Program-made: the position numbers and the translations under genes | The notes under the pieces: model-generated | Database searches by the model: none | What the model saw: the letters and a program-made list of their open reading frames with translations, nothing else | What the model was told of the DNA's origin: nothing | DNA from: Halogranum rubrum | Lineage (GTDB): Archaea > Halobacteriota > Halobacteria > Halobacteriales > Haloferacaceae | Direction: 5' to 3' | Assembly (NCBI RefSeq): GCF_900114455.1 | Contig: NZ_FOTC01000002.1 | Coordinates: 467,012 to 531,011 of the forward strand | DNA length: 64,000 nucleotides | Shown: positions 1-64,000 of the stretch, piece after piece | Layout: every line of letters begins with the position of its first letter | How positions within the stretch are numbered: the stretch's first letter is position 1

Positions 1-898
1 CGGCAAGTCGACGCTCATCAACGCTATCACCAACGCCGACAGCGAGACCGGCGAGTACGAGTTCACGACGCTGAACGTCAACCCCGGGATGCTACAGTAT
101 CGCGGTGCAAACATTCAGGTGCTCGACGTGCCGGGTCTCATCGAAGGCGCAGCGGGTGGCCGCGGTGGCGGCAAGGAAGTGCTCTCTGTCGTTCGGACGG
201 CAGACCTCGTCGTGTTCATGCTCTCCGTCTTCGAAATCGAGAAGTACGACCGACTGAGCGAGGAACTGTACCACAACAAGATTCGACTCGACACCGAACG
301 GCCGAGCGTCTTCATCAACAAGAAAGGTCGCGGTGGCATCCGCGTGACGAAGACCGACGACGTCCAGTTAGACGAGGAGACTATCAAGGGCATCCTCCGC
401 GAACACGGCTACGTCAACGCAGAGGTGACCGTCCGCGGCGACATCACCGTCGACGAACTCATCGACGGCATCATGGACAACCGTATCTACCTCCCCTCTA
501 TCGTCGCCGCCAACAAGGCCGACCTCATCGATCCTGACTATCTCCCGACGGTCGAAGACAACCTCCGAGAGGTCGGTCTCGACCCCGAAGAGGTCGTGTT
601 CATCAGCGCCGTCGAAGAGAAAGGGCTCGACGCGCTGAAAGACAAGATTTGGGACGCGCTCGGTCTCATCCGCATCTACATGGACAAGCCAGGACGCGGC
701 GTCGACTACGAGGAACCACTCGTACTCATGGAGGGCGACACCGTCGGCACCGCGTGTAAGAAACTGGGGAAGAAGTTCGAAGACCGATTCCGCTTTGCTC
801 GCGTCTCCGGTCCGAGTGCGAAACACGACGACCAACAGGTCGGCAAAGACCACGTCCTGGCCGACGAAGACGTCCTCCGAATCACCGCAGAGCGGTGA
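1..898 (+). CDS. DRG-type GTP-binding protein, 5' end outside the window
   Basis: A P-loop GTPase of the DRG/Obg superfamily, probably ribosome-associated and cytoplasmic. The reading frame is already open at base 2, where it begins with the G1 P-loop residues GKST, so the N-terminal part lies upstream of the window. Visible are the G3 motif (DVPG), the G4 motif (NKAD) and a C-terminal TGS domain of about 70 residues (PLVLMEGDTVGTACKKLG onward), the order usual for archaeal DRG proteins. The ATG at 89 is internal and not the real start. The stop overlaps the GTG of the next gene by 4 bases, which suggests translational coupling. The function is inferred from the family; the family assignment itself is firm. 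Confidence 0.9.
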   Translation, partial: GKSTLINAITNADSETGEYEFTTLNVNPGMLQYRGANIQVLDVPGLIEGAAGGRGGGKEVLSVVRTADLVVFMLSVFEIEKYDRLSEELYHNKIRLDTERPSVFINKKGRGGIRVTKTDDVQLDEETIKGILREHGYVNAEVTVRGDITVDELIDGIMDNRIYLPSIVAANKADLIDPDYLPTVEDNLREVGLDPEEVVFISAVEEKGLDALKDKIWDALGLIRIYMDKPGRGVDYEEPLVLMEGDTVGTACKKLGKKFEDRFRFARVSGPSAKHDDQQVGKDHVLADEDVLRITAER

Positions 899-1404
899 CC
901 GACACCGGCTCGACTCCCGAACACGTCGCTGATTCGACGGAGACGAGTCGTCTCCGTTCCCGCCGTCGCCGACTCCTCGCTGTCTCCCTTCTCGCGTTCG
1001 TTCCGTGGTCGGTTCAACAGTTCACCGGTGGTGACGTCACGTTCGTCTTCGCGTGGGGGTTACTCAACACGAATCCGACGAACGTCACGACGCTCCTCGA
1101 CTTCTTGGTTCGCTACACACAGGGGCTTCCGGACTACATCCTCGCGTGGCCCGTCGGCGTCGGCTGTTATCTGGTTGCCGTCGCGAGCGCCGTCGTCGGG
1201 GCGGTGACGAGACACGGCGACGACCGAGTGACGGTCGCCGCACTCGTTCTCGCGGGCCTCACGCAGGTCGAACTCGCCCGCGGGTTTTCGGTGCAACCCG
1301 GTCGCGTGGCGTGGCCACTCGGGACCGTGGCCCTCTGGGCAGTCGCTGGATACGTGTACTGGTCACTGGACGGCGCGGGCGATGCGGACGACGCTCACAA
1401 GTAA
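895..1404 (+). CDS. Small haloarchaeal four-helix membrane protein (TIGR04206-like)
   Basis: A 169-residue protein starting at GTG in a 4-base overlap with the DRG gene. After an Arg-rich N-terminus (RSRRRR) there are about four hydrophobic segments, near residues 26-45, 80-104, 112-130 and 138-156. I associate it from memory with the haloarchaeal family TIGR04206, often found beside archaeosortase A. Here artA is only 6 kb downstream, separated by MATE, VOC and S-layer genes, which fits. No catalytic motif is visible, and the function is unknown. A model search would settle the family. Confidence 0.7.
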   Translation: MTDTGSTPEHVADSTETSRLRSRRRRLLAVSLLAFVPWSVQQFTGGDVTFVFAWGLLNTNPTNVTTLLDFLVRYTQGLPDYILAWPVGVGCYLVAVASAVVGAVTRHGDDRVTVAALVLAGLTQVELARGFSVQPGRVAWPLGTVALWAVAGYVYWSLDGAGDADDAHK

Positions 1405-1500
1405 CGAATCTGCGATCGTGCACAGCTACGACCGCGGACGAAGAACTGCAGTGCTGGTTGCACGAACAGCCAAGGCCGGTTCGCCGGACGGCTGGTGTCC

Positions 1501-2940
1501 TCAGTCGTCGGCGGCCGTCGCACCGGGTCTGTAGTTCCGACTAACTACTTTCCACGCGCCCGTTCGGAAGCGGTAGTAGTTGAGCGCCGCCGGAATCGAC
1601 GTCTCGGCGAGGAACGCGAAGTACAAGCCGACGAGGCCAACTGCGGACACGGAGGCACCGAGGAACGCAAAGAGAATCGAACAGAGCATCCCGACGAACT
1701 GGCTGGCGAACGCCCAGCGCGTGTCGCCGCTCGCGTCGAGCGGCCCGGCCGCACCGCCCGACACGCCTTGGAAGACGACGGCGATACAAGCGACGTACAC
1801 CAGTGAGACGGCGATGGGGAACGCCTCCGGTGACGGGTTGAACGCCGAGACGATGGGTCGGGCGAAGGTAGCGACGACGACGGCAGAGACGAGGTACGTC
1901 GCCACCGCGAACCGGATAACCTCGTGGCCGTAAGTTTCAGCAATCTCTTCGTCACCCGTTCCGAGCGCTTGGCCGACGAGACTGGACGAAGCGAGCCCGA
2001 ACCCCCACCCGGGCGTGTTCATGATGCCCCAGATACGACGGGTGACGACGAACGCCGCGACGACGGCCGACCCCATCGTCGAGAGAATCGCGAGCATCGG
2101 AAACTCTGCGATGGTCCAGACGAGGTTTCGGCCCATCACCGGAAGGCCGATAGAGACGAGGTCTCGCAGGGTATCGAGGTGGAAGTAAGAACCGACGGGG
2201 TCGATTTGGACGGGCAACGCACCGACACCGGGGAGTCGTCCGCGGACGAGACCGAACGCGAACGCGCACGTCACAATCACGTTCGAGAGGACGGTTCCGG
2301 CGGCGGCCCCAGCGATACCCCATCCGAGTCCGAAGATGAACAGTGCGTTGAGACCGATGTTGATGAGTGCGCCGCTCGCACGGAGTATCATCGCGGTGTA
2401 GGCGTCGTCGGACCCGACGAGCACTCTGCTCCCGACGAGGTTCAGCCCAGCGAACGGGACGCCGAAGCCGACGATACCGAGGTAGGTCGCGCCGAACCCG
2501 ACGGCCGCCGCATCGTCGGAGATGAGCGAAATGAGTTCGGTCGGAAACGCCCAGAAGGCGAGTGTGACGGGGAGGCTGGCGGCGACGACGAGGACGACAC
2601 TCCCGCGGACGGCACGGTCGATTCCGCCCGAGTCGTCTGCCCCGAAGCGCTGCGAGACCAGTGCAATCGTTCCGCCCGCGACGCCACCGCCGAGTGAGAA
2701 GGCGAGTCCCCAATAGGGACCGGCGATACCCACGCCGGTGATGGCAGGCACACCAGCCACGATACCGACCATCGCGACGTCGACGGCGTTCTTCGACATG
2801 CGAGCGATACCGGTGACGATACGGGGCCACGAGAGGTCGGCCGTGCGAATCGCCCGTTCGCGGTCGACGAGTCCGAAGTGAGCCAAAACGAGTCCGATGG
2901 AGACGATGAGGCGGCGAAACGGGTTCGGCAGCGAGGACAC
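1501..2940 (-). CDS. MATE-family multidrug/sodium exporter
   Basis: A 479-residue integral membrane protein of the MATE type, a 12-helix cation-coupled exporter of organic compounds. Typical segments are visible: WPRIVTGIARMSKNAVDVAMVG near the N-terminus, and an internal duplication with the second half beginning near PVMGRNLVWTIAEFP. The GTG at 2940 is chosen as the start because a TTTATA box lies at 2965-2970, about 27 bases upstream, the usual spacing for a haloarchaeal leaderless transcript. The open frame extends further upstream but has no initiation signal. The substrate cannot be told. It converges with the preceding membrane-protein gene. Confidence 0.88.
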   Translation of the reverse strand: MSSLPNPFRRLIVSIGLVLAHFGLVDRERAIRTADLSWPRIVTGIARMSKNAVDVAMVGIVAGVPAITGVGIAGPYWGLAFSLGGGVAGGTIALVSQRFGADDSGGIDRAVRGSVVLVVAASLPVTLAFWAFPTELISLISDDAAAVGFGATYLGIVGFGVPFAGLNLVGSRVLVGSDDAYTAMILRASGALINIGLNALFIFGLGWGIAGAAAGTVLSNVIVTCAFAFGLVRGRLPGVGALPVQIDPVGSYFHLDTLRDLVSIGLPVMGRNLVWTIAEFPMLAILSTMGSAVVAAFVVTRRIWGIMNTPGWGFGLASSSLVGQALGTGDEEIAETYGHEVIRFAVATYLVSAVVVATFARPIVSAFNPSPEAFPIAVSLVYVACIAVVFQGVSGGAAGPLDASGDTRWAFASQFVGMLCSILFAFLGASVSAVGLVGLYFAFLAETSIPAALNYYRFRTGAWKVVSRNYRPGATAADD

Positions 2941-3065
2941 GATACCGAGCGTTCGAGCGCAGTGTATAAACGACCGTCGCCCTGACGTCGCTGCGGCGCG
3001 TGTGAACTTCCCCCAGCAGTTCCGCCTCCGCCACGCTTTTTGACGCAGCGGCCGAGTTAGCGAAC

Positions 3066-3860
3066 ATGTCCGGAACACTCGACCACGTCATGATGCGCGT
3101 CGGTGACCTCGAAGAATCGCTCGACTGGTACACCACGCATCTGAACTACGAGGAGAAAGACCGCTGGGAGGCCGACACGTTCACCAACGTCTATCTCGGC
3201 CCCGAGGACATGCACGAGGAGGGTGCGATGCTGGAACTCACCCACAATCACGACCAAGACAGCTACGACGTCGGCGACGCGTGGGGACACATCGCCGTCC
3301 GCGTGCCCGAAGGTGACCTCGAAGAGTCCTACCAGCAGTTGATGGACGACGGCGTCGAGGACTATCGCGACCCCGAATCCTGTAACGGGCGCTACGCGTT
3401 CGTGAAAGACCCGGACGGCCACGAGATCGAGATCGTCAAGCGCGACCCAGAGCAGGGCGCGAAGTGGAGCATCGACCACACGATGATTCGCGTCGAGGAC
3501 GCCGACGAGGCACTCGGCTTCTGGACCCGCAAGTTCGAGTACGAACACACGGGTCGCTGGGAGTCCGACTCCTTCGCGAACTACTTCATGAAGCCCGAGG
3601 GAGCATCCGAAGAAGCGATGGCCGTCGAGTTGACCTACAACTACGACGGGCGCTCCTACGAGATGGGCGACGCGTGGGGCCACCTCGCCGTGCGCGCCGA
3701 CGACCTGAACGACTACTGGGAGACCCTGGAAGAGCGCGAGGCCGAAGAGTACCGCACACCCGAGGAGTGCGACAACAACTACGCGTTCACGAAAGACCAG
3801 GACGGCCACGAAATCGAAGTGCTGGAACGCGATTTCGACGGTTCGCTGTTCCCGAATTAG
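3066..3860 (+). CDS. Tandem VOC-fold (glyoxalase I-like) protein
   Basis: A 264-residue protein made of two homologous glyoxalase-fold halves, residues about 3-125 and 137-255. Each half keeps the four metal-ligand positions of glyoxalase I: LDHVM/IDHTM (His), MLELTHN/VELTYN (Glu), WGHIAV/WGHLAV (His) and HEIEIV/HEIEVL (Glu). Haloarchaea contain gamma-glutamylcysteine, so a role in methylglyoxal removal with that thiol is plausible, but other VOC activities cannot be excluded. A T-rich TATA-like element sits about 27 bases before the ATG. The gene is followed by a T-rich stretch and then the long non-coding region before the S-layer gene. Confidence 0.85.
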   Translation: MSGTLDHVMMRVGDLEESLDWYTTHLNYEEKDRWEADTFTNVYLGPEDMHEEGAMLELTHNHDQDSYDVGDAWGHIAVRVPEGDLEESYQQLMDDGVEDYRDPESCNGRYAFVKDPDGHEIEIVKRDPEQGAKWSIDHTMIRVEDADEALGFWTRKFEYEHTGRWESDSFANYFMKPEGASEEAMAVELTYNYDGRSYEMGDAWGHLAVRADDLNDYWETLEEREAEEYRTPEECDNNYAFTKDQDGHEIEVLERDFDGSLFPN

Positions 3861-4780
3861 CTCAGTTCACACCAACCGCTCCGGCTTTTTCGGTATTCGT
3901 TATTGGAAGAGGGACGAATGCGCTGGAAGTGAATTCACAACCACTTCTCAAAGCGGGAGGTCTCTCTAGAGGGCAAATTACGTGTTCTAAACACATACTA
4001 CCTTGTTCACAACGTCCTCTAATTTCCGAAAGAACTCGTGTCCTCAGCGGGGGTTGTGAAAATCGAGTGGTGGATTTGAGGAGATGAAGCAAAGAGAGGA
4101 ATGAACACAGCTGCTCGAAATAGAGCGTTGTGTAGGTTCTGTCGCCGAATTCGTACCAATAGGGCGGATGCATCAGAGCCCGATTCAATCTCCTCGCGAT
4201 TCACAAAGACAGCAAATCGATAGACGGGAAGGGGTTGTGAAAACCGTCGACGTAGTATGACGGCTGTAACTGGATATCGTCTATGTGCGGCTGGAGTTGA
4301 TGAGTCGCACAGACAGTGGGAGAAACCACGGCGACGCACGAATCAGAGTTTCTACTCACACCGTCTGTTGAACTACTTCCTACGTGGGTCGGAAAACGGT
4401 CTTCTATTCGTCGCTTGTTCTCCACCTCCTCCGGAGGTGAGACGGACTTGTGAATCCAGAAACTCGCTTACACTGAACGATAGAGGCTTTCTCGAATTCT
4501 CTTAACACATTTTAGTTGTTGTGACTACCCAGTTTGCGAGGGCCATCTTGCACAGACCATTACGGCGAAACGGTCCGTTGTCGCGTGAGTAACGAGACGT
4601 AACCTCAGACAGAGCCACCAGACCATCTGTCGGACCACTGTCTGACACGAGGCAGACACGAGACGGACGGACAACGTGTTTTTACACAAAATATTTAAGA
4701 CTCGAATTTGGCGAGATGGCTTCTACCCCCCGAATTCGGGCGTGAGAAGCGTTGACGTAATACACTGTTGACCACAAAGC
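3861..4780. other. Lower-GC non-coding stretch with repeated TTGTGAA/TTCACAA heptamers
   Basis: About 920 bases without a convincing gene. Base composition is clearly less GC-rich than the surroundings. The heptamer TTCACAA or its complement occurs at 3934, 4006, 4054, 4200, 4235 and 4448. Two copies share the longer block GGGGTTGTGAAAA (near 4051 and 4232). The short ORFs here (such as 4257-4505 and 4019-4339) show no haloarchaeal codon bias and no recognisable family. The stretch may hold the remains of a mobile element or a regulatory region of the S-layer gene. Confidence 0.6.
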
Positions 4781-4781
4781 A

Positions 4782-4787
4782 TTTATA
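4782..4787 (+). promoter_or_regulatory. S-layer gene promoter (TATA box)
   Basis: TTTATA followed by an expected transcription start near 4808-4812, leaving an untranslated leader of about 130 bases before the ATG at 4941. A long leader is also known for the H. volcanii S-layer gene, which supports this choice. Confidence 0.65.
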
Positions 4788-4845
4788 ACGAGAGGCTTAC
4801 CTTTGCAATGTACCCCTACCCATGGTGGACGTAGCGAGTATCCCA

Positions 4846-4881
4846 GCCCAAGTCCGGCGCACCGACGTGGTGTCGCTGGGC
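4846..4881 (+). promoter_or_regulatory. Hairpin in the S-layer mRNA leader
   Basis: An imperfect stem-loop. The outer arms are GCCCA (4846-4850) and TGGGC (4877-4881). Inner GCG/CGC and ACC/GGT pairs close a GACGT loop. It lies inside the predicted 5' leader, about 60 bases before the start codon, and may affect mRNA stability or translation. Confidence 0.45.
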
Positions 4882-4940
4882 GATTTCGGTCTCTAGGGTG
4901 GGAGAAAGGTGCATCCGCCGACTCGACAACCAACCAAACC

Positions 4941-7127
4941 ATGACAAACCAAAAAATTCGCGGCCTGCTTCTCGCAGCGCTGATGGTTACGTCTGTTTTC
5001 GCAGGCACCATCGCGTTCGCCGGAGCAGCTTCCGCAGCAAACGTCCCTGATGACGCTGACGTTGAATACAGCGATCAGAATGCCTTCTACCAAGGGCAGG
5101 AAGTCATCTTCACAGGCTACAACGTAGACGAACAAGTCGACGTATTCGCAACTGACGACGGCGACCGCTCCGTCATCGCCACGCAAGTGAGCGCTGACGA
5201 AGAAGGAGACATCGTCGTCGACACCGGTGACCTTGAGGCAGGCGAAGAGTACCGCCTCGAAGCACCGAGCGGTAACGCAGCGGACGACATCGAGTTCTCC
5301 GTCGTTCAACAGAACTTCGACGTCAACTTCGACGACAGCAGCGTGACGAACGGTGCTGACTCCACGACGGACCTCGAAGTTACCTCGAACAACCGCGCGG
5401 GCGACTTCACGGTTGAAGTCTCCGCCGACGGTCTCGACGAGGAAGAACTCCTCGAGATCTTCGACGCCAGTGGCTTCGAAGCAACCGCTGACGACGAAGA
5501 CGACGAGGACGACATCATCACGGTGACCCTCAACAAGAACGCCGAGAACACGGTGGACTTCAACGACATCGACGAGGGTGACTACGAGTTCAACTTCTCC
5601 GTCACGGACACGACGGCAGAAGCCTCCGACACGATCACCGTCGAGGACTCGGGCTCCGAGCGCGCCTCCCTCGAGGACGGTAGTCTCTCGGTGACCACCG
5701 GTGACTCCGTCGACGCACAGGTCAACCTCCGCAACTCTGACGTCGCTTACCTCCTGGTCGGTGGCGAGGACGCAGGCTACGAAGCCCTCGCACGGATCAC
5801 GGAAGACGGCGCAGATGAGGAAGACGGTGTCGTGAACGTCACGATCAACACCTACAACCCGAACGAAGCGAACAACTACGGCCTCAGTGTCGACAGCGAC
5901 GACGGTGAACTCGAACTCGTCGACGACTTCGAGTACCAAGGCGTCAGCGCAGCCCTCGACACGGGTAGCTACGACCTCGCAGTCGACACCGACGCAGAAG
6001 AGGTTGTTGACACGCCCGACGACGTCGGCACCCTCTCGGTGAACGAACGCAGCACCGGCTCCGCCCAGTCGTGGACGGCACCCGGTAACGCAGACGCACT
6101 CGACGAACCGGAAGACCTCGACGATGAGGACGTTCTCGAAGCAGTCGAGGACGGCGTCATCACGCAGGACTCCGACATCGCGAGCCAGGACTGGGCAGTC
6201 GTCCAGTTCACCGAAACGAGCGGTATCTACGGCTACTACGCTGAGAACGGCTTCGACGGTGAGGGTCTCGACTTCACGCTCGAAGAAGCAGACCCTGGCC
6301 AGAACCAGGAGCCGATCACGATCCGCGGCGAGAACAACGAAAACGCAATCTACGTAGTTGAGTCGGACGAGACGAACAACCTGTTCGTTCTCATCAACAC
6401 GGGCGCCGACGGCCTGGAAGCGACCCAGGACGGCGAAACGCTCGACGAGGAACTCAACTCTGAGGACCTCGAAGGCGAGTGGAACGCGACGCTGACCATC
6501 GGTAACGAGATCGTCGACCCTGACGACGACGACGAAGAGGAGACGGTCTCCACCGAGTTCGAAGTTGTTGAGCGTACGGCAGAGCTCGACACGAACAACG
6601 ACGACCAGGTCGAAGTGTTCGCGAACGAGAACGCAACGATCACGGGCGAGACGGCCATCGCACCTGGCTCGGAGATCACGGTCACGATCCAGTCCGAGTC
6701 CGGCGCTGACAACCCGTTCGTCCAGCGACAGGACGTCAACGTCTCGGACGACGGTACGTTCGAGGCTGAGTTCAACACGGCAGACCTCGAAGTCGGTACG
6801 AACTTCACGGCATCGCTCTCCGCGACGCCGCAGCTCGAGAGCGACTCGACCGACGACTACGACGCAGTGATCGTCGAAGGTCAGCCGAGCGAAGAGACTG
6901 AGACGACGACCGACAACGGCACGGCCGACACCACGACGGCAACCGACGAGACGCCTGGCACGGACGAGACCACCACGGCCTCCGACGGTGGCTCGACTGA
7001 CGAGACCGACACGACGCCTGACGGCACGGAAACCACCACGGAATCCACGTCGCCCGGCTTCGGTATCGCTGTTGCCCTCGTCGCACTCGCAGGCGCTGCA
7101 CTCCTCGCAGTCCGCCGCGACAACTAA
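4941..7127 (+). CDS. S-layer (cell surface) glycoprotein with PGF-CTERM anchor
   Basis: A 728-residue exported protein, the probable main subunit of the crystalline cell wall. The ATG at 4941 gives a Sec signal peptide (Lys-Ile-Arg, then a hydrophobic core LLLAALMVTSVFAG ending near ASA-A), like known haloarchaeal S-layer precursors; the longer frame from 4803 lacks one. The mature part is rich in Asp/Glu and Thr and has about seven N-glycosylation sequons (such as NFS, NVT, NAT, NGT). A Thr-rich spacer (about 655-700) precedes the C-terminal PGF motif at residues 705-707, a transmembrane helix and RR. This tripartite end is the ArtA sorting signal, and artA follows directly. It has its own promoter and a long leader. 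Confidence 0.92.
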   Translation: MTNQKIRGLLLAALMVTSVFAGTIAFAGAASAANVPDDADVEYSDQNAFYQGQEVIFTGYNVDEQVDVFATDDGDRSVIATQVSADEEGDIVVDTGDLEAGEEYRLEAPSGNAADDIEFSVVQQNFDVNFDDSSVTNGADSTTDLEVTSNNRAGDFTVEVSADGLDEEELLEIFDASGFEATADDEDDEDDIITVTLNKNAENTVDFNDIDEGDYEFNFSVTDTTAEASDTITVEDSGSERASLEDGSLSVTTGDSVDAQVNLRNSDVAYLLVGGEDAGYEALARITEDGADEEDGVVNVTINTYNPNEANNYGLSVDSDDGELELVDDFEYQGVSAALDTGSYDLAVDTDAEEVVDTPDDVGTLSVNERSTGSAQSWTAPGNADALDEPEDLDDEDVLEAVEDGVITQDSDIASQDWAVVQFTETSGIYGYYAENGFDGEGLDFTLEEADPGQNQEPITIRGENNENAIYVVESDETNNLFVLINTGADGLEATQDGETLDEELNSEDLEGEWNATLTIGNEIVDPDDDDEEETVSTEFEVVERTAELDTNNDDQVEVFANENATITGETAIAPGSEITVTIQSESGADNPFVQRQDVNVSDDGTFEAEFNTADLEVGTNFTASLSATPQLESDSTDDYDAVIVEGQPSEETETTTDNGTADTTTATDETPGTDETTTASDGGSTDETDTTPDGTETTTESTSPGFGIAVALVALAGAALLAVRRDN

Positions 7128-7160
7128 CGACTGAACCACCGGCTCACACCGGCCCTTTGC

Positions 7161-7178
7161 AGCATTCTTTCTTTGGGA
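7161..7178 (+). terminator. T-rich terminator candidate after the S-layer gene
   Basis: ATTCTTTCTTT lies about 35 bases after the stop codon. Archaeal RNA polymerase terminates at such T-rich stretches. The assignment rests on position and composition only. Confidence 0.35.
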
Positions 7179-7308
7179 CGCTACACCAGCCAGCGACGGC
7201 TGTCGGTAGTGTCTTACCACTCATACGACGCCAGCTACTCGACGCGTTTCCGCACGTCACGTACCACTAACGACAAGGGATTTATTCTGCCAAACCCTTA
7301 CATCGTCT

Positions 7309-8262
7309 ATGCCCGGCCCCCTCTCCGACGCCCTCGCGTGGGCGGTCATCGCGCTGTTCGGTGCGGGCGTCCTGCTCGAACGCTACGACGAGCGGGTCGC
7401 ACGGACCACGACCGCCGGCGCGTGGGTGCTGTTCGCCCTCTTTTGGTTACAGTTGATTCCCCACTTTATATTCGAGCACAAGAGCTACATCGAAGGCTTT
7501 CTGACCATCGTGGCCGTCCCGGCGAGCGTCTACGCCGGGTGGTTGCTCTACCGCGGCCGCGACACGCTGATGATCCTCTCGCGCGCCGTCGCCGTGATGG
7601 GACTGGTCTATCTGCCGTTCGAGACCATCCCGGCCATCGTCGTCGGCGGACTGACGATTCCCGCGCCGCGACAGTTCCTCATCCAGGCCGTCGCCGACCA
7701 GACGGGGTTCCTGATGGGGCTGTTCGGCTACCACCCCGAGGTGGTGATGGGTAACGAGAGCGGGTATCCGAGTGCGTTCCTCTTCACGACGCCGGAGGGT
7801 CACCGGCTGCACTTCGAAATCGTCCTCGCGTGTACCGGCCTCGGGAGCATCGCTATCTTCGCGGGTCTCATCGGTGCGGTGAAAGCGCCCCTCGACCGCA
7901 AACTCCGTGCGCTGGCCATCTCGATTCCGACGATCTACGCACTGAACCTCGCGCGCACGACGTTCATCGGGATCACCTTCGGGAACCAGTATCTGCAGTT
8001 CTTCGTCGACGAGGTGCTGTTCATGTTCGGGTCGTCGGACCCGTACATGGTCTCGTGGTTCATCTCCGACCGCATTATCAGCCAACTCTTGGCCGTGTTC
8101 GTCCTCGTCGGGTTGACCTACGCCGTCGTGCGCGAACTCCCCGAACTGCTGACGGTCATCGAGGACGTCCTCTACATGGTGACGAAAGAGGAGTACGACC
8201 TCCACGAATCGCTCGACATCCGCGTGCCGCGCGCCGACGGCGGCGAGCGAGTCGAGCGGTAA
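7309..8262 (+). CDS. artA: Archaeosortase A
   Basis: A 317-residue multi-spanning membrane enzyme that processes PGF-CTERM proteins and links them to a membrane lipid on the outer face. The catalytic triad expected for the exosortase/archaeosortase family is present: Cys175 in VLACTGLGS, Arg216 in LNLARTTFIG and Arg255 in WFISDRIISQ. The spacing is that of H. volcanii ArtA with an offset of two. About eight hydrophobic helices are visible. An ATTTATT element sits about 27 bases before the ATG, implying a leaderless transcript separate from the S-layer gene. Two candidate substrates in this window are the S-layer protein and BtuF. Confidence 0.95.
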   Translation: MPGPLSDALAWAVIALFGAGVLLERYDERVARTTTAGAWVLFALFWLQLIPHFIFEHKSYIEGFLTIVAVPASVYAGWLLYRGRDTLMILSRAVAVMGLVYLPFETIPAIVVGGLTIPAPRQFLIQAVADQTGFLMGLFGYHPEVVMGNESGYPSAFLFTTPEGHRLHFEIVLACTGLGSIAIFAGLIGAVKAPLDRKLRALAISIPTIYALNLARTTFIGITFGNQYLQFFVDEVLFMFGSSDPYMVSWFISDRIISQLLAVFVLVGLTYAVVRELPELLTVIEDVLYMVTKEEYDLHESLDIRVPRADGGERVER

Positions 8263-8432
8263 GGCGGTCGCTGTCCACATTCGACTCTTCTGACTCGACG
8301 AGTTCAGTTCACCGCAGTCGTCGTGATTCGTTCGTGATTCGTCGACCGGTCGCACTAGTGAAGAAGCCGACCACTGGTGTTCGTGGGGTCCGTGATTCCC
8401 GGCCATCCCCCGTTTCGTTCCGATTCTGAGGC

Positions 8433-9206
8433 CTACAGCGGGTCGAGTAACTCCGAGGGGCAACCACCGAGCGTCTCCAGCGCCTCGGCTTCGACGTGGT
8501 GGAGGTCACCCGGAATCACGAGCATGTGGAGCGGGTCGCCGAACTCTCGCTCGGCGAGTGCCGAAAAGCGGTCGGCGGCGACGAGTGGCTCAGGACTGCC
8601 GGCGCGGGCCACGACGACGGCGAGTCTGTCTTCCCACCCGTCGGCGAACATCTCCGCGGCCGTCGACGCGGTCATGTACTCGTCGCGGTGGGCTTTGATG
8701 TCGAGATAGACGAGTGTGTGGAGGCCGCGTTCGAGATTCGCCTCGATACTGTCGACGACGCTCTTCGGGACGTCGTCGCCGCCGTGAGCGTAGGGAAACG
8801 GGAGCGTGACGGCCTTGCCGAAGCGGTAGTTCTGTAGTCCCGTCAGACCGGAGGCGGCCGACTGGGCAGTCACGCCGTGGATGACTCTCGTCTCGATATC
8901 GCGCTCGACTGCTCGGAGGCGCAAGTCGACGTGTGTCGTCGAAATCATCGTGTCGCCGGCGGTGAGAAAGACGACGTCCTCTTCTTCGGCGGCGTCGAGG
9001 ATGGGTGTCGGGTCCTGTTCGGTGCCAGCACGGTCACGCACTTCGATATCGAGACCGTGGTGCGCCGAGAGGTCCTCGACGGTCGTCCCGATGAGTTTGC
9101 TGGTGTAGAACTCCGCGAAGGCGCGGTCTGCATCTCGAAGCGCATCTCGGCCTTCGACGGTGATAGAGCGTTCGTCGTAGAGTCCGAGTCCGATGAACGT
9201 GAGCAT
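8433..9206 (-). CDS. dph5: Diphthine synthase
   Basis: A 257-residue S-adenosylmethionine-dependent methyltransferase of the tetrapyrrole-methylase fold that trimethylates the modified histidine of elongation factor aEF2 on the way to diphthamide. Typical features are the N-terminal MLTFIGLGLYDERSIT, the AGDTMISTTH loop, and GLTGLQNYRFGKAVT with FPYAHGG. The ATG at 9206 is chosen because the family always begins at MLT and a TTATG element lies about 27 bases upstream. The 60 additional upstream codons in the open frame are not haloarchaeal in composition. It converges with artA. Confidence 0.93.
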   Translation of the reverse strand: MLTFIGLGLYDERSITVEGRDALRDADRAFAEFYTSKLIGTTVEDLSAHHGLDIEVRDRAGTEQDPTPILDAAEEEDVVFLTAGDTMISTTHVDLRLRAVERDIETRVIHGVTAQSAASGLTGLQNYRFGKAVTLPFPYAHGGDDVPKSVVDSIEANLERGLHTLVYLDIKAHRDEYMTASTAAEMFADGWEDRLAVVVARAGSPEPLVAADRFSALAEREFGDPLHMLVIPGDLHHVEAEALETLGGCPSELLDPL

Positions 9207-9613
9207 ACGAACAGTCGTCGGGGGGAGTGCATAAGCGGCGTGTTCGGCGACGACGACTCGGCCTCCGTCTCGGCTAACGACTCTCGTACAACTCTCGTAC
9301 GACTCTTCGACGGCAACGTCTCTACAGTCTCGACAGTCGTCTATACCGCTATAGACTGGACACGAGATTTCCGGTGAAACGCGTGGCACGCAATATCTGA
9401 CACGGCGGAAACGATATTCAACTAACGAGGTGTTGTTGTAACTGCTTCCGTCGGGCAGTCTGTCATCCCCATTTGACCCTGCCGGAAGTGCGGCCGTGTG
9501 TCACATCGGGGTGCCAACTGATCGTGACTTCGGCCGCCACCACCAACTCCTTCGAGCGCTGCCGACAGTGCTCGCTCTCCGTGTGCTATTCGGTCGGGTC
9601 GAGCAGTTCGGAC
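9207..9613. other. Intergenic region, little content seen
   Basis: This holds the dph5 promoter at its left end. Otherwise it shows only short ORFs without recognisable family or good codon bias. One plus-strand frame (from 9473) contains four cysteines but runs into the antisense of the next gene and is not accepted. Confidence 0.4.
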
Positions 9614-9865
9614 TCAGTCACGCTCACGCTGGCGAGTCGAGACGTCCGTCGACTGCTTCAGTTCGTGGAGTTCTGTGGCTTCGTCGAAAGAGACCGTCAT
9701 CCATTCGTCGTCTCCCACGTGGACTTGCACCATTCCGTCGGGAATCTCGGCGTCGACGTCGGTAGCGTGTGCTTCGACGAGATGAACGAGATACTGCTCT
9801 TGCGCCGCCGCTGCCGACGGTGCGAACGCTTGCCACCCGCATCCAGGTCGTGAGCACTGTAACAT
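9614..9865 (-). CDS. Small zinc-finger-like protein
   Basis: An 83-residue protein starting MLQCSRPGCGW. C4, C9, H28 and H33 form a C-x4-C-x18-H-x4-H arrangement that could hold one zinc ion. The C-terminal half is acidic (VQVHVGDDEWMTVSF) and may pack as a small beta-sheet. I regard it as a conserved haloarchaeal small protein of unknown role, from memory and without a search. It lies just downstream of another tiny zinc protein on the same strand. Confidence 0.72.
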   Translation of the reverse strand: MLQCSRPGCGWQAFAPSAAAAQEQYLVHLVEAHATDVDAEIPDGMVQVHVGDDEWMTVSFDEATELHELKQSTDVSTRQRERD

Positions 9866-9962
9866 CTACTCTTCGCTGGGCGAAAGAGATTGACGAGTAA
9901 AACGGTTGTGAATCGTTCGTCTGCGAGAAGTCGAATTCACGCGTCGCCGACGCCGGGATTCG

Positions 9963-10094
9963 TCACGCGAACGTGGTCCCACACTTTGGACAGTCGTCGG
10001 GGTACTTTCGCCCGTCGAACGCGGGCAATCCAAACTCGGACTCGGCGAGTTCGGTTCGTCGAACTTGGTTACCACATTTCGAGCAGGATTTCAT
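9963..10094 (-). CDS. Tiny zinc-ribbon protein (43 residues)
   Basis: Read directly on the minus strand: ATG at 10094, TGA at 9963-9965. Two CxxC knuckles, C4-S-K-C7-G and C35-P-K-C38-G, are separated by 27 residues with an acidic and aromatic spacer. This is the CPxCG-type pattern of many haloarchaeal micro-proteins, some of which regulate motility or biofilm, although this one's role is unknown. A CATATG element about 27 bases before the ATG would suit a leaderless transcript. The start and the paired knuckles make chance unlikely. Confidence 0.68.
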   Translation of the reverse strand: MKSCSKCGNQVRRTELAESEFGLPAFDGRKYPDDCPKCGTTFA

Positions 10095-10254
10095 CGTCTG
10101 AACGGTGGGGACGAAGACATATGAACACCACGGGGAGTGAGACCAATACCCGCGCCCGTCGTCGGGCCGCTCTTCGAATCTTCGGAAATCTCGGATGAAG
10201 ATAACTGAACCCAGACCATCACCATTTGTCTACATTCACTACGGATTTTGTGAC

Positions 10255-10264
10255 GTTAGCTAAC
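10255..10264. promoter_or_regulatory. Palindrome GTTAGCTAAC upstream of a TATA element
   Basis: A perfect 10-base palindrome about 40 bases before the TTTATG element at 10300-10305, a suitable place for a transcription factor. A related palindrome occurs at 24102. Confidence 0.35.
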
Positions 10265-10327
10265 CGTATAAGGAACATCTAGGACATCCGCACACAGCGT
10301 TTATGTGGGTGAATCGGCCATGCCACG

Positions 10328-10486
10328 GTGTGTGCGGCCACCGTGGACGACTCCAGCGTGGTCGAACACGCAAGCACGACCAACCGCGGACCGGAATCCA
10401 GTGCGGCGGTGACTGTCTCGGAACGCGGTAGTGCGCTGGTCGCTCCACGACACGGCACGCATCTGGACGACGAGCGGGAGTGCTGA
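10328..10486 (+). CDS. Possible leaderless 52-codon ORF before the ligase gene
   Basis: A GTG-started frame with strong GC3 bias, about 52 codons, ending TGC TGA at 10486. TTTATG at 10300-10305 lies about 26 bases before the GTG, the spacing of leaderless genes. The product is Ser/Thr/Asp/Glu-rich with no recognised family. The same transcript would run into the glutamate-cysteine ligase gene, whose Shine-Dalgarno sequence follows immediately. It may be a small protein or simply the leader of that gene. Confidence 0.35.
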   Translation: MCAATVDDSSVVEHASTTNRGPESSAAVTVSERGSALVAPRHGTHLDDEREC

Positions 10487-10501
10487 AAGCAGATGCACAA
10501 G

Positions 10502-10508
10502 CGGGAGG
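10502..10508 (+). promoter_or_regulatory. Shine-Dalgarno site that fixes the ligase start
   Basis: GGGAGGA lies about 10 bases before the ATG at 10519. Such a site is unusual among the mostly leaderless genes here and argues that the ligase is translated from a leadered transcript. Confidence 0.5.
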
Positions 10509-10518
10509 ACTCCACCGT

Positions 10519-11679
10519 ATGTCTGAACATCCGCACGACAATCGCTCGCCGAATCGCACAGAACCAGTAAGTCGGTCGACGAGCTCCGATCCGATCCGAC
10601 GGAGCATCGAAGTTGAGTACTGGGTCATCGACGAAGACGGACGACTGACCGAACCGGGTGACCTCGTCGAGGCTGCACCGGGTGTCGAACGTGAGTTCAC
10701 GGCACCACTGTTAGAGATCAAGACGACACCCTGCGAGACGACGGCCGAACTCCGAGAGGAGCTGTTCAGCCGTCTCAGGAGCGTCCTTCGGGAGGCCGAG
10801 AAAGCCAACAAAGGACTCGTTCCGCTCGCGACGCCAGCCGAACACGGGCCTATCGAAGACCGTCCGAGTGAGCGGACGCGAGTCCAAGACCGTGTCCTCG
10901 GCGAGCAGTTCGAGTACGTCCGTCACTGCGCCGGGACGCATATCCACGTCGAACAACAGCCCGGACGTAAAATCGACCAACTGAACACGTTCATCGCGCT
11001 CGACCCCGCGTTGGCACTCGTCAACTCCTCGCCGTACTTCAAAGGGACACAGTTAGCCGCCGGTGCACGGTCACAGCTCTATCGGTGGATGGCGTACGAG
11101 CATCTCCCCAGACAGGGTCGACTGTGGCCCTACGTCGACGACAACGAGGACTGGGCAAGACGCATCGAACGTCGCTACGGCGAGTTCGTGACACGAGCCG
11201 TCTTCGCCGGCTTCGACCGAGCGAACATCGAGGCGTCGTTCGACCCGGAGGGTGCCGTCTGGACACCAGTCCAACTTCGAGAACGGTTCTCGACGGTCGA
11301 GTGGCGCTCGCCCGACACGGCGCTCCCGAGTGAGATCATCCGCCTCGCTGACGAGATTACAGACGTCGTCGAGCGACTGAACGAGAACGAGGTGCGCATC
11401 GAAGGCGACGAAGGTCGTGTGACGGACGACGCCATCGTCCTGCCGCGGTTCGACGCCGTCGAAGAGTACGTCGAAGCGAGCATTCGAGACGGCCTCTCCT
11501 CGGAGGAGGTCCGGTCGTACCTCGACCGAATGGGATTCGACGTCTCGGCGTTCGAGCCGCTCTCGAAGGAGATGGACGCAGAGAGTCTGAGTGTCGAAGA
11601 GGCACGGGAGCTTCGACTAGAGTACGCCGAGCGACTGAAAGAAGACGTCCAGATTACACAGCCGATGCTCGCCGACTGA
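10519..11679 (+). CDS. gshA: Glutamate-cysteine ligase (GCS2-type)
   Basis: A 386-residue ATP-dependent ligase of the carboxylate-amine ligase (GCS2) family that joins glutamate and cysteine into gamma-glutamylcysteine, the main low-molecular-weight thiol of haloarchaea. Family segments include SIEVEYWVIDEDG near the N-terminus, APLLEIKTTPCETTAEL, FEYVRHCAGTHIHVEQQPG, DPALALVNSSPYFKG and VEWRSPDTALPS. The ATG at 10519 is preferred over GTG at 10480 because of the Shine-Dalgarno site between them and the family's N-terminus. The C-terminal part (SLSVEEARELRLEYAERL) is helical. The substrate assignment follows the known haloarchaeal enzymes. Confidence 0.85.
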   Translation: MSEHPHDNRSPNRTEPVSRSTSSDPIRRSIEVEYWVIDEDGRLTEPGDLVEAAPGVEREFTAPLLEIKTTPCETTAELREELFSRLRSVLREAEKANKGLVPLATPAEHGPIEDRPSERTRVQDRVLGEQFEYVRHCAGTHIHVEQQPGRKIDQLNTFIALDPALALVNSSPYFKGTQLAAGARSQLYRWMAYEHLPRQGRLWPYVDDNEDWARRIERRYGEFVTRAVFAGFDRANIEASFDPEGAVWTPVQLRERFSTVEWRSPDTALPSEIIRLADEITDVVERLNENEVRIEGDEGRVTDDAIVLPRFDAVEEYVEASIRDGLSSEEVRSYLDRMGFDVSAFEPLSKEMDAESLSVEEARELRLEYAERLKEDVQITQPMLAD

Positions 11680-11875
11680 AGCGACGACCGCAGTCTGTGT
11701 AGACCAGCTCTCTTTTGCCGTATTAACGTGACGTATGGACAACATACCGCCGCGATAATTTCCAAATCGAGCGAAGTTGCCGAGCGAGCTACTGCGTCCA
11801 GACGTGGGGCGTCGGTACCACGAGAAAGTCCCCTATGCAAAGTGCCTATTAAACCTGGGCAGAGAATGACCGATA

Positions 11876-12934
11876 ATGGAGACTGACCATCGCGTCGTCG
11901 TCGAAGACTCCCGGCAACTCAGTCGAATAGAGGACGACGCCGTCGAGTTGGTCGTCACGTCTCCCCCGTATCCGATGATAGAGATGTGGGACGGCCTGTT
12001 CTCGGAGCTCAACCCCGCGGTTCGAGACGAACTCGATGCAGAGAACGGACAGGCCGCCTTCGAGCTGATGCACAGCGAGTTAGACGAGGTGTGGTCAGAA
12101 GTAGCGCGCGTCCTCGTCGACGGAGGGATTGCGTGTATCAACGTCGGCGACGCGACACGAAAGCTCGACGGGAGTTTCCGCGTCTATCAGAACCACTCGC
12201 GTATCATCAACGCCTTCGAAGACCGAGGATTCGAGCCGCTCCCCGAAGTTCTCTGGCGAAAGCCGGTCAACTCGGGCGCGAAGTTCATGGGGTCGGGGAT
12301 GCTCCCACCGAACGCGTACGTCACCCTCGAACACGAGTACATCTTGAACTTCCGAAACGGGAAGACACAACGGAAGTTCGAACCCGGTTCCGAGCGACGA
12401 TACAACTCGGCGTACTTCTGGGAGGAGCGAAACCAGTGGTTTTCGGACGTCTGGACGGACGTCAGAGGTGAACACCAGTCTCTCACGCACGACGACCTTC
12501 GAGACCGCTCTGCAGCGTATCCGTTCGAGATACCGTACCGCCTCGTCAACATGTACAGCGTCTACGGCGACACGGTACTCGACCCGTTCTGGGGGACGGG
12601 AACGACGAGTCTCGCCGCGATGACCGCAGGACGGAGCTCTATCGGCTACGAACTCGACGAACAGTTCACGCACGTGTTCGACGAGCGCGTGAGCGACGTC
12701 GCCGAACTCACCCAGACGGTGATTCGAGAGCGTCTCGACGCCCACCACGCGTTCGTCGAAGAGAAAATCGAATCGGGAACGGAGTTCAACTACGACGCCG
12801 AGAACTACGAGTTCCCCGTCACGACCAAACAGGAGCGCCCGATACAGTTCTACGCGGTCGAATCGGTCGAACGGACCGACGAGGGGTATCGCGCCGTCCA
12901 CGAACCGTTCGAGGGCGACGCGGTACGACGGTGA
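11876..12934 (+). CDS. zim: Orphan beta-class DNA methyltransferase, CTAG-type (Zim)
   Basis: A 352-residue DNA methyltransferase. The catalytic motif TSPPYP (residues 28-33) comes first and the SAM-binding FWGTG motif (238-242) last, the beta-class order, with a target-recognition region between. The SPPY form fits an N4-cytosine enzyme. The overall sequence (TSPPYPMIEMWD, VLWRKPVNSGAKFMGSG, LPPNAYVTLEHEY) matches what I recall of haloarchaeal Zim, which modifies CTAG. There is no restriction endonuclease gene beside it, so it appears to be a solitary methylase. TATTAAAC about 27 bases upstream of the ATG supports the start. Confidence 0.85.
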   Translation: METDHRVVVEDSRQLSRIEDDAVELVVTSPPYPMIEMWDGLFSELNPAVRDELDAENGQAAFELMHSELDEVWSEVARVLVDGGIACINVGDATRKLDGSFRVYQNHSRIINAFEDRGFEPLPEVLWRKPVNSGAKFMGSGMLPPNAYVTLEHEYILNFRNGKTQRKFEPGSERRYNSAYFWEERNQWFSDVWTDVRGEHQSLTHDDLRDRSAAYPFEIPYRLVNMYSVYGDTVLDPFWGTGTTSLAAMTAGRSSIGYELDEQFTHVFDERVSDVAELTQTVIRERLDAHHAFVEEKIESGTEFNYDAENYEFPVTTKQERPIQFYAVESVERTDEGYRAVHEPFEGDAVRR

Positions 12935-12986
12935 AGAGATGGAGAGGAGAGACGACTCTCGATTCGCGGAGTTCGTCGCAGAAGTA

Positions 12987-13059
12987 AGCCGGTGGAGGGA
13001 TTTGAACCCTCGGCCTATTCCTTACGAAGGAATCGCTCTGCCAGCTGAGCTACACCGGC
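12987..13059 (-). tRNA. tRNA-Thr (CGT)
   Basis: A complete cloverleaf on the minus strand. The 7-base-pair acceptor stem is GCCGGTG/CACCGGC. The D arm is GCTC...GAGC. The anticodon stem ATTCC/GGAAT closes the loop TTCGTAA with anticodon CGT. The T arm is GAGGG-TTCAAAT-CCCTC. The discriminator base is T, as usual for archaeal threonine tRNA. No intron is present and CCA is not encoded. Confidence 0.96.
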
Positions 13060-13153
13060 GCGTACATCGTCAGTCGGTCTGACGTACTCCTATCTACCGC
13101 CAATACCTCAATAAGGGTTCCGGAATCTGACCACCGTGCCCCGGTGAGCCATG

Positions 13154-14140
13154 TCACTCGCGCCGCGTCAGGCGAACGTCGAGACAGACGTTGTCCTCGT
13201 GTGGCGCGTAGGAGCGGACGGTCCGTTCGGTGAGGACTTCGACGTCGTACTCGGGTTCTGCTGCGGCGCGAACTGCCGCCAGTCCCGGACCGAACGGGTC
13301 GTCCTCGTGTTGGATGTCGTAGAGGTGAATCACACAGTCGTCGCCCGCGACGGCGACGGCGGTGTCGAGAAAGTCGTCGGCGCTGTGTGGGAGGTTCATC
13401 ACGATGCGGTCGGCCCAGTCGGTGTAGTCGGCGGCGACGTCGCGTACGTCGCCGTGGATGGCAGTCACGCGGTCCACGACCTTGTTGCGCTCGGCGTTCT
13501 GTCTGAGGTAGTCGACGGCCGCCTCGTTCAGGTCGACGCCGACGACGTCTGCTCCGCGGGCGGCACAGGGAATGACGAACGGGCCGACGCCGGCGAACAT
13601 ATCGAAGACGTGTTCACCGTCTTGTACCTGCTCGACGACGCGATGGCGCTCGGTAGCGAGGCGGGGCGAGAAGTAGACCGTCGCGATGTCGAGGAGGAAC
13701 TCGAAGCCGTACTCGCGGTGGACCGTCTCGGTGTCGTCGCCGACGAGGACGTCCCAGTCGCGGACACGGAGTTCACCCTGTATCTTCGAGGCGCGGTTGA
13801 CTACCGTCTCGGCGCGGATATCGGACTCGACGAGGGCGTCGGCGATAGTGCGGGCACGCTCGGCGTCGTCTTCGTCGATGATGACGATGTCGCCGAGGCG
13901 TTCGTAGCTCGGTTCGTAGCCGAGGCTGTCTTCGGGGAGTTGTCGGGACTCTCGTTCGGGGACGTCGTAGTCGACGACGTCGTAGTCGTCGGGGACCGAT
14001 TCGGGGGCGGCAACTGGAATGTAGAGCACGCCCGCGTCGACGACGATGTCGTGGTCGTGGTCGAGGAGATTCGAGTCGGCGAGGGCCCGCCGAGTCGCCT
14101 CTCCCGCTTCGCGCGGAACACGCACGCAGGGGACGTTCAT
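13154..14140 (-). CDS. trm5: tRNA (guanine-37 N1) methyltransferase
   Basis: A 328-residue class-I methyltransferase that makes m1G37 next to the anticodon and so protects the reading frame. It has the archaeal Trm5 layout: an N-terminal domain (residues 1-70), a middle region with RLGDIVIID and ASKIQGELRVRDW, then the SAM fold with FDMFAGVGPFVIPCA, VGVDLNEAA and the catalytic NLPHSADDFLD motif. The gene converges towards the tRNA-Thr gene and starts at ATG 14140. Confidence 0.93.
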   Translation of the reverse strand: MNVPCVRVPREAGEATRRALADSNLLDHDHDIVVDAGVLYIPVAAPESVPDDYDVVDYDVPERESRQLPEDSLGYEPSYERLGDIVIIDEDDAERARTIADALVESDIRAETVVNRASKIQGELRVRDWDVLVGDDTETVHREYGFEFLLDIATVYFSPRLATERHRVVEQVQDGEHVFDMFAGVGPFVIPCAARGADVVGVDLNEAAVDYLRQNAERNKVVDRVTAIHGDVRDVAADYTDWADRIVMNLPHSADDFLDTAVAVAGDDCVIHLYDIQHEDDPFGPGLAAVRAAAEPEYDVEVLTERTVRSYAPHEDNVCLDVRLTRRE

Positions 14141-14207
14141 ACCGCAGCCACGCCGTCACCCCGAGTAAGGGTGACGTTTTCGGTGAGTTCGTTCGGAGTC
14201 GAAGCGA

Positions 14208-14747
14208 CTACCGAACGTTCGCCGCGTGGACGAGCGCCGTGACGAACAGCGCGAGCGAGAGGAGGGTCGCGTACGCCAGCCCCGAGAACTGCGAGAAGGG
14301 GTAGACGCCGAGCCAGGCGATACTGGTCATCGCGAGACCGATGCTCGCAAAGCCGAAGTAGTAGGTCGACCACGGCGATTCGGAGACGGACTCCGTGTCG
14401 TCGAGGTAGGCTTCGAGTTCTTCTGCACGCGGGGTGAGCGTGATGCCTTCCCACGAGCGGACGGCCTCGATGAGACCGGCATCTTCGAGCGCGGGGAGGT
14501 GCGTCTGGTGCAGCGAGGTGTAGACGCGCTTGCGTTCTTTGTAGGTAATCTCCGCCATCGTCGTGTCGTTCTCCCACGCGGCAATCTGCTCTGCGAGGTC
14601 GCTGATGCCCGAGGGCTCGTCGCTCTCACGCAGGAGGCGTAAGACGTCCCTACGCCGCGGGTTGGACAGGACCGAAAACATCACGTCACGCGAGAGTTCG
14701 TTCGTCGTCGACTGTGCACGGGGACGGACCAGAGTGGACGTACTCAT
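14208..14747 (-). CDS. Membrane-anchored winged-helix protein (DUF7344-type)
   Basis: A 179-residue protein with an N-terminal winged-helix domain (VMFSVLSNPRRRDVLRLLRE, then TYKERKRVYTSLHQTHLPALEDAGLI) and two C-terminal transmembrane helices (about 140-178). Such haloarchaeal proteins, formerly DUF-only families, are thought to be regulators tethered to the membrane; the target is unknown. The ATG at 14747 is chosen because an ATAATG element lies about 27 bases upstream, while the earlier in-frame start falls within that element. Confidence 0.78.
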   Translation of the reverse strand: MSTSTLVRPRAQSTTNELSRDVMFSVLSNPRRRDVLRLLRESDEPSGISDLAEQIAAWENDTTMAEITYKERKRVYTSLHQTHLPALEDAGLIEAVRSWEGITLTPRAEELEAYLDDTESVSESPWSTYYFGFASIGLAMTSIAWLGVYPFSQFSGLAYATLLSLALFVTALVHAANVR

Positions 14748-14891
14748 ACAACATACATTCTGCCTACGGTACATTATGTATGGGGGCGTTGAAAATCAGT
14801 ACCGGTCGGTTAACTGAGTGTTAGTGCGACCGTACCACATCGTTCACGTCGTGCGTTTTTCGGCGATGGGTCGGCCAGATGTGTGAAACAG

Positions 14892-16199
14892 TCAGAATAA
14901 CGGCTCGAACGCCTTGTCTCGCTCAGTCGCCGTCTCGGGGCTGGTGCGCGTGGGGTCGTCGCAGGGGTCACCGCACCCTTCGTGGACGGCCCGTTCCCAG
15001 AGGTCAGTCAAGCGCGGAGCGTCACGGACGCCTGCGAGGAGCAGGGTCACCGAGTGTGAGCCGTCAGTTGCAGTTACTCTCCGTCCACCGACCGTACGGA
15101 CGTTAGTCTCGTCACAGAGCCACCGACGACTTCGCTCGTCGACGAGAGTTCCCGGTGATTCTCGCGACCCTTCTGATTCCTGCGACTCCTGCTGTTGGAG
15201 ACCGGTCGTGACGACCCACGCGCTCTGAGCCTGCGGGACTGGCGGCGATTCGGTCGCCGTGTCGGCCGAGTTGCGGTTCTGCGTCTGCGTGCGTCGCCCC
15301 GTCCGGATACCGCCGTGCGCCGCCGCTTGGACGAGACGGAGCGTCTCTTCGTCGTCCGGCTTCGGTGTCTGTGCCGTTGGGTTCCAGACACGTTCGATCA
15401 ATCCGCGCTGCGGTGACGTGGCAGCAGCGTGTCCGAGAAGCGAAACCCCACCGGCTTCGAGCACCGATTCGAGTCCGACAGGGTCGCTGTCGACTGGCAG
15501 CGAGTCACCATCGTCAGCACGTGCCGGTATCTCGCTGTCTCCGTCGAATTCGTAGCTTTCGCCACCTGTGTGACTTTCGTAGCTCTCGTTCGTCTCGATA
15601 GCTTCGTCGACCTCGGTGGCTCCAGCGGAGCCAAACACGGCCGCGATTTGGTGGGCGAGTTCGCTCACGTCGGCGTGTCGTCGTCCGTTCGTCCCGTCGA
15701 CGAGGAGGAGGTTGTCTACTTCGCGGACGAAGGTGACGAGCGACCGGACGGTCCGCTGGGCCGTCGCGGTGTCGGTGTCACGACTCGGGAGCACACCGAG
15801 ACCGTAGACGGGCCGAGAGAAGAGTCGTCTGAGTTCTCGAGCGACGACTGGGGCACCGCCGCCGCCGGTTCCACCGCCGAGCGCCGCGACGACGAGGAAC
15901 GCGTCTGCGTGGTGAGAAGGAATCCCGTCGACGCCGGCGAGAATCGCGTCGATATCTTCGGTGGCGATACTCGCACCGAACTCGTTGTCGCCGTCGACAC
16001 CGTCACGACACGGGTACGCGCCACCGATTGCCACACGATTCGAACGAGGAACAGCGCGAAGGCTCGCCAGGTCTGCTGGTGCGGTGTCGACGGCGACGGA
16101 ACCGGCGACGAGTCCACCGCCGAGGAGTCGGTCACAGGACGTGACCGTGTCGACGATAGCTCCGCCAATTCGCCCGACGCCGATGAGTGCGAGTTGCAA
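14892..16199 (-). CDS. Divergent tubulin-superfamily (CetZ-like) protein
   Basis: A 435-residue protein with the tubulin/FtsZ GTP-binding fold. The N-terminus has LALIGVGRIGGAIVD and the phosphate-binding signature GGGTGGGGAP lies at about 108-117, as in CetZ proteins. The T7 loop that should carry the catalytic acidic residue before GGVSLLG reads D237-x-D239-x-x-G242, so the last acidic position is glycine. An acidic insertion (about 203-235) precedes it, and the C-terminal third is not recognisable. The start chosen is TTG at 16199 with a GAGG site 8 bases before it; TATAAA at 16270-16275 would give a leader of about 48 bases. The upstream GTG at 16280 lies within that TATA box. Role unknown; polymerisation without efficient GTP hydrolysis is an inference. 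Confidence 0.72.
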   Translation of the reverse strand: MQLALIGVGRIGGAIVDTVTSCDRLLGGGLVAGSVAVDTAPADLASLRAVPRSNRVAIGGAYPCRDGVDGDNEFGASIATEDIDAILAGVDGIPSHHADAFLVVAALGGGTGGGGAPVVARELRRLFSRPVYGLGVLPSRDTDTATAQRTVRSLVTFVREVDNLLLVDGTNGRRHADVSELAHQIAAVFGSAGATEVDEAIETNESYESHTGGESYEFDGDSEIPARADDGDSLPVDSDPVGLESVLEAGGVSLLGHAAATSPQRGLIERVWNPTAQTPKPDDEETLRLVQAAAHGGIRTGRRTQTQNRNSADTATESPPVPQAQSAWVVTTGLQQQESQESEGSRESPGTLVDERSRRWLCDETNVRTVGGRRVTATDGSHSVTLLLAGVRDAPRLTDLWERAVHEGCGDPCDDPTRTSPETATERDKAFEPLF

Positions 16200-16488
16200 T
16201 CGGGTGGCCTCAGTAGAGACAGAGGGGAAGAACGCCGATGAGTACTTGCCACCTACTTCGAACGTGCTTTCTTTATACACACACTAGTCCGAACTGTTCT
16301 CAGCGAGCACTGAGTGGTCTCTCGTTCGCGTCGCACTGCCTGGACGTTACTCACAGCGTTCTCCACGTTCGTTCGAGTCTGTGACTCTCTATTCGACGTG
16401 TATTCGGTGCGTATTCGTGCATACTCGACATGGAACGGTGGCTGTAAACGGCGTCTGAACCAGCCAGAAAACAGCGCGCAGTCACGCG
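16200..16488. other. Intergenic region left of the IS remnant
   Basis: The left part contains the promoter (TATAAA, minus strand, 16270-16275) and leader of the tubulin-like gene. The remainder to 16488 shows no gene or repeat that I can support. Confidence 0.4.
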
Positions 16489-16620
16489 ATAATGGCACAT
16501 TATGACCTCTCCCGAGGATTCCAACCTCGGGCAGAGGTGGTGGACTGCAAACCCTAATATCCCAACTCAGCGGTGCGGTACCGTGGGATTCCCGCGTCTT
16601 CAGGCGCGGGAGGATGTCAA
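16489..16620. mobile_element. Transposase-less IS200/IS605-type remnant (MITE)
   Basis: About 120-130 bases. A 12-base-pair hairpin at 16506-16537 (CCTCT-CCCGAGG ... CCTCGGG-AGAGG) represents a left-end-like structure. A right-end hairpin at 16591-16610 (CCCGCG/CGCGGG) is followed by GAGGATGTCAA. That right end resembles the 3' end of haloarchaeal IS1341/IS605-type elements as I remember them. No transposase is encoded. The left boundary is uncertain; an ATAATG/CATTAT inverted repeat at 16489-16503 may mark it. The right end forms the stop codon of btuD. Confidence 0.6.
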
Positions 16621-17894
16621 TAGTCGTGTTGTGCTGGGGTTGGCGTGCGTGCTCGCTCGATGGCTGCCGTGACCGCACCGAGTACCTCGTCGGGGGTGAC
16701 GACGGTGGCCCGCGAGCGAAGTGTCTCGTACGTTCGGGCCGCAGATTCTCCCGCGTAGTTGCGCTCGGCGAACGGGCGAGTCTCGACGAGTACCAGTTCG
16801 TCGGCCGCTCGGGCGGCTTCCAGATTCGCGAGGTTCCCCTCGCCGATTTCGATGTCGACGACGAGCGTCACGTCGGCGCGTTCGACGTACTCGGTGACCG
16901 TCTTCCGTGCTGCTGCGTCGACGGGAGCGAACGGGTTTACGGTTACTGTATCGAGACCGAGTTGCCGCGCAGTCTCCGTATCCGAGTCGCCCTCGTTGAG
17001 CGCACCCACCGAGACGTCGTAGCCTGCCGCCGAGAGGAGATAGAGGTGGCGCGCCGCACTACCACCGCCGCCGACGACGTGAACTCGCCCGTCTGCCTCG
17101 CCGTGCGTTCGTTGGTCCGGCAGGGCAGTCACGTACACCGACCCTGTCACTGGATGCCGAGAGACGACGGCGTTCGCGCCGAAGGCCCGTTCGAGCGTCG
17201 ACTCCGTCAGTACCGACTCCGGCGGACCCGAGGCGAGGATTCGACCCTCACCGAGTAAGAGGAGTTCGTCGCAGTAGTGCGCCGCGAGGTTCAGGTCGTG
17301 GATCGCCGCGACGACGGTCTTGCCGTCGTCGACGAGTTCGCGGACGAGTTCGAGCGTCCGCACCTGGTGGTTGATGTCGAGACTCGCCGTCGGTTCGTCG
17401 AGGAGGACGAGCGGCGTGTCTTGTGCGAGTGCCCGCGCCAGCAACACGCGCTGGCGTTCGCCGCCCGAGATGGCGGTGATCGCTCTGTCTGCGAACTCGT
17501 CGACGGCAGTCTGCTTCATCGCTCGGTCGACTAGCTCGTGGTCCTCGGGTCGCATCCCACCGAACCGGGAGAGATACGGCGTGCGACCCATCTCGACGGT
17601 CTGGCGGACGCTGAAGTCGAACGAGAGGCTGGTGTCTTGCGGAACCGTCGCCACGAGTCGACCGACTTCCTTGGCCGACAGTTCCGCGACGTTCTGTCCC
17701 GTAACCCGAACTGTCCCTTCGTCGGGTCTGAGTGCCGCGTTCAGCGTGCGGAGGAGCGTCGTCTTGCCCGCACCGTTCGGGCCGACGAGACCGACGAACG
17801 TCCCTCGGTCGACTGCCGCGCTCACACCGTCGAGGACGCGCACATCACCGAGCGAGACGGCGACGTCGTCGATATCGAGGACAGCCTCGGTCAC
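16617..17894 (-). CDS. btuD: Cobalamin ABC transporter ATPase with C-terminal extension
   Basis: A 425-residue protein. Residues 1-255 form an ABC ATPase of the BtuD/FepC type: Walker A GPNGAGKTT at 38-46, signature ISGGERQ at 142-148, Walker B with LLDEPT at 164-169. A 165-residue extension follows (GRVHVVGGGGSAARHLYLL onward) with a Rossmann-like glycine loop; its role is unknown. It powers uptake through BtuC and overlaps btuC by 4 bases. The stop codon TGA lies within the right end of the IS-like element, so the natural C-terminus may have been altered by the insertion. Heme or siderophore cannot be excluded as substrate. Confidence 0.85.
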   Translation of the reverse strand: MTEAVLDIDDVAVSLGDVRVLDGVSAAVDRGTFVGLVGPNGAGKTTLLRTLNAALRPDEGTVRVTGQNVAELSAKEVGRLVATVPQDTSLSFDFSVRQTVEMGRTPYLSRFGGMRPEDHELVDRAMKQTAVDEFADRAITAISGGERQRVLLARALAQDTPLVLLDEPTASLDINHQVRTLELVRELVDDGKTVVAAIHDLNLAAHYCDELLLLGEGRILASGPPESVLTESTLERAFGANAVVSRHPVTGSVYVTALPDQRTHGEADGRVHVVGGGGSAARHLYLLSAAGYDVSVGALNEGDSDTETARQLGLDTVTVNPFAPVDAAARKTVTEYVERADVTLVVDIEIGEGNLANLEAARAADELVLVETRPFAERNYAGESAARTYETLRSRATVVTPDEVLGAVTAAIERARTPTPAQHDY

Positions 17895-18997
17895 AGTTTG
17901 TGCACCTCTTGCCGACGAAGGAGATAGAGGAAAAAGGGTGCGCCGAGCGCCGCCGTGACGATGCCCACGGGGAGTTCGGCGGTTCCCGAGCGAGCGATGG
18001 TGTCGGTGGCGACGAGGAACGATGCGCCCGCGAGCGCAGACGTCGGAAGCAAAATTCGGTGGTCCGGGCCGACGAGGAGTCGGAGGATGTGCGGGACGAT
18101 GAGACCGACGAAACCGATGACGCCGGAGACGGAGACGGCCGCTGCGGTCATGACGCTCGCCACCGCGAGAAGCAGTTTCTTCGTGCGGGCGACTTCGATA
18201 CCGAGGCTGTGGGCGTCCTCTTCACCCAGCAGGAGGACGTTCAGGTCGCGTGTGTGAAGGACCAAGATGGCGAAGAGCGGCGGGACGATGGCCGCGGCGA
18301 CGAGCACCTCGTTCCAACTCGTGTTGTCGAGGTGGCCCATCAGCCAGTAGACGACCTGCCGAAGGCTCTCACCGCTGTGGAGGAGCATGAACGAAGTGAG
18401 GGCACCGAGGAGCGTCTGGACGGCGACGCCCGCGAGCAACAGCGTCGCCACGGGCGTCTTCCCGCCTTCGGTGGCGATGAGGTAGACGCCGAACGCCGTC
18501 AGAATCGCACCGAGAAACGCTGCTCCCTGCAGTTGGAGACCGAAGGGGAGCGCAAACGGTGCGATAATCGCGAGCACCGCACCCACGGCCGCTCCCGACG
18601 AGACGCCGATGATAGAGGGGTCGGCCATCGGGTTACGGAAGAACCCTTGCATCACGACGCCCGCGGCGGCGAGCGAGAACCCTACGACGGCACCGAGGAC
18701 GATGCGGGGGAGTCGAATGTTCGTGACGATGGTCGCGTGACTGTCTCTCACGTCGAAGGCGAAGGGGTGGACGGTCCCGATTTCGGGGGCCGGGAGTGGA
18801 ACCGTGATACCGACGAGAGAGAAGTGACCGAGCGAGACACTGAACGACGTCGGCACGGCGATGGCGTTCAACATCGTCTTGGCGACGGTCGTCGCCGGAA
18901 TCGACACTGGACCGATACCGGCGCTGACGAGGACGACGACTAAGAGGAGTCCACAGAGTGCGGCAGACCAGACAGCGGTCTTCGTCGTCGTCTGCAT
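17891..18997 (-). CDS. btuC: Cobalamin ABC transporter permease
   Basis: A 368-residue FecCD-family permease with about ten transmembrane helices. The family motifs include RLPRIVLGAVVGFSLAAAGVVMQGFFRNPMADPSI and GFVGLIVPHILRLLVG. It is the membrane channel for vitamin B12 (by analogy with the Halobacterium BtuCDF system). It is divergent to btuF with only 59 bases between the start codons, and its stop overlaps the ATPase start. Confidence 0.87.
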   Translation of the reverse strand: MQTTTKTAVWSAALCGLLLVVVLVSAGIGPVSIPATTVAKTMLNAIAVPTSFSVSLGHFSLVGITVPLPAPEIGTVHPFAFDVRDSHATIVTNIRLPRIVLGAVVGFSLAAAGVVMQGFFRNPMADPSIIGVSSGAAVGAVLAIIAPFALPFGLQLQGAAFLGAILTAFGVYLIATEGGKTPVATLLLAGVAVQTLLGALTSFMLLHSGESLRQVVYWLMGHLDNTSWNEVLVAAAIVPPLFAILVLHTRDLNVLLLGEEDAHSLGIEVARTKKLLLAVASVMTAAAVSVSGVIGFVGLIVPHILRLLVGPDHRILLPTSALAGASFLVATDTIARSGTAELPVGIVTAALGAPFFLYLLRRQEVHKL

Positions 18998-19020
18998 GAA
19001 TGAAAACCCACTTGCATTAG

Positions 19021-19033
19021 GTAAATACTTATT
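19021..19033. promoter_or_regulatory. Back-to-back btuC / btuF promoters
   Basis: TATTTA (minus strand, 19022-19027) lies about 27 bases before btuC. CTTATT (plus strand, 19028-19033) lies about 27 bases before btuF. The two TATA elements abut, so transcription initiation in the two directions should compete or be co-regulated. Confidence 0.55.
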
Positions 19034-19056
19034 GGATTAGCGAGTTCGACTGGACA

Positions 19057-20220
19057 ATGCGAACCACTCGGTCGATTCGGTCGATGCTCGTCGTCCTCCT
19101 CGTGACACTCTCCATCGTCGGTGCCGGCGTCACGCCGGTCGCCGCGACAGGGTCGGGAGTCGCACAGACACAGACGCAGTGTAGCTTCCCGTTCTCCGCG
19201 ACGGACGCCACAGGAACAGAGGTCACCATCGAGGAACGCCCCGAACGGGTGACGACGCTCAATCCGAGCGCGGCCCAGACGATGTGGGAAATCGGTGGGA
19301 AAGAGCAAGTCGTCGGTCTCTCGCAGTTCGCGAGTTACCTCGACGGCGCGGACTCGCGGACGAACGTCTCCGCGGCGGGGTTCGGTGTCGACATCGAGAA
19401 AGTCGTCGGCACGGAACCAGACCTCGTGCTCGCGCCGAACGCCATCAGCAACGAGACGGTGACGAAACTCCGTGACGCCGGTATCACCGTCTTCCGCTTC
19501 GAGGCGTCGACGTCCATCGAGGACATCGAAGCGAAGACGACACTCATGGGCCAACTCACCGGGAACTGTGAGGGCGCAGCGACGGCGAACGCGTGGATGA
19601 ACCAGAACGTCGAAGCAGCACAGTCCGCCGTCGAGAGTAGTGAACAACCGAGAGTCATCTACCCGCTCGGTGACGCCTACGTCGCTGGCGGCGACACGTT
19701 CATCGACGCGATGATGACGGCCGCCGGCGGTACCAACGTCGTCGCCGAGGCCGGACAGAACGGCTACCCGCAACTCAGCGACGAGAAGGTCATCGAATTC
19801 GCCCCCGAAGTCGTCCTCATCACCTCACCACAGGGTGCGTCGATTCTCGACTCGGAGCCATACGCGAGTACACCCGCAGGCGAGAACAACCGGACGGTGA
19901 TGGTCGAGGTGAACTACCTCAACCAACCCGCACCCCGAAGCGTCGCCTACACGGTCAGCAACATGACTGCCGGCTTCTACCCCGACGCCTACAGCGAAGA
20001 CCAGTTCGTGACGAAGTCCGAGGTGGAAGCGTCGCAGGCGAACGGGACGACGACGAACGAGACGGCTGATTCGACAGCCACGGACACCGACGGCGAAGCC
20101 GTGGACGACCAGACGACGGCACCATCGACCGAGACAGAGACCAGTAGTCCCGGTTTCGGTGTCACCGCGGCCCTCGCCGCACTCGCTGCGACGGCACTGC
20201 TCGCGCGTCGCCGCCGGTAA
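19057..20220 (+). CDS. btuF: Cobalamin-binding surface protein with PGF-CTERM anchor
   Basis: A 387-residue exported solute-binding protein that should capture vitamin B12 outside the cell and hand it to BtuC. It has a Sec signal peptide (1-31) and a class-III (BtuF/FepB) binding fold from FPFSATDATGTEVTIEERPERV. A Thr/Asp/Glu-rich spacer (about 325-362) follows, then PGF at residues 365-367, a hydrophobic helix and RRRR. The tail makes it an ArtA substrate rather than a lipoprotein, unlike the iron-binding protein at the end of the window. It is leaderless, from the promoter shared with btuC. Confidence 0.87.
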   Translation: MRTTRSIRSMLVVLLVTLSIVGAGVTPVAATGSGVAQTQTQCSFPFSATDATGTEVTIEERPERVTTLNPSAAQTMWEIGGKEQVVGLSQFASYLDGADSRTNVSAAGFGVDIEKVVGTEPDLVLAPNAISNETVTKLRDAGITVFRFEASTSIEDIEAKTTLMGQLTGNCEGAATANAWMNQNVEAAQSAVESSEQPRVIYPLGDAYVAGGDTFIDAMMTAAGGTNVVAEAGQNGYPQLSDEKVIEFAPEVVLITSPQGASILDSEPYASTPAGENNRTVMVEVNYLNQPAPRSVAYTVSNMTAGFYPDAYSEDQFVTKSEVEASQANGTTTNETADSTATDTDGEAVDDQTTAPSTETETSSPGFGVTAALAALAATALLARRRR

Positions 20221-20404
20221 CGACTGTTTCAACTCTTCTCTTCGACGACCAGCCAGTTTCAGCCATTTGGACGACCCGTACAGCCCACCACGGGTGGGAC
20301 TTCCGAGGTGGTCTCCACGATGGTCTCGGATGACTCATTGACGAGCAGAGCGACACCACCCGAGGACCACAACCGTATTACGGCCGGACCGCGGCCTTCG
20401 GAGT

Positions 20405-20683
20405 ATGGTCGAGAACGTCATCTACCCCGCGTACATCGACGCCGCGAAGACGCGGTCGGAGGGGCGACGCGTCGCCTTGAAGGACGCCGTCGAAGACCCG
20501 ACCGTCGAGGAGATTGCGAAGGCCGTCCAGCAGGTCGGCTACGACGCCGTCGTCGAACGCGACAAGACCTACTCACGTGAGTTCGAAGAGCGTGGTCGCG
20601 TGTTGGTACAGGGAGCCGACGATTCGAGTAAGAACGACCTCGTCGCCGCCGTCGCGGCCTACGTCGGCATCCTCCGCGACTGA
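20405..20683 (+). CDS. srp19: Signal recognition particle subunit SRP19
   Basis: A 92-residue RNA-binding protein that folds the S domain of 7S RNA so that SRP54 can bind. The N-terminal [17 protein letters not shown] is the family's hallmark, and the length is normal. TATTACG about 27 bases before the ATG suggests a leaderless transcript. The stop codon shares one base with the ATG of gar1. Confidence 0.93.
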
Positions 20684-20910
20684 TGCAGCGCGTTGGCACC
20701 GTCTCCCGGACGGCACAGAACCTCGCTATCGTCCACTGCGACGACGACAGTCACCCCGACATCGGCACGGCCGTCATCGACGAGTCGCTCTCGCGGGTCG
20801 GCCGCATCGTCGACGTGTTCGGACCGGTCGAACGGCCCTACGTCGCCATCGCCACCGACCGAGACATCCGTCTCGCCGAACTCGTCGGACAGAAACTGTA
20901 CGCCCGGTAA
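20683..20910 (+). CDS. gar1: H/ACA RNA-protein complex subunit Gar1
   Basis: A 75-residue beta-barrel protein of the H/ACA guide-RNA complex, which makes pseudouridines in rRNA. The core GTAVIDESLSRVGRIVDVFGPVERPYVAI is diagnostic; archaeal Gar1 lacks the Gly-Arg tails of eukaryotes, as here. It is co-transcribed with srp19 (TGATG junction) and followed by a terminator hairpin. Confidence 0.92.
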   Translation: MQRVGTVSRTAQNLAIVHCDDDSHPDIGTAVIDESLSRVGRIVDVFGPVERPYVAIATDRDIRLAELVGQKLYAR

Positions 20911-20924
20911 GCGCTGTGAGTGCT

Positions 20925-20957
20925 GGCAACGTCTGTTGCCCCGAGTCTCTTTTCGTC
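20925..20957 (+). terminator. Hairpin plus T-run after gar1
   Basis: A perfect stem GGCAAC/GTTGCC (20925-20940) is followed by a CTCTTTT run, 15 bases after the gar1 stop. This is a good candidate for the end of the srp19-gar1 transcript. Confidence 0.5.
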
Positions 20958-21089
20958 CCGTAGATAGCGACTCTCCGGGTGGTACGGCCGCTGGCGACAC
21001 CTTGAGAGGCAGGACAGTGCCGTAATAAGGAGTTTCTTTATCGAAAGCCAACAGCTCTTTGCGGGCGGCGAAGAGTGGTCGGTGACAAT

Positions 21090-21743
21090 ATGCCCATCGC
21101 CGAATTTCGATCAGAGACACCAATCCTTCGTCGGGCGATAGATGTCGCACCGTCGACGAGGGTGACCGTCGTCGACGACCGCATGCCTCCCAACGGCGCG
21201 ATGAAACTCATCTTTCGAGCAGAAGGAGACGACTTGGACGCGTTCGAGCGAGGACTCGGGCTCGACCCGACGATTGCGGACGCTCGAAAACTCGACGAAA
21301 CCGCGTCGAGGCGGCTCATTCGCGTCAACTACAGCGAACGTGGCGTCGAAGAGAGCATCACGCCCGTCGTGACCGCCGAAGACGCCATGCTCAGTGAAGC
21401 AACCGTCACTGACGACGGCTTCTGGGTTCGCGTCTGGTTTCCCGACCGCGACTCGCTCAGACGGATTCGAGAGTGGTCTCAAGACCGCGGTCGGTCCTTC
21501 GACGTCGAGAAGATTTACAACGACGAGTTGACCGACTCGGAGACGCCGTACGGACTCACCGAGGCGCAGTTAGAGGCAATTCAATACTGCTACCGAGACG
21601 GCTACTTCGAGGTACCTCGGTCGACGACCTGTTCGGCCGTCGCCGACGACCTCGGCATCTCTTCGCAGTCACTCTCCGAACGACTCCGACGCGGGTTGAC
21701 GTCGGTCATCGACGGGTCGGGGCTGGCGATAAAGAGCGAGTGA
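21090..21743 (+). CDS. Bat-type helix-turn-helix regulator
   Basis: A 217-residue protein with the layout of the bacterio-opsin-activator family: an N-terminal sensor-like domain (about 1-145) and a C-terminal HTH_10 domain (LTEAQLEAIQYCYRDGYFEVP, then VADDLGISSQSLSERLRRGL). It probably acts as a transcription activator; the target is unknown and no obvious partner gene is adjacent. A CTTTATC element near 21034-21041 would give a short leader. The ATG at 21090 with GGTGA just before it is preferred over GTG at 21075. Confidence 0.85.
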   Translation: MPIAEFRSETPILRRAIDVAPSTRVTVVDDRMPPNGAMKLIFRAEGDDLDAFERGLGLDPTIADARKLDETASRRLIRVNYSERGVEESITPVVTAEDAMLSEATVTDDGFWVRVWFPDRDSLRRIREWSQDRGRSFDVEKIYNDELTDSETPYGLTEAQLEAIQYCYRDGYFEVPRSTTCSAVADDLGISSQSLSERLRRGLTSVIDGSGLAIKSE

Positions 21744-21817
21744 GCACGGGCGACCGAGAGAGAGCGGGGCGCTCTACTTCCACAACTGCAAAGCCTCCGC
21801 ACCTCGGAAGTCCGAGC

Positions 21818-22822
21818 ATGAACTCCCGCGCGTACCGGGGTGTCGCCCTCGCGGCACTCATCTTCCTCCTCGTCCAACTGGGGGCGTTGGCGCTCGTACC
21901 GACGTTCGACGCCGCCGGCTACCAGACCATCGAAGACACCTCCGACCCGACGAACAGTCTGCTCTACATCGGCGCTATCCTCGTGATGACGGCGCTGATG
22001 CTGGCGGCGTTCAAGTACAACCTCGACCAACTGATTCGCGGCATCATCATCCTCACGAGCGGGATGCTCGCGTGGTACGTCTTCAGCGTCGCCGTCCCCT
22101 CGGTGGTCGCTATCGGCCTCGCCGCTCTCGTCTCGCTGTCGCTGCTCCTCTATCCAGAGTGGTACGTCATCGACACGGCAGGTGTCGTGATGGGTGCGGG
22201 TGCGGCCGGGTTGTTCGGCATCAGTTTCGACGTACTGCCGACCATCGTGCTTCTCACCTTGCTCGCCGTCTACGACGCCATCAGCGTCTACGGTACCGAG
22301 CACATGCTCGACCTCGCGGAAGGGGTGATGGACCTCAACATCCCTGTCGTGCTCGTCATCCCGCTGACGCTCTCGTACTCGCTGCTGAAAGACCAGAAGG
22401 AAGCGGAGACGGCCGCCGCCGACGGTGGGCCGGAGGGCGTAGACGAGGCGGCCGAAAGTGACGCTGAAACTGAATCCGAGTCCCGCGGCGAAGCCGTTTC
22501 ACCCGAGGCCAGCGAACGAGACGTCTTCTTCATCGGTCTCGGCGACGCCGTCATGCCGACGGTGATGGTCGCGAGTGGTGCGTTCTTCCTCGACGCGGGG
22601 AACCTCGGGTTCTCTCTTCTGCCGGCGCTGAACCTGGCCGCGTTGCTCTCGATGGTCGGGACGTTCCTGGGACTCGGCGTCCTGCTGTGGATGGTGATGA
22701 AAGGTCGCGCTCACGCCGGACTGCCACTCCTCAACGGTGGCGCAATCGGCGGCTATCTGCTCGGTGCAGTGCTCTCGGGTGTCTCGCTGGTACAGGCGCT
22801 CGGTCTCGGTCCGTATCTCTGA
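21818..22822 (+). CDS. Presenilin/signal-peptide-peptidase-like intramembrane protease
   Basis: A 334-residue polytopic membrane protein of the archaeal PSH family. The two catalytic aspartates of GxGD proteases are present: Y152-D153 in AVYDAISVYGTEHM and D243 in FIGLGDAVMP. A PLL segment at about 303-305 stands where the PAL motif is expected. An acidic cytoplasmic loop (about 190-233) separates the two catalytic helices, typical of halophilic versions. About nine hydrophobic helices are visible. It cleaves substrates within the membrane; these are unknown. The ATG at 21818 begins the first hydrophobic segment; the much longer open frame upstream overlaps the previous gene and is not coding. 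Confidence 0.88.
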   Translation: MNSRAYRGVALAALIFLLVQLGALALVPTFDAAGYQTIEDTSDPTNSLLYIGAILVMTALMLAAFKYNLDQLIRGIIILTSGMLAWYVFSVAVPSVVAIGLAALVSLSLLLYPEWYVIDTAGVVMGAGAAGLFGISFDVLPTIVLLTLLAVYDAISVYGTEHMLDLAEGVMDLNIPVVLVIPLTLSYSLLKDQKEAETAAADGGPEGVDEAAESDAETESESRGEAVSPEASERDVFFIGLGDAVMPTVMVASGAFFLDAGNLGFSLLPALNLAALLSMVGTFLGLGVLLWMVMKGRAHAGLPLLNGGAIGGYLLGAVLSGVSLVQALGLGPYL

Positions 22823-22846
22823 GTACTCGGCGCTACTTCTCAGCCG

Positions 22847-23320
22847 CTACTTCTCGCCTGCACCTTCGCGGACCTTCACGGCCATTCCCGACTGGAAGTC
22901 GACGATAGCGTCCGCCGAGAGTTCCGCACGGCCGACGCCGAGGACGTCGCCGTTCTCGTGGACGATGGCAACTTCGTCACCGGGGCGCACTGCAGGGTCG
23001 ACGGTGTCGACGAACTTCGCGAAGACGTTCTTCCCGTCACGGACGAACGGTTCGCTCTCGTCGCCGACGACGACACGGTTCGCCGGAGACTCCCCCGCAG
23101 CGACGAGACGAGAGCCACCGGCGAGACCGAGCGTAAACCGCCCGTCGGTTCCGTAGGAGACGAGTCTGTCGTCGCCGGCGTGAATCTGCCGCGGGCGACC
23201 GCTCGTCGACCGAGAGACTCGTAGCTCTTCGTCGGCCGGAAACAGCACGTCGCCAGCGTCCGCACCGAACTGGTAGTCCGCGATAATCCGCAGGTCCGCC
23301 AAATCCTCCGCGTCACTCAT
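22847..23320 (-). CDS. PUA-domain protein
   Basis: A 157-residue protein. The C-terminal half (VDTVDPAVRPGDEVAIVHENGDVLGVGRAELSADAI) is a PUA RNA-binding domain like those of archaeosine transglycosylase and pseudouridine synthases. The N-terminal half (LRIIADYQFGADAGDVLFP) matches the pre-PUA domain of the ArcTGT type. It probably binds tRNA or rRNA; no catalytic domain is present. It starts with ATG at 23320. Confidence 0.82.
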   Translation of the reverse strand: MSDAEDLADLRIIADYQFGADAGDVLFPADEELRVSRSTSGRPRQIHAGDDRLVSYGTDGRFTLGLAGGSRLVAAGESPANRVVVGDESEPFVRDGKNVFAKFVDTVDPAVRPGDEVAIVHENGDVLGVGRAELSADAIVDFQSGMAVKVREGAGEK

Positions 23321-23372
23321 AGGTGGCCGTTGCTGATGCGTCGGGAAAGCGGCTTCGGATGGCGTCGGACCG

Positions 23373-23870
23373 TTACAGCAGGAATGTCTCTTCGCGCTCG
23401 GTCATGTCGATGAAGGAGTCTGCGGCTTCGACGAGTTCGTCTGCGGTGGAGTTACCGAACGAGAGGACTTCGATACGGACGCCTTCGTGACGGAGATGCG
23501 AGCAGAGACGGGCGAAGTCGCCGTCGCCCGAGCAGAGGACGACCGTATCGACGTGGTTGGCGAGCGTGACGGCGTCGAGAGCGATACCGAGGTCCCAGTC
23601 GGCTTTCTTCGACCCGTCGCCGAAGGTCTTGATGTCCTTTATCTTCGTCTCGAAGCCGATATCGACGAGTGCGTCGAAAAAGCGGTCTTCGTCGGGTGAC
23701 TCCGCACGGATGACGTAGGCGATTGCACGGACCAGTTGACGCCCCTGAACGGCCTTTTCGAGGAGCGAAGAGTAGTCGATGTTACGAGAGTAGAGACTCT
23801 GGGAGGTGTGATAGAGGTTCTGCGCGTCCGCCAGCACGGCGACGCGCTGACTCGGGTGAATGTCGACCAT
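23373..23870 (-). CDS. NYN-domain (LabA-like) putative nuclease
   Basis: A 165-residue protein with the PIN-like NYN fold: LADAQNLYHTSQSL near the N-terminus, KADWDLGIALDAV in the middle and VVLCSGDGDFARLCSHL later, giving the acidic cluster expected for metal-dependent RNA cleavage. The ATG at 23870 is taken. The upstream in-frame ATG at 23897 falls within the TTCTATG element that would serve as TATA box for the later start. The substrate is unknown. Confidence 0.83.
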   Translation of the reverse strand: MVDIHPSQRVAVLADAQNLYHTSQSLYSRNIDYSSLLEKAVQGRQLVRAIAYVIRAESPDEDRFFDALVDIGFETKIKDIKTFGDGSKKADWDLGIALDAVTLANHVDTVVLCSGDGDFARLCSHLRHEGVRIEVLSFGNSTADELVEAADSFIDMTEREETFLL

Positions 23871-24163
23871 TATCGGGGAGTCCGGCCGGAGCGTCATAGA
23901 AGCTTCGTCCGGCGGGTCACCGCTCCACTGACTGTCGACCGCCCGTCGTCACCGGCGGCCAATGCCGCCGACGTTTGCCACTCTCTACCCAATATTTATA
24001 AATCATCGAATATATTCGGAGACGCCGTTAACTCCCTCACTGAGTGCACAACTCGGCCGTATAATCTTGTCTGTTGTACATTGTTGAACCGTTGCAGACG
24101 CGTTAGCATGCTAACCTTACGAGACGTATAGCAAATACAGACATTCTACAAGGAGCGATTGAA
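23871..24163. other. AT-rich promoter region of the peptidase gene
   Basis: About 290 bases, AT-rich near 23985-24015 (TATTTATAAATC, ATATATTC). It contains the 14-base palindrome listed separately and a TATA-like CGTATAG near 24124-24130. The palindrome, the TATA element and a Shine-Dalgarno AGGAG near 24151 lead to the ATG at 24164. Confidence 0.45.
24102..24115. promoter_or_regulatory. Palindromic operator candidate GTTAGCATGCTAAC
   Basis: A perfect 14-base palindrome just upstream of the TATA element of the exported peptidase gene, where activators bind in archaea. It shares the GTTAGC half with the palindrome at 10255. Confidence 0.45.
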
Positions 24164-25381
24164 ATGGAAGGTCACAGACCGACGCGGCGGTCGTTCCTCG
24201 CCGCAACAGGAACCGTCGCACTAGCAGGTATCGGCGCGAGCACCGTCGCACGCGGGTCCGACCCGCTCACTAACGGGTCGTACGAGATTCTCGAAGGCAC
24301 ACCCTCGGAGACGACAGTCGAGGTCACGACGGCAGACGCTGACGGGCCGACGGTGATGGTCGTCGGCGGTCTGCACGGTGACGAAGTCGCGGGCTACCGT
24401 GCGGCCGGCGACATCAGCGAGTGGGACATCGAGTCGGGGCAACTCGTCGTGATTCCGGAGGTGAACACCCGTGCCATCGAGCGTGGGACGCGAACCGCCG
24501 CCGACGGCGTCGACCTGAACCGCGAGTTCCCGGTCGGTCGAGACCCGACGTACGAGTTGGCACAGGCCATCTGGAGCGTCGTCGTCCAGTACGACCCGGA
24601 CGTCTTCGTCGACCTTCACGAGTCGACCGAACTCTACAACGGCGATGCGACCGACGGCGTCGGTCAGGCCGTCTTCCGCTCGTACGACATGGTCGCCGCC
24701 GCGAAGGCCGGACGCGCCGTCCGCCACGTCAACGAGAACTACGTCGGCAACCGGACGAACAAGTTCGAAATCGGCTACTTCTCGGGGCCGAACGTCGACC
24801 CGAACGGACTCATCGCGCACAAGGCGTCCCGTGACCTCGACGCACTTAGCTTCCTCGTCGAGACGCTCTCTACCGGCCCAGCACTCGAGACGCGCGTCGA
24901 GTGGCAGAAGGCGGTCGTCCGCAAACTCGTCGAAGACGAACTGTTTGGCGACGGTGGCGCACCCGAAGACGACGGCGAGACGGAGCAGCCACCCGAAGAC
25001 GACGAGACGGAGACGCCGTCGGAAGGCGACGACGGAGACGAGAACGAAGACATCCCCTCCGACGACGAAGACGCACCACCCGAAGAAACTCCGAACGAGA
25101 AGCCGACGCCGATGATCGAGACAACGCCGAAGAAGGCAGAGACGCTCGACCTGAGCCGTGGCGACACGGTGACGTTCGAGGCCGCAGCGTCGATGGACGC
25201 CGACGGACGAGTCGTCGCCTACGAGTGGGACCTCGACGGCGACGGTGCGTTCGAACTGACGGGCGACACGGCGGAACTGACGTTGGACGCCTGTGGAGAC
25301 TATCCGGTGACGCTCCGGGTGACCGACAACGACGGTGCGACACGAGAGACTGGACTCACCGTCTCGACGAAAGCCGAGTAG
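24164..25381 (+). CDS. Tat-exported M14/aspartoacylase-like zinc hydrolase with PKD domain
   Basis: A 405-residue protein. A Tat signal (TRRSFLAATG, residues 7-16) leads to a succinylglutamate-desuccinylase/aspartoacylase-type domain: GGLHGDE with His71 and Glu74, DLNREFP (118-124) and DLHEST with His152, the expected zinc and substrate residues. After an acidic Pro/Thr/Glu spacer (about 255-318) comes a PKD domain (about 322-405, with EWDLDGDG and VTLRVTDNDG). It likely acts outside the cell on peptides or acylated amino acids; the substrate is unknown. There is no lipobox. A Shine-Dalgarno AGGAG precedes the ATG. Confidence 0.82.
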   Translation: MEGHRPTRRSFLAATGTVALAGIGASTVARGSDPLTNGSYEILEGTPSETTVEVTTADADGPTVMVVGGLHGDEVAGYRAAGDISEWDIESGQLVVIPEVNTRAIERGTRTAADGVDLNREFPVGRDPTYELAQAIWSVVVQYDPDVFVDLHESTELYNGDATDGVGQAVFRSYDMVAAAKAGRAVRHVNENYVGNRTNKFEIGYFSGPNVDPNGLIAHKASRDLDALSFLVETLSTGPALETRVEWQKAVVRKLVEDELFGDGGAPEDDGETEQPPEDDETETPSEGDDGDENEDIPSDDEDAPPEETPNEKPTPMIETTPKKAETLDLSRGDTVTFEAAASMDADGRVVAYEWDLDGDGAFELTGDTAELTLDACGDYPVTLRVTDNDGATRETGLTVSTKAE

Positions 25382-25699
25382 TCGCGTACTCGGCGACGAC
25401 GTCCCCCCCACCCACAGAGTCTGACATCCCACCCGCCCTCCTCACTCCCGTTCGGTCTCGGCTGGCAGAACTCGCTATCGACGTAAGCTATAAGATTCAG
25501 AACCTCGGTGGTACAATCGTGATTCACGCTGCTGTTGCCACGGGCACGCCCGACACGACAGCAGCCGCAGTCGCTTTTCCGAAACTTCTGAAAAAACGTC
25601 CGTAACATCGCTCGTTGCAGGGGTGGCGACCCTGTCTCGGGTGAACTCCCGACGGCTGTACGGACGATTGACTACCAGCGACACACAGACACAGGACAC
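25382..25699 (+). other. Leader region of the lysine operon
   Basis: A TATAAG box at 25489-25494 is the only good promoter before dapA; no TATA element is found 27 bases before the dapA ATG. The transcript would start near 25515-25519. It contains a 28-codon ORF (25519-25605) and two hairpins, GGGT-GGCG-ACCC at 25621-25632 and TCGGG/CCCGA at 25637-25652. No lysine riboswitch of the bacterial kind is apparent. Confidence 0.45.
25519..25605 (+). CDS. Possible 28-residue leader peptide upstream of dapA
   Basis: GTG start about 27 bases after the TATAAG box, exactly the leaderless spacing; TAA at 25603-25605. The product ends LLKKRP, with consecutive AAA AAA lysine codons in a genome that otherwise prefers AAG. 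Its place between the promoter and two hairpins in front of lysine genes suggests a regulatory uORF, but two lysine codons are a weak sensor. It may equally be a small protein of unknown role. Confidence 0.35.
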   Translation: MIHAAVATGTPDTTAAAVAFPKLLKKRP

Positions 25700-26611
25700 A
25701 TGACAGAGACACACTTCAGCGGGGTCTATCCGGCGATGACGACGCCGTTCACCCCCGAAGGCGACATCGACTTCGAACAACTCCAGACGGACGCACGACG
25801 ACTCGTCGACGCGGGTGTCGACGGTCTCGTCCCCGTCGGGTCGACCGGCGAGAGCGCGACACTCACCCACGACGAGCACGTCGAGGTGGTCGAAGCCGTC
25901 ATCGAGGCGGTCGACGACGTCCCCGTCATCGCGGGGTCGGGGTCGAACTCGACGCGCGAGGCACTCGAACTCTCGAAGCGGTCGGCCGACGCCGGCGCGG
26001 ATGGCCTCTTGCTCATCTCGCCGTACTACAACAAGCCCGAACCGGCCGGGATGGAGGAGCACTACCGGACTATCGCCGACGCCGTCGACGTGCCACAGAT
26101 CGTCTACAACGTCCCCTCGCGGACGGGGCGAAACATCGACGTCGACACCGTCGTCTCGCTCGCTAGCCACGAGAACATCGCGGGCTACAAGGCCGCCAGC
26201 GGCGACTTGAACCGCGTCTCGGAGGTCGTCGAGCGCACGCGCGACGAAGCGTTCGACGTCCTCTCGGGCGACGACGGCCTCACACTTCCCGTGCTCTCGG
26301 TCGGCGGGACGGGGACGATAAGTGTCGTCGCCAACATCGAACCCGAGCGCACCTGCGCGCTCGTCGGTGCAGCACTCTCCGGCGACTTCGAGCGTGCCCG
26401 CGCGATTCACCACGAACTCGGCCCGCTGACCCGACAGCTGTTCGTCGAGACGAACCCGATTCCGGTGAAGGAGGCGATGCAGATGCGCGGTCACGGCTCC
26501 GCGCGGATGCGCCCGCCACTCTCTCGACTCTCGGAGGAACACCGTGACCGACTCCGTGAACTCCTCTCGGAACTCGAAGGGCGCGAACTCGAACAGGAGG
26601 CCGAACGGTGA
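25700..26611 (+). CDS. dapA: 4-hydroxy-tetrahydrodipicolinate synthase
   Basis: A 303-residue class-I aldolase that condenses pyruvate with aspartate semialdehyde, the first step of the lysine/diaminopimelate branch. The family's key residues are present: the GSTGES loop for substrate, the catalytic tyrosine in IVYNVPSRTG and the Schiff-base lysine in AGYKAASGD. It is the first gene of a six-gene run; the stop overlaps dapB by 4 bases (GTGA). In many archaea DapA homologues are sugar aldolases, but the neighbours make the lysine role secure. Confidence 0.95.
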   Translation: MTETHFSGVYPAMTTPFTPEGDIDFEQLQTDARRLVDAGVDGLVPVGSTGESATLTHDEHVEVVEAVIEAVDDVPVIAGSGSNSTREALELSKRSADAGADGLLLISPYYNKPEPAGMEEHYRTIADAVDVPQIVYNVPSRTGRNIDVDTVVSLASHENIAGYKAASGDLNRVSEVVERTRDEAFDVLSGDDGLTLPVLSVGGTGTISVVANIEPERTCALVGAALSGDFERARAIHHELGPLTRQLFVETNPIPVKEAMQMRGHGSARMRPPLSRLSEEHRDRLRELLSELEGRELEQEAER

Positions 26612-27378
26612 CGCGCCTCGCGGTCACCGGCGCAGGCGGGCGCATGGGCCGTGAGGTCATCGAAGCGGCCGGAAAGCGAGAAGACGTCGACGTCGTCCTC
26701 GCAGTGAACCGTAGTGAGATAGACTCGGTCGCCGGTGTCGCTGTCGACGACGCGGCCGACTTTCCGACCCTGCTCACCGAACGAGACCCAGACGTCGTCG
26801 TCGACTTCACCGGTCCCGAGTCGAGCGCGGAGTACGTCTCGGCGTGCGCCGAGGCGGGCGTCGCCGTCGTCGTCGGCACGACTGGATTCGACGAAGACGG
26901 TGAGGCCGCACTCGACGACGCGAGTGAGCAGATTCCGCTGCTCAAGGCCGCGAACTTCGCCCGCGGCGTGGCGGCGCTTCGACAGGCCGTCCGCGAGGCG
27001 GTCGGTGCGCTGCCGGGGTACGACGTCGAACTGATGGAGACCCACCACAACGGGAAGCGAGACGCGCCTTCCGGAACCGCAAACAGCATCCTCGACGATA
27101 TCGAGGACGTTCGCTCGGACCTCACGCACCGAACCCACGGCCGCGAGGGTGACCAACCGCGCGAGGAGGGCGAAATCGGTGTTCACGCCCGTCGTGCGGG
27201 CGACATCACGGGTGAACACGAGGTGCTCGTCGCCGGAAACCACGAACTCCTCTCGCTCACGCACCGCGCAGAGTCTCGGGGCGTCTTCGCCGAAGGCGCA
27301 CTCGACGCAGCAGTATGGGTGGCCGACTGCGACGCTGGCCGCTACGACTTCTTCGACGTAATCGACGCGAACCAATGA
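26608..27378 (+). CDS. dapB: 4-hydroxy-tetrahydrodipicolinate reductase
   Basis: A 256-residue NAD(P)H-dependent reductase for the second step. It has the N-terminal nucleotide loop VTGAGGRMGREV, and the catalytic ETHHNGKRDAPSGTA segment, which contains the His-His and the Lys of the active site. It starts with GTG in an overlap with dapA and ends in an ATGA overlap with dapD. Confidence 0.95.
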   Translation: MTRLAVTGAGGRMGREVIEAAGKREDVDVVLAVNRSEIDSVAGVAVDDAADFPTLLTERDPDVVVDFTGPESSAEYVSACAEAGVAVVVGTTGFDEDGEAALDDASEQIPLLKAANFARGVAALRQAVREAVGALPGYDVELMETHHNGKRDAPSGTANSILDDIEDVRSDLTHRTHGREGDQPREEGEIGVHARRAGDITGEHEVLVAGNHELLSLTHRAESRGVFAEGALDAAVWVADCDAGRYDFFDVIDANQ

Positions 27379-28220
27379 GCCTTCAGACCGACATCGACGA
27401 CCTGTGGAACCAGTATCAGACCGACGACATCGACGCCGACAGCGCCCACTCGAGTGACTTGGACACGCTCGACGAGTTCCTCGCCGCACTGGAAACCGGT
27501 GAGATTCGCGCCGCCGAGAACGACGGCGGGAGCGGCCCCGACGCGTGGTCGGTCAACGAGTGGGTCAAACAGGGCATCCTGCTCAACTTCGGCCTACGCC
27601 ACACCGAACCGCGCGCCTACGGCGACGTGATGTACCACGACGTGTTGCCGCTGCGCGACACCGACGACCTGGCGACACGCGGCACACGCAACACACCGAA
27701 CGGCACTACGATTCGCCGCGGTGCCTATCTCGGCGAGGACTGCATCATGATGAGTCCCTCGTTCGTCAACGTCGGCGCGTACGTCGGCGACGGGACGCTC
27801 GTCGACTCCTGTGACACCGTCGGGTCGTGCGCCCAAATCGGCGAAGGCGTCAAGTTGGGCGCGAACACGCTCATCGGCGGCGTGCTCGAACCCGTCGAGG
27901 ACAACCCGGTCATCGTCGAGGACGGCGTCTCACTGGGTGCTGGCTGTCGCGTGACGTCGGGGTTCGTCGTCGGCGAAAACTCCATCGTCGGCGAGAACAC
28001 GCTTCTCACGCCGCGGATTCCCGTCTACGACCTCGTCGACGAAGAGGTGTTCTACGGCCACCTGCCGGCGAACCGCCGTGCGTTCACCCGGTTCGTGGAG
28101 TCGTCGCTCGGCGACCACGAACTGTTCGCCGGCGGCGCGTACAAACCGGCCGTCGTCGCCCTCGACGTCGAGGAAGACACCATCGACGCGACGCGACGCG
28201 AAGAGGCGCTCCGCGACTGA
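27375..28220 (+). CDS. dapD: Tetrahydrodipicolinate N-succinyltransferase
   Basis: A 281-residue left-handed beta-helix acyltransferase that uses succinyl-CoA. Hexapeptide repeats are clear from about residue 110 (RGAYLGEDCIMMSPSFVNVGAYVGDGTLVD, then GVKLGANTLIGG and NSIVGENTLL). The ATG at 27375 overlaps the dapB stop; the longer frame from 27315 is not used. It shows that this organism uses the succinylase variant of the pathway. Confidence 0.94.
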   Translation: MSLQTDIDDLWNQYQTDDIDADSAHSSDLDTLDEFLAALETGEIRAAENDGGSGPDAWSVNEWVKQGILLNFGLRHTEPRAYGDVMYHDVLPLRDTDDLATRGTRNTPNGTTIRRGAYLGEDCIMMSPSFVNVGAYVGDGTLVDSCDTVGSCAQIGEGVKLGANTLIGGVLEPVEDNPVIVEDGVSLGAGCRVTSGFVVGENSIVGENTLLTPRIPVYDLVDEEVFYGHLPANRRAFTRFVESSLGDHELFAGGAYKPAVVALDVEEDTIDATRREEALRD

Positions 28221-28227
28221 GACAGAG

Positions 28228-29475
28228 ATGACCGACAACCCCGACATCCGACGACTGGCCGACTGGGACGCCGAGCGATTAGACTCGCTAGCCGACGTAC
28301 ACGGTACGCCGCTATACGTAATCGACCTCGACCGGGTTCGAGAGAACTGTGAACGGCTGAAAGCCGCCTTCCCGAGCGAAGACGTGCGATACGCGGTGAA
28401 GGCCCACACCGGCCGCGCAGTGCTCGAAACCGTTCGTGAGGCGGGACTCGCCGCCGAGTGCGCCTCGGCGGGCGAGGTGATGCGCGCGTTCGACGCTGGG
28501 TACGAGGGTGACGAGGTGCAGTACACCGCCGTCAACCCGCCTGCCGAAGACCTCGATTACGTCGTCGACGCGTGGCGGGAGGACCATCCGGACCTCACCG
28601 TCACCGTCGGCGCGGCGGACACCGTCGACCGCCTCCGCGAACGCGGGTTCGACGGGCGACTGTGCGTCCGGGTGAACCCGGGCGTCGGGGCGGGCCACCA
28701 CGAGAAGGTCCAGACTGGCGCGAACGCGAAGTTCGGCGTCCCCTACGACCGCGTTCCCGACCTCCTCGAACGCGCGCGAGACGACTTCGACGTCGTCGGC
28801 ATCCACGCCCACGCCGGGAGCGGTATCTCCGGTGACGACCTAGAGAACCACCGCGAACTCGTCCGTCGGATGGGCGAGTTGGCTCGGCAGGTCGGCGAGT
28901 TGGAGTTCGTCGACGTCGGCGGCGGGTTCGGCGTCCCGTACCACGAGGACGAACCACCGCTGGACCTCGACGCCGTCGCCGAGGCGACCCGCGAGGCAAT
29001 CGGTGAGATAGACGCGACGCTCGCCGTCGAACCCGGCCGCTACGTCGTCGCCGACGCGGGCGTCTTGCTCACGCGGGTGAACACCGTCAAAGAGGCACCT
29101 GAAACGACCGTCGTCGGCGTCGACGCCGGGATGACAACCCTGCTCCGACCGGCGATGTACGACTCGTATCACGCGCTGGCGAATCTGTCCGGAAGCGACC
29201 GGGTGGCAATACCTGTCACGGTCACCGGCCCTATTTGTGAAAGCGCAGACGTACTGTGTGAAGACCGACCATTGCCGCGTCCCGAACGTGGCGACCTGCT
29301 CGCTATCGGCAACGCCGGTGCGTACGGCTACGAGATGACAAGCACCTACAACTCGCGGCCACGGCCGGCCGAAGTCGCGCTCGAATCGTCGGGGTCTCCC
29401 GAATCGAGCGACGCACGATTGGTTCGCCGACGCGAGCAGCGACGCGACCTGACCAAGCTGGAGGACGAAGTATGA
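28228..29475 (+). CDS. lysA: Diaminopimelate decarboxylase
   Basis: A 415-residue PLP enzyme of the alanine-racemase fold that makes lysine from meso-diaminopimelate. Motifs include the PLP lysine in VRYAVKAHTG, HAHAGSGI, VGGGFGVPYH, EPGRYVVADAG, and the substrate site CESADVLCEDRPLP and GAYGYEMTSTYNSRPRPAE. It starts 8 bases after the dapD stop, with the longest gap in this operon, and overlaps dapF by 4 bases. Its position before dapF and dapE is out of pathway order. Confidence 0.95.
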   Translation: MTDNPDIRRLADWDAERLDSLADVHGTPLYVIDLDRVRENCERLKAAFPSEDVRYAVKAHTGRAVLETVREAGLAAECASAGEVMRAFDAGYEGDEVQYTAVNPPAEDLDYVVDAWREDHPDLTVTVGAADTVDRLRERGFDGRLCVRVNPGVGAGHHEKVQTGANAKFGVPYDRVPDLLERARDDFDVVGIHAHAGSGISGDDLENHRELVRRMGELARQVGELEFVDVGGGFGVPYHEDEPPLDLDAVAEATREAIGEIDATLAVEPGRYVVADAGVLLTRVNTVKEAPETTVVGVDAGMTTLLRPAMYDSYHALANLSGSDRVAIPVTVTGPICESADVLCEDRPLPRPERGDLLAIGNAGAYGYEMTSTYNSRPRPAEVALESSGSPESSDARLVRRREQRRDLTKLEDEV

Positions 29476-30359
29476 GTTTACACGCAGACCGAACCGTATC
29501 CTACGAGAAGTACCACGGAACGAGCAACGACTTCATCATCATCGACGCCGACGAGTTCATCCCGAATCGCTACTCGTTTGCGACGACCTACTGCGACCGG
29601 ACGAACGGTGCGGGGACCGACCTCGACATCGACGAAGACGACCACGTCGGCGCAGACGGCGTGCTCTTTCTCGCCTTAGAGGAGAAGTACTCGCCACCGC
29701 GCGTCATCATGACGCTCGTGCAACCCGACGGCTCGACGGCCGCGATGTGCGGCAACGGCGCACGCTGTGCCGCCGCGTGGGCCGCAGAACAGACCGGCGC
29801 GAGCGAAGTGATGGTCGACACGCAGGCGGGCACTCGCCACGCGACTGTCCACGACGACGGCAGCGTCACCATCGAGATGGGCGTCCCCGCGTTCGACCCG
29901 CGCGACGTCCCGCTCACGCACGACGGACCACTCATCGAGGAGGAACTCGAAGGCTTCTCCGTCACTGCCGTCAACACGGGCGTCCCGCACGCGGTCATCT
30001 TCGTCGACGACGTCGACGACGTCGACCTCGAAACCGTCGGCCCGACGCTCCGCTACGCCGACGTCTTCCCCGAAGGCGCGAACGTCACGTTCGCGTCTCC
30101 GAGTGAGAACGGCTTCCGCCAGCGGACCTACGAGCGCGGCGTCGAAGGCGAGACGCAGTCCTGTGGAACGGGTGCCGTCGCCGTCGTCGCCGTCGCGAAG
30201 CGTCTCGGACGCCTCGACGACTGCGAGAGCGTCACCGTCAGCCCGCCGGGTGGCGACCTCGAAATCTCCGTTCCGGACGACGCACCCGCGACGCTGCGCG
30301 GCCCGGTCGACCACGAGTTCGCGGGCGAACTCGGTCGCGACCCCTCGTCTGAGCTGTGA
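29472..30359 (+). CDS. dapF: Diaminopimelate epimerase
   Basis: A 295-residue PLP-independent epimerase that converts LL- into meso-diaminopimelate. Both active-site cysteines are present, in MCGNGARC and QSCGTGA, in the expected two symmetrical halves. It starts in an ATGA overlap with lysA and ends in a GTGA overlap with dapE. Confidence 0.95.
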   Translation: MSLHADRTVSYEKYHGTSNDFIIIDADEFIPNRYSFATTYCDRTNGAGTDLDIDEDDHVGADGVLFLALEEKYSPPRVIMTLVQPDGSTAAMCGNGARCAAAWAAEQTGASEVMVDTQAGTRHATVHDDGSVTIEMGVPAFDPRDVPLTHDGPLIEEELEGFSVTAVNTGVPHAVIFVDDVDDVDLETVGPTLRYADVFPEGANVTFASPSENGFRQRTYERGVEGETQSCGTGAVAVVAVAKRLGRLDDCESVTVSPPGGDLEISVPDDAPATLRGPVDHEFAGELGRDPSSEL

Positions 30360-31453
30360 GTTCGACCGGTTTCGACCCTGTCGAGTTCCTCGCCGACGCC
30401 GTCCGAATCGACTCGACGGCCGAAGCGGTCGCAGAGATGCGGGAGTTTCTCGTCGATACGCTCGCCAGCCACGGTATCGAGGCGACTGTCGACGACGCGG
30501 GCAACACCGTCGCCAGCAAGGGGACGGGGTCGCCACACGTCGTGCTCAACACGCACATCGACACCGTCCCGCCGCACCTTCCCTACGAACGCGACGACGA
30601 GGCGGGCGTCGTCCGCGGCCGTGGCTCCTGCGACGCGAAGGGGCCGCTCGCCGCACTCCTCTCGGCGTTTCTGGCGACAGACCCCGACGAAGGAACCCTG
30701 ACTCTCGCCGTCACGCCGGACGAGGAGGTGTTGTCGACCGGTGCGGCCGCCCTCGACGTCGACGGCGACTGTTACATCGTCGGCGAGCCGACCGGCCTCG
30801 ACGTCTGTAACGCGGCGAAAGGCCGGTTTCAGGGGACGATAACGCTCTCGGGCGTCAGCGCCCACGCCGCCGAACCCGAGTCCGGGGCCAACGCTGTCTC
30901 CGCCGTCGAACAGGTGTTGGCGACGCTCCGGACGTTCGACGCCGAGCGCGACCCACACCCCACGCTCGGTGCGGCGACGCTCACCCCGACGACCATCGAG
31001 GGCGGCGCGGCGACGAACCAGATACCCGCCGACTGCCGACTCGTCGTCGACAGGCGAACGATTCCACCAGAGACGGCCGACGGGTTCCGCGAGTCGCTGG
31101 AGAGGGCGCTCCGCGAGGCGATTCCCGCCGACGTCGGCGTCACGTTCGCACTCACCGACCGCGAGACGCCGTTTCTCGAAGCGTTCGCGACGGACGAAGC
31201 GGACCCGCTGGTGCAGACGCTCGCCTCCGCGGCGACGGACGCCAGTGGCGGTTCCGGTGGAGCGGTCCGACCGTTCACCGCGGCGACCGAAGCGTCCTAC
31301 TTCGCGCCCGCACCCACCGTCGTCTTCGGGCCGGGGTCGCTCGCCGACAGCGAGGGTGCCGTCGCTCACTCCGAACGCGAGTACGTCCCCATCGCAGAGG
31401 TCCGGGCGGCGGCGCGAGCGCTCGAAGCGACGCTCGGCGAGTTGCTCGGGTAA
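30356..31453 (+). CDS. dapE: Succinyl-diaminopimelate desuccinylase
   Basis: A 365-residue M20-family zinc hydrolase. Metal ligands are visible: LNTHIDTVPP (His and Asp), GRGSCDAKGPLAA (Asp), TPDEEVLSTGA (Glu-Glu) and the terminal VFGPGSLADSEGAVAHSERE. The GTG start lies in the overlap with dapF. The aminotransferase (dapC) step is missing from the operon and must be supplied elsewhere, as must aspartate kinase and semialdehyde dehydrogenase. Confidence 0.92.
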   Translation: MSSTGFDPVEFLADAVRIDSTAEAVAEMREFLVDTLASHGIEATVDDAGNTVASKGTGSPHVVLNTHIDTVPPHLPYERDDEAGVVRGRGSCDAKGPLAALLSAFLATDPDEGTLTLAVTPDEEVLSTGAAALDVDGDCYIVGEPTGLDVCNAAKGRFQGTITLSGVSAHAAEPESGANAVSAVEQVLATLRTFDAERDPHPTLGAATLTPTTIEGGAATNQIPADCRLVVDRRTIPPETADGFRESLERALREAIPADVGVTFALTDRETPFLEAFATDEADPLVQTLASAATDASGGSGGAVRPFTAATEASYFAPAPTVVFGPGSLADSEGAVAHSEREYVPIAEVRAAARALEATLGELLG

Positions 31454-31504
31454 CGGAAAGGCCGGTGAAGAACGAAAAGACCGGTGAGAACGGCGAGGCG
31501 GCCG

Positions 31505-31747
31505 TCAGCCGAGGAAGATGTCGATGACGTCGTTCGTCGAGCGGCCACGGTAGAGTTCCGAGTAGCCACAGTTCGTACAGGAGACGACGGTGAACTTGCG
31601 GTTCTGGATGTCGAACATCTTCGAGAGGCCGCCGCCCGTCGTCGCGATGGAGTCGACTTCTGTCTCGGTGTGTCCACACTTCGGACAGCCACGCTCGTCG
31701 CCGAAGTCAGTGCTATCGGTTCCGTTAGTGTTGGTTGGAGGGCACAT
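31505..31747 (-). CDS. Small zinc-ribbon protein
   Basis: An 80-residue protein with two knuckles, C21PKC24 and C57TNC60, separated by a stretch with a Gly triplet and TVVSC. This is the nucleic-acid-binding zinc-ribbon form (DUF2082-like: GCPKCGHTE ... FTVVSCTNCGYSELYRG). A partner and function are unknown. It converges with dapE. Confidence 0.8.
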   Translation of the reverse strand: MCPPTNTNGTDSTDFGDERGCPKCGHTETEVDSIATTGGGLSKMFDIQNRKFTVVSCTNCGYSELYRGRSTNDVIDIFLG

Positions 31748-31792
31748 GCAGGTTTACACACGTACGAACTGTCAAAAAGTCTATCGCCGCGG

Positions 31793-32854
31793 TCAGATCG
31801 ACCGCGAGTCGTCCGGCCTCGTGTCGTTCCACGCCGACCCATCCGCTCCGTGCGGGTAGTACACGCGCCCGTCGCTACCGCCGTCGCGCGTCCCGTGGAG
31901 CGTCAAGAAGACCCACAGCGCGAGCGGTGAGAACGCTGCCGCCAACAGGCCGCCGCCGAGCAGTTGTGCGCCGCTCACGGGTGGGAGTCCCGCGGGTGCG
32001 GCGTCGCCGACGAGGAGTGCCCCCTTCATGCCCATCGCGGCGTGCGGTTCGCAGGCGTACTTGACCACGCCGCGTTCGGTGGCGACGTACTCGAAGGCGT
32101 AACCGGCGTCGCCGCTCATGTCGCTGGCGAAGGACCCGTCGCTGGCGACGACGTTGTGGTAGCCACCCTGTCCGGTCCACTCCCAGCGGACCGTCGTCCC
32201 AGGGTCGACCTGCACGGCGGCCGGTTCGAAGCCGAACGCCCCACCGTTGCCAGTCGCACCGACTTCCACGGTCACGACGTCCTCGCCGCGTCTGTCGACG
32301 GTTCCGGCGAAGTTGTCGACGGTGTCGAACCAGTCGTCGTAGACCGCGGCGGGGTCGTTCTCGGTACTCCCCGCGACGGTGCTGGCCTCGACGCCGGGAA
32401 CCTCGCCCACGACGACGACGCCCTTCATCCCCATCGCGGCGTGCGGTTCGCAGGCGTACTTGACGACACCCTCGGTGTCGGCGACGTACTCGAACGTCTC
32501 ACCCTTCTCGCTCAGGAGTTCGCTGGCGAAACTGCCGTCGGCCGCAGCGACGTTGTGGACGCCGCCCTCGCCGGTCCAGACCCACCGGACCGTCGTTCCA
32601 GGGTCGACCTGCACCGCGGCCGGGCCGAACCCGAACGCGCCGCCGTTGGCGTTAGTGCCGACTTCGACGAGCACCGAGGCCTTCCCACGGGCGTCGACGA
32701 CGCCGTCGTAGTTGTCGACGGTGTCGAGCCAACCGTCGAACGTCTGTGTTCCTGTCTCTTGCGCGGCAACTGTTCCGACCGTCGGTCCCGCCGCGACAGC
32801 GAGACCGGCGGCCGCACCCGCCCGGAGGAAACTGCGTCTACTGACGTCGCTCAT
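31793..32854 (-). CDS. Membrane-anchored twin halocyanin (blue copper protein)
   Basis: A 353-residue exported electron carrier. A Tat signal (SRRSFLRAG) is followed by two plastocyanin-like domains of about 115 residues. Each keeps the type-1 copper ligands: H100, C135, H138, M143 in the first and H233, C268, H271, M276 in the second (YACEPHAAMGM in both). A C-terminal helix (about 296-318) anchors it, with a short acidic tail inside. Its ATG overlaps the stop of the multicopper oxidase gene by 4 bases, so the two are probably electron partners. Two linked copper sites in one chain suggest an electron wire. Confidence 0.88.
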   Translation of the reverse strand: MSDVSRRSFLRAGAAAGLAVAAGPTVGTVAAQETGTQTFDGWLDTVDNYDGVVDARGKASVLVEVGTNANGGAFGFGPAAVQVDPGTTVRWVWTGEGGVHNVAAADGSFASELLSEKGETFEYVADTEGVVKYACEPHAAMGMKGVVVVGEVPGVEASTVAGSTENDPAAVYDDWFDTVDNFAGTVDRRGEDVVTVEVGATGNGGAFGFEPAAVQVDPGTTVRWEWTGQGGYHNVVASDGSFASDMSGDAGYAFEYVATERGVVKYACEPHAAMGMKGALLVGDAAPAGLPPVSGAQLLGGGLLAAAFSPLALWVFLTLHGTRDGGSDGRVYYPHGADGSAWNDTRPDDSRSI

Positions 32855-33999
32855 AGCTCGTACCCCGCGTAGTCCATCACCTTCCGGAAGATGTCGGAGT
32901 CCATCGCCTCGGTGTAGACGGTGGCAGTGAACATCCCGCCGGGGTAGGAGTTGCCGTTGCGGACGTGGTCAACCTTGTGGCAGTGCATCGGGTAGATGCC
33001 CGGGTCGGCGTCGGCGACGAACTCGATGGTGTAGCGCTCGGCGGGACCGATGTTCACCACGTCCTGCAGGTACTGGAGCGGTTCGGGCATCGGGCTTCCA
33101 TCTTTCTCGACGATTTTGAACCGGTGGTTGTGCGTGTGTATCGGGTGGCTCATGAACCCCGCGTTGACGAGGTGGATGCGGACCGTGTCACCCGAGTCGA
33201 CGATGACCGGCGACCCCATCTCGGGGTGTAGTGTGTACGGGGCCGAACGGCCGTTGATGGTGAACACGTCGCCCATGCGGTCGGTGAGCGAGTACTTCAC
33301 GTTCTCGCCGCCGTACTGCCGTGAGAGCCGGGAGTCCCACTCCTTGACCGTCATGAAGTACTCCTTGTCGGCCTCTTCGTAGCCTACGGGGTCGACCCGG
33401 AGGATGCCGTACATCCCCATGTCCATGTGGAACGGGGTGTTGAAGTGGCAGTGATAGAGGTGCGTTCCGGCGACGTTCGCGGGAACCGTGTAGGTGTGTT
33501 TCTCACCCGGCATGACTGTGATGCCCGTCGTCGTGGGGACGCCGTCGTTCATCCACGACTTGCGCACGCCGTGGAAGTGCAGCGTGTGCGGGTGCATGCT
33601 GTCGGAGTTGTCGAGCGTAATCTTCAGTTCAGTCCCTTCGGTGCACCGGAGGACCGGGCCGGGGACGGACGGCGTCCCATCGTTCGCTTGGAACGCCCAC
33701 ACGACGGGGAGCGTGATGGGGCCGTTCATCGCCTCGCCGGGGTGGACTTCGTGGCGAGCGTGGACCGTGCGAAGCGTCACTTCGCCGCCGAGTTCGTCGA
33801 GGTCGACGACTTCCGGCGGGCCGGTGAGCGGGAGGTCTGCGGCCTGTGTCGAGAGTGCCGCGCCGTTCGACGAAGCCTGTTGCGCCATCGGGGCCTGCAT
33901 ACAGCCAGCGACGGCGACGGCACCGGTCGCACCGGTCGCCTTGAGGAAGTCACGTCGAGAGATGCCGGTTCCGGGAGCGCCGATTCTGTCACTGTTCAT
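32851..33999 (-). CDS. Two-domain multicopper oxidase, Tat lipoprotein
   Basis: A 382-residue secreted oxidase. Tat motif SRRDFLK and lipobox AVAGC33 predict a membrane lipoprotein. The trinuclear-cluster ligands are complete: H141/H143 and H183/H185 in domain 1, H288/H290 and H339/H341 in domain 2. Type-1 copper ligands occur in both domains: H136, C184, H191, M196 in domain 1; H285, C340, H345 in domain 2 (the axial position is not Met). That matches the rare type A two-domain oxidases. The HCH patterns argue against a standard NirK nitrite reductase, although the two families are related. The ATG at 33999 is used because the Tat signal then starts correctly. Confidence 0.82.
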   Translation of the reverse strand: MNSDRIGAPGTGISRRDFLKATGATGAVAVAGCMQAPMAQQASSNGAALSTQAADLPLTGPPEVVDLDELGGEVTLRTVHARHEVHPGEAMNGPITLPVVWAFQANDGTPSVPGPVLRCTEGTELKITLDNSDSMHPHTLHFHGVRKSWMNDGVPTTTGITVMPGEKHTYTVPANVAGTHLYHCHFNTPFHMDMGMYGILRVDPVGYEEADKEYFMTVKEWDSRLSRQYGGENVKYSLTDRMGDVFTINGRSAPYTLHPEMGSPVIVDSGDTVRIHLVNAGFMSHPIHTHNHRFKIVEKDGSPMPEPLQYLQDVVNIGPAERYTIEFVADADPGIYPMHCHKVDHVRNGNSYPGGMFTATVYTEAMDSDIFRKVMDYAGYEL

Positions 34000-34110
34000 A
34001 GTTGTCCCGAAGAACCGCATATCGATATAACGAGAAGCCGATTCCCAACGGATGAGAACGTCTCGTGCGCCGGCTTACCCCGTGACAGTGATCTGGTGTC
34101 GCCGAAGGCG

Positions 34111-35499
34111 CTAGTCTAACTCGTCGACGAGTTCGTCTGCGACGCCGGTGTATCCGCTCGGCGTCAATGCGAGCAACTCCTCGCGGACGCTCTCGTCGAC
34201 GTCGAGGTCGGCGAAGAGGTCGTGGAAGTCCGCGAGCGTGACGTGTTGACCGCGGGTCAGGTCTTTCACGCGTTCGTAGGCGTCGGTGTCGCCCTCGCGG
34301 CGGAGGATGGTCTGGACGGCCTCGCCGATGATTTCGGGCGTCGAGTCGAGTTCGTCGCGCATCACCTGTTCGTTCGGGACGACTTTGTCGAGTCCCTTCG
34401 TGGTCTTTCCGTAGCCGATGAGACAGTGGGCGAACGCCGCGCCGATGTTACGCTTGACCGTCGAGTCCGAGAGGTCACGCTGGAGGCGCGAGGTGGTGAC
34501 GTAGTCGGCGAGAAACGTCAGGTCGGAGTTGGCCTTCGAGAGGTTCCCCTCAGAGTTCTCGAAGTCGATGGGGTTGACCTTGTGCGGCATCGTCGAACTC
34601 CCCGTCTCGCCGTCGACGGTCCGCTGACCGAGATAGCGGTCGGAGATGTAGAGCCACATGTCGCGGTCCAAGTCGACGAGGACGTTGTTGACGCCGCGGA
34701 GCGCGTCGAAGAGTGCAGCGAGGTCGTCACAGGGGTTGACCTGCGTCGTGAGCGCGGTGTGCTGGAGTCCGAGCGAGGTGACGAACTCGCGGGAGAACGC
34801 TTGCCAGTCGACGTCGGGGTAGGCGGCGACGTGGGCGGCGTAGGTTCCCGAGGCCCCGGCGAGTTTGCCTGACAGACCCTCGGCCGCTTCGCTCGTTCGC
34901 GCAATCGCTTTCCCCAACCGGGCGGCGTAGACGGCCATCTCCTTGCCGAACGTCGTCGGCGTCGCGGGTTGACCGTGGGTCCGCGCGAGCATCGGCAGGT
35001 CGCGGTTGTCCTGTGCCAGCGCGGTGAGTTCGTCGCGGACCTCGGCGAGCGCGGGGACGAGCACCTCCTCGACGGCGGGTTTGACGAGCAGACGCTGTGC
35101 GAGGTTGTTCACGTCCTCGCTCGTCAGGCCGAAGTGAATCCACGGATAGACCGATTCGTCGGTGGCCGTACGGATGAAGTACTCGACGGCTTTCACGTCG
35201 TGGTTCGTCGCCGAGAACTCCTCGGTTCCCTCGACTTCGATCTGTTTCACGAGACGTGCGTCGTCGGCGTCGAACTCGTCGTAGAGCGCTCGCAGGTCGG
35301 CGCGTTCGCCCTCGTCGAGCGTGAGCGGCGTCGAGGCGAGGTCGGCGAGTGCGACGAGATACTCGACTTCCACGCGGACGCGAGCGCGCATGAGCGCAGA
35401 CTCGCTGGCGTAGGGACTCAGCGGTGCTGTTCGTCCGGCGTACCGACCGTCGAGTGGCGAGACGGCGGCGAGGGGGTCGTTCCGCGGCAGGTCGGTCAT
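34111..35499 (-). CDS. purB: Adenylosuccinate lyase
   Basis: A 462-residue enzyme of the fumarase/aspartase superfamily that acts twice in purine synthesis (SAICAR and adenylosuccinate cleavage). Signature GSSTMPHKVNPIDFEN is present, along with HGQPATPTTFGKEM and FGLTSEDVNN. The ATG at 35499 is chosen as the family begins MTDLPRNDPLAAVSPLDGRYAG and a CTTTTG element lies about 27 bases upstream. It is divergent from purNH, which provides the other late purine step. Confidence 0.94.
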   Translation of the reverse strand: MTDLPRNDPLAAVSPLDGRYAGRTAPLSPYASESALMRARVRVEVEYLVALADLASTPLTLDEGERADLRALYDEFDADDARLVKQIEVEGTEEFSATNHDVKAVEYFIRTATDESVYPWIHFGLTSEDVNNLAQRLLVKPAVEEVLVPALAEVRDELTALAQDNRDLPMLARTHGQPATPTTFGKEMAVYAARLGKAIARTSEAAEGLSGKLAGASGTYAAHVAAYPDVDWQAFSREFVTSLGLQHTALTTQVNPCDDLAALFDALRGVNNVLVDLDRDMWLYISDRYLGQRTVDGETGSSTMPHKVNPIDFENSEGNLSKANSDLTFLADYVTTSRLQRDLSDSTVKRNIGAAFAHCLIGYGKTTKGLDKVVPNEQVMRDELDSTPEIIGEAVQTILRREGDTDAYERVKDLTRGQHVTLADFHDLFADLDVDESVREELLALTPSGYTGVADELVDELD

Positions 35500-35667
35500 G
35501 TCCAGTGCTCCCGGCGGTGACCGCAAAAGCGTGTCGATGGTGAAAGACACTTCTGTGTATATCTCACCCGTCTTCCGCCGACTGTTTCCGAGTATGTGGG
35601 CACGAAAGTGTATACAACCGCTGTCGCAACCGCAACTGTTTTTCTCCCGCGGCCGGGTCACTCACAC

Positions 35668-37245
35668 ATGCTCAAGATCGCCGGTCTCGCGAGCAACCGT
35701 GGCCGCAACCTGCTGCACATCGCCGACCACGCCCCCGGTGGGGCGAAACTGAGTGTCGTCCTCGCGAACGAGGAGGGCGCGCCGGTCCTCGAAGGTGCCT
35801 CAGAGCGCGGCATCCCGACAGAGGTCGTGACACGCGGCGACGACGAGTCCCGCGAGGAACACGAACGACGCGTGCTCGACCGTCTCGACAGCTACGACTT
35901 CGACATCGTCTGTCTCGACGGCTACATGCGCGTGCTCACCGAGGAGTTCGTCGATACCGCGCCGACGACGCTCAACGTCCACCCTTCCCTCCTTCCTTCG
36001 TTCCCCGGGATGGACGCCCACGAACAGGTGCTCGACGCCGGCGTACGGATGACTGGCTGTACGGTCCACGTCGTCGACGAGGAAGTCGACGGCGGTCCCA
36101 TCGTCACGCAGGAGGCTGTCCCAGTCTACGAAGACGACGACGAAGAGAGCCTCAAACAGCGCGTCCTCAACGAAGCGGAGTTCACCGCCTACCCGCGTGC
36201 GATTCGTTGGTTCGCCGAGGACCGCGTGACCGTCGAAGATGACACGGTCCACGTCGACGGCGACGAGGGCGGCGACTTCCCGGACCGCCGACTCGTCTCG
36301 AACGACCTCGAAGCGTCGCTCCGCTACGGCGAGAACCCGCATCAAGACGCCGCCGTCTACGTCGACGCCGCCTGCGACGAGGCGAGCGTCGTCCACGCCG
36401 ACCAGTTGAACGAGGGCGCGAAGGCACTCTCGTACAACAACTACAACGACGCCGACGGCGCACTGAACCTCATCAAGGAGTTCGACGAACCGGCCGCCGC
36501 CGTCATCAAACACACCAACCCTGCTGGCTGTGCCACGGCCGACAGTCTCGCCGACGCCTACGAGAAGGCACTCTCGACGGACCCGATGAGTGCATTCGGG
36601 GGCATCGTCGCGCTCAACCGCGAGTGCGACGCCGCCACCGCCGAGCAAGTCGTCGACTCGTTCAAGGAAGTCGTCGTCGCGCCAGGCTACACCGACGCCG
36701 CGCTCGACGTCCTCACCGAGAAGAAGAACCTGCGCGTGCTCGACGTCGGAGGACTGGGCGAGATAACGGAGCGATTCACCGAGAAGCCAATCGTCGGCGG
36801 ACGGTTGGTGCAGGAACGCGACCGCTGGTCTCCGGAACTCGACGACCTGGAAGTCGTCACCGAGCGTGAACCCAGCGAGGAAGAACTGGAGACGATGCTG
36901 TTCTCGTGGAAGGTGCTGAAACACGTGAAGTCCAACGGCATCCTGTTCGCGAAGGGAACCGAGACAGTCGGCGTCGGGATGGGACAGGTCTCCCGCGTCG
37001 ACGCCGTCCGACTCGCCGCGATGAAGGCCGACGAACACGCCGAAGGGAAAGGATCGGACGGCGCAGTGATGGCTTCGGACGCCTTCTTCCCGTTCCCCGA
37101 CGGCATCGAAGAGGCCGCAGAGGCCGGAATCACGGCCGTCGTCCAACCCGGTGGCTCCGTCAACGACGAGGACGTCATCGCCGCCGCCGACGAACACGAC
37201 ATCGCGATGGCGTTCACCGGCCGGCGATGCTTCCGCCACGACTGA
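35668..37245 (+). CDS. purNH: Fused GAR formyltransferase / AICAR formyltransferase
   Basis: A 525-residue fusion. Residues 1-185 are PurN (LKIAGLASNRGRNL, with catalytic Asn and His in TLNVHPSLLPSFPG). From about 210 onward it is the AICAR-transformylase half of PurH (RYGENPHQDAAVY, KALSYNNYNDADGA, IKHTNPAGCA with its Lys-His, and GMGQVSRVDA). The IMP cyclohydrolase (MGS-like) domain normally at the N-terminus of PurH is absent, so ring closure must be by another protein such as PurO, as in other haloarchaea. The ATG at 35668 lies about 27 bases after a T-rich element. Confidence 0.92.
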   Translation: MLKIAGLASNRGRNLLHIADHAPGGAKLSVVLANEEGAPVLEGASERGIPTEVVTRGDDESREEHERRVLDRLDSYDFDIVCLDGYMRVLTEEFVDTAPTTLNVHPSLLPSFPGMDAHEQVLDAGVRMTGCTVHVVDEEVDGGPIVTQEAVPVYEDDDEESLKQRVLNEAEFTAYPRAIRWFAEDRVTVEDDTVHVDGDEGGDFPDRRLVSNDLEASLRYGENPHQDAAVYVDAACDEASVVHADQLNEGAKALSYNNYNDADGALNLIKEFDEPAAAVIKHTNPAGCATADSLADAYEKALSTDPMSAFGGIVALNRECDAATAEQVVDSFKEVVVAPGYTDAALDVLTEKKNLRVLDVGGLGEITERFTEKPIVGGRLVQERDRWSPELDDLEVVTEREPSEEELETMLFSWKVLKHVKSNGILFAKGTETVGVGMGQVSRVDAVRLAAMKADEHAEGKGSDGAVMASDAFFPFPDGIEEAAEAGITAVVQPGGSVNDEDVIAAADEHDIAMAFTGRRCFRHD

Positions 37246-37263
37246 AAGAAGTGGTGGAGGCTT

Positions 37264-37379
37264 GTGACAGCTCTGCTATCACGGTGCTTTAGGCATGACT
37301 GAGCGAAGCGAAAGATTGCCTAAAACTCGTGACAGCGCCGTTGTCACAGTGCTTTAGGCACGACTGGGTGAAGCAAAAG
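37264..37379 (+). repeat. Two tandem 51-base repeats, period 65
   Basis: Each unit starts GTGACAGC and contains TGCTTTAGGCA and GACTG; the units agree at about 80 percent of positions. In each unit the first 19 bases form a hairpin (GTGACAGC with GCTATCAC or GTTGTCAC), and the differences mostly keep the pairing. This suggests a structured RNA or a protein-binding element rather than a decaying CRISPR. Confidence 0.6.
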
Positions 37380-37462
37380 TAGGTCTTGTAGTAGTCACCG
37401 AACGGAACTCTGAAAAGTGCTTTTAGATATCTGGACAGATGTCTGAACAACTTCTTGGATAG

Positions 37463-37494
37463 CTATTCAGAGATATTTGTAGATATCTGAATAG
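37463..37494. terminator. Inverted repeat between convergent genes
   Basis: CTATTCAGA (37463-37471) pairs with TCTGAATAG (37486-37494) around an AT-rich loop. Its place between convergent transcripts makes a bidirectional terminator likely, but it lacks a long T-run. Confidence 0.4.
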
Positions 37495-37580
37495 AGAGGG
37501 CTAGAGACCGGCGATTAGAGCAGTTGTTGCGGAGAGAACGGCGTCGAAGGAGCGATGGTTGTGACGTCAGTCGATGGTCT

Positions 37581-37913
37581 TCAGTCGTCCAGTCCGTCGT
37601 TCGGGAAGCACTCGCCGAGGTCGTGAATCATGTCGATGGTCTCGGCTTTCGTCTCTTCGTCGAGGTCGTCGAGTGTGTCTATCTCGTCGAGTGCTCGCTT
37701 CAGCAGGGGAAGGCTCAGCCGCTGGTCGATGTGACAGACGGGGAGGTAGAGGTCGTCGAAGTCTTCCGGCGGGATATCCGACGTCGAGAGCAGGAAGTAG
37801 TCGTCGATGTCGGACATGTCGTCCATCGGGAAGTCGTCTTCTTGGTACGGCATATCGGGCGACTCTTTCGTCGCACCCCGAATCGACGGCACGTGCAGCA
37901 TGTAGTCGGTCAT
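37581..37913 (-). CDS. Acidic conserved-type hypothetical protein
   Basis: A 110-residue, very acidic protein (MTDYMLHVPSIRGATKES onward; many Asp/Glu; LDEIDTLDDLDEETKAETIDMIHDL forms a helix). Codon bias is as expected for a real gene. It has one Cys near the middle and one near the C-terminus. No motif for a known activity is visible. It has no close operon partner. Confidence 0.65.
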   Translation of the reverse strand: MTDYMLHVPSIRGATKESPDMPYQEDDFPMDDMSDIDDYFLLSTSDIPPEDFDDLYLPVCHIDQRLSLPLLKRALDEIDTLDDLDEETKAETIDMIHDLGECFPNDGLDD

Positions 37914-38076
37914 TGCAGTTCGGAGATCACACGGGTGACTGAAAGGCGTTATTGCCGTCTCTCACGTGGGAATTCGCCCGATAGACCTTTCAGTGGAGGA
38001 CGTAGCGTAGCCAGGAAAAGCCCTCACGACTGTTGCGACGAGAAACTGTGACTGTGACCGCCCTCGAGTAGACTGC

Positions 38077-38289
38077 TCAGGGCGTCCGACTCAGATGCTC
38101 GTCGCTGGGTCGCCCGCCGTCGTTCTGGTCGTCTTCGTCGAGTTCGTCTTTGACTGCGGACTTCGTCTTCTTCTTGAACGCGGCGTATCCAGCCGCGCCA
38201 CCCGCTCCGGCGAGCACTGCACCCGGAACACCGAACTTCTTGTAGCCGTACTGTGCCGCTTTCTTGCCGATCGAGAGTGCGCCGAGCAT
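38077..38289 (-). CDS. Small single-helix membrane protein
   Basis: A 70-residue protein: MLGALSIGKKAAQYGYKKFG, a Gly/Ala-rich helix (VPGAVLAGAGGAAGYAAF, about 21-38), a Lys cluster and an acidic tail. The open frame continues to 38664, but that part is antisense to the VOC gene and atypical in composition, so the ATG at 38289 is used. The role is unknown; the shape resembles small haloarchaeal membrane-associated proteins. Confidence 0.6.
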   Translation of the reverse strand: MLGALSIGKKAAQYGYKKFGVPGAVLAGAGGAAGYAAFKKKTKSAVKDELDEDDQNDGGRPSDEHLSRTP

Positions 38290-38406
38290 GTTCACTTCTA
38301 CAGAGGGACCGACGAGGGAACCCTGCCCTGCCTGTACTCGCAACGAGTTCTTCAGGGGGATGGTAGCAGACACTGGGTTCATCTTGCCTCCCGGTGTGGT
38401 CGGGGT

Positions 38407-38844
38407 ATGGGAACAGACCGCCCCACGAACGACACAGCCATCGCTGGTCTCGGCGAGATTGCCCTCCGCGTCGACGACTTGGCGGAGATGACCGAGTTCT
38501 ACGCCGACGTCGTCGGTCTCTCGATTCTCGGCGACTTCGAGACGAGTACGTTCTTCGAAGTCGGGCCAGGCGTCGAGGGCCACACGCAGATACTCGCGCT
38601 GTTCGACCGCTCCGGAAGCGACGACTACACGCCGCCGGATGCGGCGAGGACGACTGTCGACCACATCGCGTTCGGGATTCCAGTCGACGCCTTCGACAGT
38701 GAGGTAGAACGACTGGAGTCACATGGGCTGGACGTTCGCACGACGACGCACGGATGGGTACAGTGGCGCTCGCTGTACGTCACCGACCCCGAAGGCAACA
38801 GCGTCGAACTCGTCTGCTACGACGACAGTGTCGAGAAAGCGTAA
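38407..38844 (+). CDS. VOC-family protein (single domain)
   Basis: A 145-residue glyoxalase/bleomycin-resistance-fold protein. The two beta-alpha-beta-beta-beta units are visible (GLGEIALRVDDLAEMTEFYADVVGLSILG and VDHIAFGIPVDAFDSEVERLESHG, ending VTDPEGNSVELVCYD). One metal-ligand pair (VDHIAF, SVELV) is clear; the first-half His position is Glu (GLGEIAL). Substrate unknown. It is divergent from the small membrane protein gene. Confidence 0.82.
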   Translation: MGTDRPTNDTAIAGLGEIALRVDDLAEMTEFYADVVGLSILGDFETSTFFEVGPGVEGHTQILALFDRSGSDDYTPPDAARTTVDHIAFGIPVDAFDSEVERLESHGLDVRTTTHGWVQWRSLYVTDPEGNSVELVCYDDSVEKA

Positions 38845-38897
38845 CTCTGCAAACCAGTAGCCGTCACGTACATCCCTGTCGAGTCCTGAACTCGACT

Positions 38898-39728
38898 ATG
38901 GCGACACGACGCGGCTTCCTCGGACTGCTCACCGGATTCGCCGGGGGGACCGCACTGGCAACGTACACGTCGATTCCCGACGAGTACCTCCCGCCCCGAG
39001 AAGCCCTCCCGCCCGAAATCCGTCCACCGGAGACGGTGACAGAGTCGACTACAGAAACCACCGGCGGGACGCCGACTACCACCGAGTTTCCCGAAGACGT
39101 TCGAGAACGGGCCCGCGAGGTCGGTCTGGCGACCCGCGACGCCGTCGTCTATCTCGAACTCCGGGCCGGAAACCGCTACTCGGTCGGAACCGGGTGGATT
39201 CTGGACGACACACACATCGTGACCAACGGCCACGTCGTCGCGCAAGGCGGCGAGGTGACCTGCTACACCGCCGACGGCGACACCCTCGACGTGGAACTCG
39301 TCGAGGCGTCACAGCGGCCGGACGTCGCACTCTTACGAACCACCGACGACGTGCCGGCGACGCTCTCGACCGGGTCGGCAGAGGACCTCGACCGGAATCA
39401 GCCACTGGTTCAGGTCGGCCACCCCGGCAGCGTCGGCAACTGGGTCATCTCGCTCGGGACGTTCACTGGGCGAACCGGCGTCCTCGGCACCGGCGACACG
39501 CTGAAGACCAGCGTTCCGAGCGCACAGGGAAGCAGCGGGTCCCCGCTCGTGACGCTCGACGGCGACGTCGTCGGGTTGACGTACGCGAGTACCATCGAGC
39601 GAGGACGGTTCCCCGGTTCTGCACCGGAACCGACCGACGACCGAGTCCGCGAGTCGTTCCGCACCAACTCGGCGGCGCTGCACGTCCCCATCGAGCGCGT
39701 GGAGTCGCTCGTCGCCGAGTGGTCGTAG
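38898..39728 (+). CDS. Tat-exported trypsin-like serine protease
   Basis: A 276-residue protein with a Tat-like signal (TRRGFLGLLTG) and a Thr/Pro/Glu-rich spacer (45-65). A chymotrypsin-fold domain follows. Its catalytic residues are His112 in VTNGHVV, Asp142 in RPDVALLRT and Ser213 in QGSSGSPLV. It lacks a PDZ domain, so it is not a typical HtrA. It should act outside the membrane. The start at 38898 yields the signal; the longer frame overlaps the VOC gene. Confidence 0.85.
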   Translation: MATRRGFLGLLTGFAGGTALATYTSIPDEYLPPREALPPEIRPPETVTESTTETTGGTPTTTEFPEDVRERAREVGLATRDAVVYLELRAGNRYSVGTGWILDDTHIVTNGHVVAQGGEVTCYTADGDTLDVELVEASQRPDVALLRTTDDVPATLSTGSAEDLDRNQPLVQVGHPGSVGNWVISLGTFTGRTGVLGTGDTLKTSVPSAQGSSGSPLVTLDGDVVGLTYASTIERGRFPGSAPEPTDDRVRESFRTNSAALHVPIERVESLVAEWS

Positions 39729-39802
39729 CCGACCGAATCGAGCGAGCAGTGCCGAACTCCGTTCTTCGACAATCTAAAGCGGTCACCGACTGAGGTGCGA
39801 GT

Positions 39803-42253
39803 ATGGACTATCACGAGGCGGCGAACTTCCTGTTCGACCTCCGCCGGTTTCAGGTAAAACCCGGTACGGAGTCGGTTCGGGAGTTGCTCGCGCACCTCGG
39901 CGACCCCCACGAAGACGTCCGGTTCGTTCAGGTCGCGGGGTCGAACGGGAAAGGGAGTACGGCGAAGATGGTCGAGTCGGTTCTCCGCGAGTCTGGACTC
40001 CGCGTCGGCCTCTACACGTCGCCGCACTTCGACGACGTTCGGGAGCGCATCCGCGTCGACGGGCGGAAGATTCCCGAGAAGGCACTCTGTGCGTTCGTCG
40101 AGGAGGCGAAACCCTACCTCGTCGAGCAGGCCGCCGACGGCGAACCGCTCACCTTCTTCGAGGTGGTGACGGCGATGGGCATCTGGCAGTTCGGTCGCGT
40201 CGGTGTCGACGTCGGCGTCCTCGAAGTCGGGATGGGGGGCAAACTCGACGCGACGAGCGTCGTCGACCCCGTCGCCAGCGCGGTGACGAACGTCTCGCTC
40301 GAACACACGTCGGTACTGGGCGATACTATCGAAGAGATTGCGACGAAGAAAGCGGCCGTCGCCCCCGCCGACACACCGCTCGTCACCGCCGCGACGGGCG
40401 AGGCACTGGACGTGATTCGCCGCGAAGCGGGCGACGTACTGACCGTCGGCGACGGAGAGTTGGAGACGGACGTCACCGCCGTCTCGGGTGGCCCCGTGAA
40501 CCACACCGAATCGACCGTCACCGTCGACGGCCCCGACTGGCACGTCGAGTCTCGTATCCCACTGCTCGGCGCGTATCAAGCGACGAACGCGGGTGTCGCC
40601 TGCGCCCTCGCTCGGCAGATTACGGACGTCGACGAGGAGACGCTCGCTCGCGGTTTGCGAAACGCCCACTGGCCCGGCCGATTCGAGGTGATGGAGCGCG
40701 ACCCACTCGTCGTCCTCGACGGCGCGCACAACCCCGACGCCTGCGCCCAACTCGCGACGACGCTCGACGCGTTCGCCGACGAGTACGAGGACCTGCATCT
40801 CGTCTTCGCCGCGATGCACGACAAAGACCACCGCGAGATGGTCGACGCGCTCCCCGACGCCGACGCCGTCGTCACCTGCAAACCGAACCTCTCGCGGGCC
40901 GAAGACCCCGAAGTATTGGCGCGCGTGTTCGAAGAGGCCGGCGTCGACGACGTCCACGCCGGGTTCTCTGTCGCCGGGTCGCTGGCGAAGGTACGCGAGA
41001 ACGCCGCACCCGACGACTGTATCCTGATTACTGGGTCACTCTTCTGTGTTGCCGAAGCACGGACGACGTGGACGCGACTGGAGATTCCGAAGCGAGTGCG
41101 AACGCTGGACGACGCCGAGGCGATGCTCCACGACTCGCACGTCACCGAACCGGGTGTCTGGCGGATGCGCGGGAAGGCGGTTCACCGCTCGTTGAAACTG
41201 CACGTCGAGCGCCGACAGGCACAGTACCTCAAAGAGGAGATGCTGAGCCTCGGCGGCGAGTGCGCGACGTCGGGACTCCAGACCGACGGTGAACTCTCCT
41301 CGGTCGTGCTCATGGGGACGCTCGCGCAGTTCAACCGCCTCGTCGACAAACTGGCGGGACAACCGTTCGGCCTCGACGCGCTCAGAGACGACATCAGAGA
41401 ACGACTCGGTATCCGCGTCGAAGCGACGAAGCGAGGCTATCCGTGGGAGGACGGCACCGCCGTCATGGGCATTCTGAACGTCACACCCGACAGTTTCCAC
41501 GACGGCGGAGACTTCTTCGACCCACAGGACGCCGTCGAACAGGCCGAGGCGATGATAGACGCCGGTGTCGACATCATCGACATCGGCGGCGAGAGCACGC
41601 GACCTGGGGCCGAGGAGGTACCCGTCGACGACGAGATAGCCCGCGTCGTCCCGGTCATCGAAGCCATCGCGGACCTCGACGTCCATCTCTCTATCGACAC
41701 CCGAAAGGCCGCCGTCGGCCGCGCCGCCCTCGACGCCGGGGCCGACATCCTCAACGACGTGACCGGCCTCGCCGACCCGGAGATGCGCTTCTTGGCCGCC
41801 GAGCGGGACGTCCCGGTCATCGTGATGCACAGCATCGACGCACCGGTGATTCCGGACAAGGAGGTCGAGTACGACGACGTCGTCGAGGACGTCGTCGACG
41901 AGTTGGCAGAGCGGGTGCTACTGGCCGAGAAGGCGGGCATCCCCCGCGAGAACGTCATCGTCGACCCCGGTATCGGCTTCGGGAAGTCGAAGCCCGAGAA
42001 CTTCGAACTCCTCGGTCGACTCGACGAGTTCGACGCCCTCGGCTGTCCGATTCTCGTCGGCCACTCCCACAAGTCGATGTTCGAACTCGTCGGCCAGGAG
42101 ACGGGCGACAACCTCGAAGCGACCGTCGCCGCGACGACGGTGGCCGTCGACCGCGGGGCCGACATCGTCCGCGTCCACGACGTGGCCGAGAACGTCGCTG
42201 CGGTTCGCGTCGCGGAAGCGGCGCGGTCGCCGAAGCGATTCGCCGAAGAATAA
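39803..42253 (+). CDS. folCP: Fused folylpolyglutamate synthase / dihydropteroate synthase
   Basis: An 816-residue fusion known in haloarchaea. FolC comes first (about 1-425; VAGSNGKGSTAKM P-loop, VGMGGKLDATSVV, VLDGAHNPDA). A conserved linker (about 430-545) follows, and then FolP from M555 (MGILNVTPDSF, IIDIGGESTRPGA, SIDTRKAAV, GIGFGKSKPENFELL, VGHSHKSM). It joins the first pterin with p-aminobenzoate and adds glutamates. The ATG at 39803 is close to the previous gene's end but on a separate transcript. Confidence 0.94.
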   Translation: MDYHEAANFLFDLRRFQVKPGTESVRELLAHLGDPHEDVRFVQVAGSNGKGSTAKMVESVLRESGLRVGLYTSPHFDDVRERIRVDGRKIPEKALCAFVEEAKPYLVEQAADGEPLTFFEVVTAMGIWQFGRVGVDVGVLEVGMGGKLDATSVVDPVASAVTNVSLEHTSVLGDTIEEIATKKAAVAPADTPLVTAATGEALDVIRREAGDVLTVGDGELETDVTAVSGGPVNHTESTVTVDGPDWHVESRIPLLGAYQATNAGVACALARQITDVDEETLARGLRNAHWPGRFEVMERDPLVVLDGAHNPDACAQLATTLDAFADEYEDLHLVFAAMHDKDHREMVDALPDADAVVTCKPNLSRAEDPEVLARVFEEAGVDDVHAGFSVAGSLAKVRENAAPDDCILITGSLFCVAEARTTWTRLEIPKRVRTLDDAEAMLHDSHVTEPGVWRMRGKAVHRSLKLHVERRQAQYLKEEMLSLGGECATSGLQTDGELSSVVLMGTLAQFNRLVDKLAGQPFGLDALRDDIRERLGIRVEATKRGYPWEDGTAVMGILNVTPDSFHDGGDFFDPQDAVEQAEAMIDAGVDIIDIGGESTRPGAEEVPVDDEIARVVPVIEAIADLDVHLSIDTRKAAVGRAALDAGADILNDVTGLADPEMRFLAAERDVPVIVMHSIDAPVIPDKEVEYDDVVEDVVDELAERVLLAEKAGIPRENVIVDPGIGFGKSKPENFELLGRLDEFDALGCPILVGHSHKSMFELVGQETGDNLEATVAATTVAVDRGADIVRVHDVAENVAAVRVAEAARSPKRFAEE

Positions 42254-42284
42254 GTACAAGTACGACTGCGCGCTCGAGAACTCC

Positions 42285-42968
42285 TTACGCGTCGATACCG
42301 AGTTCGTCGAGCAGCGTCTCTGCTGCTGCGGAACTCGAACCGGGACCGCGCGCCGTCACGAGGTCACCGTCGACGGTGACGCTCGTGTCTTGGTCGAGTT
42401 CGGCGTCCCAGTTGCCGCCGGCGGCCTTCACTTCGTCTTCGACCCAGTAGGGGAGCTTTCGGCCGTCGAGGCAGTCGTTCTCGTCGACGATGTCCTCTTC
42501 CCACTCGTTCGGGAAGCCGGTCACGTCGCGGTCCTGTACGAGCGGCGACCCGTCGGCCTCGCGGGTGAACCCGAGGATACCGACGGCGTGACAGACGACG
42601 AGCGCCTTCCCCTCGTCGCCGGCGACGGCCGAGACGAGCGCCTGTCGCGCGTGGACGTCCTGATTGACGTCCCACTCCGTCCCGTGGCCGCCGGGGAAGA
42701 CGACGGCGTCGTACTCCGTCGCGTCGATTTGGGCGATTGGCTCCGGATTGTTCAGGCGCTCGTCGGACTCGTGGATGTCTCGAAGTCGCTCCGCTTCGTC
42801 CTCGCCCACGTCGTCCGGGTCGAGCGAGCGCTCGTCGACGACCGGCGGGTTGCCGGACGGTGTCGCGACGGTGACGTCGACGCCCGCCGAATCGAGCGTC
42901 GTGAGCGGTTCGATACACTCCTCGGCCCAGTACCCCTCTTCGCTGACGATGAACAGTGCGGATGACAT
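42285..42968 (-). CDS. DJ-1/PfpI superfamily, Hsp31-like protein
   Basis: A 227-residue protein of the class-I amidotransferase-like fold. Nucleophile Cys126 followed by His127 (ALVVCHAVGIL) and an acidic residue in VSEEGYWAEE near the N-terminus match Hsp31-type chaperone/glyoxalase III proteins. It may repair glycation or detoxify methylglyoxal without a thiol. The ATG at 42968 is preceded by GGGGAGGTG and by a CTTTTTC element about 27 bases upstream; the transcript is probably leaderless or nearly so. Confidence 0.82.
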   Translation of the reverse strand: MSSALFIVSEEGYWAEECIEPLTTLDSAGVDVTVATPSGNPPVVDERSLDPDDVGEDEAERLRDIHESDERLNNPEPIAQIDATEYDAVVFPGGHGTEWDVNQDVHARQALVSAVAGDEGKALVVCHAVGILGFTREADGSPLVQDRDVTGFPNEWEEDIVDENDCLDGRKLPYWVEDEVKAAGGNWDAELDQDTSVTVDGDLVTARGPGSSSAAAETLLDELGIDA

Positions 42969-43262
42969 CACCTCCCCTTGGGACTCACGCTGAAAAAGGC
43001 GTCCGGAGGCGGAACGTCCGGCCGCGACCGATGTGCGAGCGTGGGCCAATCAATCGTCTGACTGGACACGGAGTCGGCCGTCGTCGCCGTTGGCGTCTCC
43101 CCGTTGAGTGACACGCCGCGTGATGCCCGGTATCGACCGCTCGCTCGATTACCTCTCCGCGTGCATCACGACGACGCGAGTACGAAAAGAGAGAAACGCG
43201 GGTCGCAGACACGACGCTCGGCGGGGAATCCGTCGAAAGAACGCCGCTCTGCGTCGCGTCGA
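42969..43262. other. Intergenic region, nothing further seen
   Basis: The only signal recognised is the promoter of the Hsp31-like gene at the left edge. The short ORFs in both directions are Arg-rich shadows without family resemblance. Confidence 0.4.
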
Positions 43263-43832
43263 CTACCCGTCGCCGTGTTCGTCGACGATGACGACTTCGC
43301 CGTCTTCGACGGTGACGTTGATGAGCGTCTTCACGTCGTAGTCGGTGTCGTCGAGTTCGTTCGGTCCGGCCTTCTTGATGACGGCGACGACGTCGACGAC
43401 GTCGGCACCGACGTCGTCTTTGAGTGCGCCGAGGATGGCCTTCATCGTGCCACCGGTCGAGAGCACGTCGTCGAGGACGAGCACGCGGTCGCCCTCCTCG
43501 ACGTCGTTGATGTACATCTCGGACTCGGAGTAGCCCGTCTGCTGGAAGAGCGGAACTTCGCCTTCGAGGCCGTACTGGCGTTTTCGGATGACGACGAGCG
43601 GGATGTCCGTCATCAGCGAGACGGCCGTCGATATGTGGATACCCATCGCGGCGGGTGTGACAATCTTGTCGACGTTCTCTAACTCCGCCTTCCGGATGAT
43701 CTTGATGACGATTTCGCGGAGCAGTCCCGGTTCGAGCATCGGGACGCCGTCACTAATCGGATGGACAAAGTACTCGTACTCGCCTTTCTCGATAATAGGA
43801 GCGTCGAGCAGCGATTGCTGCAGTTGGTCCAT
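43263..43832 (-). CDS. hpt: Purine phosphoribosyltransferase (HGPRTase-like)
   Basis: A 189-residue type-I phosphoribosyltransferase for purine salvage. It has [28 protein letters not shown] and the PRPP loop [13 protein letters not shown]. It is like the archaeal HGPRT/APRT-like proteins; specificity (adenine against hypoxanthine) cannot be settled by eye. The ATG at 43832 lies 27 bases after a TTTATC box, which excludes the longer frame. Confidence 0.87.
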
Positions 43833-43947
43833 GCCGACAATTCCTGCCGGCAGGGATAAATGGTGGTGATTCGGGGACCGTTCGTGCTGCTGTCCCACGG
43901 TGCACGGTTACCTCGAAAATAAACCGACGGAGACGAGTCGAACGCGC

Positions 43948-45711
43948 CTACGCGACGACCAGCAGCGCGATACCGACCGTCGCGACGGCGGTCAAGAGCA
44001 GGATGCTGGTTCCGATACCCGCGTGCAGCGACAGCGGCCACGCCGACTCGTCTTCGCCGGTCGCATCCGCCTCTTCGCGGCCGACGGCGCGCCGAACGAC
44101 CGTCTCGGGGTTCCGAAGCGTCGTGGAGACGCCCCCGGCGACTCCGACTGCCGCACGGTCGACGGCAGCGTAGGACTCGGTGACGCCACGGACCAGCGCT
44201 CGCGTTCCGTAGAAGGCGAGCGGGTTGTAGATAGCGTCGATGTCCGGGACACGCCCGATGCGGTCGAGCGGCTTCTTGAGAATCGCGAAGCCGACGATAC
44301 CGAGAGCGGCCAGGATGAGCCCCTCCACGACGTGGCCGAACGTGTACGTCGTGTAGTCGAACCCGCCCTCGTTGCCGGGGAGGATGGCGAACAGCGCGTC
44401 GGGGAAGAAGCCGTAGACGATACAGAGGACGGCGACGCTGACCATCGCGACCTTCTGGATGCCGTTGGCGTCGCGAACCTCCCCGTCGTAGCTCCCCTCG
44501 TAGAAGGCGTACCAGCCGAGTTTGATGAACGACAGGAACGTGCCGACGCCACCGGCCAAGAGGAGATACCAGACGACGTCGAGATGCTTGTAGTGGGCTT
44601 CGGCGATGATCATCCCCTTACTGACGAACCCGTTGAAGCCGGGGAAGCCAGCGATAGAGAGCGCTGCGACGACGAACGCCCCCGCCGTGATTGGCATGTC
44701 ACGGGCGAGGCCGCCGACGTACTTCAGGCTCTCTTCGCCGGTGCGGTAGATGACCACGCCGACCGTCATGAACAGCAGGCTCTTGTAGAGGATGTGGTTG
44801 AACACGTGACCGAACGCACCGGCGGTCGCGACGGTCGTCCCGATGCCGATGCCGGCAATCATGTAGCCGACCTGCGACTGGATGTGATACGAGAGGAGTC
44901 GGCGCATGTCCTTCTGGAGGACGGCCATCGTCGCGCCGAAGACGGCCATCGCACCGCCCATGTAGGCGAGCCAGAGATGCCCCTCCGGGAACGCGCGGTA
45001 CATCGCGTAGACGCCGGTCTTCGTCGTGTACACACAGAGGAAGACGCTGGCGGCGACGTGCGGGCGCGGGTAGGTGTCAGGCAGCCAGGCGTGCAGCCCG
45101 ACGAAGCCGACGTTGACGCCGATACCGATGGCGGCCAGCGCCAGTACCGCGGGCCCAGCGCCGACGATGCCCGTCGAGGCGCTGAAGAGGAACGAACCGA
45201 CCTCTGCGTAGTGCCAGACGATAGCCGCGAGGACGAGACTCCCGCCGATGCCGTGCAGGACGGCGTAGCGGAAGCCCGCGCGGACGGCCTTGCCGCCGTA
45301 GTCCCAGACGAGGAGAGTGCTCGTGACCGCCATCAGCTCCCAGAAGAACACGAGCGTGAGCCAGTCACCCGCGAACACCGCACCGATACTGGTGCCGACG
45401 TAGGTGAGCGCGTAGGCGGTCTGTTTGTTCGATGCCTCCGTCGCGTAGGAGTAGAGGACGGCGATGGCACCGATAAAGCCGAAGATGAGACCCATCAGTC
45501 GAGAGAACTCGTCGACGTTGAACAGCACGACGTCGAAACTGAACAGCTGAACCGCCCAGTGTGCCCCTTCGGGCGTGAGCAGCGCGACGGGGACGACCAC
45601 TCCGGTCGCGAGCACGCCGAGAGCGTGCCCGACGCGTCGGGAGAGCAGCGGCATCAGCAGTGCCACCGCGAGGACGTAGACGAACGGTGGAATCGCGGTC
45701 AACGCCTCCAT
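43948..45711 (-). CDS. mnhD: Mrp-type antiporter subunit D-like, last gene
   Basis: A 587-residue, about 14-helix membrane protein of the ND2/ND4/ND5-MrpA/D family. Conserved are a Glu in the FFWELMAVTSTLLVW helix, the Lys in YTTKTGVYAMYR and the Lys/His helix FGHVFNHILYKSLLFM; these form the proton path. It is one of three such subunits in this operon. The ATG at 45711 shares a base with the stop of the previous gene (TGATG). A soluble C-terminal loop (about 505-555) is Arg/Glu-rich. Confidence 0.88.
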   Translation of the reverse strand: MEALTAIPPFVYVLAVALLMPLLSRRVGHALGVLATGVVVPVALLTPEGAHWAVQLFSFDVVLFNVDEFSRLMGLIFGFIGAIAVLYSYATEASNKQTAYALTYVGTSIGAVFAGDWLTLVFFWELMAVTSTLLVWDYGGKAVRAGFRYAVLHGIGGSLVLAAIVWHYAEVGSFLFSASTGIVGAGPAVLALAAIGIGVNVGFVGLHAWLPDTYPRPHVAASVFLCVYTTKTGVYAMYRAFPEGHLWLAYMGGAMAVFGATMAVLQKDMRRLLSYHIQSQVGYMIAGIGIGTTVATAGAFGHVFNHILYKSLLFMTVGVVIYRTGEESLKYVGGLARDMPITAGAFVVAALSIAGFPGFNGFVSKGMIIAEAHYKHLDVVWYLLLAGGVGTFLSFIKLGWYAFYEGSYDGEVRDANGIQKVAMVSVAVLCIVYGFFPDALFAILPGNEGGFDYTTYTFGHVVEGLILAALGIVGFAILKKPLDRIGRVPDIDAIYNPLAFYGTRALVRGVTESYAAVDRAAVGVAGGVSTTLRNPETVVRRAVGREEADATGEDESAWPLSLHAGIGTSILLLTAVATVGIALLVVA

Positions 45712-47561
45712 CAGGCGAACACCCCCACGACCGTCGCCGCCGAAACGATGTACTCGACGAGTTGGAGGAAGACCGCTCGTCCGGGGATGACACCGAGGAT
45801 AATCGAGCCGGTGGCCGCGGTCAGAATCGGGGCGACCACGAACCACGACCCCTCACCGCCGAGCCAACTCCGACGCTCCCAGCCACCGGCGGGCGGGCCG
45901 CCGTGGTGGTGGTCGTGTGCGTGGTCGTCGACATCGTGGTGCGTGTCGGTGTGTTCGGTGTGTTCGCCGTGTCCGCTGTCGACCGTCTCACTGGCGTCGT
46001 CGCCGACATCGCCGGAGCGGGTGTGGTCGCTCGGGTTCCGGTCGACGGCGTACTCACCGTCGGGGTCGGCGGTCGGCCGGCCGCTGGCCGAGCTCTGTTG
46101 GTTCGGTCCGTCGTTAGGGTTGCCACCGTCGGCGGCAACCGCGAAGCGCCCGCCGAGTGGGTTCTCGATGAGCGGTTTCCGGTCGTGGCCGTCGGCCGTC
46201 TCGCTCTCGAAGAACGCCTGATAGACGACGGGCCAGAAGTACGCGATGTTGAGCACGCCAGAAACCAGCAGTGCGACGGTGAACGCTACCTCGCCACCGG
46301 ATGCGGTTCCGATGAGGAGATAGAACTTGCTGACGAATCCGGCGACGAGCGGGATGCCGGCCATTCCCGCTGCGGCGACGGCGAACGCGGACATCGTCAG
46401 CGGCATCCGTTTACCGATGCCGGCCATGTCGCTGATGTCGTCCGTGTGGGTCTCGACGTGCATCGCTCCCGCACAGAAGAACAGAGTGAGCTTCATGAAC
46501 GCGTGGGCGGGGATGTGGAGAAGCCCACCGATGAGGGCGTACCTCGCGGCATCGCCGCCCATCGACGCGCCGATTCCCAACCCGAGCACGATGTACGAGA
46601 GCTGACTCACCGTCGAGTAAGCGAGCCGACGTTTGAGGTTGTCCTGTCTGAGCGCGATGATGCTGGCTGCGAGCAGCGTGAACGCCGCGACGGCGGCCAG
46701 CGGGACGCCGACACCGAGGTTCGAGACGGTGTCCGGCCCGAACACTTCGAGGACGACGCGCGCGATACCGAAGACGCCGGACTTGACGACGGCGACGGCG
46801 TGCAGCAGTCCGGAGACGGGCGTCGGCGCGACCATCGCGTCCGGCAGCCACGAGTGAACCGGCATCAGTGCGGCTTTGACGCCGAACCCGGCGACGAGCA
46901 GCGCGAACGCCGCACGTGCGAGCATCGGGTCGGCAGTAGCGAGTCCTTCGATGCCACCGGGTGTAAACGCGATACTCCCGGCCAGCACGTAGACGAGGAC
47001 GGTGCCCGCGAGGACCGCGACACCACCACCGAACGTGTACGCGAGGTACTTCCGGCCGGCGGCGCGGGCCTCTGCAGTCTCGTCGTGCGTGACGAGCGGG
47101 TAGGTCGCGACCGTCAGCAGTTCGTAGAAGACGAACAGGACGAGCAGGTTCGACGCGAACGCGACGCCGACTGCGCTAGCGACACTGGCAGCGAACGACG
47201 CGAAGTACCGCGTCTGGGCGTGTTCGCCGAGTCCGCGCATGTAGCCGATGCTGTAGAAGCTGGTGACGAGCCAGAGAAAGCTCGCCAGGAGGCCGAACAG
47301 CATGCCGAGCGCGTCGGCTTGGAGGACGAACTCGACGCTACCGTCCCCGAGTGGGACGAACGTCCCGAGACTGGTGACGTACGTGTCGCCGGCGAGAACG
47401 CCGGGAACCATGCTTGCCACGACGGCGAACGTCGACGCAGCGGCCAGAATCGTCCAACCTTCTCGGACGTTCGGGCGACTGCGCGACGCCAAGATGGCGA
47501 TGGCTGCGAGCGCCGGAACGGCGACCGCTGCGAGTGGTCTGAGCGATGCGATGTCTGTCAT
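45711..47561 (-). CDS. mnhD: Mrp-type antiporter subunit D-like, with His-rich insertion
   Basis: A 616-residue ND5/MrpD-type subunit. The proton-path residues are in place (VFYELLTVATYPLV, AVVKSGVFGIARVV, HIPAHAFMKLTLFFCAGAM). Unusual is a hydrophilic stretch at about 452-570 between the last helices, acidic and rich in Gly. It ends with a His-rich part (530-553, ten His) that could bind metal or sense pH. It overlaps both neighbours by 1-4 bases. Start ATG at 47561. Confidence 0.88.
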   Translation of the reverse strand: MTDIASLRPLAAVAVPALAAIAILASRSRPNVREGWTILAAASTFAVVASMVPGVLAGDTYVTSLGTFVPLGDGSVEFVLQADALGMLFGLLASFLWLVTSFYSIGYMRGLGEHAQTRYFASFAASVASAVGVAFASNLLVLFVFYELLTVATYPLVTHDETAEARAAGRKYLAYTFGGGVAVLAGTVLVYVLAGSIAFTPGGIEGLATADPMLARAAFALLVAGFGVKAALMPVHSWLPDAMVAPTPVSGLLHAVAVVKSGVFGIARVVLEVFGPDTVSNLGVGVPLAAVAAFTLLAASIIALRQDNLKRRLAYSTVSQLSYIVLGLGIGASMGGDAARYALIGGLLHIPAHAFMKLTLFFCAGAMHVETHTDDISDMAGIGKRMPLTMSAFAVAAAGMAGIPLVAGFVSKFYLLIGTASGGEVAFTVALLVSGVLNIAYFWPVVYQAFFESETADGHDRKPLIENPLGGRFAVAADGGNPNDGPNQQSSASGRPTADPDGEYAVDRNPSDHTRSGDVGDDASETVDSGHGEHTEHTDTHHDVDDHAHDHHHGGPPAGGWERRSWLGGEGSWFVVAPILTAATGSIILGVIPGRAVFLQLVEYIVSAATVVGVFA

Positions 47562-49072
47562 AGCTGGAGTAGGGTTTCGAGAGTCGGTTCGAGTAGCGGT
47601 TCGAACGTCGAGACGAGCGGGCCGAGTCCGACCGCGAGCAGTGCCGCGACGACGACGACGGCGACCATGCCGGCCGACGGCCGAGTGAGGCCATCGTCGG
47701 TGTCGTCACCACCGTCTGCAACGGCCGTCGCCCCCGTCCCCGTCGACGAGGTGACGTCGTCCGACGACGTGCGGAAGTACATCCGTTCGACGAGTCGCAG
47801 GAAGTACGCGAGCGTCAGCAGCGTGCTCACGAGGATGACGACTGCGATGGGCCACGATTCGGCTTGAATCGCACCGAGTGCGATGTACCACTTGCCGACA
47901 AAGCCGACGGCGGGTGGAATGCCGACCATCGACAGTGATAGCACGGCGAACGCGGCGCTGAGAAGCGGTGCGCGCGCCCCGAGACCGTCGTAATCCTCGA
48001 CGGTTCGGGCCCCGGCGACGACCGCCAGTGCGCCCGCCGCGAGGAACAGTCCACCCTTCATGACGGCGTGGCCGACGAGGTGGATGAGACTGCCGGTGAC
48101 GGCCGCCTCGTTGGCGATGGCGACACCGGCGACGACGAGACCGAACTGCGACACCGACGAGTACGCTAGCATCCGCTTGATTTCGGTCTGCATCACCGCG
48201 AGCAGACTGCCAGCGACGATGCTGATGCCGGCGAGTCCGAGGAGGAACTCCTGGGCGAACGCCGACGAGGTGAGAAAGTCGACGGTGTAGACGCTGAACG
48301 TCACCCGCGCGAGTGCGTACGCCGAGACCGTCGAGACGAGTGCGGCGATGAGGCCACTGACACTGTCGGGGGCGCTCGCGTACGCCTCCGGTTGCCACGT
48401 GTGTAGTGGGAACAGCGCCGTCTTGACGGCTAGCCCCGTCACGACGAGTGCGAACGAGGCGCCGACGAGCGTCGGGTCGGCCGTAGCCAGTTTCTCCGCG
48501 AGGTCGGCCATGTTGAGTGTCCCCGTCGCGACGAACGCGTAGCCGATACCGATGAGGAACAGCGACGCGCCGACGGTGCCGACGAGGAGGTACTTCAGCG
48601 CCCCGACCGCTGCGCGGCCGTCGTCGCCCGTAGCGACGAGGGCGTACGCGGCCAGACCGGTTATCTCCAAGAAGACGTAGAGGTTGAACATGTCACCCGT
48701 GATAGTCATCCCGGAGAGACCGGCGACGAGGAGCAGATAGCCGGTGTGGAACGCTACCGAGTGCGGACCGGCGCGGCGTGCGTAGACGAGCACTCCGACG
48801 GCGACTGCCGAGACGAGCACGAGGATAGCCGCGTTGAGCCCGTCGACGACGAGTTCGATACCGAACGGAGGTGTGAACCCGCCGACGGCGGTCGCGAGCG
48901 GGGTGCCACCGCGGTAGACCGTGGAGGCGACTGCCGTCGCCAGCCCCACGTGGACGAGCATCGTCAGGAACGTCACCGGCCACGCGAGTCGGTCGGACCA
49001 GGATCCGAGAGTGATCGACGCCACCGCACCCACGAGGGGAATCGCGACCAACAGCGGGAGCAGCTCATTCAT
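47558..49072 (-). CDS. mnhD: Mrp-type antiporter subunit D
   Basis: A 504-residue ND2/MrpD-type subunit (LYVFLEITGLAAYALVATG, GLAVKTALFPLHTWQPEAYASAPDSVSGLIAAL, HLVGHAVMKGGLFLAAGAL). The ATG at 49072 lies about 9 bases after GGAGG and is preferred to GTG at 49078. The gene start overlaps the 3' end of mnhC. Among the three D-like proteins this one is closest to bacterial MrpD in length. Confidence 0.9.
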   Translation of the reverse strand: MNELLPLLVAIPLVGAVASITLGSWSDRLAWPVTFLTMLVHVGLATAVASTVYRGGTPLATAVGGFTPPFGIELVVDGLNAAILVLVSAVAVGVLVYARRAGPHSVAFHTGYLLLVAGLSGMTITGDMFNLYVFLEITGLAAYALVATGDDGRAAVGALKYLLVGTVGASLFLIGIGYAFVATGTLNMADLAEKLATADPTLVGASFALVVTGLAVKTALFPLHTWQPEAYASAPDSVSGLIAALVSTVSAYALARVTFSVYTVDFLTSSAFAQEFLLGLAGISIVAGSLLAVMQTEIKRMLAYSSVSQFGLVVAGVAIANEAAVTGSLIHLVGHAVMKGGLFLAAGALAVVAGARTVEDYDGLGARAPLLSAAFAVLSLSMVGIPPAVGFVGKWYIALGAIQAESWPIAVVILVSTLLTLAYFLRLVERMYFRTSSDDVTSSTGTGATAVADGGDDTDDGLTRPSAGMVAVVVVAALLAVGLGPLVSTFEPLLEPTLETLLQL

Positions 49073-49433
49073 CGGCACGCACCTCCCGGAGGACGCGTTC
49101 GTCCAGCGTCCCGTACTCCGTGTAGATACGGACGATGAGCGCCAGTGCGACGGCCGTGAGGCTCACCCCGACGACGATGGCCGTCAGGATGAGTACGTGT
49201 GGTAGCGGGCTGACGTACGTCGTCGACGCTCCGCCGTGCCCCACGATCGGTGGAGACCCACCGGTTCGGTACGCCGAGGTGATGAAAAACAGGAAGATGC
49301 CCGACTGGAAGACGTTCATCCCGATGACCTTCTTCACGAGGTTCGGCGTCTCGACGAGCATGTACGCGCCGATAGTCAACAGCAACGCGACGACGATGTA
49401 GTTGTAGTGAGTGAAGAGAATGTCTACGTTCAT
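49065..49433 (-). CDS. mnhC: Mrp-type antiporter subunit C (NuoK-like)
   Basis: A 122-residue, three-helix membrane protein of the NuoK/MrpC family (NYIVVALLLTIGAYML, NLVKKVIGMNVFQSGIFLFFI, LPHVLILTAIVVGVSLTAVALALI). The Gly-Met-Asn motif and PHVLILTAIVVG are family marks. It overlaps mnhB by 4 bases and mnhD by 8. Confidence 0.92.
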   Translation of the reverse strand: MNVDILFTHYNYIVVALLLTIGAYMLVETPNLVKKVIGMNVFQSGIFLFFITSAYRTGGSPPIVGHGGASTTYVSPLPHVLILTAIVVGVSLTAVALALIVRIYTEYGTLDERVLREVRADE

Positions 49434-49954
49434 TGTTCGTCCTCCATCGGTTCGTCCGTCTCGAACCCGGCGGCGAGGAGGAAGAAGAGCCCCGTGATGA
49501 TACCGGCGACGGTTGCGCCGATGCCGAGTTCGACCAGTTCGATGCCGTACTTGCTCGCGTGCGAGTAGGGATACGCGTTGTACTGGAGGAACGCCCCGCC
49601 GAACAGCATCGCCCCGAAGCCGATGCCGAGGAACGTCAACAGTCCGACCGCGACCAGCCCGAGTAGCCGATCGGCGTTGAGCCAGTCGCGAACCGGTTCG
49701 ATACCGAACGCGAACGCCAAGAGCAACACGACGGTTCCGGCGATGGTCCCGCCCTGGAACCCGCCGCCTGCCGAGTCCGCCCCGTGGAACATCACGAACA
49801 GACCGAGTGTCAGGATGAACGGAGCGACGACTCGAACGGTCGTCATGATGATGGTACTCTCGACGTACGGCGTCTGGTCCTCCGTACGGAAGACGCTGTT
49901 TCGCGGTTGCGTACGGATCGACGACTCGCCGTCTGTCGACTCGTCGTGACTCAT
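49430..49954 (-). CDS. mnhB: Mrp-type antiporter subunit B
   Basis: A 174-residue protein of the MnhB family: a hydrophilic N-terminus (1-35), then four helices. The marks are VAPFILTLGLFVMFHGADSAGGGFQGG and YGIELVELGIGATVAGIITGLFFLLA. The ATG at 49954 is in a 4-base overlap with the preceding gene. Confidence 0.92.
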   Translation of the reverse strand: MSHDESTDGESSIRTQPRNSVFRTEDQTPYVESTIIMTTVRVVAPFILTLGLFVMFHGADSAGGGFQGGTIAGTVVLLLAFAFGIEPVRDWLNADRLLGLVAVGLLTFLGIGFGAMLFGGAFLQYNAYPYSHASKYGIELVELGIGATVAGIITGLFFLLAAGFETDEPMEDEQ

Positions 49955-50484
49955 ACGAACGCCTCCCGTCGAAGGACGAGCAGAACGGCGACACCGGCCG
50001 TGAACACCACGGCCGCCTCGCCGAGGGTGTCGAACCCACGGTAGGCGGCGAGCACCGCCGTCACGACGTTCTCGACTTCGGTCTGTTCGTACGCGTTGTC
50101 GAGATAGTAGTTCGTCACCTCGCCGCCGACTACCGGCGACCCGGCGTCGCCGATTGCGGGGAGTGCTGGAACCGTCATCAACAACACACCGAGGAAGCAG
50201 ACCAGAACCACGAACGTTCGCGGTCGAATCCGCTCGAAGAACCGATCCGTCGTGGGGTTGACCGTCTTCGCGACCGTCAACAGGAACAAGAGCGTCATGA
50301 TGCCGGCACCGACGGCCGCCTCTGTGAGTGCGACGTCGGGTGCCTGCAGCAGCACCCACAGGGTCGCGATTCCGAGACTGTAGGCGGCCGACGCGACGAT
50401 GACCGAGAGAATGTCTCGGAACACCGCCGTCGCCAGTGCACAGCCGATGACGAAGACGAGGACAGTCGCTTCGAGGAGCGTCAT
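49951..50484 (-). CDS. Mrp-type antiporter MrpA C-terminal-like subunit (DUF4040)
   Basis: A 177-residue membrane protein that corresponds to the C-terminal part of bacterial MrpA (MbhD/MbhE-like): FRDILSVIVASAAYSLGIATLWVLLQAPDVALTEAAVGAGIMTLLFLL, then the second part with NVVTAVLAAYRGFDTLGEAAVVFTAG. The DTLGE motif is typical. It is a separate gene here, as in many archaea and MBH complexes. Confidence 0.88.
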   Translation of the reverse strand: MTLLEATVLVFVIGCALATAVFRDILSVIVASAAYSLGIATLWVLLQAPDVALTEAAVGAGIMTLLFLLTVAKTVNPTTDRFFERIRPRTFVVLVCFLGVLLMTVPALPAIGDAGSPVVGGEVTNYYLDNAYEQTEVENVVTAVLAAYRGFDTLGEAAVVFTAGVAVLLVLRREAFV

Positions 50485-50888
50485 CGTTCACCTCCCTCGG
50501 TGTCGACACCGGAGCCGTCGGTCGCGAGCGACCCCGTTCCGTCCGCCTCGTCGGCGGCGGCGGTCGGGTTCGTATCGTCCTCTGCGTCCTCTTTGCTCCA
50601 CGGTTCGATACCCTGGTCGTAGGCGGCCCGCGTGATGGCGTGGGCGGCCGTCGGATTCGTCACAAACATGAAGACGACGAGAAACACCGCTTTCACCGTC
50701 GCGATGTCTGCCCCGAACACGAGTGCGACGGCGGCGAGGCTCAACACCGCACCGAGCGTGTCGCTTTTCGAGGCCGCGTGCGCTCGCGTGTAGAGGTCCG
50801 GAAGCCGGATAACGCCGACTGCGGCGACGAAGCCGAAGAAGACGCCACCGGCGGCGAGTGCGACGATGAGTAGTTCGAACGGCGTCAT
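50481..50888 (-). CDS. mnhG: Mrp-type antiporter subunit G
   Basis: A 135-residue protein with three helices of the MnhG family (AVGVIRLPDLYTRAHAASKSDTLGAVLSL, then FVTNPTAAHAITRAAYDQG). The C-terminal 40 residues form an acidic tail specific to halophiles. It overlaps mnhF and the following gene by 4 bases each. Confidence 0.92.
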   Translation of the reverse strand: MTPFELLIVALAAGGVFFGFVAAVGVIRLPDLYTRAHAASKSDTLGAVLSLAAVALVFGADIATVKAVFLVVFMFVTNPTAAHAITRAAYDQGIEPWSKEDAEDDTNPTAAADEADGTGSLATDGSGVDTEGGER

Positions 50889-51172
50889 ATGACGCCACCT
50901 CGTTCGACAGTGAACTTCGAGATGGCGATGCTCATCAGGAAGTTCAACAGCGCGTAGACGAGCGCCACGTCGAGGTAGCCGGGTTCGCCGAACGCGGCGG
51001 CGACCAACGCGAGGATGACCACCGTGTTCGAACCGATGACGTTGACGGCGATGACGCGGTCCTGCATCGTCGGCCCTTTCACGACACGGTAGAGCACGAC
51101 GATAGCCAGTGCGACGAACGCGGCCGCAGCACCGAGGAGTACGTCACTGACGAGCGGAGTCACGTTCGTCAT
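50885..51172 (-). CDS. mnhF: Mrp-type antiporter subunit F
   Basis: A 95-residue, three-helix membrane protein of the MnhF family (LYRVVKGPTMQDRVIAVNVIGSNTVV and GYLDVALVYALLNFLMSIAISKF). Start ATG at 51172, overlapping mnhE by 4 bases. Confidence 0.92.
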   Translation of the reverse strand: MTNVTPLVSDVLLGAAAAFVALAIVVLYRVVKGPTMQDRVIAVNVIGSNTVVILALVAAAFGEPGYLDVALVYALLNFLMSIAISKFTVERGGVI

Positions 51173-52290
51173 CCGCTCTCATCCCCCTGCGAACCGGCCG
51201 ATGGAGTCATCTCGGGTTCGGTTATCTGCTGTTCCTCACGCTTTGCATCCCGCTCTCGCGGACTCGAAATTCGGGCCGCTGCACGGCCGTAGAAGACGAA
51301 GCGAACGGCGCGTTCGAGTGCGCCGTCGAGGAGGTCCTCGCGCGAGTCCTCGGTGAGCGAGTGGATGTAGAACTCGCGTTGGCTCACTTCGACGGTGAGC
51401 GTCCCCGGCGTCAGGGTGATACTGTTGGCGAGCGTCGTGGCTGGCAGGTCTTCCCAGACGGCCGCTCTGAACTGCACCATCTGTGGGTCGATTGGGAGAC
51501 GAGGGTGGAGGATGACGTACGCCAGCGTGACGTTCGCCTTCGTAATCTCCCAGAGGAGATACGGCGTATAGAGCAGAAGTCGGGCGGTCTTTCTGGGAAT
51601 CTCGAGGAACGATGGCTGTCCCTTGAACGAAATCTTCCCGAGCACGAGTGCGACGACGCCTGCGCTTATCGCTCCGGTCACGAGGTCGAACGTCCCGCTG
51701 AACCCACCCAGCGTGAGATAGAAGAGATAGGACGCACCGAACACGATCAAGTACTGTTCGAGGCTCTCGCGACCGACGAGGACGCCTCGGCGTGCCGGGC
51801 GTTCGACCGGTGCCTCTTCTACAGTGAGGCCGGACTTCGCCAGTTCGAACTCCAGGGGACGAAGCATCGGAGCGTTGCCGCCCGGTTGGTACTCCGGGTC
51901 GACGACGATTCGCTCGAGTGCGTGATCGTTCGCGTACTCGAGGATGACGCGAGCGAAGTCGGCAGGGCTGAACAGATACTCTTCGCTGCCGACGACGGCT
52001 GTCTCGACGTCGACGGCGGACTCGGTGGACGACCCCTCTTCGTCGTCGCCGAGGTCTTCTTCGGCCCACACTTCGACGCGGTCTAACAGCTCTCGGGCGC
52101 GTTCGAACTTGTCGGCGCGCGTCGGTTCGACTGTCCGCCAGACTGCGGGGTAGACGAAGTGAATGGTCGCGGTCTGACCCATCTCTGCTGCACGGTCGTG
52201 GGCAATCTGTACGGCGTACGCGACGGTGTTACGGAGCGTCGGTGACTCGCCAACGGGGACGAGGATGTTGGCGCTCGCTTCATCCGACAC
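51169..52290 (-). CDS. mnhE: Fused universal-stress-like domain and antiporter subunit E
   Basis: A 373-residue protein. Residues about 8-165 form a UspA-like nucleotide-binding domain (ILVPVGESPTLRNTVAYAVQIA, then ERIVVDPEYQPGGN), and from about 175 to 340 an MnhE membrane domain (IPRKTARLLLYTPYLLWEITKANVTLAYVILHP, then LANSITLTPGTLTVEVSQREFYIHSL). It is the first gene of the nine-gene operon. GTG start at 52290 with a GAGGTGG site 7 bases upstream, so a leadered mRNA is likely. The soluble domain may link transport to nucleotide or stress state. Confidence 0.88.
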   Translation of the reverse strand: MSDEASANILVPVGESPTLRNTVAYAVQIAHDRAAEMGQTATIHFVYPAVWRTVEPTRADKFERARELLDRVEVWAEEDLGDDEEGSSTESAVDVETAVVGSEEYLFSPADFARVILEYANDHALERIVVDPEYQPGGNAPMLRPLEFELAKSGLTVEEAPVERPARRGVLVGRESLEQYLIVFGASYLFYLTLGGFSGTFDLVTGAISAGVVALVLGKISFKGQPSFLEIPRKTARLLLYTPYLLWEITKANVTLAYVILHPRLPIDPQMVQFRAAVWEDLPATTLANSITLTPGTLTVEVSQREFYIHSLTEDSREDLLDGALERAVRFVFYGRAAARISSPRERDAKREEQQITEPEMTPSAGSQGDESG

Positions 52291-52840
52291 GGTTTTTCCA
52301 CCTCGTTTGGCAACTGTCCGGAGACCGACAGTTGCTCGGCTCTGTTCGACACCTCATAGTAACTAATCGTATAGAGCGAGTCGCTATTAACGCAAAACTA
52401 TTCTCATCTCGTGTTGCTTCCCAAAGATAACGCCGAACGACCACTTGATTCGTATATTTTTGTACAAAGACAAAGAAGTGTCCCGCTCGGACGAACAACA
52501 GTGGGTCGTGCGGCGTAAACGTGTCTCATTCACCCAAACGAACCGCTATCACTCGGGCGTCGTCTCAGCGCCGAAAGGAGATACTTTTGCTGGTTTATGT
52601 CTGTCTCGATAGAGATTGTCGTCGTTCTTCGTCTCCCCCTTCGGTCGATTCGGTTCGACGTACCGAAATACCAGTCAATTTATCCGATATATCGGGAGAG
52701 ACAAATCGACGTAGTGAACTCCTGAAACCGAGATTATCTACATTCTCGGAGTGACAACCTCGTGTCGACGTCGCTGTCGACCGTGGATGGTGATTTATAA
52801 CTAACTGATACATCGACCAACAGTCACACGGTGACTCACC
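52291..52840. other. AT-richer intergenic region between divergent transcripts
   Basis: About 550 bases. Seen here: the mnhE leader hairpin (52310-52335), a palindrome CCGATATATCGG at 52684-52695, a TATA box TTTATAA at 52794-52800 for the beta-helix gene, and a small GGTG-ACT-CACC hairpin (52830-52840) abutting that gene's start. No ORF here looks real. Confidence 0.45.
52310..52335 (-). promoter_or_regulatory. Hairpin in the leader of the Mrp operon
   Basis: A perfect 9-base-pair inverted repeat (GCAACTGTC / GACAGTTGC, 8-base loop), 20-45 bases before the mnhE GTG. With a TATA-like ACTATG/TTAGTTAC near 52350-52360 it would lie at the 5' end of the mRNA, just before the Shine-Dalgarno site. 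Confidence 0.45.
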
Positions 52841-55800
52841 GTGTCCTCGAAACGGCTCGTAGCAGTGTTCGCATCGTTCCTTCTGGTCGTCGCCTCGCTT
52901 CTCGTCGGCGTTCCGTGGATACCCAGTGTGAGTCAGAGCGACGACGTGGTAGCACTGGACGCCGTCTCACCTCCTACTGAGCTAGCTCAATCGACACCAA
53001 TGGACCAGAGCGGAGGTGAAGAACCACCGACTTCGACTCCGGAGGCTGACGACTCAGTGTCGGCGGATGCCGTCTCCGAGACGACGAGTCCACCCGTAAG
53101 CGACTCAGCGACCGAAGACGACGACGGTGAGCCAGCGCAGTCTGAATCGTCCTCGAAAGACAAGACGAGGAAGAAATCGACCTCGAAGAAGTCTGACTCG
53201 AGAGCAGTAGTCGAACCGGAGAGTGACACCAGTACCGACGTCGAGAGCGAAACGCTCTTCAGTGACGGTGAGACGGCCCAAGTCGCGTCCGAGTTCGAAC
53301 TCGATAGCTGTGGCGTCATCGACCAACCCGGGACGTACCGTCTCGTCTCGGACCTCAGAAGCACCGACGAGATCTGTCTGGATATCGATCCTACCGTTCG
53401 AGAAGAGATAGTCATCGATGGCGACGGGCACGTGATTCGTAACGACAGTGTCACGACGCTGGTCGGTATCTCTGTAGGTAGCACAGTGACGCTCGTCGAC
53501 ATGACCATCGAGGGGTTCGATACGGCTATCAAAGGCGAACCGACTAGACTCACGCTTCAGCGCGTCCGCCTCATCTACAATCATATCGGCGTCGACTCCT
53601 TCGCCAACTCCCCTGGCTCGGTCGAGATTCGGGACAGTGAGATACTCCGTAATAGCTTCGGTGTCCAAGTCGGACTGCTCGACGCGTCGAGGCCACCGAG
53701 CGTCACCGTGACGAGGACGACTATCGTCACCAACGGCCTCGGAGTGTATTCTGCAGGCGACCTCATCGTTGACGATTCGACGGTAGAGGACAACCGCATC
53801 GGTCTCATCGTCGGCACGAACGGCGAGGTCAGAAACAGTGTCATCCGAGACAATGGGCAGCTTGGAATCAGGTGTGGTGCCGATTTCTGTGAATTGGATG
53901 TTCAGAACTCCCTCGTGAGTCGGAACGCCGTCGGTATCAGTATGAGTGTCGGCAACCTTGTCGGCAACGAAATCGACGACAACGATATCGGAATCCAACT
54001 GACCGACTTGAACGCCGCCAACGTCAGGGTCGTCGAGAACGAGATACGACGGAACGGAATCGGCCTCGAATTCGAGAACAGAACGTTCCGAGACACCGAC
54101 ACAGTCTCGGAGCCCTCTGAGGTCGTCCTTCGTGACAATCGGTTCGTCGACAACGCCCAGTTCGGTGTTCTGAACGAGAGAGGCGTAGTTATCGACGCCC
54201 GAGGCAACTTCTGGGGCGACACGAGCGGGCCGTCGAGTGGACCCGCAGACGACCCGGACGCGCCATTTACCGACCCCGTAACGGGTCGACTTGCCGAGGG
54301 AACGGGCGATTCGGTTTCAGAGAACCCGACGAATCCGGGTATCTCGAACGTCCGGTTCGATGGTCTCGCTGACAGCGGTCCGACTGTCATCGACCAGTGC
54401 ACGGAAATCGACACGCCCGGCGAGTACGTGCTCGGGACGACAATCCGAACGGCGAGACTCACGTGCATCGTCATCCAGTCCGACGACGTCGTCTTCGACG
54501 GGAAGGGACGGACGGTTCAGAACGTCGATGGGTTCGAATTCGCCGACGGAGTCGAAGTCGACGATGAGGGTGGGGTTAGCGTCGATTCACGTCAAGTCAC
54601 GAGTGGACTCGCGGTCGGCCCCAGAAACACGGTTCGAAACGTCGTGATACGCGACGTCGTCGTGGATGGGTTCGAGGTGGGAGTCAGAACTGGTGCTCAT
54701 CCCTCTGAGGCTACATTCGAGTCGGTCACGGCAGTCGACAACGAAGTCGGCGTACTCGTCGGACCGACTGTCACGTCAACGTATCTGAACGGAACGTTCT
54801 CGAACAACACGGTCGGCATGTCTGGCATCGAGTACTTCCCCACGGCAGTCGTCGACACTCGAATCACGGACAACCAGTTTGGTGCGTACTTCGAGAGTGG
54901 CCGAGTGTCGATCTCTTCTACTACTTTCGACCGCAACGCGGACCGTGGCCTCACCTGTCGTAGTTGTGTGTTGACCATGGAAGACAGTACGGTCTCACGG
55001 ACTAGTGGCACGGGGGTCGTAACCAGCACGAACTTCGCGGAAAACGTCATCCGAAACAGCACCATCGTCGACAACGGCTTCGGCGTAGACAACCGAGGAA
55101 CGACTCTCGTCGACGCCAGAGGCAATTTCTGGGGCGACGAGAGCGGCCCGTCGAGTGTACCCGCAGACGACCCGGACGCACCGTTCGCCGACCCCGTGAC
55201 GGGGACGCTGGCGGATGGAACGGGTGACGCTATCTCCGAAGATCCGTCGAATACGGGTGTCTCGAACGTCCGATTCGACCCGTTCGTCGGTGATACGAAC
55301 GAACCGACGCAGTTCAGCCGCGACGACATCGCACAGGCGAAGTACGGCCGCGACTTCGACGAGTTGAGCGTCGAGACGACCGGACAAGTGCAGGCCATCT
55401 TCAACCGCCAACCGTTCCCAGACGATGTCTCACCTGCCGACGTCGAGACGCGCGAGGAGATTGCCGAGCGACTCTTCGACCTGTCGCTCGACGAGTCGGA
55501 CCTCTCGGAACGACTCACGCGGGAGCAACTACTCACGGTACAGAACGCCTACGACGAACAGTTTGGCTCTCTGCCGACCGACCCGGCGTTCAGCCGCGAC
55601 GACATCGCACAGGCGAAGTACGACCGCGACTTCGACGAGTTGAGCGTCGAGACGGCCGGGCAAGTGCAGGCGATATTCAACCGCCAGTCGTTCCCGGCCG
55701 GTGTCTCACCCGCCGATATCGAGACGCGCGAGGAGATTGCTGAGCGACTGTTCGGTGTGGAGGTCGAAGAGTCCACCCTCGCTGAGGTGTTGACGAAGGA

Positions 55801-55852
55801 ACGACTCGCCGACCTGCAGAACCGCTACGACGCGCAGTTCGAGTCCGAGTAG
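52841..55852 (+). CDS. Large surface protein: two parallel beta-helix units and duplicated C-terminal module
   Basis: A 1003-residue exported protein. It has a Sec-type signal (1-30) and a Ser/Thr/Asp/Glu-rich low-complexity spacer (35-150) with a Lys-rich patch. Two homologous right-handed beta-helix units follow, each with an N-cap beginning at C157 or C520 (PG.Y.L ... DG.G..) and ending in GNFWGD.SGPSS.PADDPDAPF. The C-terminus has two copies of an 85-87-residue helical module (825-909 and 917-1003). There is no PGF-CTERM and no C-terminal helix, so attachment is unexplained. It may be a sugar-binding or sugar-cleaving surface protein of the NosD/pectate-lyase fold type; no catalytic set is certain. 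Start GTG at 52841. Confidence 0.8.
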   Translation: MSSKRLVAVFASFLLVVASLLVGVPWIPSVSQSDDVVALDAVSPPTELAQSTPMDQSGGEEPPTSTPEADDSVSADAVSETTSPPVSDSATEDDDGEPAQSESSSKDKTRKKSTSKKSDSRAVVEPESDTSTDVESETLFSDGETAQVASEFELDSCGVIDQPGTYRLVSDLRSTDEICLDIDPTVREEIVIDGDGHVIRNDSVTTLVGISVGSTVTLVDMTIEGFDTAIKGEPTRLTLQRVRLIYNHIGVDSFANSPGSVEIRDSEILRNSFGVQVGLLDASRPPSVTVTRTTIVTNGLGVYSAGDLIVDDSTVEDNRIGLIVGTNGEVRNSVIRDNGQLGIRCGADFCELDVQNSLVSRNAVGISMSVGNLVGNEIDDNDIGIQLTDLNAANVRVVENEIRRNGIGLEFENRTFRDTDTVSEPSEVVLRDNRFVDNAQFGVLNERGVVIDARGNFWGDTSGPSSGPADDPDAPFTDPVTGRLAEGTGDSVSENPTNPGISNVRFDGLADSGPTVIDQCTEIDTPGEYVLGTTIRTARLTCIVIQSDDVVFDGKGRTVQNVDGFEFADGVEVDDEGGVSVDSRQVTSGLAVGPRNTVRNVVIRDVVVDGFEVGVRTGAHPSEATFESVTAVDNEVGVLVGPTVTSTYLNGTFSNNTVGMSGIEYFPTAVVDTRITDNQFGAYFESGRVSISSTTFDRNADRGLTCRSCVLTMEDSTVSRTSGTGVVTSTNFAENVIRNSTIVDNGFGVDNRGTTLVDARGNFWGDESGPSSVPADDPDAPFADPVTGTLADGTGDAISEDPSNTGVSNVRFDPFVGDTNEPTQFSRDDIAQAKYGRDFDELSVETTGQVQAIFNRQPFPDDVSPADVETREEIAERLFDLSLDESDLSERLTREQLLTVQNAYDEQFGSLPTDPAFSRDDIAQAKYDRDFDELSVETAGQVQAIFNRQSFPAGVSPADIETREEIAERLFGVEVEESTLAEVLTKERLADLQNRYDAQFESE
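54193..54362 (+). repeat. First copy of the beta-helix closing repeat
   Basis: Codes for the DARGNFWGD...SNVRFD segment. The second copy at 55111-55279 is nearly the same in protein and DNA, showing duplication of a whole beta-helix unit. Confidence 0.7.
55111..55279 (+). repeat. Second copy of the beta-helix closing repeat
   Basis: Matches 54193-54362, with substitutions such as Thr/Glu after FWGD and Gly/Val after PSS. Confidence 0.7.
55313..55567 (+). repeat. C-terminal module, copy 1
   Basis: Starts FSRDDIAQAKY and contains GQVQAIFNRQ and ETREEIAERLF. The matching copy is at 55589-55849. The first 55 residues are almost identical, with high DNA identity as well. Confidence 0.75.
55589..55849 (+). 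repeat. C-terminal module, copy 2
   Basis: Matches copy 1 from its first residue, then diverges after AERLF into a different helix (EVEESTLAEVLTKERLADL), ending the protein. Confidence 0.75.
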
Positions 55853-55928
55853 TTGGAGTAATCAGGTGAGTGGTGAGTCTGGGTCAGCGACGGCGGCGAC
55901 GCGGCCGCCGCGTCGAATCGGGAGACGA

Positions 55929-57077
55929 CTACTCCGCTCCCGGCCGGAACCGAAGGATTCTGTCGTCGTCGTCCGACGGCGACCCGCGTCCATCGCGATT
56001 ACTCGTCGTGACGCAGAGGTGACCGTCGGAGTCGAGGAAGGCTGTTCGGAGGCGACCGAACTCGTCTTCGAACAGTCGCTCCTGTTCGACGACCTGCCCG
56101 TCTCGTAGTCGTACCCGATGGAGGTGTTGACCGACGAGTGTCCCAAAGAAGAGGTCTCCTCGCCACGCTTCGATTGCGCCGTCGCTCGGGTAGAACACGG
56201 CGCTACCCGGTGCTATCGGTGGCGAGAACGAAGCGACGGGGTCTGTGAACCGAGCACCGTCGCTCGACCCAGTCACCTCCGGCCAGCCGTAGTTGTTGCC
56301 CGCCTCCAGCACGTTGACTTCGTCGTCGACGTCCGGGCCGTGTTCGGTGCTGAAGAGGTCACCGTCGGAGAGTGCGAGACCCTGTGGATTTCGGTGGCCG
56401 TAGCTGAACACCTCGTTGTCGAACGGGTTGCTCGGGTGCGGGTCGCCATCGAACGTCACGCGAAGCACCTTCCCGGCGAGCGACGTCCGGTCTTGGGCGA
56501 GCGGTCGTTGGTTCGCGTCGCCGCAGGTCACGTACAGTGCGTCGTCGGTTTCGTCGACGAGCAGTCGGCCGCCGTTGTGAATCGAGGCCCCGGGGATACC
56601 TTCGAGTATCGGCGTCGCCCGCCAGTCGGCGTCGAGTTCGTGCCGAACGAGACGGTTGGCGACGCCGGATGGTCCCTCGTAGGTCTGGTAGGTGTAGGCG
56701 AGCGGTTCGCTCGGATGAAACACGAGACCGAGGAGACCGCCCTCGCCGCCGAAGAGTCGACCAGTGAGGTCACCGCTGTCGGTTCTGAGTTCGTCGATAG
56801 CGTCGACGATCGTCTCCGGTTGGCCGTCACCGCCGGCCAGACGGACGATACGGCCCGGTCGCTCGGTGACGTAGAGGTCTCCGCGGTAGTGGCCGACGCC
56901 CCACGGCACTTCGAGTCCGGAGGCGACCGTCTCTACCGAGACGTCTCGGTCGGTTCCCGTCCGTGAGTGGTCGTCGTTCGACCCGCCGAGTCTGTTTGCG
57001 GTTCGCACGAGACAGCCAGAGAGTCCAACGACGCTTGCGGTGGCCGACACGAGATACGCCCGGCGGTGGAGGTCCAT
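55929..57077 (-). CDS. PQQ-dependent sugar dehydrogenase, lipoprotein
   Basis: A 382-residue six-blade beta-propeller of the soluble aldose dehydrogenase (GDH-B/YliI) family. N-terminal HRRAYLVSAT with lipobox LSGC suggests Tat export and lipid attachment. Active-site features include IHNGGRL, SYGHRNPQGLA and STEHGPDVDDEVNV. It oxidises sugars outside the membrane with PQQ; the cofactor must come from elsewhere. It could pass electrons to halocyanins, but no partner gene is adjacent. It converges with the beta-helix gene. Confidence 0.85.
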   Translation of the reverse strand: MDLHRRAYLVSATASVVGLSGCLVRTANRLGGSNDDHSRTGTDRDVSVETVASGLEVPWGVGHYRGDLYVTERPGRIVRLAGGDGQPETIVDAIDELRTDSGDLTGRLFGGEGGLLGLVFHPSEPLAYTYQTYEGPSGVANRLVRHELDADWRATPILEGIPGASIHNGGRLLVDETDDALYVTCGDANQRPLAQDRTSLAGKVLRVTFDGDPHPSNPFDNEVFSYGHRNPQGLALSDGDLFSTEHGPDVDDEVNVLEAGNNYGWPEVTGSSDGARFTDPVASFSPPIAPGSAVFYPSDGAIEAWRGDLFFGTLVGQHLHRVRLRDGQVVEQERLFEDEFGRLRTAFLDSDGHLCVTTSNRDGRGSPSDDDDRILRFRPGAE

Positions 57078-57117
57078 GGAGTGTAGAGTGGCGGGAGGCT
57101 AATGAGTCTCGTCTCTG

Positions 57118-58296
57118 TCACTCTGTTCGGAGTTCGACCGCCAACTCGGCGGCGACCCGTTCTCCGAGTGCGTCTTTGCTCCCGGTGAACTCCTCGGTCG
57201 AGTCGCTGCGGACGAACAGCGTCCGCGTCTCGTCTGCACCCATCACGGAGGCATCGTTGGCGACGACGAACGCCAGTCCCGCACGGTCGAGGATGCGTCG
57301 TGCCTCGCCGACCATCGCGTCGTCGTCACCGGACGTCTCGGCTTTGAATCCGACGATGGTGAGTCCGGAGTACTCCTCGCGCATCGTGTCGATGAGTTTC
57401 GGCGTCGGGCCGAGATCGAGCGTTCGCGCCTCGCCCGAGCGAATCTTCTGGTCGCTCGCCTCGACGGTGAAGTCGCTGATGGCGGCCGCCGAGACGAGAG
57501 CGTCGGCGTCGCGGCAGGCGGCCTCGACGGCGGCGAGCATCTCCGCACCCGTCTCGGCCTGCCGGACGTCGGCGTAGTGAACGTCTTCGTCTTCGGAGAG
57601 CGCAGAACCGTCGTGGACGAGCGTCACCTCCGCGCCAGCGATGTAGCAGGCGCGAGCGACGGCGCGGCCCGTCTTCCCCGACGCACGGTTCGTCAGGACG
57701 CGAACGGGGTCGATACGCTCACTGGTCGCACCGGCGGTGACGACGACTTTCTTTCCGGTGAGCGTCTGTTCGGTGGTCGCTCGGGCGACACAGGTGACGA
57801 TAGCGCTCTCGGTTGCAATCTTGGCTTTCCCCTCCTCGACGCGGGGGTCGACGAAGTCGACGCCCCACTCTTCGAGACGGGCGATGGCGTCGAGCACGCC
57901 CGGGTGGTCGTACATCGGTTCGTGCATCGCCGGCGCGACGACGACGGGGACGTCGGCGCCGAGTGCCGTCGTCGCGCACGTCGTCACAGGTGTGTCGTCG
58001 ACGGCGGACGCAATCTTTCCGACCGTGTTCGCCGTCGCAGGGGCGAGCAAGAGGACGTCTGCCCACCCTTCACGGCCACAGAGTTCGACGTGTTCGACTC
58101 GCCCCGTGAGTTCCGTCACCACGTCGTGCTCGGTGGCGAACTCGACGGCCCACGGGTGGATGATTCCCTGTGCGCTGTTGGTCATCACTCCGCGGACCGA
58201 CGCCCCGTGTCGTCGCAGTTCGTGGGCCAGTTCGACCACCTTCACGGCGGCGATGCTGCCCGAGACGCCGAGTGCGACGTTCACTCCATCCAGCAT
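57118..58296 (-). CDS. coaBC: Phosphopantothenoylcysteine decarboxylase / ligase
   Basis: A 392-residue bifunctional enzyme of coenzyme A synthesis. CoaC (about 1-175; GVSGSIAAVKVVEL FMN site, LLAPATANTVGKIA, and APAMHEPMYDHP, the archaeal form with His in place of Asn) comes first. CoaB (about 186-392; VVTAGATSERIDPVRVLTNRASGKTG, AAAISDF, VGFKAET) follows. The ATG at 58296 matches the conserved N-terminus; the longer frame overlaps an ORB-like repeat downstream of orc and is not used. Confidence 0.92.
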   Translation of the reverse strand: MLDGVNVALGVSGSIAAVKVVELAHELRRHGASVRGVMTNSAQGIIHPWAVEFATEHDVVTELTGRVEHVELCGREGWADVLLLAPATANTVGKIASAVDDTPVTTCATTALGADVPVVVAPAMHEPMYDHPGVLDAIARLEEWGVDFVDPRVEEGKAKIATESAIVTCVARATTEQTLTGKKVVVTAGATSERIDPVRVLTNRASGKTGRAVARACYIAGAEVTLVHDGSALSEDEDVHYADVRQAETGAEMLAAVEAACRDADALVSAAAISDFTVEASDQKIRSGEARTLDLGPTPKLIDTMREEYSGLTIVGFKAETSGDDDAMVGEARRILDRAGLAFVVANDASVMGADETRTLFVRSDSTEEFTGSKDALGERVAAELAVELRTE

Positions 58297-58387
58297 TCGT
58301 TCGTGGTTCTCTGTGACGCGGTTTAACGATATCTCTCTGGGGAGTGTAGAGAGGAGACCGGAACAGTGCGTCGCTACTGGGGCCAGA

Positions 58388-58407
58388 ACAGCGGTTTGCA
58401 AATGTTC
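58388..58407 (+). repeat. ORB-like repeat downstream of the initiator gene, copy a
   Basis: ACAGCGGTTTGCAAATGTTC, the same core as the origin repeats upstream of orc, in the same orientation. Confidence 0.7.
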
Positions 58408-58451
58408 GCCGGAGAGACGGTTACTGCCGGGGGTTAGTGTGGGTCCCCGAG

Positions 58452-58471
58452 ACAGCGGTTTTCAAATGCTC
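58452..58471 (+). repeat. ORB-like repeat downstream of the initiator gene, copy b
   Basis: ACAGCGGTTTTCAAATGCTC, 11 bases from the orc stop codon. It may bind the initiator or limit read-through. Confidence 0.7.
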
Positions 58472-58482
58472 TGCCGGGAGAG

Positions 58483-59742
58483 CTACAGACGCTGTTGAAT
58501 CTGGAAGGATTGCCACGAGAGGCCCATCTGTTCGAACGCCTCGCGGACCTTCGTCGAGTCGACTTCGTCGCTGAACTCGAACTCGTAGTACTGGCCTCCT
58601 TTGATACCCTCGTTGTTGTCGTGGGAGGTGAGAAAGCCGAGCATGGCGAGTTTGGTCAGATGGTTGTACATCCCACGTTGGCTCAGCGGGTCTGCACCGT
58701 AGGCGCTGGCGACGTGTTCGTAGGCCTTGTGGACCTCTTTGACGCGTGCCGGCGTTCGGTCGACTCGCGAGAGATGAGCGACGGCAGCAAGGATGTACTG
58801 CTTGTGGGCGTCCTGGTCGGTGATGGAGTCGATCATGTCGCCGTATTCGAGGTCGTCTTTCGCCTGGTGGACGTGTTTCTCCGTGATGCTCGTCGTCCCG
58901 GTGTTCTCCGCGATCTCTCCTGCTCGTCGGAGGAGGTTGATGGCCTTCCGAGCACTTCCGGAGGATTCGCGGGTGGCGAGCGCCGCACAGAGTGCGATGA
59001 CGTCTTCGGTGTACGTCCCGTCGTAGAGTGCTCGCGAGGCGCGGTCGTGGAGAATCTCTCGCAACTGGTTGGCGTTGTACGCCGGGAACTTCAGTTCCGT
59101 CTCACAGAGAGTGTCTTTGACTTTCGGCGAGAGGTTCGTCCGGAACGTGTAGTCGTTCGAGATACCGACGAGACCGATACGGGCGTTCTCTATCTTCTCG
59201 TTGGCCCGAGAGCGTGGCAGTTCGTAGAGGATAGTGTCGTCGCCGCCGATGCGGTCGACTTCGTCGAGGATGATGAGGACGGTGCCGCCGAGTTCGTCTA
59301 TCTCGTCGTAGAGCATCGAGTAGACGGCCTGCGGGGCGTACCCGGTGGAGGCGATCATGTCCTTCGGCGACCGGAGTTCGTTGACGAGGGCGATTGCGAC
59401 TTGGTACGAAGACGTCTCCTCGCCCGTCGAGGTGAGGTTCTGACAGTTCACCTTGACGATGGTGAGGTTGATGGGGTCGTCTTCGTCCTCGTTCTTCTGG
59501 ACGATGTCGCGTTCGAGTTGGTTCGTCAGGTGGTTCGTCACCGCCGTCTTGCCGACGCCGGTGTCACCGTAGAGAAAGGCGTTCTGTGGTGGTCGTCCCT
59601 TGTAGATGGGTTTGAGGACGTTGATGTACTCGTTCATGGCCTCGTCGCGGCAGAGGATCGTCTCGGGCGTGTAATCCTCTTCGAGGACTTCGATGTTTCT
59701 GAAGACCTCGGCCTCGTCCTCGAAAATCGAATCCGGTGCCAT
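58483..59742 (-). CDS. orc1: Orc1/Cdc6 replication initiator
   Basis: A 419-residue AAA+ initiator that binds ORB repeats and loads the MCM helicase. Walker A GDTGVGKT is at 59-66 and Walker B LIILDEVD at 156-163; sensor and lid segments (SNDYTFRTNLSPKVKDTL, SSGSARKAINLLRRAGEIA) follow. A C-terminal winged helix (about 330-400; VKEVHKAYEHVASAYGADPLSQRGMYNHLTKL) binds DNA. The origin repeats lie directly upstream. Two half-sites of the repeat sit at its promoter, suggesting self-regulation. Haloarchaea carry several Orc genes; which paralogue this is cannot be told. Confidence 0.93.
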   Translation of the reverse strand: MAPDSIFEDEAEVFRNIEVLEEDYTPETILCRDEAMNEYINVLKPIYKGRPPQNAFLYGDTGVGKTAVTNHLTNQLERDIVQKNEDEDDPINLTIVKVNCQNLTSTGEETSSYQVAIALVNELRSPKDMIASTGYAPQAVYSMLYDEIDELGGTVLIILDEVDRIGGDDTILYELPRSRANEKIENARIGLVGISNDYTFRTNLSPKVKDTLCETELKFPAYNANQLREILHDRASRALYDGTYTEDVIALCAALATRESSGSARKAINLLRRAGEIAENTGTTSITEKHVHQAKDDLEYGDMIDSITDQDAHKQYILAAVAHLSRVDRTPARVKEVHKAYEHVASAYGADPLSQRGMYNHLTKLAMLGFLTSHDNNEGIKGGQYYEFEFSDEVDSTKVREAFEQMGLSWQSFQIQQRL

Positions 59743-59776
59743 GTACTTCGACGCTACAGTCGACCGTACTTATCTT

Positions 59777-59807
59777 TTTTCAAGTGCTTCACGTGTTTCA
59801 AATGCTT
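59777..59807 (+). promoter_or_regulatory. Two ORB half-sites at the orc1 promoter
   Basis: TTTTCAAGTGCTTC (59777-59790) and GTTTCAAATGCTT (59795-59807) resemble the 3' half of the ORB repeats without the ACAGCGG part. They sit directly behind the TATA element (minus strand, near 59766-59772), where bound initiator would block transcription. Confidence 0.5.
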
Positions 59808-59824
59808 TGGGGGCGAGTCGTGGA

Positions 59825-59851
59825 CCCTCTCACAGCGGTTTGCAAATGTTC
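59825..59851 (+). repeat. ORB-like repeat 1
   Basis: Core CACAGCGGTTTGCAAATG with CCCTCT in front; the most complete form of the repeat. Confidence 0.82.
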
Positions 59852-59904
59852 TCGTCGTGCAAGTGTTGGTGAGTCGTTCGTTTCGAGAGCGAGTGTCCTC
59901 AGTA

Positions 59905-59930
59905 CCCTCCCACAGCGGTTTTCAAGTGTT
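59905..59930 (+). repeat. ORB-like repeat 2
   Basis: CCCTCC then CACAGCGGTTTTCAAGTG; same orientation as repeat 1, 80 bases further. Confidence 0.82.
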
Positions 59931-60004
59931 GTCGTGACGGGCGTGGGTGTCGGGTCGATAGGGACCGACGGGTCACTTCGCCGGCGACACCGCTTTCTCT
60001 CCAA

Positions 60005-60030
60005 CCCTCTCACAGCGGTTTGCAAATGTC
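60005..60030 (+). repeat. ORB-like repeat 3
   Basis: CCCTCT then CACAGCGGTTTGCAAATG; same orientation, 100 bases after repeat 2. Confidence 0.82.
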
Positions 60031-60352
60031 CTTCCAGCGAAAGAGTCGTTGGTGGTGAGTGGCGACGACGATGGAGCGTCGGTGTGACGTCATGTGACGC
60101 CAATGTACGTCGATTTAGTACCGAAATAACGTCGATGCAGTACGTGACGCCGACGCGAGACACGAGAACGCGATGGAGAAGTCCCTGGCTTCGGTAGACA
60201 GTCTCGTCCACCTCAGTTGGTACACGGCGTTCGTCTTCGTCCCCGTCATCGTCCTCGTTCTCATCCCACTCTCCTGTTCGTGTTCCTATTCGCGCCCTCG
60301 TCCGTTCTCACTTCTACTTTGCATCCGTTCTCTACTCTCTCTCGTCTCTCTA

Positions 60353-60400
60353 GTAATTATATTATAACTGTTTGTGTATGTGTTGTTGTTGCTGGTTTCT
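60353..60400. other. AT-rich duplex-unwinding element candidate
   Basis: GTAATTATATTATAACTG followed by TG/TTG-rich sequence, the most AT-rich part of the origin, lying between the two inward-facing ORB groups. Confidence 0.6.
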
Positions 60401-60434
60401 GTATGAGCAGAAATCGAGAGACAGTGTCGAGCTA

Positions 60435-60458
60435 GAACATTTGAAAACCGGTGTGGGG
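60435..60458 (-). repeat. ORB-like repeat 4, inverted
   Basis: On the minus strand: CCCCACACCGGTTTTCAAAT, then GTTC. It faces repeats 1-3 across the AT-rich centre. Confidence 0.78.
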
Positions 60459-60530
60459 TGGCGTGTCGGTGTGAGCCATTTATACGCAACCAACCCGCCT
60501 CCCACCACCCTCCCCCACTCTCGACGACCC

Positions 60531-60557
60531 GAGCATTTGCAAACTGGTGTGGGAGGG
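60531..60557 (-). repeat. ORB-like repeat 5, inverted
   Basis: On the minus strand: CCCTCCCACACCAGTTTGCA, then AATGCTC. It ends 25 bases before the stop of the FAD-protein gene. Confidence 0.78.
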
Positions 60558-60581
60558 TGTCGACTCTCCGAGACGGTCAAC

Positions 60582-61412
60582 TCACTCGTCGTCGGGGAGG
60601 CGACCCAGTTCGTCGTCGACTAAACTGGGGTGTGTCCGCTGGCGGTCGGGATGGGGTTCTGCGAAGTACTCCTGCATCGCGGCCATCGACTCCTGTTCAC
60701 GAACTCGACGCTCGCTCTCTGAAATCTCTTCACAACCCGGTGGGACCTCGCGGCCACGGTCGGAGAAGTAACCCTCCGGTGCGACCCAATCGTGGTAGTA
60801 CGGGATTTCGGAGTCGTGTATCAGTGTGATGGCTACCTCGGCACCGTGACCTGCCGAGACGATCGCTTGGTGATAGCGTTCGGACAACCGCCCGGCGACG
60901 TACAGACCGTCGACGTTCGTCCGGCCGAGTCCGTCTTCGTCGACGTAGCGTTTACTCCCGGCGTCGCGGACGTCGACGTCGAGTTCGTCGAGATAGCCGA
61001 CGTCGGACCACGACGCCGCGACGACGTATTGAGCACGAAGCTTCGTCGTTTCGTCGTCTGCAGTCTCTTCGTCTTCGGTCTCGTCGAGTTCGGCGACGTA
61101 GCGTGCATCGTCGTCTCCATCGACTTCATCGTCTGCGTCTGCTTCGGCAGGCCGAACGGCCGTCACTCGTCCCGTAAGGTGGTCTGCGCCGTTCCGCGTC
61201 GACTGGGCCTCAAGCATCTCGGTGAAGAGATTCGAGTTCACGCCGGCCGGAAAGCCGGGGAAGTTTTCGAGGTGGGCGTTTCGGCGGAGAATCGATTCAC
61301 CGTCGTTGACGACGACTGTCGTGAGGCCGGCGCGGGCGGTGAACACGCTCGCGGTCAGTCCCGCGACGCCGCCCCCGACGACGAGGACGTCGTACAGTTC
61401 GGTATCTGTCAT
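60582..61412 (-). CDS. Thioredoxin-reductase-like FAD protein without redox cysteines
   Basis: A 276-residue protein with the FAD-binding half of the thioredoxin-reductase family: GGGVAGL near 13-19, ILRRNAHLENFPGFPAG, and the C-terminal FAD motif TNVDGLYVAGRLSERYHQAIVSAGHGAEVA. The central NADPH domain is mostly missing and there is no CxxC; instead there is an acidic insertion (about 92-118) followed by YVVAASWSDVGYLDELDVDV. The C-terminal 55 residues are charged. It cannot act as a normal thioredoxin reductase; the role is unknown. Confidence 0.8.
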   Translation of the reverse strand: MTDTELYDVLVVGGGVAGLTASVFTARAGLTTVVVNDGESILRRNAHLENFPGFPAGVNSNLFTEMLEAQSTRNGADHLTGRVTAVRPAEADADDEVDGDDDARYVAELDETEDEETADDETTKLRAQYVVAASWSDVGYLDELDVDVRDAGSKRYVDEDGLGRTNVDGLYVAGRLSERYHQAIVSAGHGAEVAITLIHDSEIPYYHDWVAPEGYFSDRGREVPPGCEEISESERRVREQESMAAMQEYFAEPHPDRQRTHPSLVDDELGRLPDDE

Positions 61413-61499
61413 CGCTCGCTCGTTCTCCCGTCGTCGCTATGGCTGTTCGGACTCGGTGTATCGGTCCACGCCTCACTGAGCGTCTCGCCTCCGACCATG

Positions 61500-62738
61500 T
61501 CAGAACTCCCCGGCAACGATGTCGGCGACGCGCTGTCTGTCGAACAGTGTCTGCGCGGGTACGTCACCCAGTCCGGGGTACTCTCCGAACTGTTCCGGGT
61601 ACTGTTGCTGTGCGAGCATCTCGGTCTGGAACAGGTTGATGATTGGGCCCTGCTCGGCAGTGCCACCGGGATAGAGGTTCTCCTCTTGCACTGCGGTCAA
61701 CTCTTGGCCGACTTCGTCGTTCACCATGGGTTCGGTGAAGCGCGACTCGAAGGCCTCCTGTTCGTAGGTGACGCCCCAGTGGAAGACGATAATCTCGGGG
61801 TCGACCTCCAACAGAGTCTCGTAGTCCGTCTTCCCGTACTCGCCAGTCTCGACGCCTTCGAAGGCGTTCTTGATTCCGAGGTCACGGTACTGCTTCATCT
61901 CGTATCCCGCCGTGGTCGGGTCCATCGCGTAGAAGACGCCCTTTCCGGGGTCGGAACCGCCGTTCATCAAGGCGATACTGGGCCGCTCCGACTCCGGAGG
62001 GAGGGCGTCTTCGACCTGCGTCTGAACCTCCTCGTGCAGCGTCGCGAACGCCTCGTACCGCTCCGTTCGTTGGAACACTTGTGCGACCTTCTCGAACGCC
62101 TCGTAGAGCGAGTACCGCTCGTACTCGTCTCCCCACGCGTCGTCACGAGGACGCCGGATGAAGTTCCCGAAGAACGGCGCGACGTTCTCGCTGATCTCGT
62201 CGACGTCCGTCTGGTCCCAATCGAAGTAGACCTTCGGCAGGTTCGGGTCCATCAGGTGGAGGTCGGCGTCTACCTCGTAGAACACCTCTTTGTCGATACT
62301 CTCGCCGTCTGCGCGGATGTTCGTCGTCTCCGAGAGGTCCAACTCGAAGTCGGGCAACTGGCTGTAGAACCGTTCGTCCAGCAGGCGGAACGACTCTTGC
62401 GGTCGGTCGGTTCCCACGAGACCCGCACCGACGCCCAGCGCGATACCCATGTCGCCGTACCCGGATTTGTACGAGACCCACGTCTCGGGAACGGACTCGA
62501 AATCGACAGTACCCATCGGTTCCATCGACACCGAGTACGACGACTGAGACTCGGCCGTCCCCTCGCTCGTCTCTCCGGTCGTCGTGGTCGCCGCCGTCGA
62601 CTCTGCATCCGCTCCGGTCGTCGATTCGTCACCTTCTCCGTTGGAACTCCCCGTACAACCGGCGAGTGCGATACTCCCGGCGACGCCACCGGAGAGCCGT
62701 AGAAACCGTCGTCGCGTCTGGTTCGTTGATTCGTCCAT
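61500..62738 (-). CDS. Iron/siderophore ABC transporter substrate-binding lipoprotein
   Basis: A 412-residue binding protein. The Tat motif RRRFLRLSGG and lipobox LAGC predict a membrane lipoprotein, followed by a Ser/Thr/Glu-rich spacer (30-68). The class-III binding fold has its two lobes (TWVSYKSGYGDMGIALGVGAGLVG; LLEVDPEIIVFHWG). The ATG at 62738 has TTTTTATC about 27 bases upstream and a DtxR-type palindrome between the two. Iron control of this gene is therefore likely, and the ligand is probably an iron complex. Confidence 0.87.
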   Translation of the reverse strand: MDESTNQTRRRFLRLSGGVAGSIALAGCTGSSNGEGDESTTGADAESTAATTTTGETSEGTAESQSSYSVSMEPMGTVDFESVPETWVSYKSGYGDMGIALGVGAGLVGTDRPQESFRLLDERFYSQLPDFELDLSETTNIRADGESIDKEVFYEVDADLHLMDPNLPKVYFDWDQTDVDEISENVAPFFGNFIRRPRDDAWGDEYERYSLYEAFEKVAQVFQRTERYEAFATLHEEVQTQVEDALPPESERPSIALMNGGSDPGKGVFYAMDPTTAGYEMKQYRDLGIKNAFEGVETGEYGKTDYETLLEVDPEIIVFHWGVTYEQEAFESRFTEPMVNDEVGQELTAVQEENLYPGGTAEQGPIINLFQTEMLAQQQYPEQFGEYPGLGDVPAQTLFDRQRVADIVAGEF

Positions 62739-62741
62739 GGG

Positions 62742-62757
62742 TTTAGGCTCGCCTAAA
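62742..62757. promoter_or_regulatory. DtxR/IdeR-type operator 1
   Basis: TTTAGGC-TC-GCCTAAA, a perfect palindrome between the TATA box and the start codon of the substrate-binding gene. Binding would block the polymerase. The half-site TTAGGC matches known DtxR-family sites. Confidence 0.7.
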
Positions 62758-62777
62758 AGATAAAAAGCGCTTCGGAT

Positions 62778-62793
62778 TTTAGGCAGACCTAAA
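62778..62793. promoter_or_regulatory. DtxR/IdeR-type operator 2
   Basis: TTTAGGC-AG-ACCTAAA, one mismatch from a palindrome, 36 bases upstream of operator 1 and just after the ATPase stop codon. Two sites flanking the TATA box suggest tight, possibly cooperative, iron repression. Confidence 0.65.
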
Positions 62794-62794
62794 T

Positions 62795-63685
62795 TCAATC
62801 GTCGAGCGCTCGGTGTGGCGAGATGTGCGGCCCGGTCGGGTGGTCGGCGTCGACGTCGGCGTCGACCCGGAACACGTCGCGGAGCAACTCGTCGGAGACG
62901 ACCTTTCGCGGCGGTCCCCAGTCGTACAACTCGCCGTCCTTCATCGCGATGAGGTTGTCCGCGAAACGGGCGGCCTGTCCGATGTCGTGGAGGACGACGG
63001 CGACGGTGACGTCTCGTTCGCTGTTGAGCGTCCGAATCACTTCCATCACGCGCAGTTGGTGGTGGAGGTCGAGATACGTCGTCGGTTCGTCGAGGAGCAG
63101 GACGTCGGTGTCTTGGGCGAGCACCATCGCAATCCACGCGAGTTGCTTCTGCCCCCCGCTCAGGTTGCCCACTTCTTCGTCGCGGAGGTGAGTGACCCCC
63201 GCGAGTTCGAGCGCCCGCTCGACGGCCTGTTCGTCCTCGTCGTTCACGGACTCGAAGAAGCTACGGTGCGGATAGCGGCCGTGATACACCAGGTCCTCGA
63301 CGGTCAGACTTCCCGGTGCCTCGTTCTCCTGTGACAGTAGGCCGAGACGGCGTGCGAGTTCTTTCGTCCCGAGGTCACGTATCGCCGCTCCGTCGAGGAG
63401 CACGTGGCCCCGGTCGGGGTCTAACTGCTTCGCCATCGCCTTCAACAGGGTACTCTTGCCGGACCCGTTCGGCCCGACGAGCGCCGTCACCTCTCCGGCG
63501 GGGATGTCGACACGCTCGCACTCGACGACGGGTTGCTCCGTGGTCGGGTAGCCGATAGCGAGGTCCTCGCCACGGAGATGGGTACACGGCGTCTCGCTCG
63601 GTGTCTCGTCGTCGCGCTCTACATCCGTTCGTTCGGCGTTTACCTGCGCTGCGTCCTCGCTTCGTTGTATCGAGTCACCGGTCAT
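62795..63685 (-). CDS. Iron/siderophore ABC transporter ATPase
   Basis: A 296-residue FepC/FhuC-type ATPase: Walker A GPNGSGKST, Q-loop LLSQENEAPG, signature LSGGQKQ and Walker B LLLDEPTTYLDL. The first 35 residues are a charged extension without known function. It overlaps the permease gene by 4 bases and is separated from the binding-protein gene by the two operators, so that gene can be transcribed separately. Confidence 0.88.
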   Translation of the reverse strand: MTGDSIQRSEDAAQVNAERTDVERDDETPSETPCTHLRGEDLAIGYPTTEQPVVECERVDIPAGEVTALVGPNGSGKSTLLKAMAKQLDPDRGHVLLDGAAIRDLGTKELARRLGLLSQENEAPGSLTVEDLVYHGRYPHRSFFESVNDEDEQAVERALELAGVTHLRDEEVGNLSGGQKQLAWIAMVLAQDTDVLLLDEPTTYLDLHHQLRVMEVIRTLNSERDVTVAVVLHDIGQAARFADNLIAMKDGELYDWGPPRKVVSDELLRDVFRVDADVDADHPTGPHISPHRALDD

Positions 63686-64000
63686 AGTTCACCTAACTGT
63701 TGTTTCTTGCGCATGAGATAGAGGAAGTACGGTCCACCGACGAGTCCCGTGACGATGCCGACGGGAATCTGTGTCGGGTTCAGTGCCAGTCGCGCGCCGA
63801 CGTCGGCGGCGACCATCAGCGCCGGGCCGGCGAAGAGACAGCCGATGACGAGACGTTTGTAGTCGCTGCCGACGATGTTTCGGACGACGTGCGGAACGAT
63901 GAGACCGACGAAGCCGACGATTCCGGCGACTGAGATGGCGGCGCTCGCGGCCAGAATCGCGACGCCGGAGAGCGCGAATCGGACGCGCTCGACGGACATT
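63682..64000 (-). CDS. Iron/siderophore ABC permease, 5' part outside the window
   Basis: The C-terminal 105 codons of a FecCD-family permease (GIVGFVGLIVPHVVRNIVGSDYKRL, then the last helix ending PYFLYLMRKKQQLGEL). The Met at 63999 is internal; the gene runs beyond the right edge. The GFVGLIVPH segment also occurs in btuC, showing the same family. Confidence 0.9.
   Translation of the reverse strand, partial: MSVERVRFALSGVAILAASAAISVAGIVGFVGLIVPHVVRNIVGSDYKRLVIGCLFAGPALMVAADVGARLALNPTQIPVGIVTGLVGGPYFLYLMRKKQQLGEL

What the first reader, a model, noticed from the sequence alone, without database searches (positions are those of the whole stretch)
31793..33999. Two-domain multicopper oxidase with type-1 copper ligands in both domains, paired with a twin halocyanin
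Domain 1 has H136, C184, H191, M196 and domain 2 has H285, C340, H345 in addition to all eight trinuclear-cluster histidines. This is the rarely characterised type A arrangement, thought close to the ancestor of laccases and nitrite reductases. The next gene overlaps by 4 bases and codes for two more type-1 sites in one membrane-anchored chain.
Basis: partly seen in the sequence, partly recalled or inferred. Interest (0 to 1): 0.58.

Follow-up and report, generated by a model that had tools for sequence, protein, structure and literature searches.

The report
Haloarchaeal oxidase with two blue coppers
This salt-loving archaeon carries a copper enzyme predicted to have two electron-entry (blue copper) sites where its studied relatives have one, encoded next to a membrane-bound copper protein that probably feeds it electrons; the enzyme type is known from sequences, and its real job is still open.

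Summary
The gene at 32851-33999 (-) encodes a two-domain multicopper oxidase (382 aa) with all eight trinuclear histidines and a type-1 copper ligand set in each domain. Ligands H138/C184/H191/M196 and H285/C340/H345/M356 are invariant in 86 of 86 aligned members; the only other conserved cysteine is a lipobox (C33). The next gene overlaps by four bases and encodes a twin halocyanin with a C-terminal membrane helix.

By sequence this is a type A two-domain oxidase, a class already reported from haloarchaea (PMC3192119). I found no solved or characterised member.

What the tools add: members are probable Tat lipoproteins; a halocyanin cistron lies directly downstream in 25 of 80 loci; 39 of 131 copies lie within 10 kb of qNor or NirK; a published denitrification promoter motif (up to 2 mismatches) sits upstream in 41 of 80 loci. 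The window's own copy lacks the motif, and its genome gave no NarG, NirK, qNor or NosZ match over cut-off.

Best reading: a membrane-anchored, halocyanin-fed oxygen reductase belonging, in much of the family, to an oxygen-limitation regulon. Its supposed ancestral position is unresolved.

The parts
32851..33999 (-). Type A two-domain multicopper oxidase, 382 aa, probable Tat-exported lipoprotein
   Evidence: (Cu-oxidase_3, Cu-oxidase_2, TAT_signal)
33901..33903 (-). Lipobox cysteine C33 (AGC after the SRRDFLK Tat signal)
   Evidence: C33 invariant in 86 of 86 rows; R15, R16, G32 invariant
33586..33588 (-).
   Evidence: invariant 81 of 81, position 136 is H in only 19 of 81; aligned with 3g5w and 2zwn
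33448..33450 (-). C184, domain-1 type-1 copper ligand, within the HCH motif (H183, H185 trinuclear)
33412..33429 (-). H191 to M196, remaining domain-1 type-1 ligands
33145..33147 (-). H285, domain-2 type-1 copper ligand; H288 and H290 follow (trinuclear)
32980..32982 (-). C340, domain-2 type-1 copper ligand, within HCH (H339, H341 trinuclear); Asp here in type C 3g5w and 2zwn
32932..32967 (-). H345 to M356, remaining domain-2 type-1 ligands on a long loop (HxxNG...YPGGM)
   Evidence: invariant H345 and M356; type B relatives have HCHxxxHxTNN...GGGGL
31793..32854 (-). Twin halocyanin, 353 aa, Tat signal, two copper domains, C-terminal membrane helix; overlaps the oxidase gene by 4 bases
   Evidence: (TIGR03102, two stretches)
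32426..32557 (-). Halocyanin domain 1 copper ligands H100, C135, H138, M143
32027..32158 (-). Halocyanin domain 2 copper ligands H233, C268, H271, M276
31892..31975 (-). Predicted C-terminal membrane helix of the halocyanin (about residues 294-321)
   Evidence: hydropathy, best 19-residue window 1.86 at residues 298-299

Best explanation
The pair is an electron-transfer module on the outer face of the membrane. The oxidase is exported by Tat and held by a lipid on C33 (inferred from motifs). Like other two-domain oxidases it should be a trimer in which each trinuclear site lies between domain 1 of one chain and domain 2 of the next (inferred from family knowledge). Because both domains keep HCH, each trinuclear site would be wired by two Cys-His bridges to two type-1 coppers. 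The domain-1 copper, placed as in nitrite reductase and type C enzymes, would take electrons from a protein donor; the domain-2 copper, which in type B enzymes faces a central tunnel (PMC13151041), would be reached only by small molecules. The donor is the membrane-anchored halocyanin from the same probable transcript. The product is water from oxygen. In much of the family expression is tied to the oxygen-limitation and denitrification regulon; in the window's organism it is not visibly so. Shown by computation: ligands, anchor motifs, gene order, gene neighbourhood, promoter motif. Inferred: trimer, co-transcription, electron direction, oxygen as acceptor.
For: Both ligand sets and all eight trinuclear histidines are invariant. 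Closest solved chains are the two-domain oxidases 3g5w and 2zwn by sequence and by fold (Z 27.8, rmsd 2.7 and 2.6, 274 and 272 residues). Invariant Tat arginines and lipobox cysteine. A halocyanin cistron directly downstream on the same strand in 25 of 80 loci, a label that needs 6 changes on the family tree, gains and losses together. Halocyanin is the haloarchaeal one-electron carrier, with a halocyanin/oxidase-subunit gene fusion known (PMC8305020, passages). Denitrification motif at -115 to -70 with up to 2 mismatches in 41 of 80 loci against 3.25% of background windows. The window genome gave no match over cut-off for NirK, qNor, NarG or NosZ, so oxygen is the plainest acceptor there.
Against: No experiment on any member was found. 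36 of 131 copies lie within 10 kb of qNor and 15 of 131 within 10 kb of NirK, and one copy sits in a metal-resistance island, so other roles are open. 55 of 80 loci have no halocyanin cistron directly downstream. AlphaFold confidence is low on the two type-1 loops (188-190 and 344-354 under 50; mean pLDDT 73.7), and I had no coordinates to measure geometry.
Confidence: 0.45

Rival explanations
1. Nitrogen-oxide enzyme: the type A oxidase takes part in nitrite or nitric oxide turnover, either as electron relay to NirK and qNor or as an NO oxidase making nitrite, as ceruloplasmin does (recalled).
For: 39 of 131 copies lie within 10 kb of qNor or NirK, in 7 genera; qNor lies directly downstream on the same strand at 165-340 bases in nine copies of genus g19 and in G039. 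Co-occurrence with qNor in 75 of 106 genomes against 18 of 64 without the oxidase, with NirK 66 of 106 against 14 of 64 (not corrected for kinship). Exact denitrification motif upstream in 12 of 80 loci, and upstream of qNor as positive control. The H. mediterranei multicopper oxidase E6P09_RS00725 was proposed in print for electron transfer in nitrite/NO reduction (PMC10062603, passage); that it is type A is inferred from gene order only.
Against: The window genome has no NirK, qNor, NarG or NosZ over cut-off; 24 of 106 oxidase-bearing genomes have neither qNor nor NirK. The full trinuclear histidine set is kept, unlike NirK. The window copy has no motif upstream.
Confidence: 0.25
2. Cuprous oxidase for copper homeostasis: it oxidises Cu(I) at the cell surface, and halocyanin is a copper or electron acceptor.
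For: The H. marismortui pNG600 copy sits among heavy-metal and copper P-type ATPases and a cation diffusion transporter. Cu(I) is favoured without oxygen (general knowledge), which would fit the regulon.
Against: No metal-transport gene was seen beside the window pair among the ORFs; no methionine-rich insert such as CueO has (recalled) stands out in the sequence.
Confidence: 0.15
3. Type C enzyme in practice: only the domain-1 site holds type-1 copper and the domain-2 set is vestigial.
For: Closest solved relatives are type C with Asp at position 340; H285 and H345 are also present in those two chains, so they are not diagnostic alone; the domain-2 loop is poorly predicted.
Against: C340 is kept in 86 of 86 rows and is one of only three conserved cysteines; M356 is also invariant; type B relatives carry the same loop with Cys.
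Confidence: 0.1

Closest known systems
Type A two-domain multicopper oxidases of haloarchaea (Nakamura class; genes listed by Ausec 2011, PMC3192119)
   Same: Two cupredoxin domains, type-1 ligands in both, eight trinuclear histidines, haloarchaeal hosts
   Different: Nothing that separates it; this is another member, here described with a lipoprotein motif and a halocyanin neighbour
Type C two-domain oxidases 3g5w (Nitrosomonas BCO) and 2zwn (metagenome laccase); type assignment recalled
   Same: Domain-1 type-1 set, eight trinuclear histidines, long loop in domain 2; best sequence and fold match
   Different: Asp in place of C340, so no type-1 cysteine in domain 2
Type B-like two-domain oxidases (L152-L154, L156, L123); CjMCO in PMC13151041
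   Same: Domain-2 HCHxxxH...GGGGL set and trinuclear histidines
   Different: T, S and Q replace the domain-1 ligands
Copper nitrite reductase NirK (TIGR02376)
   Same: Two-domain fold, domain-1 type-1 set
   Different: The haloarchaeal NirK rows have Asp at 141 and HCA at 183-185 and lack the second HCH; P0001 scores 50.4 bits against a cut-off of 296.3
Halocyanin domain TIGR03102
   Same: Two domains, whole protein over the cut-off (250.1 bits against 93.8)
   Different: Twin, with a C-terminal membrane helix; the characterised Natronomonas halocyanin was reported with a lipid anchor (title of a reference in PMC8305020)

Membership tests
Type A two-domain multicopper oxidase | Two cupredoxin domains and no third | tested here: met
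   Cu-oxidase_3 at 111-204 and Cu-oxidase_2 at 257-349 in 382 aa; fold aligned over 70-381 with two-domain chains
Type A two-domain multicopper oxidase | Type-1 ligands H, C, H, M in domain 1 | tested here: met
   H138, C184, H191, M196, invariant, aligned with the type C set; by sequence only
Type A two-domain multicopper oxidase | Type-1 ligands in domain 2 | tested here: met
   H285, C340, H345, M356, invariant, aligned with the type B-like set; by sequence only
Type A two-domain multicopper oxidase | Eight trinuclear histidines | tested here: met
   H141, H143, H183, H185, H288, H290, H339, H341 invariant
Type A two-domain multicopper oxidase | Homotrimer with interfacial trinuclear site and five coppers per chain | not testable with these tools
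   no multimer model, no metal analysis
Type C two-domain multicopper oxidase | No type-1 cysteine in domain 2 | tested here: not met
   C340 present; Asp in 3g5w and 2zwn
Type B two-domain multicopper oxidase | No type-1 cysteine in domain 1 | tested here: not met
   C184 present
Copper nitrite reductase NirK | Score over the TIGR02376 cut-off | tested here: not met
   50.4 bits against 296.3
Copper nitrite reductase NirK | Type-2 copper alone, no type-3 histidine set | tested here: not met
   all eight trinuclear histidines present
Halocyanin (TIGR03102) | Halocyanin domain over the curated cut-off | tested here: met
   250.1 bits, two stretches
Haloarchaeal denitrification regulon | Motif CGAAYATDKTYG in the promoter of the window's gene | tested here: not met
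   no match with up to 1 mismatch in -250 to +30; best has 4 mismatches at -115 to -70

The most novel reading that the evidence does not exclude
Type A enzymes are haem-free respiratory oxidases of the haloarchaeal oxygen-limitation regulon: one trinuclear site served by two inlets, an outer blue copper fed by halocyanin and an inner, tunnel-facing one fed by a small molecule such as NO or Cu(I), so that one enzyme both drains the respiratory chain and clears a toxic by-product of denitrification.
Probability: 0.2. Interest if true: 0.75.

Novelty: new member of a known kind. Interest (0 to 1): 0.48.

Why it matters
Type A is the least studied of the three two-domain classes, and the PDB copy searched holds no relative closer than type C enzymes at about 32% identity. 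The invariance of both type-1 sets across 86 rows argues that the double wiring is functional and not a relic. The promoter motif and the qNor/NirK neighbourhood give a testable physiological setting, oxygen limitation, for a class usually filed under laccases. The window's organism, with no denitrification enzymes found, is a natural case for separating an oxygen role from a nitrogen-oxide role.

Tried and rejected
Linking the H. mediterranei operons E6P09_18045 (log2FC 7.66) and E6P09_05580 (3.23), induced in denitrification (PMC11218638, passages), to the type A family: not possible. The records tried for that plasmid were not held, and the first 50 kb of the two plasmid records of that strain that were held do not show those genes; they may be NirK-like. 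So I do not use them as evidence. Rooting or ordering types A, B, C and NirK: the tree of 46 proteins has weak backbone branches, long-branch warnings and no root. NirK inside the 80 loci: none found with one query; wider distances came. qNor was not found in the window genome. Paper searches for a characterised type A enzyme gave none (listings, with passages of the papers cited); only openly licensed papers are held, and Nakamura 2003, Lawton 2009 and Komori 2009 were not read (recalled, or cited through PMC3192119 and PMC13151041).

Sampling limits: the 80 loci were the best 80 of 166 and were picked with two peptide patterns, one of which covers H191-M196; the 30 sequences of A1 (29 from the plain protein search plus the window's own) show the same invariance. 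The Fisher tests ignore kinship, and four of its 131 copies are partial hits. In one search eight rows of multi-domain or poorly aligned proteins were left out. Motif positions are counted from the aligned first residue, not from a mapped start. Control genes are automatic ORF choices; 22 of 791 had the motif with up to 1 mismatch, of which 9 were qNor, 5 halocyanin, 4 regulators (divergent from the oxidase gene, so probably the same site) and 4 others.

Full report
What is there. The gene at 32851-33999 on the minus strand encodes a 382-residue protein with Pfam Cu-oxidase_3 and Cu-oxidase_2 domains and a Tat signal. The gene after it, 31793-32854, overlaps by four bases and encodes 353 residues with two halocyanin domains and a C-terminal hydrophobic helix. 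The window lies in a haloarchaeal genome of 4.57 Mb in 17 contigs; the nearest named relative is Halogranum amylolyticum, whose oxidase is 90% identical.

Ligands. I aligned the window protein with 80 relatives and then added five divergent ones. The trinuclear histidines 141, 143, 183, 185, 288, 290, 339 and 341 are invariant in all 86 rows. So are H138, C184, H191 and M196 in domain 1, and H285, C340, H345 and M356 in domain 2. Only three cysteine columns are conserved in the 86 rows, 33, 184 and 340: the lipobox and the two type-1 cysteines. The pattern search that fetched the 80 loci favoured H191-M196, but the 30 sequences of A1, 29 of them from a plain protein search, show the same.

Comparison with types B and C. 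The closest solved chains are 3g5w and 2zwn, by sequence and by fold (Z 27.8); both have the domain-1 set and Asp at position 340. Bacterial relatives from plasmids (Nostoc, Deinococcus wulumuqiensis, Rhizobium, Roseateles, Variovorax) have the reverse: T, S and Q replace the domain-1 ligands, while domain 2 keeps HCHxxxH on a loop ending in GGGGL. The window protein joins the two sets. That is type A as PMC13151041 (passages) defines it. The AlphaFold model is moderate (mean pLDDT 73.7) and poor on the type-1 loops; I could not measure distances.

Already known. Ausec et al. 2011 (PMC3192119, passages) report type A genes only from Archaea, naming Halogeometricum, Haloterrigena, Haloarcula and Halobacterium, and credit Nakamura for the class. 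In 392 genomes of the phylum, all strong matches were in the same order; the one match outside it was weak. In the window's family 106 of 170 genomes carry a strong match.

Anchors. R15, R16, G32 and C33 are invariant, so the oxidase is most likely a Tat-exported lipoprotein; the halocyanin has a Tat-like start (just under the Pfam cut-off) and a C-terminal helix. Both would sit on the outer face of the membrane. These are motif inferences.

Operon. A halocyanin cistron starts within -4 to +94 bases of the oxidase stop in 25 of 80 loci. Of these 25, 22 are twin and 3 single; in 15 of the 22 twins the second domain has lost copper ligands, and in 7 both sets are intact, as in the window (read by eye). 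On the family tree the operon label needs six changes. Halocyanin replaces cytochrome c as the haloarchaeal one-electron carrier (PMC8305020, passages).

Denitrification link in the family. In the 170 family genomes, 75 of 106 with the oxidase have qNor over cut-off against 18 of 64 without, and 66 of 106 have NirK against 14 of 64 (from; kinship not corrected). Of 131 copies, 36 lie within 10 kb of qNor (6 genera), 15 within 10 kb of NirK (6 genera), and 39 within 10 kb of either (7 genera); by simple arithmetic (131 x 21 kb / 3.6 Mb) under one would be expected for each marker. In genus g19 and in G039 qNor mostly follows directly on the same strand. Among the 80 named loci, 11 have qNor within 6 kb: seven Haloferax, and one each of Haloarcula, Halomicroarcula, Halobacterium and Halobellus.

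Promoter motif. The motif CGAAYATDKTYG is published for haloarchaeal denitrification promoters (PMC11218638, PMC10062603, passages). It is found exactly in 12 of 80 loci at -82 to -104, and with up to two mismatches at -115 to -70 in 41 of 80 loci, against 3.25% of 10159 background windows. It also sits 78 bases upstream of qNor, a positive control; of 791 other genes 22 had it with up to one mismatch, 18 of them qNor, halocyanin or regulator genes. PMC10062603 already notes the motif upstream of the H. mediterranei oxidase E6P09_RS00725 and proposes a role in nitrite/NO electron transfer. Gene order in Haloferax loci suggests this is the type A gene; I did not test its sequence.

Results against a denitrification role here. 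The window's gene has no such motif, nor does its nearest relative L033. Its genome gave no match over cut-off for NirK, qNor, NarG or NosZ. Across the family, 24 of 106 oxidase-bearing genomes have neither qNor nor NirK. One relative, on H. marismortui pNG600, lies in a metal-resistance island. So the family is not tied to one setting, and the plainest acceptor in this organism is oxygen.

Ancestry. In a tree of 46 proteins with eight type-1 ligand columns removed, the haloarchaeal type A proteins form one clade (99/99), but their place among types B, C and NirK rests on weak or long branches and the tree has no root. The ancestor claim is neither supported nor refuted.

Mechanism proposed. 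Halocyanin gives electrons to the domain-1 copper; the domain-2 copper, tunnel-facing in type B enzymes (PMC13151041), serves small molecules or acts as an electron reservoir; the trinuclear site reduces oxygen. The anatomy is supported by sequence; the electron path and the acceptor are inferred.

Noticed in passing
   Followed up: partly
window 35596-37245 (+): Fusion of a formyl transferase domain (PurN-like) with an AICARFT/IMPCHase domain, in the purine pathway.
   Followed up: partly
window 31505-31747 (-): An 80-aa zinc-ribbon-like ORF (CPKCG, CTNCG) directly after the halocyanin; a similar 84-aa ORF follows the pair in L035.
   Followed up: no
L034, L037, L039, L040, L042-L044, L046, L047, L052, L067, L072, L073, L095, L104, genes downstream of the oxidase: In 15 of 22 twin halocyanins next to the oxidase the second domain has lost copper ligands, usually with tyrosine in place of the histidine after the cysteine: decay of one copper site.
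   Followed up: partly
L050, L056, L057, L061, L065, L074, L076, L077, L097, L102, L105: A conserved protein of about 437 aa (cluster 8) near the oxidase has no Pfam match; from its sequence it looks like a multi-pass membrane protein.
   Followed up: no
H. mediterranei operons E6P09_18045-18055 and E6P09_05580-05590 (PMC11218638): Multicopper oxidase plus membrane protein plus plastocyanin/halocyanin operons are induced in denitrification (log2FC up to 7.66); which oxidase family they belong to is unresolved.
   Followed up: partly
L124, L147, L148, L151, L155 (bacterial plasmids): Two-domain oxidases with HAH in domain 2 lie directly before a metal transporter gene, in three of the five with a metal-type regulator gene upstream: a bacterial oxidase-transporter pair.
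   Followed up: no
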